Positions 1-47,327 of a stretch of DNA of 47,327 nucleotides are shown piece after piece. Position 1 is the stretch's first letter, and each line of letters starts with the position of its first letter. Source of the stretch: Muribaculaceae bacterium (GTDB lineage Bacteria; Bacteroidota; Bacteroidia; Bacteroidales; Muribaculaceae); NCBI GenBank assembly GCA_022510445.1, contig JAFLTN010000004.1:1-47327 (forward strand). The letters run 5' to 3'. The notes under the pieces are model-generated. The model searched no databases, was not told the DNA's origin, and saw only the letters and a program-made list of their open reading frames with translations. The translations under genes and the position numbers were made by a program.

Positions 1-2069
1 GAGAGGTCACAATAATGGCTGCCTCCAATAATGGTAAAATGGCCACGGCCAAGGTGACAGTGAAACCGGCGGGAGAAATCATAGAGGTTGAGAATATCAG
101 GCTCAGCGCCCAAGATCTAACATTGATGGCAGGTACCACCAGTTTGCTGAAAGCTACCGTTGAACCGGAGGATGCCACAAACATCAATCTGGCATGGAGC
201 GTTGCTGATGCAACCATAGCATCCGTATCTTCTGACGGAACGGTAACAGCTATTAAGGAAGGCCGGACAACCGTGACGGTAACCTGCGGTGATGTATCGG
301 CAACCTGTCAGGTAACGGTTAAAGAAGATTCCGAAATAACTGTCATACCGGGCGAGGGTACAAATCCGGGTGACGATGACGACTCTCCGGCTGACAATAC
401 TGAGAACGGTGGTTCTCTCTCAGGAAAGGACCTCACTATCCGTGTAGGACAAACTGCATCGGTGGATCTTGTCCTTCCGGAAGGTCTTAGCGAGATGCCT
501 CAATTTGACTGGAATCTTGCACCAGGCGGAGCAGACTACGTTTCAATGACGACATCAACCTCTACACTATCCGCTTCATTCACAGGTCTCAAAGAGGGAC
601 AGACTTCATATAACGTCTTACTGAAAGGCAATGCAAAAGTTTTGGTGACAGGAAAGGTGACTGTAATAGCCGAACATCCGATGACTTCACTCTCCCTGGA
701 TCCGGCCCAGATATCAATGCCGCTCAATTCTGATCCTGTTCAGATCAAGGCTGTCTGTACTCCGGAAAATGCTTCAAACCTAACATTGACCTGGTCAAGC
801 AGTAATCCCGGTGTGGCTACTGTTTCCGATAACGGTATCGTGACTCCGGTTGCTGTCGGCCAGACTACAATCACAGCAACCACAACAGACGGAAGCATGC
901 TGAGCGCTTCAAGCGAGGTGACAGTATTTGAAGAACAGCATTATGCTCCCATAGAGGTTACACTTTCAGAGCAGAACATGATTGTAAGGGATGGTGACGA
1001 GATCAATATGTGGGCTATCGCAACCGGCGGTTATGAAAACGGCTGGAAGTTCATCTGGACTTCCGGTGAAAATCCGACAGAAATTCTTTCTGAGGAAAAT
1101 CATATAACGATAAAAGCCCAAAACAGCAATATTGAACCATTGACGGTGATCTACAATCTGTCGATACTAAACAAAGATGACAGAGAAATTCTTTATGAGG
1201 AAACTTTTGATTATGCAATAGAGATCTGGAGCAACCCTGTTCTTCCGGGAGAACCGGGCTATGAAGGTGAAGAGGGTTCAACAGGTGTCAATGTCTCTGA
1301 AACTTCTGTTCGAGAAGGAAATCTGCTAACTCTTAATGCTGATGAACCGATAGGCGGTTACAATTTCTACTGGACCTATAACTGGACTTTTGAAAATGCC
1401 GAAATAGGTGAAGATGAGGAAATAACCCTTGTTGCAGGTAAAGAATCCGGATGGACAGGCAAAGAGAAATCTATAAATGAATGTGTTTATAATGTAAAAT
1501 TGACCAACTATGGACCGAACGGAGAACTTTGGACGGAAGCATTACTCAGTTCACCGATAGTGAAGGTTTATAACCGTCCGGTTACGCCTGCCCAACTCCT
1601 AAGAAAGGGAGACGGAACAAGTTGCACATTCATTGTGATCATTGATCTCCTTTATGACGAACTCACTGATTTGGGTTATGAGTTTGTTTACGGATATACA
1701 GATGCAACGGGAGAAGACCATATCCTGGCAACAACGCCTTTAAGATATTGCCATACCACTGAAAAAATCTATAATGATCCTTCCAATACATTCTGGGCGT
1801 ATGCAATTTGGTCATATGAAGACGGCTCCGCTGTTAGCAGCGGTCTCAGATATCTTGACGGAAGTGAAGATCCTTACTTCGATGCTTCAGTGTTCGACGG
1901 ATCTTACAATTCAAGAAGTCAGGAGACCGAAGGCAAGGATGTGACAGCCATCTACACGCTCGACGGACATTATGTAGGGAATGACACTTCACGTCTGGTA
2001 CCCGGCATTTATCTGATCAATAAAATGGAAGGAAATAAGATAGTATCTAAAAAATTCGTTAAAAGATGA
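1..2069 (+). CDS. BIG2 (bacterial Ig-like) repeat surface protein, 5' end truncated by window, with T9SS-like C-terminal sorting tail
   Basis: Frame of the 15..2069 ORF stays open to base 1 (EVTIMAASNNGKMATAKVTV reads as the end of a BIG2 repeat). Further BIG2-like repeats (LTLMAGTTSLLKATVEPEDATNINLAWSVAD...; ISMPLNSDPVQIKAVCTPENASNLTLTWSSSNPGVATVSDNGIVT). C-terminus VTAIYTLDGHYV...LVPGIYLINKMEGNKIVSKKFVKR resembles a type A Por secretion tail. Confidence 0.8.
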   Translation, partial: EVTIMAASNNGKMATAKVTVKPAGEIIEVENIRLSAQDLTLMAGTTSLLKATVEPEDATNINLAWSVADATIASVSSDGTVTAIKEGRTTVTVTCGDVSATCQVTVKEDSEITVIPGEGTNPGDDDDSPADNTENGGSLSGKDLTIRVGQTASVDLVLPEGLSEMPQFDWNLAPGGADYVSMTTSTSTLSASFTGLKEGQTSYNVLLKGNAKVLVTGKVTVIAEHPMTSLSLDPAQISMPLNSDPVQIKAVCTPENASNLTLTWSSSNPGVATVSDNGIVTPVAVGQTTITATTTDGSMLSASSEVTVFEEQHYAPIEVTLSEQNMIVRDGDEINMWAIATGGYENGWKFIWTSGENPTEILSEENHITIKAQNSNIEPLTVIYNLSILNKDDREILYEETFDYAIEIWSNPVLPGEPGYEGEEGSTGVNVSETSVREGNLLTLNADEPIGGYNFYWTYNWTFENAEIGEDEEITLVAGKESGWTGKEKSINECVYNVKLTNYGPNGELWTEALLSSPIVKVYNRPVTPAQLLRKGDGTSCTFIVIIDLLYDELTDLGYEFVYGYTDATGEDHILATTPLRYCHTTEKIYNDPSNTFWAYAIWSYEDGSAVSSGLRYLDGSEDPYFDASVFDGSYNSRSQETEGKDVTAIYTLDGHYVGNDTSRLVPGIYLINKMEGNKIVSKKFVKR

Positions 2070-2962
2070 AAAATAAGATATTGATATTTTCTTTGGCATC
2101 GGTTTCTTATCTGGCTTCCGGTTTCTCAGCCGGCGCACAACGTTTTGAAATCAAGCCTCACGCAACAATAGGACTCGGGAAAGGAGTCGATCTTGAATCG
2201 ACTCTTCCTATGGTTTCTGAAAAAGGTGTTTCAAATGAATTCGGAGTTGATTTCGGGTACACCTTCTGGGAATCGGGCGCCAATAGCCTCAATGTGAATA
2301 TAGGACTGGGTTACCGGACTTCATCCTTGAAGTTCCGGGCCCAGGATATGAAATATAGATATTCGGCACCTCCATCTGCGGATATGGACGGCGACACATA
2401 TATCAGATATTACGATGTCAATGATCTTGAGCAAAAGATTGGCACAGGTCATTTCAATATACCGTTATATTTGGGATATGAATACCGTATCAATGACTGG
2501 TTCAATGTTTATGCCGACCTCGGTTTTAATTTCGGGATAAAATGTAAGGCTACCTTAAATCACATATCCGGAAGTATTGACACATATGGTATTTATCCTC
2601 AGTATGGAGATAATTTCGAAATTAAGGATCCTTTCATGAACGGTTTCGGAGAGCATGCCCTTTCAAGCTCAATGAAAGGGAAAATCTCTGCAAACAGTTT
2701 CATGCCATCTTTTTTAGTGGGAGCCGGAGTGGAAACAAAAATTTGGGGACCATTATGGTTTATGTTAGGATTCAGATATGACTGTGGTTTCAATAATATG
2801 TTCAAAAACCTAATAGAGGGCACAACACCTTTCACAGCATCAACTGCACCCGTCACCTATACTGTGAAGGATGGGGAGAGAGTGACGCCGATATCGGATT
2901 ATTTGAACAAGAGCCGGCTTTCAGTATTTTCACTGAATTTCGGATTTAGTGTGAAATTCTGA
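2066..2962 (+). CDS. Outer-membrane beta-barrel protein
   Basis: Signal peptide MKNKILIFSLASVSYLASGFSAGAQ, alternating aromatic/hydrophobic strands, C-terminal LSVFSLNFGFSVKF ending in F; ATGA overlap with upstream gene. Confidence 0.75.
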   Translation: MKNKILIFSLASVSYLASGFSAGAQRFEIKPHATIGLGKGVDLESTLPMVSEKGVSNEFGVDFGYTFWESGANSLNVNIGLGYRTSSLKFRAQDMKYRYSAPPSADMDGDTYIRYYDVNDLEQKIGTGHFNIPLYLGYEYRINDWFNVYADLGFNFGIKCKATLNHISGSIDTYGIYPQYGDNFEIKDPFMNGFGEHALSSSMKGKISANSFMPSFLVGAGVETKIWGPLWFMLGFRYDCGFNNMFKNLIEGTTPFTASTAPVTYTVKDGERVTPISDYLNKSRLSVFSLNFGFSVKF

Positions 2963-2977
2963 GATACGTGACTGGGA

Positions 2978-3030
2978 ATAAAACGGAACGGACTGAGATT
3001 CATCGTCTGGAGAATTTCAGGCCGTTTTAT
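2978..3030. terminator. Possible terminator between convergent genes
   Basis: Inverted repeat ATAAAACGG (2978-2986) / CCGTTTTAT (3022-3030) between convergent genes; loop is long. Confidence 0.35.
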
Positions 3031-3043
3031 ATTTTGGAATTTT

Positions 3044-3940
3044 TCAGCGGCTCCATAGGAGCTTTTCCCGGAGAATGGAGGCAAAACCTTCATTTTTCTT
3101 TCGTATCAATAAGACTGAAAATGGCGACTTGCATATCCGGAATTCTCCGGATGCCGGCAAACCTACCGAACGGTCGTCAACCGATAAAATAAATTTGCCC
3201 GAACGGCTTTCAGGTCTTAACACCAGTAAAGCATCCGACCCAACAACAAGGGGTCGCAAAGTGAGACGGTGAGGTGCCACAGGACAGATGCAGACACAAT
3301 CTATAGTGGGCTCCATTAACGGTCCTCCGGCCGAAAGACTATAGGCTGTACTTCCTGTAGGAGTTGATATTATAAGTCCGTCGCCCTTGTAATCTGCCAG
3401 AAAACTTCCGTTGATATCGGTTCTTACGGAAATCATTGAAGAGCCATCCCTGAGAAATGTGATTTCATTCAGAGCATAAGGCCACATATCTTCGGGAAGA
3501 CCCTCACCTTCCACTTTCAGGAGCATTCTCTTCTCGACTGTGATGTTTCCCTTACACACTTCTCCTATCATCTCCTCAACTCCGGAGAGTCGGCAACAGG
3601 AGAGAAATCCGAGATGACCCGTATTAACTCCCAAAATAGGAATCTCACGATCACCGATCCACCGGGCCGCCCTGAGGAATGTGCCGTCACCTCCTATACT
3701 CATGACAAGGGAGACCGAAGGTGGTAATTTCTCTACAGGGACCGAAACACCCATATCAACTCCGTTAGATTCCAGATATTCTGCGAACCGGCTCTGAATA
3801 TAGATTCTGAAACCAGTCTTATTCAGAAACGAAAAAACAGCAGGAAGGTCGGGCAATGATTCCGACTGACTTCTGCTGCCGTAGATAGCTATCCGATTGG
3901 CGATGCCCTCATCCATAATTTTGAGACCCTGTCTAAACAT
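3044..3940 (-). CDS. nadK: NAD kinase
   Basis: SIGGDGTFLRAARWIGDREIPILGVNTGHLGFLS and GDGLIISTPTGSTAYSLSAGGPL are characteristic NAD kinase motifs. Confidence 0.93.
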   Translation of the reverse strand: MFRQGLKIMDEGIANRIAIYGSRSQSESLPDLPAVFSFLNKTGFRIYIQSRFAEYLESNGVDMGVSVPVEKLPPSVSLVMSIGGDGTFLRAARWIGDREIPILGVNTGHLGFLSCCRLSGVEEMIGEVCKGNITVEKRMLLKVEGEGLPEDMWPYALNEITFLRDGSSMISVRTDINGSFLADYKGDGLIISTPTGSTAYSLSAGGPLMEPTIDCVCICPVAPHRLTLRPLVVGSDALLVLRPESRSGKFILSVDDRSVGLPASGEFRICKSPFSVLLIRKKNEGFASILREKLLWSR

Positions 3941-4442
3941 TCATAAGAGCCTGCAGAGAGAGCAGACGTTCTGCAGCTATCTGTGATTCCAGTATATCGG
4001 ATCCAGAGGCATGAGCCTCGATGACGTGAAAATCATATCTTTCAAGACTTCTTATAGCGGCCGAAGGATCCGAATGACGCACACGCAAAGTTACCTTTAT
4101 CCTCCCCTCTTCTCCCGGAGAAGACAAAAGATCCACAAGATGAGCGTCGCTGTCTTCAACTGCATGAGCCAGGACACTCGCACTATAATCTTCCGGCTGA
4201 CATTCCACTGTTATAACGCTGCAATCATCGCGACTGGCAATCATGGATCCGATCCCCTCCAACAAAGAGGTCTGATCAATAATTCCCAAAGGGTTACCGT
4301 CTTCTGTGACACCCAATTCACGCATCGGAGTGTCAAGAAGGCGAGGAATGATTTCAAGAACCGGCATATCCGATTCCACAGTGGCAACCGGATGACATTC
4401 CTCAATTGTCTTTCCTAATGATAATATATCTTTTGCTGTCAT
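3933..4442 (-). CDS. CBS domain-containing protein
   Basis: Paired CBS-like N-terminal half (ATVESDMPVLEIIPRLLDTPMRELGVTEDGNPLGIIDQTSLLE), possible ACT-like C-terminal half; overlaps nadK start by 8 bp. Confidence 0.75.
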   Translation of the reverse strand: MTAKDILSLGKTIEECHPVATVESDMPVLEIIPRLLDTPMRELGVTEDGNPLGIIDQTSLLEGIGSMIASRDDCSVITVECQPEDYSASVLAHAVEDSDAHLVDLLSSPGEEGRIKVTLRVRHSDPSAAIRSLERYDFHVIEAHASGSDILESQIAAERLLSLQALMNV

Positions 4443-4490
4443 TTCACTATTTTAACAACCCCAACCTCCCATAGTTTAACGGTTTTTAGC

Positions 4491-4498
4491 TATTTTTG
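4491..4498 (+). promoter_or_regulatory. Bacteroidota -7 promoter element (TATTTTTG) upstream of pdxJ
   Basis: Matches TAnnTTTG in the divergent intergenic region between the CBS gene and pdxJ. Confidence 0.4.
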
Positions 4499-4593
4499 CA
4501 CTAATATATAACAGCTTCCGTTAAATTATAAACATCAAGGGAATTGCTTTAATATTCAAAATTACAAATTTTGTGCCGAAAAATATAGGAGAG

Positions 4594-5307
4594 ATGACAA
4601 GATTAAGTGTTAATATAAATAAAGTGGCCACTTTGCGCAACGCACGTGGTGAAAACAACCCCGATGTAGTCAAATTCGCAATTGACTGTGAAGCCTATGG
4701 AGCACAGGGGATTACAGTTCATCCAAGGCCCGACCGACGCCATATTACCCCCGAGGATGTATATGACCTAAAAAAAGTTGTCACCACAGAATTCAATATT
4801 GAGGGTTATCCTTCGGAAGAGTTTATGAAGATGGTGCTGGATGTCAGGCCTGACCAAGTGACACTTGTGCCTGACTCACCGACCGACAAAACTTCAAACG
4901 TGGGCTGGGACACTGCTTCCAACATTACTTTCCTCTCCGACATCTGCGGCAGTCTGAAAGAGGCCGGTATCAGAAGTTCAATTTTTGTAAACCCCTCCCC
5001 CATCATGGTGAGCAAGGCTGCCGAAGTGGGAGCTGATAGGGTAGAGCTTTACACAAAACCTTATGCCGACCTTTACGAAAAAGACCGAGAATTTGCGATA
5101 GCCCCATTTATAGAAGCTGCTACTGTGGCACGGGATGCCGGACTCGGACTTAATGCCGGACATGACCTGAATCTGAGAAACCTCAGCTATTTCAAGTCAA
5201 TGATTCCATGTCTTGATGAAGTTAGCATAGGGCATGCCCTCATATCCGACGCTTTATATTACGGCATCAGGGAAACAATACGAAAATATCTTGACTGCCT
5301 CCGATGA
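4594..5307 (+). CDS. pdxJ: Pyridoxine 5'-phosphate synthase
   Basis: MTRLSVNINKVATLRNARGENNPDV, GITVHPRPDRRHI, GLGLNAGHDLNLRN are PdxJ motifs; start moved from 4573 (GTG) to ATG 4594, preceded by AGGAG. Confidence 0.94.
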   Translation: MTRLSVNINKVATLRNARGENNPDVVKFAIDCEAYGAQGITVHPRPDRRHITPEDVYDLKKVVTTEFNIEGYPSEEFMKMVLDVRPDQVTLVPDSPTDKTSNVGWDTASNITFLSDICGSLKEAGIRSSIFVNPSPIMVSKAAEVGADRVELYTKPYADLYEKDREFAIAPFIEAATVARDAGLGLNAGHDLNLRNLSYFKSMIPCLDEVSIGHALISDALYYGIRETIRKYLDCLR

Positions 5308-5930
5308 ACGATTCATTTACATTTTGGGAAGCCATTGAAAGCGGAGTCTATATCATCATTCCGCTGACCTTTCTTCTGATAGTATCCTTATGGATATGGT
5401 GCAAAAGAACTTCAGTTGTGATAAAGGAGCAGAAGCAGCCTGCCATCCTGATGCAGAAAATCAGGGATTATGTTATTGAAGGTGATCTGGAAAACGCCAC
5501 CGGACTTTGCAGGAGCTCAGATTCTTCAGCGGCTCTGATTTTAAGAAGAGGAGTAAGCCGGATTGGATATCCTATTTCTGAAGTGGCTGACTCCATGTCA
5601 GAAATAACAGCGGTGGAGGATGTAAAGCTCGAAAGAGGTCTGGAATGGTTAAAGGCCATCGCCGTCATTGCCCCTCTCCTCGGAGCAATTGGCACCTTGA
5701 CTGGAATAACCGTCGCTTTCCATAACGTAACTACCGGTCCCGACGGTTTCGACAACGCGATTCTCTGTGAACTGTTAAGTCCCACCTTTATCACTGTGGC
5801 AGCAGGTCTGGGAGTGGGAATAATATCACTCGTGGCTCTTACCTCCCTTGAGGGAGTGGTGAAGAAAACTCAAAACCGACTCTCTTCCCTATGCGTGGAA
5901 TTCCTTGACCTCCTGAACGAACCCTCCTGA
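5304..5930 (+). CDS. MotA/TolQ/ExbB-family proton channel protein
   Basis: Three predicted TM segments and APLLGAIGTLTGITVAF motif; ATGA overlap with pdxJ. Confidence 0.85.
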   Translation: MNDSFTFWEAIESGVYIIIPLTFLLIVSLWIWCKRTSVVIKEQKQPAILMQKIRDYVIEGDLENATGLCRSSDSSAALILRRGVSRIGYPISEVADSMSEITAVEDVKLERGLEWLKAIAVIAPLLGAIGTLTGITVAFHNVTTGPDGFDNAILCELLSPTFITVAAGLGVGIISLVALTSLEGVVKKTQNRLSSLCVEFLDLLNEPS

Positions 5931-5948
5931 AGCTACAAAAAAATTCGT

Positions 5949-5956
5949 TAACTTTG
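5949..5956 (+). promoter_or_regulatory. Bacteroidota -7 promoter element (TAACTTTG)
   Basis: TAnnTTTG match 54 bp upstream of ATG 6010. Confidence 0.45.
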
Positions 5957-6009
5957 CACTTTGCCGACAACCGGCAAAAGAACTAACCGAGATTAAGATT
6001 TTCTCAGAA

Positions 6010-9000
6010 ATGCTGACAAAGAAATATAAACTTATTAACAATTTAGGAGGGTGGTTTGTGTTTATAATCGCCCTGATAACCTATTGGTTGACCTTAGAAC
6101 CGACCGCTTCCTACTGGGACTGCGGCGAATTCATAATCCAGGCAGACAAACTTGAAGTAGGTCACCCGCCGGGCAATCCCATCTTCATGCTTACAGCACG
6201 TTTCTTTGCTAATTTTGCAACAGATGCGGGAAGTATTTCTGTGATGGTAAACGCAATGAGCGGACTGCTTAGCGCCCTTACCATTCTTCTGCTTTTCTGG
6301 ACCATCACCCACCTTGTGAGGCGTCTTGTAGTGAGAGACAGCCAGAGAAAAGAGATAACCCTTCAGCAATACCTGGCGATTATGGGAAGCGGCCTCGTGG
6401 GTTCGCTCGCCTATTGCTGGAGCGACACTTTCTGGTTTTCTGCGGTGGAAGGTGAGGTTTACGCTTTCTCCTCTTTCTGCACAGCCCTTGTGTTCTGGCT
6501 AATACTTAAATGGGAAGATCATGCCGATTCCCCTCATTCCGACCGTTATCTTATATTGATCGCCTATATTATCGGAGTGAGCGTGGCCGTTCACCTTCTC
6601 AACCTCCTCTGTATTCCGGCGATAGTGCTTGTTTTCGCTTATCGCAAATGGAAAGACATGACACTGGTGAAATCGCTTGTCACGCTTGTGGTAGGATTCG
6701 TCATAATCGCTCTTGTTCTTTTCGGCCTTGTGCCCGGATTTATCAAGGTTGCCCAACAATTCGAGCTTCTCTTTGTCAACGGTTTCCATCTGAGCTATAA
6801 CAGCGGTGCCATTTTCTATGCGTTACTGACTGCCGGAATCTTTATCTGGACACTTTCGGAGCTCTATCGTCAGAAAAGCGGTCTGTGGATAAGGATATCA
6901 TTCCTCCTTTCGCTCGCAATATCCGGAATATTCTTCTTCGGAGACACATTTGTGATCGGATGGTTCCTTTTAGCGTTCGTGGCCTTCCTCCTCTTTTCCA
7001 AATATGGAAGGAATCTTTCAGTGAGGGTCCTTTCAGTCATAATGTGGAGCATTGCAGTTATCTTCACCGGATATTCAAGCTATGCCCTTATCCTGATCCG
7101 TTCGAGCGCCGACACACCTATGAACCAGAACTCGCCTGACAATGTGTTTGACCTTGCCACTTACCTTAACCGCGAGCAATACGGAGAAAACCCTCTGATC
7201 TACGGGGAAACTCTCTATTCATCACCGATGAAGCAGAGCTATTTCACTGCCAGGGATACAGTAGGATATATGGAAGACGGCACAGCCGTAACTCTGGCGA
7301 CTCCGTATTATAATTCGGTAATCGACAAGGGTAAACCTCAGTATGCAAAAGGTGTGGAAGGAGCATTGCCTGTTTCTGAATACGGATTCCTTTCCGAAGA
7401 TGAAAATAGGGATAATGCAGCCCAATCCCAACGCGGAGGAGATTATTATGTAAAGAAAGACTACAAACCGGAACCCAAGCTGAATCCTGAACTGAACATG
7501 CTGTTCCCGAGAATCTACAGCAGGATGCACCGTGACGCCTATAAGCAATGGGTAAGACTTGACACAACTCCGGGAAGTCTTGTGGCCATACATGCGATTG
7601 ATCAGAATACCGGCGAACAGATTCCCGAATACGACACTCAGAAAGAACCGACATTTAATCAGTTTACAGGCAGGTACATGTATCCTGAGAAATATGTATT
7701 CAAGCCCTCATTCAGACAAAATCTTGAATACTTCTTCAATTATCAGCTAAACCACATGTATCTGCGTTATTTCATGTGGAACTTTGCCGGTAGACAGAAC
7801 GACATCAACAACCAGCAGGGAGAGCTTGATGCCGGCAACTGGATTTCCGGAATCCCATTTATCGACAACACCCGACTCGGAGACCAGAACCTACTGCCTG
7901 ACGACTTAGGCAAGAATAATGCCGGGCATAATGTTTATTTCATGTTGCCGCTGATTCTCGGCATCATCGGTCTCATCTGGCAATCATTTGCCGGAAAACG
8001 TGGAATCGAACAGTTCTGGGTGGTCTTTTTCCTTTTCTTCATGACAGGAATAGCCATCGTGCTATATCTTAACCAACCGCCCAACCAACCGAGAGAACGT
8101 GACTATGCCTTCGCCGGATCATTCTATGCCTATGCCATCTGGATAGGCATGGGAGTGGCTGCCCTTTGGAGGATATTCATGTATGTGACAGGAAATTTCA
8201 TACTCAAAAATAAAGAAGTCAAAGTCCTGAATCACGGCTTCCCGACCGATTCCGAGGAAGGAAAGGAACTTGAGAAAAAGATTGAAGAAACTGAGGCAAT
8301 AAATCCCCCGGCCGACAATGAGGAACCGGAGCAACTCGACACAATCATCAACGAGCCCGAGAAATTATGGTCAGTTTCACGCATATGTGCAGTCGTGGCA
8401 TGTCTCCTCGGGATTATCGTACCGATACAGATGGTGAGCCAGACTTGGGACGACCATGACCGTTCGGGACGATATGCGGCACGTGATTTTGCAATCAATT
8501 ATCTTGAAAGTCTGGAGCCAAATGCAATAGTTTTCTGCAACGGTGACAACGACACCTTCCCGCTGTGGTATGCGCAGGAAGTAGAGGGAGTTCGTCCCGA
8601 TGTAAAAATAATAAACCTGAGCTATCTCAACTCCGATTGGTATGCAAATCAGGCAAGAAGCCAAAGCTATGAGGCTGCACCGATCGATATGACGGCCACG
8701 CCGGCAGACTATGCTTTCGGCAAATCCGACGTAGCGGTGCTCGGAAGAGAAACAGCTCCGGCTGATCTGCTGTCAAGTCTCAAGCTATATTATCAGGGCT
8801 ACGGCAAGGAATATAACGGCTACCCGGCCTTCCCGAGTGCTGTCGTGACTATTCCGGTGGATAAGAAAGCTGTTATTGAACGAGGGCTCGTTTCTCCGAA
8901 AGACACCGCTGATATTGTCGACAAGATAGTTATCAATCTTCGGAACACAGCCTCATTCATGTCGAAAGGCTATCTCAGCCTCGGCGAGATCCTGATGCTC

Positions 9001-10050
9001 GATATCGTTGCAACTAATGCAGCAAACGGCTGGCCAAGACCAATATATTGGGTAACTACAGTAGGCGATGATTACCATTTAGGCCTAACCCCATATCTGA
9101 GGTCGACCGGAATGGCCCATCAATTGGTGCCTACCATGCAGGATGGTTTGCCTGCAAGGACCGACCGTGCTTACGATGTTGTCACTAAGAAATATCGTTG
9201 GGGAGGTGCCGACTTCACTGAAGGGAAAGCTCCCTATTTCGATGAGACAGCCCGAAGAATGTTGCTGACAACAAGGTCTTCAATGCTTGATGTGGTCTCT
9301 GAACTCATCTATGACGGCGACAGATCGTCAAATCCCGATGAAAGAACCGATTATTACAAAAAGGCACTTGAAGTGGCTGATCTTATCGAAACAAAACTTG
9401 ACGAACGCACTGCCCCCTACGGGCTTAGCATAGCCGCAACCTTAGGTGAGGCCTACTGCGAACTTGGCGAACCTTCAAGACTTGATGACAAGAAACTCAC
9501 AGAAAAGGGACTTGAAATTATATGGAAACTGCTTGAACGTTATACCCCATATCTTGCATATAACCGTAACATAGCATACAGTTTCGGATCTGCACCGCTT
9601 ACTCCTGAAACAAGACTTATCCCTTATCAGTTCTATCATTTCATCCAACTCTATGAAAAATTCGGAGGAAGCATTCAGAAAGTAGAGGAGCTTGTAAACA
9701 AATATGGACTGACTGTTCAGGAACTGGAAGACAACTACAATAAGGCTTACCGACAGGGTTATTCGACTGGCCCTGATGAAGCGACATTGCAGTCGTATGC
9801 CGAAGAGATTGCAAAATATTGTGAGATTGCAAATGAGCTATCCAAACTTTCGCCCGAAGAATATGCAAAACGCAGTGATGAAGAAAAATTAATAGACTCA
9901 ATGCTGAATATGGCCATCGACTATTATTCTACCCTTGACGGCCAAATGACCCAGCTTGAGAAATATGAAAATTTCAGAAAACTTGACCGCGCACGTTCAA
10001 AACGGCTTGGAGAGGAATATGAGGCTCATAATCCGGGAGCAGGCATTTAA
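6010..10050 (+). CDS. DUF2723-family large multi-pass membrane protein
   Basis: N-terminus LGGWFVFIIALITYWLTLEPTASYWDCGEFIIQADKLEVGHPPGNPIFML is the DUF2723 signature; multiple TM helices then a large soluble C-terminal region. Confidence 0.88.
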   Translation: MLTKKYKLINNLGGWFVFIIALITYWLTLEPTASYWDCGEFIIQADKLEVGHPPGNPIFMLTARFFANFATDAGSISVMVNAMSGLLSALTILLLFWTITHLVRRLVVRDSQRKEITLQQYLAIMGSGLVGSLAYCWSDTFWFSAVEGEVYAFSSFCTALVFWLILKWEDHADSPHSDRYLILIAYIIGVSVAVHLLNLLCIPAIVLVFAYRKWKDMTLVKSLVTLVVGFVIIALVLFGLVPGFIKVAQQFELLFVNGFHLSYNSGAIFYALLTAGIFIWTLSELYRQKSGLWIRISFLLSLAISGIFFFGDTFVIGWFLLAFVAFLLFSKYGRNLSVRVLSVIMWSIAVIFTGYSSYALILIRSSADTPMNQNSPDNVFDLATYLNREQYGENPLIYGETLYSSPMKQSYFTARDTVGYMEDGTAVTLATPYYNSVIDKGKPQYAKGVEGALPVSEYGFLSEDENRDNAAQSQRGGDYYVKKDYKPEPKLNPELNMLFPRIYSRMHRDAYKQWVRLDTTPGSLVAIHAIDQNTGEQIPEYDTQKEPTFNQFTGRYMYPEKYVFKPSFRQNLEYFFNYQLNHMYLRYFMWNFAGRQNDINNQQGELDAGNWISGIPFIDNTRLGDQNLLPDDLGKNNAGHNVYFMLPLILGIIGLIWQSFAGKRGIEQFWVVFFLFFMTGIAIVLYLNQPPNQPRERDYAFAGSFYAYAIWIGMGVAALWRIFMYVTGNFILKNKEVKVLNHGFPTDSEEGKELEKKIEETEAINPPADNEEPEQLDTIINEPEKLWSVSRICAVVACLLGIIVPIQMVSQTWDDHDRSGRYAARDFAINYLESLEPNAIVFCNGDNDTFPLWYAQEVEGVRPDVKIINLSYLNSDWYANQARSQSYEAAPIDMTATPADYAFGKSDVAVLGRETAPADLLSSLKLYYQGYGKEYNGYPAFPSAVVTIPVDKKAVIERGLVSPKDTADIVDKIVINLRNTASFMSKGYLSLGEILMLDIVATNAANGWPRPIYWVTTVGDDYHLGLTPYLRSTGMAHQLVPTMQDGLPARTDRAYDVVTKKYRWGGADFTEGKAPYFDETARRMLLTTRSSMLDVVSELIYDGDRSSNPDERTDYYKKALEVADLIETKLDERTAPYGLSIAATLGEAYCELGEPSRLDDKKLTEKGLEIIWKLLERYTPYLAYNRNIAYSFGSAPLTPETRLIPYQFYHFIQLYEKFGGSIQKVEELVNKYGLTVQELEDNYNKAYRQGYSTGPDEATLQSYAEEIAKYCEIANELSKLSPEEYAKRSDEEKLIDSMLNMAIDYYSTLDGQMTQLEKYENFRKLDRARSKRLGEEYEAHNPGAGI

Positions 10051-10062
10051 CCTCAGAAGATA

Positions 10063-10695
10063 ATGTTTATAGAGAGGCCTCCGTTCTGGTTCAGGCTACT
10101 GTTTCCCGATGCGATTTTCAGGCTGCCTGCACCATCAGGCGAAAAGCCGGCGCTATTCCTGACCTTCGACGACGGGCCTATTCCGGAAGTGACTCCATGG
10201 GTGCTCGAAGTTCTTGAACGATATAACATAAAGGCTACTTTCTTTATGGTGGGACAGAACATAGAGAGACATCCAGATTTACTTGATGAAGTGAGAAACA
10301 GGGGACACCATGCCGCCAATCACTCGCTTCATCATATAAAAGGCCACAGCTGTTCTGCTGAGGAATATATGAAAGACGTGGAGGCCGGATACAAGCTGAC
10401 CGGATCAAGTCTTTACAGGCCTCCTCACGGATGGCTAAGCCCTCGACAATTGAAACTGGTTAAAGAGAACCATTATGTTGTGATGTTTGATGTTGTCACT
10501 CGTGACTATAGCCGGCATCTTACTTCGCGGGATGTGGTAAGAAACATAAAAAAATACACAAGAAACGGTTCCATAATCGTATTTCATGATTCATTGAAAA
10601 GCTTTCCGAGGCTAAAGGAAGCATTGCCGGAAAGCATCGACTGGCTCTTGAGCCGGGGTTATGACTTCAAATTGCTGGAACCTCATTTAACATAA
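10063..10695 (+). CDS. Polysaccharide deacetylase family protein (NodB-like)
   Basis: TFDDGP, NHSLHH, RPPHG and FHDS motifs of carbohydrate esterase 4. Confidence 0.88.
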   Translation: MFIERPPFWFRLLFPDAIFRLPAPSGEKPALFLTFDDGPIPEVTPWVLEVLERYNIKATFFMVGQNIERHPDLLDEVRNRGHHAANHSLHHIKGHSCSAEEYMKDVEAGYKLTGSSLYRPPHGWLSPRQLKLVKENHYVVMFDVVTRDYSRHLTSRDVVRNIKKYTRNGSIIVFHDSLKSFPRLKEALPESIDWLLSRGYDFKLLEPHLT

Positions 10696-10715
10696 CTGGG
10701 GAAAGGACTATTACA

Positions 10716-11735
10716 ATGGAAAATTCAGGAAATAAAAAAGTGTTGGTTGTCGGAGCGGGTGGATTTGCCGGAGGTTTTATTGTTGAGGAAGGCCTGAAAC
10801 GCGGTTATGAAATGTGGGCAGGAATAAGGGAAACCACCTCAAGAAAATATCTTACCGACCCGCGGATCAAATTTGCCGTTTTCGATTTTGACAATCCGGA
10901 ATCTTTAGCAGAAACCATGAGAGAAAGCATGCCGGCTGAAGAAAAATGGGATTGGATTGTCTATAACCTCGGAGCCACTAAAGCCATAAGCTTTTCAGAT
11001 TTTTCCAAAGTAAACTATGAATATCTGAAACATTTTCTGGAGGCCCTGAAATCATCAGAAAAAATACCGGAAAGGCTGCTTTATATGAGTTCTCTGTCGG
11101 TATTAGGTCCGGGACATGAAACCGACGGTGGAAAATTCACCGAAAAAGACATACCGAGACCCAACACACGGTATGGTGCCTCAAAACTTAAGGCAGAGAT
11201 GCTCCTGAATATGGAAGGGCTTCCATATATAATCTTCAGGCCCACCGGCATATATGGTCCCCGTGACAAAGACTATTTCTTGATGCTTAAATCAATGTCG
11301 AAAGGATTTGATTTTTCGGCCGGCTATAAAAAACAACTTCTCACATTTATTTATGTGGAAGATCTTGCCCGGGCTGTGTTTGACGCACTGGAAAAAGCTC
11401 CTGCCAATCAGACTTATATAATTTCCGAAGATAAGGAATATTCACAGAAAGAATTCAGAAAATTAGCATCAGCCTCCTTAGGGAAGAAAGGTATTCTCGG
11501 GGTTCCCATGCCATTGTGGGCAGTGAAGGCAGTTTCGGCCGTAGCAGAGAAAATCGGTGTTGCAAGAATGAAACCCTCCACCCTGAACCGCGATAAATAT
11601 AACATAATGAAGCAACGGAACTGGAGCGCCGACATATCCAAAGCAAAAAAAGATTTCGGATTTAATCCCAAGGTGTCACTTCCGGAAGGTATAGACAAGG
11701 CAGTGGAATGGTACAGGAAGGAGAACTGGCTCTGA
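10716..11735 (+). CDS. NAD-dependent epimerase/dehydratase (SDR family)
   Basis: Rossmann start KVLVVGAGGFAGGFIVEE, YGASK catalytic motif, FRPTGIYGPRDKDYF. Confidence 0.88.
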   Translation: MENSGNKKVLVVGAGGFAGGFIVEEGLKRGYEMWAGIRETTSRKYLTDPRIKFAVFDFDNPESLAETMRESMPAEEKWDWIVYNLGATKAISFSDFSKVNYEYLKHFLEALKSSEKIPERLLYMSSLSVLGPGHETDGGKFTEKDIPRPNTRYGASKLKAEMLLNMEGLPYIIFRPTGIYGPRDKDYFLMLKSMSKGFDFSAGYKKQLLTFIYVEDLARAVFDALEKAPANQTYIISEDKEYSQKEFRKLASASLGKKGILGVPMPLWAVKAVSAVAEKIGVARMKPSTLNRDKYNIMKQRNWSADISKAKKDFGFNPKVSLPEGIDKAVEWYRKENWL

Positions 11736-12523
11736 ATCCGGAGAATCATTATTCAGTCCGTACTGAAGCTACCGCCGACTCAGTGGCAAACGAGCCGGAA
11801 CCTGTCTATGCGGTCATACTTACCCCTCCGGAGCGGGAACCGGCTGTCCCTCAGCGGACTGACAACCAGCTTGGAGTATCTTTTATTCTTACCGGTCTCT
11901 TCCTCCTTTTTTTGATTGTGGCCCTGAGATTCCGGAATAATATAAAATATGTGGCCTCCATTTTCAGAAACCTTATAGAGACTAAGACCCGTCATAACGT
12001 ATTTGACGACACAGTAAGAGAAACCTCACTGGTGATTCTTTTGAATATCCTGTGGTGTGGCTCAGCCGGAATAATTCTCTACGGCATCTACTCATTTTTA
12101 TCACCGGAAACCACCGTTCTTAAATTCCAGGCTTTAGAGATGACCATAGGCATGGCAGCGGCTGTGTGCTATACTCTTTTCATGTCGTTTGCTTATTACG
12201 GAGTTGGATGGATTTTTTCAGATTCAGGGCATGCACGCATGTGGCTGAAAGGATTTCTGGCAAGTCAAGGGTTAATGTCGCCTGCTTTTTTTGTAATCGC
12301 ATTACTTGCAATTTGTTATCCGAGAAGCGGGGAATCAATCTTCACTGCCGCATTTTTCATATTCATTTTGGCAAAATTTGTATTCATTTGGAAAGGTTAT
12401 AGGATTTTTTTCACTCAATTTTCGTCGTGGGTGCTTTTTTTATGCTACCTTTGCAGTCTGGAAATAGTTCCTTTATTTTTGACTTATCGTCTGGCATTTC
12501 TCTTTGGAGAACTGATTGCTTAA
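11708..12523 (+). CDS. DUF4271-like integral membrane protein
   Basis: Several TM helices; position before hemD is typical for Bacteroidota DUF4271; overlaps upstream gene by 28 bp. Confidence 0.65.
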   Translation: MVQEGELALNPENHYSVRTEATADSVANEPEPVYAVILTPPEREPAVPQRTDNQLGVSFILTGLFLLFLIVALRFRNNIKYVASIFRNLIETKTRHNVFDDTVRETSLVILLNILWCGSAGIILYGIYSFLSPETTVLKFQALEMTIGMAAAVCYTLFMSFAYYGVGWIFSDSGHARMWLKGFLASQGLMSPAFFVIALLAICYPRSGESIFTAAFFIFILAKFVFIWKGYRIFFTQFSSWVLFLCYLCSLEIVPLFLTYRLAFLFGELIA

Positions 12524-12585
12524 ACATTTATATTGCTTAAACACAGGCCCGGCGAAATATTCTTAGCTAAGGCGCTACTTGGATT

Positions 12586-13344
12586 ATGAAGATTAAGAAG
12601 ATTCTTGTATCACAACCCCAGCCGACATCGGCAAAATCTCCCTATTTTGAAATAGCAAGCAAATTCGATGTTGAGATCACATTCAGGCCAATGATTAAAG
12701 TTGAGCCATTGACCGTGAAAGAATTCCGACAGTCAAAAATTAATCTTTCAGATTTCACCGCTGTTATTTTCACTGCACGCACAGCTGTGGATAATTTCTT
12801 CAGGATGTGTGAGGAATCAAGGGTAAATGTCCCCGACACGATGAGATATTTCTGCACAACTGAACAGATAGCGCTCTATCTGCAGAAATATATTGTCTAC
12901 CGTAAAAGGAAAATAGCTTATGGCCTCAGCGGTCATCTTGACGACCCGCAGTTTCTGGCTGCCATCCAGAAGAATAATAAGGAAAAATTCCTTATGCCGG
13001 TTTCCGACATAATGCCGGAACGTATGCAGGCGCTCGCAGCCCTGAAAATAGACCTTACACCGGCTATGATGTATCGCACGGTAAGTAATGATTTCCGGCC
13101 GGATGAAGATTTTGATTATGACCTTATCCTGTTCTTCAGCCCTGCCGGGATCGATTCCCTTCTTAAAAATTTCCCCGATTTCAATAAAGACGGGAAACAG
13201 AAAGCTGCCATCGGCACTTTCGGAGCTCCGACAGCCCAGGCTGTGAAGGAGGCCGGCCTGCGACTCGACATTGAAGCTCCTTCAAAAGAGAATCCCTCAA
13301 TGACTTCCGCACTCGACGCTTTCCTGACAAAGAACAAAGATTGA
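12586..13344 (+). CDS. hemD: Uroporphyrinogen-III synthase family protein
   Basis: KKILVSQPQPTSAKSPYFEIASKFDVEITFRPMI... and FFSPAGIDSLLKNFPDF...KAAIGTFGAPTAQAVKEAGLR match HemD layout. Confidence 0.8.
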   Translation: MKIKKILVSQPQPTSAKSPYFEIASKFDVEITFRPMIKVEPLTVKEFRQSKINLSDFTAVIFTARTAVDNFFRMCEESRVNVPDTMRYFCTTEQIALYLQKYIVYRKRKIAYGLSGHLDDPQFLAAIQKNNKEKFLMPVSDIMPERMQALAALKIDLTPAMMYRTVSNDFRPDEDFDYDLILFFSPAGIDSLLKNFPDFNKDGKQKAAIGTFGAPTAQAVKEAGLRLDIEAPSKENPSMTSALDAFLTKNKD

Positions 13345-13400
13345 TTTTTTCTATCCCTTTCCTTATATCTATTTAAGGAAGGGGATTATTATATCTGCTC

Positions 13401-16376
13401 ATGATCAACGTTAATGAATCTATGCTTTCGAAACTCTATCTCAAAGATACGGAGTTTCAGAACCTGATGCAGAAACGCATCTTTAATGTCTTGCTCATTG
13501 CCACTCCTTATGATTCGTTCATGCTTGAAGAAGATGGCCGTGTCGACGAGCAGATTTATTTTGAATATGTGGCGCTCCATCTTTCTTCACCTCCACGCTT
13601 TGTTAAAGCCGCGAATTATGAAGAGGCCTTCAGTCTTCTTAAGGAAAAGGAATTCGATCTTATAATAGCAATGCCGGGAGTGGATGTGAGTGAAACTTTC
13701 CGGGAGGCCAAGGTAATAGAAGAACTTTATCCGAATATACCCTTTGTTGTCCTCACTCCATTTTCAAAAGAGGTGAGAAGAAGGATAGCATCGGAAGACC
13801 TTACGGGAGTGGACTACGTATTCTCATGGCTCGGAGACGTCGACCTGATTCTGGCTATTATCAAGCTGATGGAAGACAAGATGAATGCCGACAACGACAT
13901 CCTCAATATAGGAGTGCAATGCATCATTGTCGTGGAGGATTCCATCAGATTCTATTCCTCGGTGCTTCCTCACCTTTTCAAATATCTCCTGATGCAAAGC
14001 CGGGAATTCTCCACTGAAGCGCTGAATGAGCATGAGCAGATGCTTCGCATGAGGGGCAGACCTAAAGTCTTGCTTGCACGCGATTACGAAGAAGCCCTGG
14101 AACTTAGTGAAAAATTCGGGAAAAACATTCTGGGCGTAATCTCCGACATGAGGTTCCCACGTGAAGGAGAAAAGGATCCGGATGCGGGTCTACGCTTCGC
14201 AGCGCAACTACGTGAAAAAGCACCTTTCACGCCAGTGATCATAGAGAGCCAGGAAAGCGATAACCGAAACAGGGTGGAAGAAGCCGGCTATATCTTTCTT
14301 GATAAAAACTCAAAGACCTTCCCTCAGGAACTCAAAAAAGCGGTGCAACATAACTTCGGGTTCGGCGATTTCATCATCAAGGATCCCTCATCGGGCAATG
14401 AGATATTGAGAATCCACAACCTCAAGGAGCTTCAGCGACAGGTCTATAATATACCTGACGATGCCTTGTTTGCCCACTGCAGCAACAACGACATTTCCAG
14501 ATGGCTTTATTCACGTGCCCTCTTCCCTATAGCGGAAGTGATACGCGGCCACAGATTCACAAAAATGGAAGAAGCGGAAACAGTGAGGAAACTGATTTTC
14601 GAAAGCATTGTGAAATACCGCAAAATGAAAAACCGTGGCGTTGTGGCCATTTTCCTAAAAGACCGTTTTGATTCCTACAGTAATTTTGCACGCATCGGTG
14701 AAGGTTCTTTAGGGGGTAAAGGACGCGGTCTGGCATTTATCGACCAGATAATAAAACGGCATCCTATCTGCGATGATTTTAATGGAGTGCAGATAACTAT
14801 TCCCCGCACCGTGGTGCTTTGCACCGATATCTTCGACGAATTCATGGAGTATAATGGACTATATAACATAGCTTTGTCAAACTCCAGCGACGAAGAGATC
14901 CTTTCTCAATTTCTGAAAGCCAAACTTCCCGAACATCTTCTCGATGATTTTCTGGCTCTATTTGATGTGACCGACAAGCCGCTTGCCGTGAGAAGTTCCT
15001 CTTTGCTCGAAGATTCCCATTACCAACCCTTTGCCGGAATCTATTCCACCTATATGGTGCCGCATATAGAAGACCGCAAGGAGATGCTTAACCTTCTGTG
15101 TGAGGCTGTTAAGGGAGTCTATGCATCGGTCTTCTATGCCGATTCCAAGGCTTATATGAATGCAACGAGCAATGTGATCGAACAAGAAAAAATGGCGATT
15201 ATCATTCAGGAAGTTGCAGGCGAAAGACACGGAGATTTCTATTATCCTACATTCTCGGGAGTGGGTCGCTCCATAAATTATTATCCCGTAGGCGATGAAG
15301 AAGCTGAAGAGGGAGTTGTGGAAGTGGCAGCCGGGCTCGGGAAATATATTGTTGACGGTGGCATGGCTTTGAGATTTTCTCCCAGGCATCCGGGACATGT
15401 GTTGCAGACATCTACCGTGGATCTGGCACTTCGTGACACTCAGAAAAATCTTTACGGACTCTCCACCACATTTGACGATTTTAAGAATTTCTCAACCGAC
15501 GAGGGTTTCAATATCCACAAAATTCCTGTGTCCGATGCCTTCAAGACAGACGCTCTGCGTTATCTCGTCTCAACTTTCGACGCCAACGACAGAATTATCC
15601 GGGACACTGATTTCGGTCCGGGGCGTAAGGTGGTGACATTTGCCAATATATTGAAACAAAATGTATTTCCATTGGCCGATGCCGTTGATTTCATGCTGTC
15701 AACCGGTCAATATGCAATGGGACGTCCTGTAGAAATAGAATTTGCAGGTAATGTGAATCCCGATGCTGTTTCTTCAGAAAATAAAGGTATTCTTTACTGG
15801 CTTCAGATACGTCCGATAGTCGACAAGAAAGAGATGCTCGATGACAAGGTGCTTGATGTAGACGATTCCAGACTTATTCTCAAATCCGATTCGGCTCTCG
15901 GCCACGGACTCATGGAGAATGTGCGTCATATTGTCTATGTCCGGCCCAAAGAATTCAACAGTGCAAGAAATCCTGAAGTGGCCGCAGAGATTGAAAAACT
16001 CAATAAAGATTTTGTAGCCAACGGAGAACCGTATATTCTTATCGGACCCGGGAGGTGGGGCTCATCAGATTCCGCTCTGGGGATACCGGTGAAATGGCCT
16101 CAGATTGCCGGGGCTCGACTCATTGTGGAGACAGCATTGCCCGGCTACCGGATAGAACCTTCTCAAGGCACTCATTTCTTTCAGAATCTCACCTCTTTCG
16201 GAGTTGGATATTTCACAGTTGATCCCACTTCGGGAAAAGGATATTTCGATTCGGAATTTCTCGACAGGCAAGAGGCAGTCTATGAAAGTGAAACTCTGAG
16301 GGTGATACGGTTCGATGAACCGCTTACCATAGCCATCAACGGCAGGAAAGGCAAAGGGATAGTAAGAAAACCCTGA
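13401..16376 (+). CDS. Fusion of receiver-like domain(s) and PEP/pyruvate-binding (PPDK N-terminal) domain
   Basis: Two N-terminal REC-like segments (e.g. LARDYEEALELSEKFGKNILGVISDMRFPREGEKDPDAGLRFAAQLREKAPFTPVII), then GEGSLGGKGRGLAFI...PLAVRSSSLLEDSHYQPFAGIYSTY...EVAGERHGDFYYPTFSGVGRSINYYP typical of the PEP-synthase/PPDK ATP-binding domain. Confidence 0.85.
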   Translation: MINVNESMLSKLYLKDTEFQNLMQKRIFNVLLIATPYDSFMLEEDGRVDEQIYFEYVALHLSSPPRFVKAANYEEAFSLLKEKEFDLIIAMPGVDVSETFREAKVIEELYPNIPFVVLTPFSKEVRRRIASEDLTGVDYVFSWLGDVDLILAIIKLMEDKMNADNDILNIGVQCIIVVEDSIRFYSSVLPHLFKYLLMQSREFSTEALNEHEQMLRMRGRPKVLLARDYEEALELSEKFGKNILGVISDMRFPREGEKDPDAGLRFAAQLREKAPFTPVIIESQESDNRNRVEEAGYIFLDKNSKTFPQELKKAVQHNFGFGDFIIKDPSSGNEILRIHNLKELQRQVYNIPDDALFAHCSNNDISRWLYSRALFPIAEVIRGHRFTKMEEAETVRKLIFESIVKYRKMKNRGVVAIFLKDRFDSYSNFARIGEGSLGGKGRGLAFIDQIIKRHPICDDFNGVQITIPRTVVLCTDIFDEFMEYNGLYNIALSNSSDEEILSQFLKAKLPEHLLDDFLALFDVTDKPLAVRSSSLLEDSHYQPFAGIYSTYMVPHIEDRKEMLNLLCEAVKGVYASVFYADSKAYMNATSNVIEQEKMAIIIQEVAGERHGDFYYPTFSGVGRSINYYPVGDEEAEEGVVEVAAGLGKYIVDGGMALRFSPRHPGHVLQTSTVDLALRDTQKNLYGLSTTFDDFKNFSTDEGFNIHKIPVSDAFKTDALRYLVSTFDANDRIIRDTDFGPGRKVVTFANILKQNVFPLADAVDFMLSTGQYAMGRPVEIEFAGNVNPDAVSSENKGILYWLQIRPIVDKKEMLDDKVLDVDDSRLILKSDSALGHGLMENVRHIVYVRPKEFNSARNPEVAAEIEKLNKDFVANGEPYILIGPGRWGSSDSALGIPVKWPQIAGARLIVETALPGYRIEPSQGTHFFQNLTSFGVGYFTVDPTSGKGYFDSEFLDRQEAVYESETLRVIRFDEPLTIAINGRKGKGIVRKP

Positions 16377-16380
16377 AATA

Positions 16381-16415
16381 AAATGAGCCGGGCTTTAGAG
16401 TCCGGCTCATTTTTT
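16381..16415. terminator. Rho-independent terminator, possibly bidirectional
   Basis: AAATGAGCCGG (16381-16391) / CCGGCTCATTT (16402-16412) followed by T-run, between convergent genes. Confidence 0.85.
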
Positions 16416-16430
16416 ATAAATCGAGGGGAA

Positions 16431-17924
16431 TTATGCGAATTTGGAAAAATCAGTGAGACGCATGTCGCCTGTTTCTTCAAAAGTGTTGTGCATGGCAAAG
16501 GCAGCCCTCAGATTGTGAGGCGTATGACCTTTCTTTGCAATCTTAAGATAATCCCACATCAATTGCTTGTAATCCGGGTGGACGCAGTTTTCGATAATTA
16601 CTTTCGCCCTCTGATCGGGAGCAAGATTCCTCAGGTCGGCCACACCCTGGTCAGTTACTATTACTTTCACGCTATGTTCGTTATGATCCACATGGGTGAC
16701 CATCGGCACGATTGTTGAAAGAGCTCCGTTCTTTTGAATCGAGGGACAAAGGAAAATTGAAAGATAGGCGTTTCTGCAGAAATCACCGGATCCGCCTATT
16801 CCGTTCATCATCTTTGTGCCATTTACATGAGTGGAATTCACATTGCCATAGATGTCACACTCCAGAGCCGTGTTCATGGCTATAAGCCCCAACCGGCGTA
16901 CAACCTCAGGATGATTAGATATCTCTCCGGGACGCATGAGGAGTTTATCCCTGTAGAAATTGATATTGTCCATGAAGCGGAGCATGGCATCGTCGGAGAA
17001 AGCTAACGCGCATGTTGATGCGAAACTGCATTTTCCTGTTTCCATCAGTTCCATTACGGCATCCTGCACCACCTCGGTATACATTTCAAAACGAGGTATG
17101 GCGGGATTGTCAGCAAGTCCGTATAAGGCAGCATTTGCTATATTTCCGACTCCACTCTGTATGGGAAGGAATTCATGAGGAATCGCTCCTCTCGCCATCT
17201 CTTTGGCAAGAAAATCTGCCACATTAGCTCCAATCGCTCTTGTTGCGTCTGATAGGGAAGTGAATGAACAAATGCTTTCCGACTCATTTGAAGGCACTAC
17301 ACCGATTATTTTTTTCGGATCGATCTTAAGGACAGTGGTTCCGATGCGGTCGGAGGGTTTATAGATCGGAATCTCCCTGCGGTGGGGTGGGTCGAGCGGA
17401 ACATAATTGTCATGGAAACCCCGGAAAGATGTGCTGTAATAGGAACTATATTCGATTATTACCTTTTTAGCCATCATCGCAATCGTCGGGGTCATGCCGA
17501 TGCCGGCCCCAAGGATCACCTCTCCGGAAGGATTCATCTCTGTGACTTCTATGATAGCCACATCAATATCCCCTAAGAAACCATACCTGAGATCCTGGCT
17601 CATATGGCTCAGATGGGGATCATAATAATTCATTTCGCCATTGTTCACGCTCTTGCGCGTGTCGGGGGTACCCTGATAGGGTGCTCGGGTGTTGATTGCC
17701 TGTGCGCGTGTCAGAGCGCCATCTACATAATCGTTAGTGGAAGCCCCGGTGTATAGGTTCACTTTAAAAGGCTCCCCTTTTTCATGGAATTTCTTTGCTC
17801 TCTCAGCCAGAGCAATAGTTACAATCTTTGGCGTTCCCGAGGCGGTAAAGCCGGAAGTGGCAACATTATCTCCATTATTAATAATACTGGCCGCTTCTTC
17901 CGGACTGATAAATGGAAAACTCAT
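16431..17924 (-). CDS. Acetyl-CoA hydrolase/transferase family, probable succinyl-CoA:acetate CoA-transferase
   Basis: FPFISPEEAASIINNGDNVATSGFTASGTPKIV...NLYTGASTNDYVDGALTRAQAINTRAPYQ...GIGGSGDFCRNAY. Confidence 0.9.
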   Translation of the reverse strand: MSFPFISPEEAASIINNGDNVATSGFTASGTPKIVTIALAERAKKFHEKGEPFKVNLYTGASTNDYVDGALTRAQAINTRAPYQGTPDTRKSVNNGEMNYYDPHLSHMSQDLRYGFLGDIDVAIIEVTEMNPSGEVILGAGIGMTPTIAMMAKKVIIEYSSYYSTSFRGFHDNYVPLDPPHRREIPIYKPSDRIGTTVLKIDPKKIIGVVPSNESESICSFTSLSDATRAIGANVADFLAKEMARGAIPHEFLPIQSGVGNIANAALYGLADNPAIPRFEMYTEVVQDAVMELMETGKCSFASTCALAFSDDAMLRFMDNINFYRDKLLMRPGEISNHPEVVRRLGLIAMNTALECDIYGNVNSTHVNGTKMMNGIGGSGDFCRNAYLSIFLCPSIQKNGALSTIVPMVTHVDHNEHSVKVIVTDQGVADLRNLAPDQRAKVIIENCVHPDYKQLMWDYLKIAKKGHTPHNLRAAFAMHNTFEETGDMRLTDFSKFA

Positions 17925-17957
17925 TTGTAACCTTTAGATTTAAGATTTAAATTTGCA

Positions 17958-17965
17958 CAAAAATA
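17958..17965 (-). promoter_or_regulatory. -7 promoter element (TATTTTTG on minus strand) for the CoA-transferase gene
   Basis: Reverse complement of CAAAAATA, TAnnTTTG match, ~34 bp upstream of ATG. Confidence 0.4.
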
Positions 17966-17989
17966 ATAATATTATTTCATATATTTTAA

Positions 17990-19375
17990 TTGATGGAGCC
18001 CTTTTTTTTGCCAAATAACGATAAAAATTGCTCACTTTCAAAAAAAGTGCGCATAGAAACATATGGCTGTCAAATGAATGTGGCCGATTCCGAGACTGTT
18101 GCCGCCATCATGCAGACAGCAGGTTATTCATTGGCTGAAAACAATGAGGAGGCTGCAGCCGTGCTGCTTAACACTTGTTCTATACGTGATAACGCAGAAC
18201 AGAAAATTCTTTCAAGGATTGCATTTTGGAAAGCCATGAGGCGCAAAACAGGCAGAAACATCCTTATCGGCATAATCGGCTGCATGGCCGAACGCCTTAA
18301 GGAACGCCTGATAGAACAGGAGGGAGTTGATATTGTGGCGGGTCCTGACTCTTATCTTGATTTGCCCAATCTCTTTGCTGCGGCTGAAAATGGTGAAAAA
18401 GCCATCAACATCGAGCTTTCCACCACCGAGACCTACCGCGACATAATTCCACAGAGAATAGGAGCCACCGGCATAAGCGGATTCATCAGCATTATGAGGG
18501 GTTGCAACAATTTCTGCTCTTATTGCATTGTGCCTTACACAAGGGGCCGGGAAAGAAGCCGGGAGCCGGAAAGTATCCTTCGCGAACTTATGGATCTTAA
18601 GGAGCGTGGGTTCAAGGAAGTCACTCTTTTAGGCCAGAACGTCAACAGCTACCGTTTTGAAACAGCCGACGGAGTTGTCACCGATTTTCCGGCCCTTCTT
18701 GCATTAGTGGCTGAAACAGTTCCCGAAATGAGAATAAGGTTCACTACTTCTCATCCGAAAGATATGTCAGACGCGACTCTCGAGACTGTGGCATCACACA
18801 AAAATATTGCGCGACATATCCATCTTCCCGTGCAAAGCGGAAGCAATTCCGTGCTTAAAGCCATGAATAGGAAATACACGCGCGAATGGTATCTTGACCG
18901 TATCGCGGCAATAAGGAGGATAATACCGGATGCCGGAATCTCAAGCGATATGTTCACCGGTTTTCACGATGAATCGGAAGATGACTTCCTGCAGACTCTC
19001 AGCCTTATGGAAGAGGTCGGTTTCGATTCCTCTTTCATGTTTAAATATTCCGAAAGACCGGGGACATTTGCCTCAAAACATTTGCCTGACAACATTCCGG
19101 AGGAAGTAAAGATTGAACGTCTTAACAGGATGATAGCCCTACAGAATAAACTTTCTGAAGAAAGCAACAGAAAAGATATCGGCAAAGAATTCGAAGTGCT
19201 TGTGGAGGGTCGTTCAAAGAGAAGTGCAGATGAATTTTTCGGCCGTACGAGTCAGAATAAAGTAGTAGTATTTCCTAAAGGCGACACAAAACCAGGAGAT
19301 TTCATTAAGGTGAAGATTACTGATGCCTCCAGCGCAACCCTTCGGGGAGAATGTGTAGGAAATGTCTTAAAATAA
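17990..19375 (+). CDS. miaB: tRNA-2-methylthio-N6-dimethylallyladenosine synthase
   Basis: VRIETYGCQMNVADSE, radical-SAM MRGCNNFCSYCIVPYTRGRERSR, LLGQNVNSY, C-terminal TRAM-like region. Confidence 0.95.
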   Translation: MMEPFFLPNNDKNCSLSKKVRIETYGCQMNVADSETVAAIMQTAGYSLAENNEEAAAVLLNTCSIRDNAEQKILSRIAFWKAMRRKTGRNILIGIIGCMAERLKERLIEQEGVDIVAGPDSYLDLPNLFAAAENGEKAINIELSTTETYRDIIPQRIGATGISGFISIMRGCNNFCSYCIVPYTRGRERSREPESILRELMDLKERGFKEVTLLGQNVNSYRFETADGVVTDFPALLALVAETVPEMRIRFTTSHPKDMSDATLETVASHKNIARHIHLPVQSGSNSVLKAMNRKYTREWYLDRIAAIRRIIPDAGISSDMFTGFHDESEDDFLQTLSLMEEVGFDSSFMFKYSERPGTFASKHLPDNIPEEVKIERLNRMIALQNKLSEESNRKDIGKEFEVLVEGRSKRSADEFFGRTSQNKVVVFPKGDTKPGDFIKVKITDASSATLRGECVGNVLK

Positions 19376-19383
19376 ACGACGCC

Positions 19384-19875
19384 ATGAAACAAATCGAAAT
19401 AAAAACCTTGATCAGGGAATGTTCTTTCGAAGAGCTGAACGATGACGACAAGATTCTTGTAAGCAAAGCTAAGGAAGCAACAAGGGGGGCATATGCGCCA
19501 TATTCTCACTATCAGGTTGGTGCGGCCCTTCTTCTCCACAACGGGGAGATAGTGACCGGTTCAAATCAGGAAAATGCCGCCTATCCTTCCGGGACATGTG
19601 CTGAGAGAACCGCAGTCTTCTATGCATCTGCTTCCAATCCGGGAATTCCGGTAAAGAAACTTGCAGTAGCCGCATGGACTCCTCCGGAAGAGGGGAAGTC
19701 CTGGGAAGATGGGTTCCAGGCTGATCCGGTTTCACCATGCGGTGGATGCCGCCAGGCCCTTATGGAATATGAACATCTTTACGGACCGATAGAAGTGTTT
19801 CTTTATGGAAGAAAACGCATTTATATCCTTCCATCCGTCTCTACGCTCCTCCCCTTCTCCTTCACTGAGTTTTAG
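19384..19875 (+). CDS. cdd: Cytidine deaminase
   Basis: GAYAPYSHYQVGAALLL...ENAAYPSGTCAERTAVFYA...PCGGCRQALMEYE zinc-deaminase motifs; ATG 19384 preferred over the ORF-track start 19351, which overlaps miaB. Confidence 0.93.
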   Translation: MKQIEIKTLIRECSFEELNDDDKILVSKAKEATRGAYAPYSHYQVGAALLLHNGEIVTGSNQENAAYPSGTCAERTAVFYASASNPGIPVKKLAVAAWTPPEEGKSWEDGFQADPVSPCGGCRQALMEYEHLYGPIEVFLYGRKRIYILPSVSTLLPFSFTEF

Positions 19876-19988
19876 ACCCTGTAAATCTTACGACCCTTAT
19901 CTTCGGAGAGTTGGATTGAGGAAGATATGAAACCGAGAATCAACATTATAAAATTGAGGTTTCAGAGCCAAATGCAATCTATTTTTAG

Positions 19989-19996
19989 TAACTTTG
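19989..19996 (+). promoter_or_regulatory. -7 promoter element (TAACTTTG) upstream of nadB
   Basis: TAnnTTTG match ending 7 nt before ATG 20004. Confidence 0.5.
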
Positions 19997-20003
19997 CATC
20001 ACC

Positions 20004-21587
20004 ATGACACGTAGATACGACTTTCTTGTGATTGGGGGCGGCATTGCCGGCATGAGCTTCGCCCTCAAGGCAGCTAAAAAAGGGAGGGTGGCCCTTATCT
20101 GTAAATCCACTCTTGATGAAGCCAACACTTTTTTTGCCCAGGGAGGAGTGGCAAGTGTAACAAATCTCGAGGTAGACGATTTCGATAAACATATTCACGA
20201 CACAATGGTGGCAGGTGACTGGCTTTCAGACCCTGAGGCCGTTGAGAAAGTTGTCAGGAACGCTCCGGAACAGATCAGGGAACTCATCGGATGGGGAGTA
20301 GATTTCGACAGGAAAGATGACGGCACTTTCGACCTTCACCGTGAAGGTGGACATTCCGAATTCAGAATCCTTCACCATGCCGACAACACGGGTGCCGAGA
20401 TTCAGGAAAGTCTCGTTAAGAAAATAAAGGAAAATCCGGAAATAGACATCTTTGAGAATCATTTTGCCCTTGAGATAATAACGCAGCATCACCTCGGTAA
20501 AATAGTGACCCGCAGGACTCCTGATATCACCTGCTACGGAGCCTATGTTCTTGATGAATCTTCCGGTAAAGTCGACAAATTTCTCGCAAAAGTAACAGTC
20601 ATGGCCACAGGCGGAGTAGGCGCGGTCTATACCACCACCACCAACCCGCTGATTGCAACAGGAGACGGCATCGCCATGGTTTACCGCGCAAAAGGTACCG
20701 TTAAAGACATGGAATTCATCCAGTTCCATCCCACGGCACTTTATCATCCAGGCGACCGGCCATCTTTTCTTATCACAGAAGCCATGCGCGGTTACGGGGC
20801 CGTCCTCAAAGATAATGACGGAAAGGAATTCATGCATAAATATGACCCACGACTGTCGCTGGCACCGAGAGATATCGTGGCCCGGGCCATTGACTCCGAA
20901 ATGAAACAGTCGGGCACCGATCATGTGTATCTTGACGTCACACATAAAGATCCTGAAGAGACAAAAAAACACTTCCCTAATATCTACGAGAAATGTCTTT
21001 CTCTGGGCATTGACATCACTAAAGAAATGATTCCGGTGGCTCCCGCCGCTCATTACCTATGCGGGGGCATTAAAGTAGATCTTAACGGAGAATCATCAAT
21101 AAAGAGGCTCTATGCCATAGGAGAATGTAGCTGCACCGGACTGCACGGGGGGAACCGCCTTGCCAGCAATTCTTTGATCGAAGCCGTGGTCTATGCTGAC
21201 GCTGCGGCTAAACATTCAATCGAACTGATCGACGGCTATGATTTCCGCGAAGATGTGCCCGACTGGAACGACGAGGGCACCGTGCATCCCGAAGAGATGG
21301 TTCTTATAACCCAATCAGAAAAGGAAGTGAACCAGATAATGGGATACTATGTTGGAATAGTGAGGAGTGATCTTCGTCTTGACCGGGCATGGAACCGTCT
21401 TGACATACTTTATGAAGAGACTGAAAAACTTTTTAAGGTAAGCAAACCCACACGTGCTCTGTGCGAACTCCGCAATATAATAAACGTAGCTTACCTGATA
21501 ATGCGTCAGGCTCGCGAAAGGAAAGAAAGCCGGGGTCTCCATTACACAGTTGACTATCCTCCACAGAAAAGAAATTTAGATCAATAA
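20004..21587 (+). CDS. nadB: L-aspartate oxidase
   Basis: DFLVIGGGIAGMSFALKAAKKG FAD motif, EGGHSEFRILHHADNTGAEI, MEFIQFHPTALY, GGNRLASNSLIEAVVYA. Confidence 0.95.
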   Translation: MTRRYDFLVIGGGIAGMSFALKAAKKGRVALICKSTLDEANTFFAQGGVASVTNLEVDDFDKHIHDTMVAGDWLSDPEAVEKVVRNAPEQIRELIGWGVDFDRKDDGTFDLHREGGHSEFRILHHADNTGAEIQESLVKKIKENPEIDIFENHFALEIITQHHLGKIVTRRTPDITCYGAYVLDESSGKVDKFLAKVTVMATGGVGAVYTTTTNPLIATGDGIAMVYRAKGTVKDMEFIQFHPTALYHPGDRPSFLITEAMRGYGAVLKDNDGKEFMHKYDPRLSLAPRDIVARAIDSEMKQSGTDHVYLDVTHKDPEETKKHFPNIYEKCLSLGIDITKEMIPVAPAAHYLCGGIKVDLNGESSIKRLYAIGECSCTGLHGGNRLASNSLIEAVVYADAAAKHSIELIDGYDFREDVPDWNDEGTVHPEEMVLITQSEKEVNQIMGYYVGIVRSDLRLDRAWNRLDILYEETEKLFKVSKPTRALCELRNIINVAYLIMRQARERKESRGLHYTVDYPPQKRNLDQ

Positions 21588-21596
21588 TAAAGACTG

Positions 21597-23264
21597 ATGA
21601 AGAAATTCTTTCTCGCAGCCTTGATTGCTGCTTCTCCAATCATGGTCATTGCTGAAAATCTCACACCCTCTCCAAGCCATGATGTGAGCGTCACCCGCAA
21701 TCTTGCCACATTCAACTCTATCGTAAAAGAGCTTGAACTTAATTACGTTGACACAATCAGACCTGAAGAAGCCTTCGGAGCAGCAATAGAAGCTTTTCTC
21801 TCCACAGTTGATCCTTACACTGAATATTACAGTGCCAACGACAGAAACGAGCTGACGCAAATCACAACCGGTCAATATGACTACGGAGGCATCGGAAGCT
21901 ATATATCCCAAAGAGACGGATCATCTTTTATTTCCGGTCCGATGGACGGAGCTCCGGCAGCAAAAGCCGGGTTGCGTTCAGGCGACAAAATTATACGGGT
22001 CGACACAGTAGACACCTCAAAAATGGGCTCAACGGAGGTGACAAAATTACTGAGAGGACTGGCCGGAACTCCGGTTCAGGTGACTGTGCTGCGTCCTTTT
22101 GTTCAAGATTCCATAATCACATTTGACATTGTAAGAAGCAAGCTCTCTGACCCTTCTGTTCCTTACTGGGGAGTTGTGGACGGCAATACCGGTTACATTC
22201 GTCTCACTAAATTTCTTGCCGACAGCGGAAAGGATGTTTATGAAGCCCTCAAGGCATTTAAAGAGAACCCTCAGGTGAACCAAATCGTAATCGACCTCCG
22301 CGGAAACGGAGGCGGACTTCTTGAACAGGCTGTTGACATACTCGGAAACTTCCTTCCCAAAGGCACAGAAGTTTTGAAGACAAGAGGCCGGGAGCTTTCA
22401 TTGGAAAAAACTTATAAAACCACAAAAAATCCTATTTTCCCTGATATACCTCTTGCCGTATTGATTGACGGCGGGTCAGCTTCGGCTTCTGAAATTACAG
22501 CCGGAGCTCTTCAGGATCTTGACCGTGCCGTTCTTATTGGCTCCAGAAGTTTCGGCAAAGGTCTGGTGCAATCTACCCGGCCCCTCCCATTCGACGGTCT
22601 TCTCAAGGTGACGGTAGCAAAATATTATATTCCTTCCGGGCGTTTGATCCAAGCCCTTGACTACTCACATAGAAATCCCGACGGATCTGTGGCAAGAGTG
22701 CCTGATTCACTGACAAATGTCTATCACACACTCCATGGCCGGGAAGTGCGCGACGGCGGAGGACTTAAGCCCGATGTGGAAATAGACTGGGGCAAAGTGT
22801 CTCCTTTGCTCTATAACCTTGTGGGTGATAACAAGATTTTTGACTATGCGACCAAATATGCAAATACCCATGACACGATTCCTGGTCCCTGGGAATTTAC
22901 CATCACCGACGAGATATATGCCGACTTTAAAGAAAGCATCGATCCAACGACTCTGAAATACGACAAGATCCTCGACCAGCTTCTAAAACAGCTCAGGGAA
23001 ACGGCAGAGGCCGAGGGATACATGACAGAGGAGGCTCAACAGGCAATGGATGCCCTGTCTCCCCTGCTCACCAACAACGTAAACCAGGATCTGGATAATA
23101 AACGGTCTGAGATTTCGGAATATCTTGCCGGCGAAATAGCAAGCAGATATTATTATGAAAACGGGCGCCTCATTCAGTCGCTTAAAGTTGACGAAGCCCT
23201 GAAAAAAGCGAGAGAGATTCTCTCAGACACCCAACGTCTCACTGAAATTCTCGGAAGAAAGTGA
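21597..23264 (+). CDS. S41 family C-terminal processing peptidase with PDZ domain
   Basis: Signal peptide; PDZ segment PMDGAPAAKAGLRSGDKIIRVD; IDLRGNGGGLLEQAVDI; DGGSASASEITAGALQD; GSRSFGKGLVQ. Confidence 0.93.
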   Translation: MKKFFLAALIAASPIMVIAENLTPSPSHDVSVTRNLATFNSIVKELELNYVDTIRPEEAFGAAIEAFLSTVDPYTEYYSANDRNELTQITTGQYDYGGIGSYISQRDGSSFISGPMDGAPAAKAGLRSGDKIIRVDTVDTSKMGSTEVTKLLRGLAGTPVQVTVLRPFVQDSIITFDIVRSKLSDPSVPYWGVVDGNTGYIRLTKFLADSGKDVYEALKAFKENPQVNQIVIDLRGNGGGLLEQAVDILGNFLPKGTEVLKTRGRELSLEKTYKTTKNPIFPDIPLAVLIDGGSASASEITAGALQDLDRAVLIGSRSFGKGLVQSTRPLPFDGLLKVTVAKYYIPSGRLIQALDYSHRNPDGSVARVPDSLTNVYHTLHGREVRDGGGLKPDVEIDWGKVSPLLYNLVGDNKIFDYATKYANTHDTIPGPWEFTITDEIYADFKESIDPTTLKYDKILDQLLKQLRETAEAEGYMTEEAQQAMDALSPLLTNNVNQDLDNKRSEISEYLAGEIASRYYYENGRLIQSLKVDEALKKAREILSDTQRLTEILGRK

Positions 23265-26200
23265 AACTTCAGGAAGCCGACAGAATCTTCGCTACGCCTG
23301 CAAGAATAAAGGCATTAGTAGCAGCCCTCGAAGATAAAAAAATAAGAAAGCTTTCCCTCCCGGGGTTATATGGGAGCGCGCCGGCAATGCTTATAGCATC
23401 TCTTCCCGCGCGAAAATCTCCTTATCTTGTTGTGGCCGATGATTCTGACGATGCCGGCTATATCTACCATGATCTCTGCCAGATTGCCGGAGAAAATAAC
23501 GTCGCTATTTTCCCGAGCGGATATCGACGCGACATAAAATACGGTCAGATAGACGCGCCATCACAAATCCTGCGCACCGAAACTCTTGATTCATGGAACC
23601 GTAAGGATCATCCCATCTGGGTGGTTACTTCGCCGGAGGCTCTCGCGGAAAAGGTGCCGGCACCGGATTCTCTTGCCGACAATACTATTTTTCTAAAGAC
23701 GGGGGCAACGGCCGATATGAATAAGGTAAAGATACGGCTGCGCGAACTCGGATTCAAAGAGACCGATTATGTCTATGAACCGGGACAGTTTGCCGTGAGA
23801 GGTTCAATTCTCGACGTTTATTCCTTTTCCGGAGAACTGCCCTACAGGCTTGATTTCTTCGACGACGAAATCGATTCAATAAGGATTTTTAATGTTGAGA
23901 CACAGTTGTCGGAAAGAAAGGTTGACAGTGTTTCAATAGTCCCGGCAGAACTGGTCAACAAGGATGGGAATGAAGGCATTAGCCTTCTGGAGTTTACCGG
24001 GAAAGATACACCCGTAATTGCACGATCCTTCAGTTGGCTCGAGAGTCGGGTAAAGGCCATCTCTTCAGAAACGATGTCCGCCGCTGTCTCAATCACAGGA
24101 GAAGGCGACGAGAACGCAATGCAGAAAACTGTGAATCCGGAAATCTTCTCCCAAAAGCTTTCTTTGATGAAACAGGTGGAATTCGGCAATGGTGCCGGCG
24201 ACACCTCTTATTTCAAGCCGGATGCCACTCTCTCTTTCAATACGTCTCTTCAGGCCCTCTATCATAAAAATTTCGAACTGATTTCCTCTTCTTTCATGGA
24301 ATTCATAGAGAAAGGTTATAAAATATTTATACTGAGCGACACTCCCTATCAGAGCGAACGTCTTAAAGCCATTTTCCATGACAGAGGTGACAATATCCCT
24401 TTCACGCCGGTCGACCGCACCATTCATGAGGGTTTTGCCGATCATGAATTAAAAAACTGCTTCTTCACCGATCATCAGATTTTTGATCGTTTCCATAAAT
24501 ATAACCTTAAGAGCGACAGGGCCCGCGGAGGTAAGCTGGCTCTTTCGCTAAAGGAACTCAGTCAGATTGAGACAGGCGATTATATAGTCCATGTGGATCA
24601 CGGGATAGCTCGTTTCGGAGGCCTTATCAAGACTGATATGAACGGGCGACCCCAGGAAATGCTTAAACTTTATTTCCAAAATGACGACATGGTGCTGGTG
24701 AGTATCCATGCTCTCCATAAACTTTCCAAATATCGAGGAAAAGAGGGAGTGCCTCCCAAAATAAGCAAGCTCGGATCGGGTGCCTGGGAACGCCTTAAAG
24801 ATAAAACCAAATCTAAGGTAAAGGACATAGCCCGCGACCTTATAAAGCTTTATGCCGAGAGACGACGACAGAAAGGTTTTTCATATGCTCCAGATTCTTA
24901 TCTGCAGCATGAACTTGAGGCAAGCTTCATTTATGAAGATACTCCCGACCAGATGAAAGCCATAACCGACGTGAAATCGGATATGGAATCCGACCGTCCC
25001 ATGGACAGGCTTATCTGTGGAGATGTGGGATTCGGCAAGACGGAAATAGCGATACGCGCTGCTTTTAAAGCGGCTGCCGACAGTAAGCAAACAGCTGTCC
25101 TTGTGCCCACCACCGTCCTTGCGATGCAGCATTACCATACTTTCTCTGAACGTCTTAAAGATTTGCCCGTGAGAGTTGAATTCATTTCTCGTGCCAAGAA
25201 ACCAAAAGAGGTGAAGCAGATTCTTGCCGACCTGGAGGCAGGGAAAGTCGACATCCTTATCGGCACTCATAAACTCATAGGGAAAGATGTAAAATTCAAG
25301 GATCTGGGACTTCTTATAGTAGATGAGGAACAGAAATTCGGAGTCTCTGTAAAGGAAAAACTCCGTCAGCTTAAGACAAATGTAGACACTCTCACAATGA
25401 GTGCAACACCCATACCGAGGACTCTTCAGTTCTCATTGATGGGAGCCAGGGATCTTTCAGCCTTAAACACTCCCCCCGCCAACAGGCGACCGATAGAAAC
25501 AAATGTGTCCTCTTTCGACGATGAGGTGATCAAGGAAGCCATAGAGTTTGAGATGAGCCGTAACGGACAGGTGTTCTTCATCTCAAACCGTATCGAAAAC
25601 CTGACATCAATTGAGAACACCGTAAGACGTTTGATTCCCGGAGTAAGGATTGTCACTGCCCACGGACAGATGCCACCGGAGAGAGTTGAAAAGGCTATTC
25701 TTGACTTTGCGGCTCATGATTATGATGTATTGCTTTCCACAACTATAGTGGAGAATGGTATTGATATGCCCAATGTCAACACCATCCTTATAAACAATGC
25801 CCAGAATTTCGGACTGAGCGAACTCCATCAGTTAAGGGGGCGTGTGGGCCGTAGCAATAGAAAGGCTTTCTGTTATTTGCTTGTCCCACCCGGGTCGCCC
25901 CTCACTCCTGTGGCAAGACGCCGTCTGCAGGCCATTGAAAATTTCAGCGATTTAGGTAGCGGAATCCATATTGCCATGCAGGATCTCGACATCCGTGGAG
26001 CCGGAAATCTCTTAGGAGCGGAACAAAGCGGCTTTATAGCCGATCTTGGATATGAAACTTATCAGAAAATCCTGAAAGAATCTGTAATTGAGCTCAAGAC
26101 TGAGGAATTCTCCGAAGACTTTGAAGATATTACTGAAGGGAAGGATGAGGAATTTGTGGCTGACTGTACGATTGAGAGCGATCTTGAGTTGCGGTTGCCC

Positions 26201-26620
26201 CCTGAATATGTCCCTCAGGAAAGCGAACGGATCAGCCTCTATCAGCAGCTCGACAATATGGAAAAACCGGAACAGACCGAACAGTTCCGTATGCATCTTC
26301 GGGACCGATTCGGCCCTATCCCCGAAATTTCCGAGGAACTGATAAAGGTTGTGCCGTTAAGAATGGCCGCCAGGAGACTCGGTATAGAAAGACTGGTGTT
26401 GAAAGGAGGGACAATGAGGCTCTTCTTTGTAGGCGATGACAATAAAGCCTACTATCAAAGTCCTGCATTCGGACGTGTCCTTGCATATCTGCAGGATAAT
26501 CCGCGGCGGTGTGAATTAAGGGATATAAAAGGTAAACGGTCTATAATGATCTCTGAGGTTCCCACCATAACTTCCGCCCTCGAAATCCTCGAAAAAATCG
26601 AAGACTCAAAACCGTTATAA
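23261..26620 (+). CDS. mfd: Transcription-repair coupling factor
   Basis: DYIVHVDHGIARFGGL (RNAP-interaction domain), DRLICGDVGFGKTEIAIRAAFKA, DEEQKFGVSVKEKL, LSTTIVENGIDMPNVNTILI, LRGRVGRSNRKAFCYLL. Confidence 0.97.
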   Translation: MKLQEADRIFATPARIKALVAALEDKKIRKLSLPGLYGSAPAMLIASLPARKSPYLVVADDSDDAGYIYHDLCQIAGENNVAIFPSGYRRDIKYGQIDAPSQILRTETLDSWNRKDHPIWVVTSPEALAEKVPAPDSLADNTIFLKTGATADMNKVKIRLRELGFKETDYVYEPGQFAVRGSILDVYSFSGELPYRLDFFDDEIDSIRIFNVETQLSERKVDSVSIVPAELVNKDGNEGISLLEFTGKDTPVIARSFSWLESRVKAISSETMSAAVSITGEGDENAMQKTVNPEIFSQKLSLMKQVEFGNGAGDTSYFKPDATLSFNTSLQALYHKNFELISSSFMEFIEKGYKIFILSDTPYQSERLKAIFHDRGDNIPFTPVDRTIHEGFADHELKNCFFTDHQIFDRFHKYNLKSDRARGGKLALSLKELSQIETGDYIVHVDHGIARFGGLIKTDMNGRPQEMLKLYFQNDDMVLVSIHALHKLSKYRGKEGVPPKISKLGSGAWERLKDKTKSKVKDIARDLIKLYAERRRQKGFSYAPDSYLQHELEASFIYEDTPDQMKAITDVKSDMESDRPMDRLICGDVGFGKTEIAIRAAFKAAADSKQTAVLVPTTVLAMQHYHTFSERLKDLPVRVEFISRAKKPKEVKQILADLEAGKVDILIGTHKLIGKDVKFKDLGLLIVDEEQKFGVSVKEKLRQLKTNVDTLTMSATPIPRTLQFSLMGARDLSALNTPPANRRPIETNVSSFDDEVIKEAIEFEMSRNGQVFFISNRIENLTSIENTVRRLIPGVRIVTAHGQMPPERVEKAILDFAAHDYDVLLSTTIVENGIDMPNVNTILINNAQNFGLSELHQLRGRVGRSNRKAFCYLLVPPGSPLTPVARRRLQAIENFSDLGSGIHIAMQDLDIRGAGNLLGAEQSGFIADLGYETYQKILKESVIELKTEEFSEDFEDITEGKDEEFVADCTIESDLELRLPPEYVPQESERISLYQQLDNMEKPEQTEQFRMHLRDRFGPIPEISEELIKVVPLRMAARRLGIERLVLKGGTMRLFFVGDDNKAYYQSPAFGRVLAYLQDNPRRCELRDIKGKRSIMISEVPTITSALEILEKIEDSKPL

Positions 26621-26640
26621 AGCACCAATGAGGCGCCTGA

Positions 26641-27609
26641 TCAGTAACGTCTTTGAGTAATATAGGAGGTGTATCTGTTAATAAAGTTTCGGAAAGCAGG
26701 CCATAGCATCAGAACTTTTTCAAAAAACAAAATTCCTGCTATCGACAGAATCACCCCGCAGCTCACGTCTATGATGTAATGATGGGATGAATAAACGGCT
26801 CCGAACCAGATACCTACAGAAATAAGGACCGTGACAATTTTCCAGCCCGACGGCACTCCCCGTCTGAAGGCGTAGACCATTGCAATAAATGGATAGGCTG
26901 AATGAAGCGACGGAAGGGCTGCAAAAACATTGGCGTTTCTGGCATAAAGCATATCGAAAACTCCGAGGCCTGTCATTTCGTCGAAAGCACCGAGACCAGC
27001 CACATTCCCCGGAGTGCCGGGCACTGCATCAAATCCATATAAAGCCACATACCATGGAGGAGCGGCTGGATGAATGTAGTAACAGGCAAATCCAAGAAGA
27101 TTCACGAAAAGAAAAACCAGTGCGAAATGAAGATATAATCGGGTTTTACCGCTGAAATACAGATAGAAACCGAAAAGCAACGGCACCGGCACCCAACACA
27201 GATAGAAAAAGCCGCTCAGAAAATCGAAGACCGGATGAGTGTGAAGAGCAAAATATTCATTAGGAGTGAGAACAGAAGCTCCCGATTTTATTCCGAAAAG
27301 GTTCTTCTCCAACCCGTAGATTCCATCGGTATCTATCGGATTCACCATATAGTTTGGCAGGAGGTTCATCCAATCGTAAGACACTCCGAAAGCAATAAAA
27401 GGGAGTATGGCAATCAGGAATTTTCTTGTCGGCACTGAAATGAAAAACAGGGCACAGACCAGCAACGCCATAAAGACATGCTCGATTCTGAATCCGATGA
27501 AAAGTGCTGTGACGAGAAGCCAGAGTAAAAGGGTAACGATGCAATAGAGCGCCTCCCTGACACTTGGCAATGACCTCTTCATGGGTTTACTTAAGGCAGA
27601 GGTGCTCAT
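26641..27609 (-). CDS. PAP2/AUR1-like membrane phosphotransferase, candidate inositol phosphorylceramide synthase
   Basis: ANVFAALPSLHSAYPFI and YSSHHYIIDVSCGV match PAP2 C2/C3 motifs in AUR1-like arrangement; multiple TM; context of CDP-alcohol transferase. Confidence 0.75.
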   Translation of the reverse strand: MSTSALSKPMKRSLPSVREALYCIVTLLLWLLVTALFIGFRIEHVFMALLVCALFFISVPTRKFLIAILPFIAFGVSYDWMNLLPNYMVNPIDTDGIYGLEKNLFGIKSGASVLTPNEYFALHTHPVFDFLSGFFYLCWVPVPLLFGFYLYFSGKTRLYLHFALVFLFVNLLGFACYYIHPAAPPWYVALYGFDAVPGTPGNVAGLGAFDEMTGLGVFDMLYARNANVFAALPSLHSAYPFIAMVYAFRRGVPSGWKIVTVLISVGIWFGAVYSSHHYIIDVSCGVILSIAGILFFEKVLMLWPAFRNFINRYTSYITQRRY

Positions 27610-28277
27610 TTTTTAAGTTGTAGGTAGCAGTGACGGATTCTTGCTATAGCCGTCATGTTGGCAAAGAACGCTATGAATCCCATGGCGCAGGTAAGAATCA
27701 CATCAGGATTCGACCCTCCGCACTGTCCGGTGATACCGGCTGCCAACAAGGAAAGACTTGTAACCACCACTCGTTCCGGACGCTGCATGAAACCTTTCTT
27801 ACATTCAATTCCAAGACCCTCAGCCCGCGCTCTCACATAGCTTACCATTATACTTCCGATGAGTGCAAGAAAAGTAAGGATGGCTCCCCCGACACTGCCG
27901 TTGCAAATCATGAAGAATTCCACTGCTCCGAGCGTGAAAAGTTCACAATATCGGTCGAGCACCGAATCATAAAGAGCGCCGAAGGAAGAGGTCATGTTTC
28001 CTAATCTTGCCACCTGACCGTCGAGCATATCAAAAAGGGAGAATCCAATCACAAATGCTCCCGCTAAAGTCACCAGTCTATAATCGGCGTGGCCGTCCAA
28101 CGCCCTGTCAGCCGCTATTAGCAATAACACTGCCGCAGCCACATTACCTAAAAAACCTATAGTCGTCACGATGTTTGGCGTCACATGCATCTTTATGAGT
28201 AACTTCACAAAAGGATTTATCACCATATAAATGCCGTGTTGCAACGAATTGCGAGCCTCTTTTGCCTTTTCTTTCAT
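27606..28277 (-). CDS. CDP-alcohol phosphatidyltransferase, candidate phosphatidylinositol-phosphate synthase
   Basis: DMLDGQVARLGNMTSSFGALYDSVLD fits D(x)2DG(x)2AR(x)8G(x)3D(x)3D; multiple TM. Confidence 0.85.
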   Translation of the reverse strand: MKEKAKEARNSLQHGIYMVINPFVKLLIKMHVTPNIVTTIGFLGNVAAAVLLLIAADRALDGHADYRLVTLAGAFVIGFSLFDMLDGQVARLGNMTSSFGALYDSVLDRYCELFTLGAVEFFMICNGSVGGAILTFLALIGSIMVSYVRARAEGLGIECKKGFMQRPERVVVTSLSLLAAGITGQCGGSNPDVILTCAMGFIAFFANMTAIARIRHCYLQLKK

Positions 28278-28289
28278 AAAGTCATTTTT

Positions 28290-28853
28290 CTAATTCGACT
28301 TAGTGTCGAAACTCTCTTTTCCCCTTTCTGAACTGTTCCGGGTGAAATAATTAACAAATGCTATAGCCGACTCATCAAATTTACAGTTCCTGTAGACAAA
28401 ATATCTCTGCAGTAAGAAATTCCAGGCCCAGGATACTATCAGGGAGACTCCCAGGCGCGCTGCCGCATAATAACCGTCAGGTTTGAATCCTACAGTTTCA
28501 AGCCATTCCCAATGTACAAGTATATAATACACGAACTGTGTGCCGAATGAATTAAGGAGTATGCTTCCAAGCCACACCATGGCATATTTCACCATCACTG
28601 CCTTCCAGGGGCAATCCTGGGCATGGAAGGTGAATTTGTAATTGATTATGCAATTGATTATACCTCCCGCCACAGCTCCGATGGCTGTTGAAACCCATGG
28701 GGCGAAATGTGCCAGAGAAAAAAGAACGAATCCGGTGCCTAAATCCACCCAAGAAGCTGCCTGTGATGCCCCGATAGAACGGATAAAGGTAAACACCAGC
28801 GAATTACTGTTGATTACCTTATCTCCAATCCGTTTTATTTTAGAATCTTTCAA
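28290..28853 (-). CDS. GtrA-like small membrane protein
   Basis: Four TM helices, ASWVDLGTGFVLF...GAVAGGIINCIINYKFTF...SWAWNFLLQRYFVYR. Confidence 0.75.
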   Translation of the reverse strand: MKDSKIKRIGDKVINSNSLVFTFIRSIGASQAASWVDLGTGFVLFSLAHFAPWVSTAIGAVAGGIINCIINYKFTFHAQDCPWKAVMVKYAMVWLGSILLNSFGTQFVYYILVHWEWLETVGFKPDGYYAAARLGVSLIVSWAWNFLLQRYFVYRNCKFDESAIAFVNYFTRNSSERGKESFDTKSN

Positions 28854-28856
28854 CTC

Positions 28857-29366
28857 CTAATGGATTATAATTATATTGAGAATTATCAGAAGAAAGGCAC
28901 TGTATATTCCCGAAAGGATATCATCGGCCATCATGCCATATCCTCCCGGAAGTTTCTCCAGGCTTCTTATTCCCAATGGTTTGAAAATATCGAAAAACCG
29001 GAACAATGCCAAAGAAACGAATATTTCCCACCAGTATGAAATCGGGAGCCAAGACATAGGCAACAATGATATCCATTGACCCACTGTTTCATCGGCACAT
29101 GCAATCACGGGATCCTTTCCCCAGTATCTTTCCGATATGCCGCTTGCCCAGGTTCCCGCTATGGCATAAACAACGGTTGCCGCCACGGTCACCCAGAACA
29201 CCACATCGCGCGGCGCCAGCAAGAAGAGGGGCAGCCATAGGATTATCGCAAATATCGCTCCCCACGTCCCGGGTGCCACCGGAAGGAAACCAAAGCCAAA
29301 AGAGGTGGCAAGAAGCTTCGGTATTAGTGGAAATTTTCCGTTTGTCCGGCTTTCAGCCTTTTTCAC
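28857..29366 (-). CDS. Phosphatidylglycerophosphatase A-like (PgpA family), candidate PIP phosphatase
   Basis: LPVAPGTWGA, DETVGQWI, FRFFDIFKPLGIRSLEKLPGGYGMMADDILSGIYS. Confidence 0.85.
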   Translation of the reverse strand: MKKAESRTNGKFPLIPKLLATSFGFGFLPVAPGTWGAIFAIILWLPLFLLAPRDVVFWVTVAATVVYAIAGTWASGISERYWGKDPVIACADETVGQWISLLPMSWLPISYWWEIFVSLALFRFFDIFKPLGIRSLEKLPGGYGMMADDILSGIYSAFLLIILNIIIIH

Positions 29367-29384
29367 TCCTTATTTCTCTTATTT

Positions 29385-29654
29385 TTATTCTTGTGGCAAA
29401 GAATCATTACCCTCTACAGTCACCGCGGGCAAAGTTTCTTCCTGAGCCTGATCCTGAACCGGGACTTCCATTGTCTGCTCAACAGGCGCCGGCTCCCTCT
29501 CTCTGTCTTTATAGCTCCAGTCTACAAAGAACCAGATAATTATACCAACAATCACGAGGCCTCCCAAAATATAGAGCCACCAATTGTTGTTCTTGATGGG
29601 ATGCCCGAACGGATCCTGGTTTCCGTTGTTGTTTTGATTGTTATTTTCTGCCAT
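29385..29654 (-). CDS. Small single-TM hypothetical protein
   Basis: 89 aa, Asn-rich N-terminus, TM WWLYILGGLVIVGIIIWFFVDW, acidic tail; 18 bp upstream of PgpA-like gene, own promoter match upstream. Confidence 0.65.
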   Translation of the reverse strand: MAENNNQNNNGNQDPFGHPIKNNNWWLYILGGLVIVGIIIWFFVDWSYKDREREPAPVEQTMEVPVQDQAQEETLPAVTVEGNDSLPQE

Positions 29655-29716
29655 AATTCTTAAATTTTGTTATGGTTATTTCTTTAAAATTGTTAACGAG
29701 GCTAATTTGCCAACAA

Positions 29717-29746
29717 CAAAATTACTACTTTTATTTTATAAAACAA
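29717..29746 (-). promoter_or_regulatory. Promoter TTG-N19-TAATTTTG (minus strand) for small-protein/lipid operon
   Basis: Plus strand CAAAATTA (29717-29724) and CAA (29744-29746) with 19 bp spacing. Confidence 0.5.
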
Positions 29747-29767
29747 TAATCTGTTTCAAAATATATC

Positions 29768-31060
29768 CTATCGTCCGGTCGCTATGAGGTAAGCTGAAAG
29801 AGCGGTCCGGTAGTTTCCGTAAGCTGTTATATAACGGTCTTGTGCCTCTTTATGGCTTGTTTCGGCCTCCAGAAGATCGGAAATCGTGCACATGCCCGCC
29901 TCATAATACATCCGGTTAAGATATAGGTTTTCATTACTCTGGGCAATACCCTCTTTCTCTATCTCCATTTTACGGTGAGCGGCCGTCAGATTGTTCCATT
30001 TGTCTTGCATCCCTATCATCAGTTCCTCCGATAGATTTTCAAGTTCGTTTTTTGCATTGGCCAGTTCAAGCGACCTCCTTTTCAAGGCGTAAGAGCCGCC
30101 CCACCATCCCGAGAGAGGGATCTCCACTCCTATCTGTATGGCACCAAAGTTATGGTTCTGGTCAAACAGATCATGATAATACCACCCGGCTCCGACAGCC
30201 ACTGACGGAAGATTGTTGCCCAGTTCCATCCTTTTCTCAAGTTTCTTGGCCTCCACATTCTTCTGTAAAAGACGATAGTCTGCCGTTAAAGGCAACGCAT
30301 CCGGAGCAGGCGTATAGACTTCATAAGGATAAGCCGGTATCTCTTCAGGGACCGTGCCGGTGATTTCAATATCTCCGGCAACACCGAGCCCGATATATTG
30401 GCCTAAAAGCATCTTCACCAGAAGAATTCCGTTATCAAGGTCAACCAACTCCGATTTATATGTATTGCGTTTTAGCTGTACCTTCAGAAGATCGTTTCGG
30501 GTAACAAGCCCTGCGTCAACAGCCACTTTTACCTGATAGTCAAGGGTGTCGAGCAGAGAAAGTGCAGTCAGAAGAGTCTCCTTGGTCGATTTGAGCGTAG
30601 TAAGTTTCCAAAAGAGGGTTTCGGTGGTAAGGCGCAGCTCATCGTCAGTCTGGCTTTTTCGAAGTCGCGCCACCTCCTCTCCTACTTCCGCCAGCTTATT
30701 GCCGTTGACTATGCGTCCACCTGTAAAGACCGGTTGCATTGCCTGGATTCCGGCAGCCTTGCCGTTCTTAATCAGTCCTAATTCCACAATATCAAGAAGA
30801 TTATACTGCAGAATGTCATGATTTGCCCAGAAAACCAAACCTGTGGCTGCAAACTCCGGGAAATATTTGGTAAAGGCTTCACGCTTCAGTTGAACTGCTG
30901 CCTCTATATTGTTTTTTGCCGAAATGGATTTCCGGTTTTTCTCAAGTGCCATCTCCACACATTGTTCCAATGTGAGAGGAGATCTGTTCTCTTGTGCTTG
31001 CAATCCCGAAAATAAGCAAAGCAGCAAAAACGGAATAATATATTTTTTCATCCTGATCAA
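29768..31060 (-). CDS. TolC family outer-membrane efflux protein
   Basis: Signal peptide, LTLEQCVEMALEKNRKSISAKNNIEAAVQ, MYYEAGMCTISDLLEAETSHKEAQDRYI. Confidence 0.9.
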   Translation of the reverse strand: MIRMKKYIIPFLLLCLFSGLQAQENRSPLTLEQCVEMALEKNRKSISAKNNIEAAVQLKREAFTKYFPEFAATGLVFWANHDILQYNLLDIVELGLIKNGKAAGIQAMQPVFTGGRIVNGNKLAEVGEEVARLRKSQTDDELRLTTETLFWKLTTLKSTKETLLTALSLLDTLDYQVKVAVDAGLVTRNDLLKVQLKRNTYKSELVDLDNGILLVKMLLGQYIGLGVAGDIEITGTVPEEIPAYPYEVYTPAPDALPLTADYRLLQKNVEAKKLEKRMELGNNLPSVAVGAGWYYHDLFDQNHNFGAIQIGVEIPLSGWWGGSYALKRRSLELANAKNELENLSEELMIGMQDKWNNLTAAHRKMEIEKEGIAQSNENLYLNRMYYEAGMCTISDLLEAETSHKEAQDRYITAYGNYRTALSAYLIATGR

Positions 31061-31103
31061 AATTTAATTGCCCTTGCGTTTCAACGTTATTTTGCAACGG
31101 GTC

Positions 31104-34100
31104 TTAGAGAAGATGCGTTTCGAGGGGTTCCTGCAACGGTTGGTCAGCACCTTTTATTCTCTCTTTTATCATACCGTAAGCCACAGGAATCACTGTCAAT
31201 ATAAATATCATTGTGATGGGAGTACCCCAGAAAATCACCACTCCCATAGGTTTCCATAAGGCACTGTCACCTATAATCATCGGGAGCACACCCATTGTAG
31301 CGGCGGCGGAAGTGAGGAAAATTGGCCTCATTCTTCTCATGGAAGCATGATAGATGGCATCTTTTGAGGTCATTCCCTGGTTTCTGAGTTCCTCGGCATA
31401 ATCCAGCAACACAATGGCATTTCTAACAAGGATACCCATCAGTGAAACTATCCCCAGCACACAAGTCAGTGAAATACTCACCGACTGTATTCTAAGTCCG
31501 ATGGCCGCTCCCGGGATTGTAAGCAACAGACACAGGAGAAGGAGAACTGCCGTATCCACCTGTGCATAATGCAACATAAGTATAAAGAATATGATAACCA
31601 CAGCGATCACGAGTCCCAATCCTATTTCCGGAAGGGTTTCCATAGTGTTCTCCCAATCGCCTCCTCTTGTCATGGTCACACCCTCCGGGATCTCAATCTT
31701 GGATACAATGCTGTCCATTAACGCTTCGGTGCGTTCTATCACGTTGATATCCCTCTGCACGTCAGCCAGCAAAGAAACAGTCGGGACTCCGCTGTAATGG
31801 GTCAGGGTTCCGGGATTTACTTGTCCCCGCAATCCGGCAACCTGACTTAGAGGCACATGGCCTATAAGGTTCACCGGCACAGGTTCATCCATCAGTTGTT
31901 CGGGTGTACCTGCATTTGCTCCTGAAGTCTTAAGCACCACCGGTATTCCATAGTCACCCTCCCACATTGTGGCGGCAGGGAGTCCCGGACTATATCTCAT
32001 GGCAAGCGTAGCTTCAAGAATTGTCGGATTGAGTCCGAGCCTCTGCGATCTCACGGGATCAAGCTCCACAAGAGCCGACATGAGGGGATTCCCAAGTGAG
32101 GAATGGACATTCCTCAACCCCGGCACATTCCTTGCTATTCCGATCACGGAATCGCAAATCTGAGCGAGTTTTGACTGGTCTTCTCCGGAAAAACGGATTT
32201 CAATCGGATTGGCGGCAGTGGAATAGCTCAATTGCTTGAAACGTATAAGGGCATCTGCAAACCAACCTTCATATTTGTCGGTATATCTGTTTAATACATC
32301 AATTGTGGCCTGATTGCTCTTTGTGTTCACTATGAACTGTGCATAATTCGGCCCTCCTATCTGAGGAGCGTAGGTGGTCTGGAAACGTGGTGATGAACAT
32401 CCGTGAAAAGATGCGATCGAAACAACCTCCGGATCTTTTGAAAGTATTCTTTCCAGAGAATCTGCAATTTCAGAGGTTTTCTCCAAAGATGTTCCGGTGG
32501 GCATGAATATCTCTACGGCAAACTGATTTCTTTCCGCAATCGGCATCAGCTGCATCGGAGTCTTAACAAACAGCAATCCGCCTAAAATCACACACAATAC
32601 ACCGGTGGCTATGGTGGTTTTCGGCCAAGCGAAACATAGTCTTATCAAACCGTCATAACCTTTCTGCATCACGGAAAAAATTGTGAATTTCTTCTTGCCG
32701 GTCTTCAGAGCCTCCTCCTGAAGCTTATATATAGGTTTCTTGATCAATTTATACTGAAGAAAGGGCACAAGTAATTCGGCGATAATTAGCGACACAAACA
32801 GAATGATTGTAAGTCCCCACGGAAAGTCATTGAGAAAATCACGGAACATTCCCTTGATAGTAAACAGGAATGGGAAGAATGTAATGGATATGGCAAGTGT
32901 TGCCGAAAAAATGGCTTTAAAAAATTCGGTTCCGGCACGCAGGGTCGCTGTGAAATGATCAATCCCTTCTGATATAAGTTCCACATAATCATCGATAATC
33001 ACCACAGAGTTGTCAACAATCATACCAAGCGACAGAATAAGACACGCAAGTGTCACCGTGTTCAGCTCAATCCCGAAAGCGTAGAAGAGGGCCAAAGATA
33101 TGAATATGGAGATAGGGATTGTCATGGCTGCAATCAATGCCACCTTTAACGGGAGCAATATCATTATGACAACCACTACCGCTATCACTGCAATCAGAAG
33201 TTCCACCAAGAAATAATTCACCGAACTGTTTACAACTACGGGTTGGTCGGTTATGTTGAAGAGGGTCACCGATTCCGGCAGGCTTTCCTTAAACTTATCA
33301 ATCCTTGATTGAACCTCTTTTCCCATTTCCACCACATTATAACCATCTTTCATCCCGATGCTCAGAAGGATACATTTCTTGAAATTGTTGGTTATATAGC
33401 TTTCCGGTTTGGGATATTCCCGCTTAATTTCAGCTATGTCTCTGAGCCTTAGTAGATTCCCTTCAGGAGGACTCATCACCACCATATTTGCCACATCCTC
33501 AAGGTTCCTGACCGCGCGGGCCACATAAACCGGAGTGGTGAAATCCCCCTGCTTCAGTTCTCCGCCTGTCGTCTTGAATCCCTGTGCGAGCAGAGTGGCG
33601 CCGAGGGTCCCTTCATTCAATGCATAATGCTGGAGTTTCTTCGGATCCAGATAGACCGAGACCTGTTCTTTCTGTTCTCCGGTAACCGTCATACTGCCGA
33701 CACTCTCCACCGGTCTAATCGCATCCTTAAGCCTTTCCATGTAATCATGAAGCTCCCGGTAAGTCTTGTCGGCACTCTGCATTGTGATCAGAAGAGAGGA
33801 AGTAGCTCCGAAATCGCTTATTGTCTCTACTGCGAGCACTCCCGGAGGCAGTTTCAGCTTCTCCTGCTCCATTCCGATCTTGAATTCATTCCAGAAACTG
33901 TCGGTGTCTTCAGTGTCGGCATCAAGTTCCACAAAAATTATCACCATTCCTGAAGTGACCTGAGCATGAGTCTTTCCCTTGTTCACCTCCTTATATGAAA
34001 AGATATAATCTTCAAGAGGCTTCAGCACCTCCTCTTCCATCTGGCGGGTGGAAGCTCCGGGATAAACCGCCGCCACAACTCCCTCCCTGATTGTGAAGGA

Positions 34101-34310
34101 AGGAAACTCCTGTTTCTGCATCTCATAAAGAGCATACACTCCCAAAGCCATCAGCATTGACAGGATCAGAATAATTTCCTTGCTGTATTTCATTCCCATC
34201 TTCACGATGGGGTTCGCCTTCGGAGCTCCCGGAGGAGCATCGTGGCCTTGCTGGAAATCGGCGGAATTAACCTGTTGGCTGCTATTGTTGTTATCAGTTT
34301 CCATGGTCAT
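31104..34310 (-). CDS. RND efflux transporter permease (AcrB/MMPL-type)
   Basis: 1068 aa; AVYPGASTRQMEEEVLKPLED, SLGMIVDNSVVIIDDYVE, LVRNAIVLLDYAEELR. Confidence 0.95.
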   Translation of the reverse strand: MTMETDNNNSSQQVNSADFQQGHDAPPGAPKANPIVKMGMKYSKEIILILSMLMALGVYALYEMQKQEFPSFTIREGVVAAVYPGASTRQMEEEVLKPLEDYIFSYKEVNKGKTHAQVTSGMVIIFVELDADTEDTDSFWNEFKIGMEQEKLKLPPGVLAVETISDFGATSSLLITMQSADKTYRELHDYMERLKDAIRPVESVGSMTVTGEQKEQVSVYLDPKKLQHYALNEGTLGATLLAQGFKTTGGELKQGDFTTPVYVARAVRNLEDVANMVVMSPPEGNLLRLRDIAEIKREYPKPESYITNNFKKCILLSIGMKDGYNVVEMGKEVQSRIDKFKESLPESVTLFNITDQPVVVNSSVNYFLVELLIAVIAVVVVIMILLPLKVALIAAMTIPISIFISLALFYAFGIELNTVTLACLILSLGMIVDNSVVIIDDYVELISEGIDHFTATLRAGTEFFKAIFSATLAISITFFPFLFTIKGMFRDFLNDFPWGLTIILFVSLIIAELLVPFLQYKLIKKPIYKLQEEALKTGKKKFTIFSVMQKGYDGLIRLCFAWPKTTIATGVLCVILGGLLFVKTPMQLMPIAERNQFAVEIFMPTGTSLEKTSEIADSLERILSKDPEVVSIASFHGCSSPRFQTTYAPQIGGPNYAQFIVNTKSNQATIDVLNRYTDKYEGWFADALIRFKQLSYSTAANPIEIRFSGEDQSKLAQICDSVIGIARNVPGLRNVHSSLGNPLMSALVELDPVRSQRLGLNPTILEATLAMRYSPGLPAATMWEGDYGIPVVLKTSGANAGTPEQLMDEPVPVNLIGHVPLSQVAGLRGQVNPGTLTHYSGVPTVSLLADVQRDINVIERTEALMDSIVSKIEIPEGVTMTRGGDWENTMETLPEIGLGLVIAVVIIFFILMLHYAQVDTAVLLLLCLLLTIPGAAIGLRIQSVSISLTCVLGIVSLMGILVRNAIVLLDYAEELRNQGMTSKDAIYHASMRRMRPIFLTSAAATMGVLPMIIGDSALWKPMGVVIFWGTPITMIFILTVIPVAYGMIKERIKGADQPLQEPLETHLL

Positions 34311-34318
34311 TTTCCGGT

Positions 34319-35368
34319 TTATTCTGTTGTCACGATTGTGCCGGTCCCCACTTTCTGCATACCGGCAACTATCACTGAATCTCCGGGTTGAAGCCCGGAT
34401 TTCACAATCACTCCATTCGCCACCAGTTCATCTGCCTCCACGAATCGTCGTTCGGCTCTGCCGTTCCTTACGGTCCATACAAAAAGCCTGTTGTCTTCAT
34501 TCAGAAGAACTGCCTGTGTGGGGAGCACTATTTCTCTTACCTCTGGACTATCGGGCTCCAATGCTTCAAACCTTACATTTCCCGTCATTCCCGGTAATAT
34601 TTTCCCGTTTGACGACGGTATGGCAACCTTGACGGTGTAGGAACGTGTAAGAGGATCCGCAACCACTGCTTTTTGAGTAATTTTTCCCTCGATATTCTTT
34701 AAGTCGTCCCGATCAAAACTAACCGTCGCCTTTTCACCCTCTGAAAAATTACCGATTGCGTTTTCTGAAACTGACACATCTATTGTCAGATCGTTGGTAG
34801 AGACGATCTCATAAATCGGTTCTACCGGCACAACAGTCTGACCCACATCTGCAAACTTCTTGGTAACGGTGCCGCTTACCGGTGAATATAAAGTTGCATC
34901 CTTCAGAGTGCGCTGAGCCATTTCGGCAGCATTTTCAGCCTGTTTAAGCTTTTGCTGCATCTCCACCCATTTCACCTCCGGCAGAGCATTCGCGTCATGG
35001 AGCTTTTTCAGCCGCTGATAGCCGTCTTGCGCTTCTTCAAGTTGTGCCAGGGCTATATTGTAGGCATTCTCATATTCCCCTGCCCTGACTTTACCTAGCA
35101 ATTGACCTTTACTGACTTTCGCCCCTTCAGCCACAGCCAGTTGGGTAATGGTTCCCCCCACTGCAAAACTCACATTGGTTGTCTCGGCAGATGAAACGAT
35201 TCCAGAATATTCCCTATCTGATGTCTGAAGTGTTCCGGAAACCTTCTCGACAGTAACCTTCACAGGGGGCGATAACGTTGCCTTTTCTTTTTTTGCACAG
35301 GATATCAAAACATTTCCTGCCAATAAACCAAATGCGGCCCATAAAAAGGCGCTGACACCGACTTTCAT
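34319..35368 (-). CDS. RND efflux periplasmic adaptor (membrane fusion lipoprotein)
   Basis: Lipobox-like NVLISC; GGTITQLAVAEGAKVSKGQLLGKV, YSPVSGTVTKKFADVGQTVVPVEPIYEI. Confidence 0.92.
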   Translation of the reverse strand: MKVGVSAFLWAAFGLLAGNVLISCAKKEKATLSPPVKVTVEKVSGTLQTSDREYSGIVSSAETTNVSFAVGGTITQLAVAEGAKVSKGQLLGKVRAGEYENAYNIALAQLEEAQDGYQRLKKLHDANALPEVKWVEMQQKLKQAENAAEMAQRTLKDATLYSPVSGTVTKKFADVGQTVVPVEPIYEIVSTNDLTIDVSVSENAIGNFSEGEKATVSFDRDDLKNIEGKITQKAVVADPLTRSYTVKVAIPSSNGKILPGMTGNVRFEALEPDSPEVREIVLPTQAVLLNEDNRLFVWTVRNGRAERRFVEADELVANGVIVKSGLQPGDSVIVAGMQKVGTGTIVTTE

Positions 35369-35666
35369 TTCGCAGATTAAATTAGTAGTTAAGTGAATAG
35401 TGCCCGGCGGAAAAAACGGATCATCCAGATTTCCGCCATTCAGTTAATAATGCATTAATTTTTGCAAATATAAGTTTATTTTTGTTTTTATGGCACAGGT
35501 TTTGAATAATTATTTTTCACTTCTTGTTCACGACTTTGCTGCCGTGCAATTTTATACCTCTTTGATACGTTATTACTCTAATGGACCCTTGCGTTAACAG
35601 TTTTTGAGAAGCAGGATCTATACATCAATTTTAAATCTCTTCTCATTTTCAGATTCTGAATTTCTT

Positions 35667-37037
35667 ATGTTTCTATATAGCAACAAGTTGCGAAGTTTGG
35701 TTTGGGGTGTACTCTGCAGTTCGATTTTAATTGTCTCAGCCCAGCAATTAAACATTGAAACCACACCCAAAACCATGGATATTCTCTCGCAGTTCGAAAA
35801 CAGGTTCAATGTCCTCGATTCGGTTATTTTTCAGTCGCCTGAAAGAGACCGGTTTTATTCGGAGATTTTTGATTCCGTGTTTTTTGAATTTGCGGAAATG
35901 GAACGCGTGCCTCAGATTGATGCCGAAACCGACGCCAGGATCAGCGCGCTGAAAAACCGCACGGGACTCGAATTCCGCGGTCAGGCTTATGTCCGTCCCG
36001 GACATAACATAAGCTATGATCCCGATGATCCCTTAGTGGCTTACAATGCAAAGGTGCAGGCTGAAATCCAATGGAATATCTTCAACAGTTCGGTCTATAA
36101 ACGGAAATCCCGCATAAAAGAGCTCACTATTCAGGGAGAACTGGATCAGCTGAACTTTGTGAAGAACGACCTCGACGAGCAGATAATGTTCCAGAAACAG
36201 CAGGTAAGATTCCGTCATTACGGCAGAATGCTTTCGATCTATAACCTGCATTACGAGAACCTGAGGCTACTTATGGAGACCCAGGTCTATCTTCTCGAAC
36301 ATGGAAAGATTTCGGGCGATGATATGCTCAAACTTATCAATGAACAGATGGAGATTGAACGGCAGTTAGTTTCCATCAAGGCCGACTCAGTGGTCAACGA
36401 GCTCCCGGCGCCCACGTCTATCGCCTATATCTCTCTTACCGATACTGCCGGAATTTTCAGAAGCATCAAGCACAACAACATAGAAATTAAAAAGTTAGGA
36501 TTAAGACATGAGCTCCTTGATCTGAAAAAACAAAACACCGACTATGTGCAGACAATGGATATACTTCCTTTCGTAAGATATTCTTACTACAACAGGGAAA
36601 ATGTCCATAACACTTATAACCTCGACGTGGGGGTTTCTTTCCGTCTTCCAATCTCCAAGGAAGTTTCCAAACAGCGCAAGGTTCTTGCAGCCCAGCAAGA
36701 TGTGCTGGCCTATGAGCAGCAACTGCTCGAGAGCGAGACTACCAACGGAATTTTCCTCACTTTCCATGACCTGGAGATTTATAATGAAAATATCCTCGGG
36801 GAATTCCTCAGGATGAAAAAACTTAAGGAATATCTGGAAATGAGAAAAACCAGCTATTATAATGTCGACGGAGAATATTCAAGGATCGACCGTCTCCGGG
36901 AATACAATGCCTATCTCCAGGCCTGGGAACGGCTGATGGAATATTCCTACCGGCGAGATATGATACTCCTCGACCTCCAGCGTTATCTGTTGACAGAACC
37001 TATTAGCAATTATATACAATTTAAAGAATATTACTGA
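35667..37037 (+). CDS. TolC-like outer-membrane channel/coiled-coil protein
   Basis: Signal peptide MFLYSNKLRSLVWGVLCSSILIVSAQQ from ATG 35667; long coiled-coil helices and LDVGVSFRLPISKEVSKQRKVLAAQQDVLAYEQQ typical of TolC barrel/helix transition. Confidence 0.7.
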   Translation: MFLYSNKLRSLVWGVLCSSILIVSAQQLNIETTPKTMDILSQFENRFNVLDSVIFQSPERDRFYSEIFDSVFFEFAEMERVPQIDAETDARISALKNRTGLEFRGQAYVRPGHNISYDPDDPLVAYNAKVQAEIQWNIFNSSVYKRKSRIKELTIQGELDQLNFVKNDLDEQIMFQKQQVRFRHYGRMLSIYNLHYENLRLLMETQVYLLEHGKISGDDMLKLINEQMEIERQLVSIKADSVVNELPAPTSIAYISLTDTAGIFRSIKHNNIEIKKLGLRHELLDLKKQNTDYVQTMDILPFVRYSYYNRENVHNTYNLDVGVSFRLPISKEVSKQRKVLAAQQDVLAYEQQLLESETTNGIFLTFHDLEIYNENILGEFLRMKKLKEYLEMRKTSYYNVDGEYSRIDRLREYNAYLQAWERLMEYSYRRDMILLDLQRYLLTEPISNYIQFKEYY

Positions 37038-37045
37038 TTCAACAT

Positions 37046-38545
37046 ATGCAGTCTTTCAGTTTTAAATCCAACCTGAATGAAAATGAGAATGTCGAGAAAC
37101 TGATTAAGGAACGCAACCGCAAGATAGCTCGTCAGCAGGTAATCTTTGCAATCATTCTCCTCATTATCATCGGTCTATTGGTTTGGTATCTTTTCCGTAA
37201 AACTATATACACGGAATTCGACGGTTTCATGCACACCGAATATAAAGACTACCGGGCCGTTGAAGACATCTACCTCTTCGACCAATACACAGAAGAGGGT
37301 GATATCGTTGTGCCGGGTGACACCCTTTATTCCTACACATATATAAATATGTTCGGATCCGGCAATGGCGGTTCCCAACCGGATATCTTTATCAAGAACC
37401 GGGATCTGCGGCTCCAGCGCGACAATGCCTACAACGAAGCCAATGTGCTTAAGGTCAGGATTGCCGAACTCGAGGCTCAGATACAGCGCGAAGACAACAA
37501 CATCCGCTTCGGGATGACCGATAATTCCCATAAGATGGATCTTGAGCGCCAGCTTGCCGTTGCAAAGGCAGAACTCACAGCCACGCTGAACCGTGCCTAT
37601 CGGCTTGGAAGCATACACAACGAGAATAACACCGTCATTGCCGGAGCGGCACAATACGGAATTGACTTCTCCAACGAACAGTGGGGACTCGACCATGCTC
37701 TCCGTCAACTTTATGAATCAAATGCTCCGATTATCAGGTATGCAGTTGCCCAGGACACTGCTATAGTCACAAAGATCTGGGCCCCATCTTTTTCCCGCGT
37801 GTTCAAGAAGGAACATATCCTTCAGCTTGAAGAGCTAAGCTTCGAGAAAAGCAATGTTCAGGTAATTGCCTGGGTGCCTACGCAGGATATGGGAAAGATC
37901 AACAATAACACCCGTGCTGAAATCATCGTCAACGATGATGTTTCCTTCATGGCAAGCGTCCAGCTTTTGGGTGCCCGTACGGAAGATCTCCCGGAAGAAC
38001 TCCGGAATAATCTTTCGCATACCTATACTGCCGTAATGGTTGTTTTCGCACCCGACCGTGATCAGGTCCTCCCTCTTTGGGCTGTCGTTGACCGGGTGCC
38101 TGTGAGAGTGCGAATCAAGAACTACGAAAACGGCTACCGTGGTGACGGTTCCGATTACTGGTATATCGACAACGATGGTCTCACGGATATTTCAAAACAT
38201 TTTTTAGGTCTGATCCGCGAACGTTCAAAGGGTCGTTACCGTTATGATCCCAATAAAAACACAGAATCACCGGTTCAGGACCCACCTGCCAAAACCGAAG
38301 GTAAAAAGTCGCCTGAAAGTCCGGTTTTGGAAAAGAAAACCGACACTTTGCCGGATTCCGTGCCGCAAAACGACACTACATCTTCAAAACTGGCTTATCA
38401 TTTGCATACGATAAAAGATGGAGAAACCCTTTATGGGCTTTCCCAGCAATATAAAGTAAGTATTAATAAGATTTTAGACCTGAATCCTGATATCGACAAG
38501 AGATTTAAAAAAGGGGCGAAGGTCAAAATCCCTGTTTTAAATTAA
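37046..38545 (+). CDS. HlyD-like membrane fusion protein with C-terminal LysM domain
   Basis: N-terminal cytosolic stretch, single TM (VIFAIILLIIIGLLVWYLF), coiled-coil RLQRDNAYNEANVLKVRIAELEAQI..., adaptor beta domain, LysM YHLHTIKDGETLYGLSQQYKVSINKILDLNPDIDKRFKKGAKVKIP. Confidence 0.8.
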   Translation: MQSFSFKSNLNENENVEKLIKERNRKIARQQVIFAIILLIIIGLLVWYLFRKTIYTEFDGFMHTEYKDYRAVEDIYLFDQYTEEGDIVVPGDTLYSYTYINMFGSGNGGSQPDIFIKNRDLRLQRDNAYNEANVLKVRIAELEAQIQREDNNIRFGMTDNSHKMDLERQLAVAKAELTATLNRAYRLGSIHNENNTVIAGAAQYGIDFSNEQWGLDHALRQLYESNAPIIRYAVAQDTAIVTKIWAPSFSRVFKKEHILQLEELSFEKSNVQVIAWVPTQDMGKINNNTRAEIIVNDDVSFMASVQLLGARTEDLPEELRNNLSHTYTAVMVVFAPDRDQVLPLWAVVDRVPVRVRIKNYENGYRGDGSDYWYIDNDGLTDISKHFLGLIRERSKGRYRYDPNKNTESPVQDPPAKTEGKKSPESPVLEKKTDTLPDSVPQNDTTSSKLAYHLHTIKDGETLYGLSQQYKVSINKILDLNPDIDKRFKKGAKVKIPVLN

Positions 38546-38561
38546 TCCAATTCAGACAATT

Positions 38562-40022
38562 ATGCCAACCGGCCCGTCATATAAGATAGTAACCAATTCC
38601 CGGAAACGTCGCATCCTGGTAGTCAATAGGATGGTGAACCCGGGTCAGATCGATGAACTCGAAAACGAAGACTTCGATGCCATATTCCTGAATGTGGCCA
38701 ACCGCACCTATGAGGAGACGCGGCTTGTGTCGCGCTGGCTCTCTCCCACGCGCGAAGGCAAAAGCTTCCTTAAGCCTCGTTTCGGTAATGTCGACATGCA
38801 GAACTTCATGCGTCAGGTGGTCGATTTTTTCGACGGCCTATGCGACAACCCTCTGGATGAGACTTTTGCCAACAGAATCGAGGAGATTTATCAGAATATT
38901 GAAAAATATGGCATAAACCGAGATATCGGGTCTGATATCTCCACCACCTCCCGCCTGCTTGCCAATCTTGTTAAATATGATATTACAAGAGGGCGTCTCA
39001 CATTCACCAACCATGCCATCAGAGGTCTTGCGCAAGGTTTCTCCAACCGCTACCTGATGATGTATGACAACCATGAGACGCTCCAGCTCGACGAGAGAAT
39101 GAAATTTGTGCAGAAACTCGAAGAACTGGGCTATGCCGAACGCACCCGTCTTGTCGACCGTATCCATATATGCAAGGAATGTGGCGACTCCCATCAGCTC
39201 TTTATCGAGTGCTGCCCCAAATGTAAAAGTTCGGATATCCAGCAGGAATCGATGATTCATCATTTCCGCTGCGCCAACATCTCGCCTGAATCCACCTACT
39301 TCAAGGATGGCGCTCTCGTGTGTCCCAAATGTCGCAGGACTCTCCGGCATATCGGCGTAGACTATGACCGGCCCGCCACTGTGTTCAGCTGTTTCTGCGG
39401 AAACACTTTCATGCAGTCGGCAATGAAAGTAATGTGCACAAACTGCAGCCACATTTCAACGCCTGAAGAGCTCATACCGACAGATGTCTATGAATACAAG
39501 CTTACTCCTGCCGGAATCGCAGCTTTCGCTTCCGACGAGGCTATCTTCCAGCTTGAAAGCACCGACATCTATTCCGGTCGCTCCACATTCGAAAATTTCT
39601 GTGAGTCGATCAGAGTCTTCCATACGTTGCCTTCATACGAAAACCAGACTATCCTCGTGTTCCGTTATCACTATGTTTATAACGGCACCCAGGAAGATGC
39701 CCAGGTTTTCGATGTCATGCGCAATATCATGATGCATAACGCGACCGTGAAGCTTACCACGAACGACAATAATTTCTATGTGTTGCTTGTAGCCCCTTCC
39801 GGAAAGATCGATGCCGAATATAAATTTGCCAAGACCAATCTCGACCGGATTTTCAACGAACTCTCTGAAGAAAACGAGGAATTCGATGCCCGTTGGCTGA
39901 AAACCTACAGGTTTAACCGAGATCAGGATCCTGATGAATTCGTGAAGGAAATCACGGAAAAAATCGAAGACAGCATGCTCGAGGATCTTCATGAAATTTC
40001 GGATAACAATCCTGCCGACTAA
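38562..40022 (+). CDS. TackOD1-like metal-binding protein with N-terminal receiver-like segment
   Basis: Six Cys motifs between 39171 and 39446: CKEC, CCPKC, HHFRC, CPKC, CFC, CTNC, plus LRHIGVDYDRP; N-term RRILVVNRMVNPGQIDELENEDFDAIFLNV looks REC-like. Confidence 0.65.
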   Translation: MPTGPSYKIVTNSRKRRILVVNRMVNPGQIDELENEDFDAIFLNVANRTYEETRLVSRWLSPTREGKSFLKPRFGNVDMQNFMRQVVDFFDGLCDNPLDETFANRIEEIYQNIEKYGINRDIGSDISTTSRLLANLVKYDITRGRLTFTNHAIRGLAQGFSNRYLMMYDNHETLQLDERMKFVQKLEELGYAERTRLVDRIHICKECGDSHQLFIECCPKCKSSDIQQESMIHHFRCANISPESTYFKDGALVCPKCRRTLRHIGVDYDRPATVFSCFCGNTFMQSAMKVMCTNCSHISTPEELIPTDVYEYKLTPAGIAAFASDEAIFQLESTDIYSGRSTFENFCESIRVFHTLPSYENQTILVFRYHYVYNGTQEDAQVFDVMRNIMMHNATVKLTTNDNNFYVLLVAPSGKIDAEYKFAKTNLDRIFNELSEENEEFDARWLKTYRFNRDQDPDEFVKEITEKIEDSMLEDLHEISDNNPAD

Positions 40023-40063
40023 TTCTTAATCCTTTCTCCTTCCTCCATTAATCCTGACTTTTT

Positions 40064-41437
40064 ATGGACTGGCTTACCAACATACTCCATTTCATAGTGG
40101 GCGGTTTCCAATGGTTTGTAAACCACGCCATGATGATTTATTACGACATCGAGATGTGTTTCTCGCGTAATGTCAGCATGGACACCCTCCTTACCCTATA
40201 TTGGTTCCTTTTCCTTGTGGAATTCCCACGTTATTATCTTCTGGAGATTTTCCTGGCGATACGTTATGCCATACTCAAACCCTTCCGGAAGAAGACCGAC
40301 AATATGGCCCGGATGGTCCTGTTCTCTGAAAATCCCCTGGTTTCTGTATTGGTGCCGGGTAAGAATGAAGGGAAACACATCTATAAACTTGTGATGAGCC
40401 TCCGGGAACAGACCTATACCAATTTCGAGATTATCGTGGTTGACGACGGTTCGGACGACGACACCCCTTATATCTGCAGCAATCTCGAAAAGAACGGCTT
40501 CATCGATAAATATATCCGGATGGATGAACGTGCCGGCAAAGCCGGGGCTGCCAACCTTGGTGCAAGCTTCGCCAAAGGGAAATATATAGTTCATCTTGAC
40601 GCAGATTCATCACTCGACCGTAATGCCATCGAGGAGATCCTCATTCCTTTCTACACCGACAAGAAGGTTAAGGCAGTGGGAGGCTGCGTCAAGGTCAGAA
40701 ATTCCAAGGCAAACATCTGCACCTCACTTCAGGCCCTCGAATACCTTAAGACTATCATGGTGGGCCGTATGGTTACGAGCGAGCTCGGCATTTACCATAT
40801 CATCTCCGGTGCTTTCGGCGCCTTCGAACGGGAAACACTGGAAAATATCGGCTATTGGGACATCGGTCCCGGTCTTGACGGCGACATCACACAGAAAGTG
40901 CGCAAAGCCGGTTATAAGGTCACTTTTGCTAAAGATGCCGTCTGCATGACGAATGTGCCTGAAAGCTGGTATCGTCTTTACGTGCAGCGCAGGCGATGGT
41001 CAAGGTCTCTGGTAAGGTTCCGTATCAGGAAACATAAGGATATCCTTCTTCCTAACCGTAACTGGCGGTTCATCAACTGGCTTTCGAACATGGAGAGTAT
41101 CTTCTACGATTGCATATGCAATTATATGTGGTTCTATTATCTCATCGGACTACTCTTCACTTATACCGACCGGCTGCTGGAAATTATGGTTGTGGCGTGG
41201 CTCATCCGACTTGCGTTTACGATCATCGCCTTCGGAGTTATCATGCTTATCACCGAGCGTCCGCGTGAGGAATTGCATCTGATCAAGTATCTTCCGCTCT
41301 CTACTTTCTACACAGGTTATTTCCTGAGAGTGACCCGACTGATCGGTTACACCACGGAATTCTTCTTCTTCAATTCCTATCGCGACAAGTGGAATCCGCG
41401 CAAAACTTCCATCTGGGCACAGGCAGAGGTCAACTGA
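40064..41437 (+). CDS. Processive family 2 glycosyltransferase, membrane-integrated polysaccharide synthase
   Basis: VLVPGKNEGKHIYKLVMSLREQTYTNFEIIVVDDGSDDD, LDADSS, GPGLDGDIT, QRRRW; flanking TM helices at both ends. Confidence 0.9.
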   Translation: MDWLTNILHFIVGGFQWFVNHAMMIYYDIEMCFSRNVSMDTLLTLYWFLFLVEFPRYYLLEIFLAIRYAILKPFRKKTDNMARMVLFSENPLVSVLVPGKNEGKHIYKLVMSLREQTYTNFEIIVVDDGSDDDTPYICSNLEKNGFIDKYIRMDERAGKAGAANLGASFAKGKYIVHLDADSSLDRNAIEEILIPFYTDKKVKAVGGCVKVRNSKANICTSLQALEYLKTIMVGRMVTSELGIYHIISGAFGAFERETLENIGYWDIGPGLDGDITQKVRKAGYKVTFAKDAVCMTNVPESWYRLYVQRRRWSRSLVRFRIRKHKDILLPNRNWRFINWLSNMESIFYDCICNYMWFYYLIGLLFTYTDRLLEIMVVAWLIRLAFTIIAFGVIMLITERPREELHLIKYLPLSTFYTGYFLRVTRLIGYTTEFFFFNSYRDKWNPRKTSIWAQAEVN

Positions 41438-41495
41438 CCTAACCTTAAATGATGTTAAGAAAGGTTTAAATAATTATAGTATAAGAAAATTAATT

Positions 41496-41503
41496 TAACT
41501 TTG
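41496..41503 (+). promoter_or_regulatory. -7 promoter element (TAACTTTG) for first lipoprotein
   Basis: TAnnTTTG match 51 bp upstream of ATG 41555; shows that the ORF-track start at 41501 is too early. Confidence 0.5.
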
Positions 41504-41554
41504 CGGTCGCGCATGAAAAAATCAAATCCAACAGAAAGACAAAATAAAATTACA

Positions 41555-43153
41555 ATGAAGAAGCATTTTTACCTTATAGCAGCACTTGGTTTAGGCATAG
41601 TCTCCTGTACCGATTCCGACCTCAAAAACGACGGATCCCAAGATAACATTACATCCGGGCAGGAATCAGACATCGCTAAACTCACTACTATTAAGTTGAA
41701 CTCATCTAATAGTTCACAAGATAGGATTAATGTTTATCCTTCCACAAGAGATGAAAACTCTGAAAAACCTCTGGAATTAATTGCCGAGATAAAAAATATC
41801 TCTGAAGATGAAAATTTTGATGGTTTCACTAAAGAAGACCGTCTGCTCTCAGCAACCTGTGTATATTATGATAAGGAGACACAGACTTATTACGCTACTT
41901 ATCACATGCAGGGTAATAACTATTATACCGATCAGGAAATAGAAACTTCAGGATATATTGAATCTTTCCAAATTGAAGGAAATACTCCTAAACTTGAGAA
42001 AATTTATTGGGCAGCTGATGCATCCGGCAAGACTTATGATTTCAACCACCTGTACTTTGATGACCTTAATAAAATTGAATATGTAGGAGAATATACGGGC
42101 GACAAATCTGAAGGAACCAGAATTATTGTAGCAGGTCATAGTTCCGAACCGGTGAAAACCGGAACAGGTTTTAATACCAAAGCCATAATTGGCAAGATTG
42201 ATTTTGAGCAAGAGAGCTTGACAGTTGCCGACGTTATGACTGGAGACAAAATCTACGATGAAAATATCACCAATAAAGATGGTTCTCTTGCATCCTTAGG
42301 AGATGAAGACGCCGCCGATGTCAACTGTGTTGTGCGTAAATACAATCATTATTACCTTACAACTCGCAAAGGTGTTGCAGTTTTAAAAGCAGGCAAAGAA
42401 AATCTTTTCCAACCGGAGACTGACGTCAATGACAAAATCTATTTCTTGAAAACTCCCGGTTCTGCAAAGTTCATTAGCCAACCAACATTTACTTCAGGTG
42501 TTGACATTCTCTATCTTACACAATACAACCCAGAAGAATTAACAAAAGACACTTCCAGTCCGGCTAATGTGATTCAATTTGCTTTAGATACAACTGATGG
42601 AAAGGATTTGCCTATCCATATGAACGATGTAGACAATTTCAGTTGGAGTAATCTTATTTCTCCAAATCAACTTCTACTTGGAAACATAGAATCTATTTCA
42701 CCGGTTGACGGAAAAAATGTATTGGTTGCCAGCAGCAATAATACAGGAGCAATTTATACTTGTCTTGGCAGAAATGGCTTATATGTATTTAATCCCACAT
42801 ATGACTACAAACAGGATGAAATCATAAAATTCACAGATGCAAAAGAAGGGAATACCTCACGTCCGGTAAATGGAATATATGTTGAGGATTGGGATGATTA
42901 TAATGGACATCATTACACTGATGGCTTCATTTATGTAGCCAATGGTGCCTGCCTAACCATTTTAGATGCAAAAACACTTGAAAAGGTAGCGGAGTACAGT
43001 GCATTTGATGGTACAAATGCAATTTCAGCCAACTATGTTCATGTGGTTAAATCAAATACTTACACAAATGAACATGTTCCAGACAGAATCATCACTGTTG
43101 CTTATGGACAGGCCGGTGTGAAAGTCTTCAGGTTTGTGCCTCCAACAAAATGA
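41555..43153 (+). CDS. Lipoprotein, predicted beta-propeller-like (LVIVD-like repeats), paralogue A
   Basis: Lipobox MKKHFYLIAALGLGIVSC; C-terminal FIYVANGACLTILDAKTLEKVAEYSAFDG...DRIITVAYGQAGVKVFRFVPPTK. Confidence 0.8.
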   Translation: MKKHFYLIAALGLGIVSCTDSDLKNDGSQDNITSGQESDIAKLTTIKLNSSNSSQDRINVYPSTRDENSEKPLELIAEIKNISEDENFDGFTKEDRLLSATCVYYDKETQTYYATYHMQGNNYYTDQEIETSGYIESFQIEGNTPKLEKIYWAADASGKTYDFNHLYFDDLNKIEYVGEYTGDKSEGTRIIVAGHSSEPVKTGTGFNTKAIIGKIDFEQESLTVADVMTGDKIYDENITNKDGSLASLGDEDAADVNCVVRKYNHYYLTTRKGVAVLKAGKENLFQPETDVNDKIYFLKTPGSAKFISQPTFTSGVDILYLTQYNPEELTKDTSSPANVIQFALDTTDGKDLPIHMNDVDNFSWSNLISPNQLLLGNIESISPVDGKNVLVASSNNTGAIYTCLGRNGLYVFNPTYDYKQDEIIKFTDAKEGNTSRPVNGIYVEDWDDYNGHHYTDGFIYVANGACLTILDAKTLEKVAEYSAFDGTNAISANYVHVVKSNTYTNEHVPDRIITVAYGQAGVKVFRFVPPTK

Positions 43154-43179
43154 CTTTGATTTTTTATTTTCATATTTTG

Positions 43180-43218
43180 AGCATCGCGGAGTTTTCTCCC
43201 CGATGCTTTTTATTTTAC
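43180..43218 (+). terminator. Rho-independent terminator
   Basis: AGCATCG-C-GGAG TTTT CTCC-C-CGATGCT hairpin followed by T-rich run. Confidence 0.8.
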
Positions 43219-43419
43219 AAAAGCATTCCGGCCTTTCATTCATACCCCGGCAAGTTTCGCGTTGCTTCACATATGCTGAGTTCACCGAAGAAATCACTTC
43301 CGGGGAATTTACCATTAGTTTTAAATTACTTGAATCTGATTTTTCTAAACTTCTAATAATAAATTTCAAAAAAATCCTAAAAATTTATTTGAATTTTTAA
43401 AATATTTGAAAGTTTTTTA

Positions 43420-43427
43420 TAACTTTG
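43420..43427 (+). promoter_or_regulatory. -7 promoter element (TAACTTTG) for second lipoprotein
   Basis: TAnnTTTG match 48 bp upstream of ATG 43476. Confidence 0.5.
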
Positions 43428-43475
43428 CAAATTAATTTGAGTGAAAAGCGAAAATAAAAACCAAACACAATACAA

Positions 43476-45137
43476 ATGAAAAAGCATTTATTCTTGATGG
43501 CCGCTCTCGGATTGGGGCTGGCTGCTTGTACGAATGATGTACTGACTCCGGAGGACAATGCTAACATTACCTCTCCCGATCAGGAAAATTCAACCTCAAC
43601 GCTAAAATCAGCGAAACTTAAATCTTTTGACGCTTCACCTGACCGTGTCAAAGTAGAACCCCAGACAAGAGATGCTCAACCCGGTTCTCTTACGCTCATT
43701 GCATCAATTACAAACCCATCCACTCAAGAGGGGATTATCAATGGCTTCCAAAAAGAAGGCGAAGAGGGACGTTATCTTTCAGCAACTTGCGTATATTTTG
43801 ATTCATCAGATGATAAATATTATGTAACATACCATATGCAAGGTAATAACTATTTAACCGATCAAATTGATGAAACTTCCGGTTTTATAGAAACCTTTAC
43901 CCTACAAGAGGATGGTACACCAAATCCCGGTAAAATATATCAAACCGCTGAACCTTCTAAAGTTGATTTTGATTTCAATCATCTTTATTTTGATGTTTTA
44001 AATGACGATTATTTAAGTTATACAGGTGCTGATGCCGGACAGAAAAGAATAGTAGCAGCCGGTCATATTGCAGTTCCCACCTCTACCGGAAAATATGACA
44101 CCCATGCTATGATTTCACAACTTGATCTTGAAAATGAAGAAATTGCATATACGTTAGTTTTAACTGGAGAAAAGCTTTTAAACGAAGAAGGTAAATCTTT
44201 AGGCGACATAGATGCAGGCGACGTTAATTGTGTTTTAAGGAAAAGCAATTATTATTATCTTGCGACCCGTAAAGGAATTGCAGTTTTAAATGCAAAAGAT
44301 GATAATTTATTTACACCGATTAACAATATAGAAACCATAGAAAATGAAAATGGCCAAAAAACAAGCACTGTCATCGAAAATAGCACATATTTTGTAAAGA
44401 CTCCGGGCTCAGCAAAACACTTATCTCATATTTATACTAATTCCCATTTCTCTTTACTTTATTTAACATCTCCAAATCCCTCAACAATAACTGCTGAAAC
44501 AAGTTCTCCGGCTAATATTATAAATTTCAGCATGGATCAAGGAAGTGGCACTTTATGTGGTTCAGACACCAGCGACTCAAATACTGAGGGCCCGGGAATA
44601 TTAAACTCATCAGATATAACTGATCTCACTCTATGGTCGCCGAATGTTAATCAATATACCATTCCTGAAACTAATATCTGTCCTGTGGATGGCAAGAATG
44701 TCTTGTCTCTGGCTGACAACAACAACTTAATTACTGCTTGTCTCGGGAAAAATGGATTATATGTAAATAATAAAGACAATCATAAGGAAGAGGTAATAAA
44801 ATTTAGCGATAAAAAAGACGGAACAGGTTCTCGTCCTGTAAATGGTGTATTTGTTGAAGGCATTGAATATTATGACGGAGGCAGAGCTACTAATGGATTT
44901 ATTTATGTTGCAAACGGTGCTTGCTTAACAATTCTTGATGCCGCAACTTTAGAAAAAGTAGAAGAATTTAGTGCTTTTGATGCTAAGGAAGATAAAAACT
45001 TAGCATCAGCAAACTATGTTCAGGTCGTTAAAACCAATACTTATACAAACCCCGCTTCACCAGACAGAATAATAACTGTCGCTTTTGGACAAGCCGGAGT
45101 CAAAGTATTTAGATTTGTTCCCCCTACATTAAAATAA
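43476..45137 (+). CDS. Lipoprotein, predicted beta-propeller-like, paralogue B
   Basis: Lipobox MKKHLFLMAALGLGLAAC; full-length similarity to 41555..43153 (LSATCVYFD, YHMQGNNY, FDFNHLYFD, GFIYVANGACLTILDAATLEKVEEFSAFD, RIITVAFGQAGVKVFRFVPPTLK). Confidence 0.8.
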   Translation: MKKHLFLMAALGLGLAACTNDVLTPEDNANITSPDQENSTSTLKSAKLKSFDASPDRVKVEPQTRDAQPGSLTLIASITNPSTQEGIINGFQKEGEEGRYLSATCVYFDSSDDKYYVTYHMQGNNYLTDQIDETSGFIETFTLQEDGTPNPGKIYQTAEPSKVDFDFNHLYFDVLNDDYLSYTGADAGQKRIVAAGHIAVPTSTGKYDTHAMISQLDLENEEIAYTLVLTGEKLLNEEGKSLGDIDAGDVNCVLRKSNYYYLATRKGIAVLNAKDDNLFTPINNIETIENENGQKTSTVIENSTYFVKTPGSAKHLSHIYTNSHFSLLYLTSPNPSTITAETSSPANIINFSMDQGSGTLCGSDTSDSNTEGPGILNSSDITDLTLWSPNVNQYTIPETNICPVDGKNVLSLADNNNLITACLGKNGLYVNNKDNHKEEVIKFSDKKDGTGSRPVNGVFVEGIEYYDGGRATNGFIYVANGACLTILDAATLEKVEEFSAFDAKEDKNLASANYVQVVKTNTYTNPASPDRIITVAFGQAGVKVFRFVPPTLK

Positions 45138-45155
45138 AATTCTGCTAAATACTAT

Positions 45156-45196
45156 AAAGAGCCGGCAAGTTCAATGTCGGCTCTTTATTTTTATTC
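45156..45196 (+). terminator. Rho-independent terminator
   Basis: AAAGAGCCGGCA (45156-45167) / TGTCGGCTCTTT (45175-45186) then T-rich tail. Confidence 0.88.
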
Positions 45197-45217
45197 TGAA
45201 TTTTTAACAGTAAAAAA

Positions 45218-45248
45218 TTGAAATAGGAGCTTATATTTATTATATTTG
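45218..45248 (+). promoter_or_regulatory. Promoter TTG-N20-TATATTTG
   Basis: TTG at 45218-45220 and TATATTTG at 45241-45248, upstream of ATG 45277. Confidence 0.5.
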
Positions 45249-45276
45249 CAGTTGGAAAAGTTCGCTTTGGAACAAA

Positions 45277-46575
45277 ATGATAGATAATAAACTAAAAATT
45301 GGCTTCGTAGGACTCGGTTACGCCGGGTTCCCGATGGCGTGTCTTTTCGCGGCTAAATACCCGGTAGTCGGCTTTGACCTGTCAAAAAGACGGGTGGCAG
45401 AACTCAATTCCGGTATCGACCATTGCGGCGATGTCACACGCGAAGAGATTGAATGTATGTTCGTCAACGGAGCCATCATTACATCCAACATATCCGACCT
45501 TCAGGACTGCAACGTGTTCATTGTGGCAGTTCCCACTCCGGTCGACAAAAACAACCGTCCTGACGTTTCATTCATCGCCAACGCAAGCAGAGAAGTAGGC
45601 AGCGTGCTTAAAAAAGGTGATATCGTAATCTACGAATCCACCGTATATCCGGGTGCCACCGAAGAGATCTGCGTTCCCGTTCTCGAAGAAACCTCAGGGC
45701 TGAAATTCAATGAAGACTTCTTTGTAGGATACTCTCCCGAAAGAATAAATCCCGGTGACAAGATTAACACACCCCGCAATGTCGTGAAGGTTACTTCCGG
45801 CTCCACTCCGGAGTCTGCGAAAATCATCAACGACATCTATGCCAACGTCTTGGGTAGGGAGCTCACCTTCCCCGCTTCCTCAATAAAAGTTGCCGAGGCA
45901 TGCAAAGTAGTCGAAAATGCCCAGAGAGATGTCAACATAGCCTTCATCAACGAGGCGGCGAAAGTGCTCAACAGCATGGGGATTGACACCAACGAAGTGG
46001 TGGATGCTATGAACACCAAATGGAATTCCCTTGGATTCCGACCCGGATTCGTAGGCGGCCATTGCATCGGAGTGGATCCTTACTATCTCATCGACCGTGC
46101 AAAAATGCAGGGAGTCGACACTCATCTTATGACATCGGCGAGGAAGATCAACAACTCAATGGCAAAATATGTGGTCGATAAAGTTGTTGAGAAACTCCGT
46201 GAAAGGTTTGGCAAAGATATCCACGAAGCTCGTGTCCTCATCTTAGGTTTCTCATTTAAAGAGAATTGCCCTGACGTAAGGAACAGCAAAATCTACGACG
46301 TATATCGTCTCATGAAACAACACACCAAGAACGTAACTATCTACGATCCGGTTGTTGACAGCGAATTGGTTCGAAATTTGTATCACTTAACAATCAGTAC
46401 TAATCCACGGCAGATATCACGTTACAAGTATGATGCCATCTTGCTGTGCGTTGCCCATCAGGCGTTCAAAAACCTGAATATAAAGCAACTTTGCGCAGAA
46501 AAAGGATTTGTTTACGACATAAAAGGTTTTTATCCTTTAAAATCGTTCAAATCTTTGACAATGGAACGAATATGA
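45277..46575 (+). CDS. Nucleotide-sugar dehydrogenase (UDP-HexNAc/UDP-glucose 6-dehydrogenase family, TviB/WbpO-like)
   Basis: IGFVGLGYAGFPMACLFA, ESTVYPGATEE, YSPERINPGD, GFRPGFVGGHCIGVDPYYL, LGFSFKENCPDVRNSK. Confidence 0.92.
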   Translation: MIDNKLKIGFVGLGYAGFPMACLFAAKYPVVGFDLSKRRVAELNSGIDHCGDVTREEIECMFVNGAIITSNISDLQDCNVFIVAVPTPVDKNNRPDVSFIANASREVGSVLKKGDIVIYESTVYPGATEEICVPVLEETSGLKFNEDFFVGYSPERINPGDKINTPRNVVKVTSGSTPESAKIINDIYANVLGRELTFPASSIKVAEACKVVENAQRDVNIAFINEAAKVLNSMGIDTNEVVDAMNTKWNSLGFRPGFVGGHCIGVDPYYLIDRAKMQGVDTHLMTSARKINNSMAKYVVDKVVEKLRERFGKDIHEARVLILGFSFKENCPDVRNSKIYDVYRLMKQHTKNVTIYDPVVDSELVRNLYHLTISTNPRQISRYKYDAILLCVAHQAFKNLNIKQLCAEKGFVYDIKGFYPLKSFKSLTMERI

Positions 46576-46679
46576 GAAATTTAACAAGGAGAAACAAATC
46601 AAAATTTTAGACAAAGGAAATTTAGATGAAAGAGTTAAATAAAAAGATTTCAAACAACTTAAAGAATCATAATATATCT

Positions 46680-47327
46680 ATGAAGTTAAAATTTTTAATG
46701 TTTGGGGGAGTCATCCTTGCGATGACAGCATGTTCGGATGACAATCTCTCCAATGGAGGTGACAACAATCTTCCCTCCGAATCAACTCTGAACACCGCTT
46801 CATACTCAGTCAATGCGGCAAACACATCGCGTGTATTCAATTATGGCAACGATGGAGTCGGCACCAGAGCTCAAGATGAAGAATTTGTAATGCCCGACTA
46901 CCCGGCTGCAAGAGCTGCCGCCGCTCAAGATATCCAGTCAGGTTGGTTTCCTGCTTCTGGAGATTATAAAGTTTCAGGAAACTCAAGCGTCCAAATGAAT
47001 GCATCAGGGGATGTTAATCTTTTCATAGTTGGGGACTTTAACGGAACTTTAGAAATCAATAATGGCAATTTGAATATTTATGTAGCTCCGGGAGTAACAT
47101 ATACCATACCGAGCAGTGGCCAAATTTTAACACGTGCATATAATCTATATGTTTATGGGAATTTAGATGTTCCATCAAATTTTTATATTAAAGATAATCA
47201 ACATGTTTATATTTTAGGAGATTTAGATGTGACCAATTACATTGAAACATCCGGAAATCAATATAGCCTAAATGTAAAAGGAGGAATACATGCCAAGAAA
47301 TTTAATTCTCTTAACTCAAATTTAAAT
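46680..47327 (+). CDS. Lipoprotein with beta-solenoid-like repeats, 3' truncated by window end
   Basis: Not in ORF track because no stop. ATG 46680 (alternative in-frame ATG 46626) gives MKLKFLMFGGVILAMTACSDDNLSNGG with lipobox; frame read by hand is open to 47327; repeats DVNLFIVGDFNGTLEINNGNLNIYV...NLYVYGNLDV...HVYILGDLDV. Confidence 0.7.
   Translation, partial: MKLKFLMFGGVILAMTACSDDNLSNGGDNNLPSESTLNTASYSVNAANTSRVFNYGNDGVGTRAQDEEFVMPDYPAARAAAAQDIQSGWFPASGDYKVSGNSSVQMNASGDVNLFIVGDFNGTLEINNGNLNIYVAPGVTYTIPSSGQILTRAYNLYVYGNLDVPSNFYIKDNQHVYILGDLDVTNYIETSGNQYSLNVKGGIHAKKFNSLNSNLN

Follow-up and report, generated by a model that had tools for sequence, protein, structure and literature searches.

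What might leave the cell through a TolC-type conduit that is encoded together with a polysaccharide synthase? The question is raised by the window studied here, i.e., the whole stretch of 47,327 nucleotides analysed from a Muribaculaceae bacterium (contig JAFLTN010000004.1), in which genes for a TolC-like outer-membrane protein (OEP), an HlyD-type adaptor, a TackOD1 protein and a family 2 glycosyltransferase (GT2) are tightly packed on the forward strand, as the initial annotation had recognized; the intergenic gaps are 8, 16 and 41 bp. A C6-dehydrogenase had also been placed downstream and is indeed encoded there; however, two paralogous lipoproteins intervene after the GT2, and a third follows the dehydrogenase. 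The UDP-sugar dehydrogenase and the lipoproteins are part of the Muribaculaceae operon, which is arranged as follows:

35667..37037, +, TolC-like OEP, 456 aa, with an N-terminal signal peptide (listed start ATG at 35667; alternative TTG opening at 35604)
37046..38545, +, HlyD-type periplasmic adaptor with a TM anchor, a barrel-sandwich/coiled-coil core and a C-terminal LysM
38562..40022, +, TackOD1 protein, cytoplasmic (no TM)
40064..41437, +, GT2 processive-type polysaccharide synthase with flanking TM segments
41501..43153, +, lipoprotein 1, module-linked beta-propeller-like family, lipobox ...GLGIVSC
43476..45137, +, lipoprotein 2, paralogue of lipoprotein 1, lipobox ...GLGLAAC
45277..46575, +, UDP-sugar C6-dehydrogenase, a nucleotide sugar dehydrogenase that is TviB/WecC-like (UDP-HexNAc type), not Ugd-like
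46626..47327, +, third lipoprotein of the same family, N-terminal part only, as the contig ends inside the gene

In agreement with the earlier claim that no ABC or RND protein belongs to this unit, no ABC, RND or MFS inner-membrane transporter is encoded in the operon, and none is found among the recurrent members of related loci. An RND operon with its own MFP and OEP lies divergently upstream of the module. Based on the genes and their domains, the conserved synteny, the catalytic motifs, the loss of the I-site and the absence of detectable GGDEF proteins, the window operon is probably a synthase-dependent exopolysaccharide operon resembling the Mxd system of Shewanella.

The four-gene order, whose conservation in relatives had been set beforehand as a test of the proposal, is kept: across 27 Bacteroidota loci, the GT2 gene directly adjoins that of TackOD1 in every case (27/27), and the loci also include HlyD (27/27), OEP (26/27), the module lipoprotein family (17) and the dehydrogenase (15). 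The TackOD1-GT2-HlyD triad is maintained in all 10 proteobacterial plasmid or secondary-replicon loci examined, and all four genes occur on one Aeromonas plasmid; no OEP of this family was found next to the module in 9 of these 10 loci. This gene clustering is far beyond chance, and the distance matrices of the partner proteins correlate (Mantel r 0.78-0.94, p<=0.001), in part through shared phylogeny. The recurrence in both Bacteroidota and proteobacterial loci therefore points to a real cross-phylum module for polysaccharide synthesis and export. Three aspects had escaped the initial annotation, namely this breadth beyond Bacteroidota, the lipoproteins that accompany the module and the fact that the TackOD1 protein is a regulator.

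The synthase matches PF00535 (8e-29), and the D,D,D,QxxRW-type motifs previously noted in it are invariant in the 27 aligned GT2 copies (D128, DxD at 179-181, D272/D274 and QRxRW at 308-312), while the family profile aligns with hyaluronan synthases over almost its entire length. The inner-membrane GT2 would polymerise a UDP-activated sugar and thread the growing chain through the membrane. The dehydrogenase, present in 11 of 12 loci of the Muribaculaceae family, would provide UDP-(amino)uronic acid, and the (amino)uronic-acid-type precursor proposed earlier is plausible.

Regarding the conduit, the TolC-like assignment of the window OEP is supported by a Pfam match of 25.5 bits against a cut-off of 22, and the model matches 12 of 17 family members at E<=1; an AF2 model of the window protein reached a pLDDT of 34 and is uninformative on a trimeric beta-barrel fold. 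A GH18-like domain is fused C-terminally to the OEP in many relatives, including the Aeromonas copy, and was not found in the window OEP. The adaptor displays one strong TM helix (residues 32-50) and, as anticipated, a LysM domain (2e-8, residues 454-483); its HlyD-type nature is evident at the family level, with HlyD_3 matched by 23 of 25 members, whereas the window adaptor taken alone matched no HlyD family model. Adaptors of this module often end in LysM or SPOR, and the profiles closest to theirs are those of EmrA and type I adaptors. The RxxxLxxxxxxS/T (RLS) motif, through which adaptors dock to TolC (PMC3391258), had no match in the window adaptor, and matches across the family did not rise above the shuffled expectation. 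A long sugar polymer most likely leaves the cell through the TolC-type tunnel, and the lipoproteins probably hold or guide it at the outer membrane or surface.

The TackOD1 protein, correctly described before as cysteine-rich, matches PF18551 with 150.7 bits (cut-off 32) and carries a zinc-ribbon core of 11 Cys and one His invariant in the family (C204, C207, C218, C221, H233, C237, C254, C257, C277, C279, C292 and C295), which is the pattern that defines TackOD1 (PMC5847659). The protein-family profile further matches receiver domains over positions 9-134 and, with E 3e-10, GGDEF structures over positions 324-430; member by member, GGDEF and Response_reg were each found in 7 of 26 proteins. 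These profile matches identify a predicted regulator with REC-like, zinc-ribbon and degenerate-GGDEF parts, an architecture that is new here, and the cytoplasmic protein would act as the regulatory partner of the GT2, presumably by direct contact.

The C-terminal part of this regulator differs among lineages. The I-site RxxD is intact in every Gammaproteobacterial copy tested, and it is lost in Muribaculaceae, which display xxxK (AxxK in the window protein). In hhalign comparisons, the Gammaproteobacterial C-terminal domain aligned with a canonical DGC at 92.4% probability and with that of other Bacteroidota at 88.6% (E 2.6e-6), whereas the Muribaculaceae domain gave 0.2%, i.e., no match, against the Gammaproteobacterial one and showed no detectable GGDEF likeness by itself, so that for the window copy the GGDEF assignment is positional only. 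An AF2 model of the TackOD1 protein (pLDDT 40) retrieved nothing at E<=0.001 with Foldseek; among its low-confidence, sub-threshold matches were ribosomal S6 permutants, a diguanylate cyclase (E 0.04) and PelD (0.13), none of which is taken here as evidence. Furthermore, a search of 15 Bacteroidota genomes that carry TackOD1 gave no GGDEF protein over the cut-off, the same search having yielded matches in 8 of 14 control genomes. In Gammaproteobacteria, the TackOD1 protein would be a c-di-GMP-type effector (degenerate GGDEF, I-site intact). Control by c-di-GMP seems to have been lost in the window operon, judging from its AxxK I-site and from a genome with no GGDEF protein found; in Bacteroidota, and above all in Muribaculaceae, regulation would probably rely on the REC-like domain or on some other signal.

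Gram-negative synthase-dependent exopolysaccharide systems comprise an inner-membrane synthase, a c-di-GMP-binding domain or co-polymerase, a periplasmic modifying enzyme, and a TPR domain coupled with an outer-membrane pore (PMC7112194). The window encodes the synthase, as indicated by its processive-type motifs and hyaluronan synthase-like profile. A c-di-GMP-binding regulator is recognizable, at the motif level, in the Gammaproteobacterial relatives; as to a modifying enzyme, a GH18-like domain is carried by the OEP of relatives and is absent from the window, and the operon has no TPR match, with the TolC-like OEP and HlyD adaptor instead. The initial statement that no characterised example was known proved too strong, given that Mxd has the same component list and that XcsAB-TolC and BgsBA constitute mechanistic precedents. 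In Shewanella oneidensis MR-1, the MxdABCD operon encodes a degenerate-GGDEF cytoplasmic effector (MxdA), a type II glycosyltransferase (MxdB) and an efflux-pump-like protein (MxdC), and is needed for aggregation and three-dimensional biofilm; MxdA binds c-di-GMP, and deletion of mxdA or mxdB abolishes aggregation and biofilm structure (PMC3691769, PMC3409153, PMC7666153). The likeness to the window rests on this published component list; the list is found family-wide, with a C-terminal domain in the window copy too diverged to be called GGDEF, and the plasmid matches come from Gammaproteobacteria other than Shewanella. Unlike Mxd, the window operon includes a TolC-like channel gene of its own together with those for a dehydrogenase and lipoproteins; its regulator has no I-site, and GGDEF proteins are not detectable in the genome.

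A processive GT2, an HlyD-like adaptor and a TolC-type channel have also been proposed as the tripartite cellulose exporter XcsAB-TolC of the cyanobacterium Thermosynechococcus; in that model, however, the genes are scattered in T. vulcanus, the synthase is of the BcsA/PilZ type and no TackOD1 is reported (PMC12430437). The BgsBA system for mixed-linkage beta-glucan of Sinorhizobium/Rhizobium likewise joins a GT2 to an HlyD-domain partner, but its bicistronic operon has neither an OEP nor a separate regulator, and c-di-GMP binds a C-terminal domain within the glycosyltransferase itself (PMC9495663). Finally, the c-di-GMP-controlled NfrBA-YbcH system of E. coli resembles the window in having a GT2-based synthase with its own outer-membrane pore, and differs in its MshEN domain fused to the glycosyltransferase and in the TPR-barrel NfrA in place of TolC/HlyD (PMC8669469).

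Other explanations were weighed against an Mxd-like exporter. The adaptor and OEP could serve an ordinary ABC, RND or MFS pump encoded elsewhere, with the GT2 merely sharing the operon and making a glycolipid or modifying LPS; TolC/HlyD pairs usually do serve pumps, the adaptor profile resembles EmrA and type I adaptors, and an RND operon lies nearby. We consider this unlikely, since that RND operon is already equipped with an MFP and an OEP, the adaptor gene accompanies TackOD1-GT2 in the 27 Bacteroidota and 10 proteobacterial loci with no pump gene as a regular member, and relatives have a glycoside-hydrolase-like domain fused to their OEP. It is similarly improbable that the GT2 and adaptor bring the polymer no further than the periplasm or the inner-membrane surface, from which it would take another exit, or that it stays in the periplasm, the OEP being accessory: the lack of an OEP beside 9 of 10 proteobacterial copies and of the RLS motif would fit such an arrangement, yet 26 of 27 Bacteroidota loci have the OEP, as does the Aeromonas plasmid, and in proteobacteria a TolC from another locus can take this part, in the way suggested for XcsAB-TolC.

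That the locus belongs, in diverged form, to the PNAG, cellulose, alginate or Pel systems is very improbable and already largely refuted. Although PgaC_IcaA is the best NCBIfam model of the GT2, its 161 bits fall far under the curated equivalog cut-off of 422.3, and no accessory gene (TPR-porin, deacetylase, BcsB or BcsZ) was matched in the operon. Pel does have a separate degenerate-GGDEF regulator of its synthase, PelD, as the module has at the family level; PelD is membrane bound with a GAF domain, and Pel also includes the PelB TPR-porin and the PelA hydrolase, none of which is present in the window operon.

Beyond the Mxd-like reading of the window operon, a wider proposal is conceivable, which we advance tentatively: TackOD1-GT2-HlyD(-TolC) may represent a previously unrecognised cross-phylum exporter class with TackOD1 as dedicated synthase regulator, in which an ancestral c-di-GMP effector would have become c-di-GMP-independent in Bacteroidota, and gut Muribaculaceae might use a TolC-type tunnel to export a new (amino)uronic-acid glycan. 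The Mxd-like reading gives the so far obscure TackOD1 domain a testable role as a polysaccharide synthase partner, and it predicts a TolC-type outer-membrane route for the Mxd polymer of Shewanella. For Muribaculaceae, which are common gut bacteria, the operon points to an uncharacterised exopolysaccharide. The module also exemplifies biofilm-type machinery whose degenerate GGDEF-type regulator persists in genomes where no c-di-GMP synthase is detectable.

Outside the complete module, a haloarchaeon has TackOD1 with no GT2 gene beside it, and a GT2-HlyD match in S. medicae has no full TackOD1 gene adjoining. A genome scan with the TackOD1 protein returned Muribaculaceae HAN057, the same locus as G711, as the only named relative.

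The window is a complete contig (C257; 47,327 bp) from a draft genome of 2.73 Mb. The operon starts at position 35,667 and runs rightward past the contig end:

35667-37037, + strand, TolC-like outer-membrane protein (OEP)
37046-38545, + strand, HlyD-type adaptor
38562-40022, + strand, TackOD1 protein (PF18551)
40064-41437, + strand, processive-type glycosyltransferase (GT2)
41501-43153 and 43476-45137, + strand, lipoproteins
45277-46575, + strand, UDP-sugar dehydrogenase
46626 to contig end, + strand, lipoprotein

Open reading frames and domain matches confirmed every gene named in the initial annotation, which had however not listed the two paralogous lipoproteins between GT2 and the dehydrogenase, nor the third, truncated by the contig end; in the window, this lipoprotein family received no confident Pfam assignment. 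The first four genes are separated by 8, 16 and 41 bp. The OEP lies narrowly above its Pfam cut-off (25.5 vs 22 bits), and the TackOD1 protein passes its own with 150.7 bits against 32. LysM is the sole domain match of the window adaptor, HlyD_3 is matched by 23 of 25 relatives, and the family profile matches EmrA and type I adaptors. The GT2 motifs D128, D179xD181, D272/D274 and QRxRW (308-312) are invariant among 27 aligned copies from three lineages, and hyaluronan synthases align with the family profile along nearly its entire length. Among named relatives, the nearest with this operon is Muribaculaceae bacterium HAN057, from the same genus (TackOD1 protein, 83% identity). Directly upstream, and outside the present finding, lies a divergent RND efflux operon (29768-35368, - strand; MFP, RND pump, OEP) with its own adaptor and channel.

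TackOD1 was patchily distributed above the cut-off, occurring in 12/198 genomes of the family, 7/246 of the order and 10/297 of the phylum, each count taking in the window's own genome. Among 27 fetched Bacteroidota loci (12 from the window's family, 15 from elsewhere), the GT2 gene directly adjoined TackOD1 and the adaptor gene was in the cluster in all, and the OEP gene was present in 26, the exception (L035) having a contig end just upstream; the lipoprotein family occurred in 17 and the dehydrogenase in 15, including 11 of the 12 from the window's family. The pairwise distances of one partner correlate with those of another (r 0.78-0.94; Mantel p<=0.001), with a contribution from common host ancestry. 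One genome carries two divergent module copies (L038/L039, G451:C116) inside a stretch of about 15 kb. The TackOD1-GT2-HlyD triad was also found in plasmid or secondary-replicon records of Palleronia, Roseibium, Phyllobacterium, Aminobacter, Methylocystis, Alisedimentitalea, Plesiomonas and Photobacterium (two copies in the latter), and all four genes (TackOD1, GT2, TolC, HlyD) on the mobilizable 29 kb Aeromonas caviae plasmid pKAM329_3 (L059); this complete copy on a small mobilizable plasmid suggests that the module can move horizontally. The domain is not restricted to this module, since a haloarchaeal plasmid (Haladaptatus salinisoli, L057) encodes a TackOD1 protein with no GT2 neighbour; further plasmid matches occur in Halobacteria, the GT2-free neighbourhood having been inspected in L057 only.

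The module is real, conserved and largely uncharacterised, but has precedents, contrary to the initial annotation, which knew of no characterised example. In the MxdABCD system of Shewanella oneidensis, MxdA is a c-di-GMP effector with a degenerate GGDEF domain, MxdB a type II glycosyltransferase and MxdC an efflux-pump homologue, and aggregation is lost when mxdA or mxdB is deleted (PMC3691769, PMC3409153, PMC7666153). The published component list of Mxd equals that of the module; on this basis the window operon appears to work like Mxd and is a probable member of the Mxd group. XcsAB-TolC (PMC12430437) and BgsBA (PMC9495663) set a precedent for joining GT2 to HlyD. Of the four features by which classical synthase-dependent systems are defined (PMC7112194), the operon lacks two, the TPR-pore and c-di-GMP binding, and is therefore a variant rather than a plain member.

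Under the proposed mechanism, which we consider likely as a whole, GT2 would polymerise the chain and carry it across the membrane, the adaptor would provide the coupling to the TolC-like channel, synthesis would be gated by the TackOD1 protein, and the lipoproteins would work at the outer membrane. Polymer export through the window OEP is rather likely. No canonical TolC-docking motif was found in the adaptor, so docking to the channel, if real, would use other contacts. Within the window's family, the adaptor C-terminus carries LysM (window, L031, L086) or SPOR (L036, L085, weakly L077), and SPOR recurs outside the family (L039); judged from these domains, peptidoglycan attachment appears to have been gained more than once. 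The OEPs of Aeromonas and of many Bacteroidota bear a C-terminal domain of ~230 residues that contains a G(I/V/L)HLD(I/V/L)E motif and is weakly similar to GH18; OEPs of the window's family lack it. BcsZ and PelA are periplasmic hydrolases, which this domain resembles in idea. One module-linked lipoprotein (L040:12279-14237) ends in a DUF4114 domain.

The dehydrogenase matched TviB best (414 bits, below the cut-off of 592), followed by archaeal UDP-ManNAc dehydrogenase (230) and WecC (219), with Ugd-type models far lower (45-147); its nearest solved structures are UDP-HexNAc dehydrogenases. The predicted product is therefore more likely a UDP-HexNAc uronate than UDP-glucuronate; for the presence of an (amino)uronic acid in the polymer, the chances appear evenly balanced.

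It is fairly probable that the TackOD1 protein, which has no TM segment, regulates GT2. A zinc-ribbon core is present in 26/26 family members, the N-terminus is a receiver or receiver-like (Response_reg in 7/26), and the C-terminus is GGDEF-like (7/26 by Pfam; family profile against GGDEF structures, 3e-10), the Muribaculaceae domain being too divergent for such a call on its own. NCBI labels the Aeromonas and Plesiomonas copies diguanylate cyclases; the GG(D/E)EF signature is missing from all aligned copies. The I-site RxxD is kept in all Gammaproteobacterial copies, and its position reads xxxD in most other Bacteroidota and xxxK in Muribaculaceae. Among 15 TackOD1-positive Bacteroidota genomes, of which 14 are at least 95% complete, no GGDEF protein exceeded the cut-off, the identical search being positive in 8 of 14 control genomes. 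We infer that the ancestral protein was a c-di-GMP effector and that Bacteroidota have since lost this input; the change may instead have run in the opposite direction, with the input gained in Gammaproteobacteria. The window organism quite probably operates the module independently of c-di-GMP. In L038 and L040-L042, the OEP gene is preceded by genes for a LytTR response regulator and more receiver-type proteins, which suggests that two-component signalling controls the module instead of c-di-GMP. One non-Bacteroidia clade, in which the TackOD1 proteins have a full receiver domain, encodes an extra receiver-like protein of 109-119 aa between the adaptor and TackOD1 genes (L043:10719-11045, L044:8988-9317, L045:10748-11104, L047:10755-11111).
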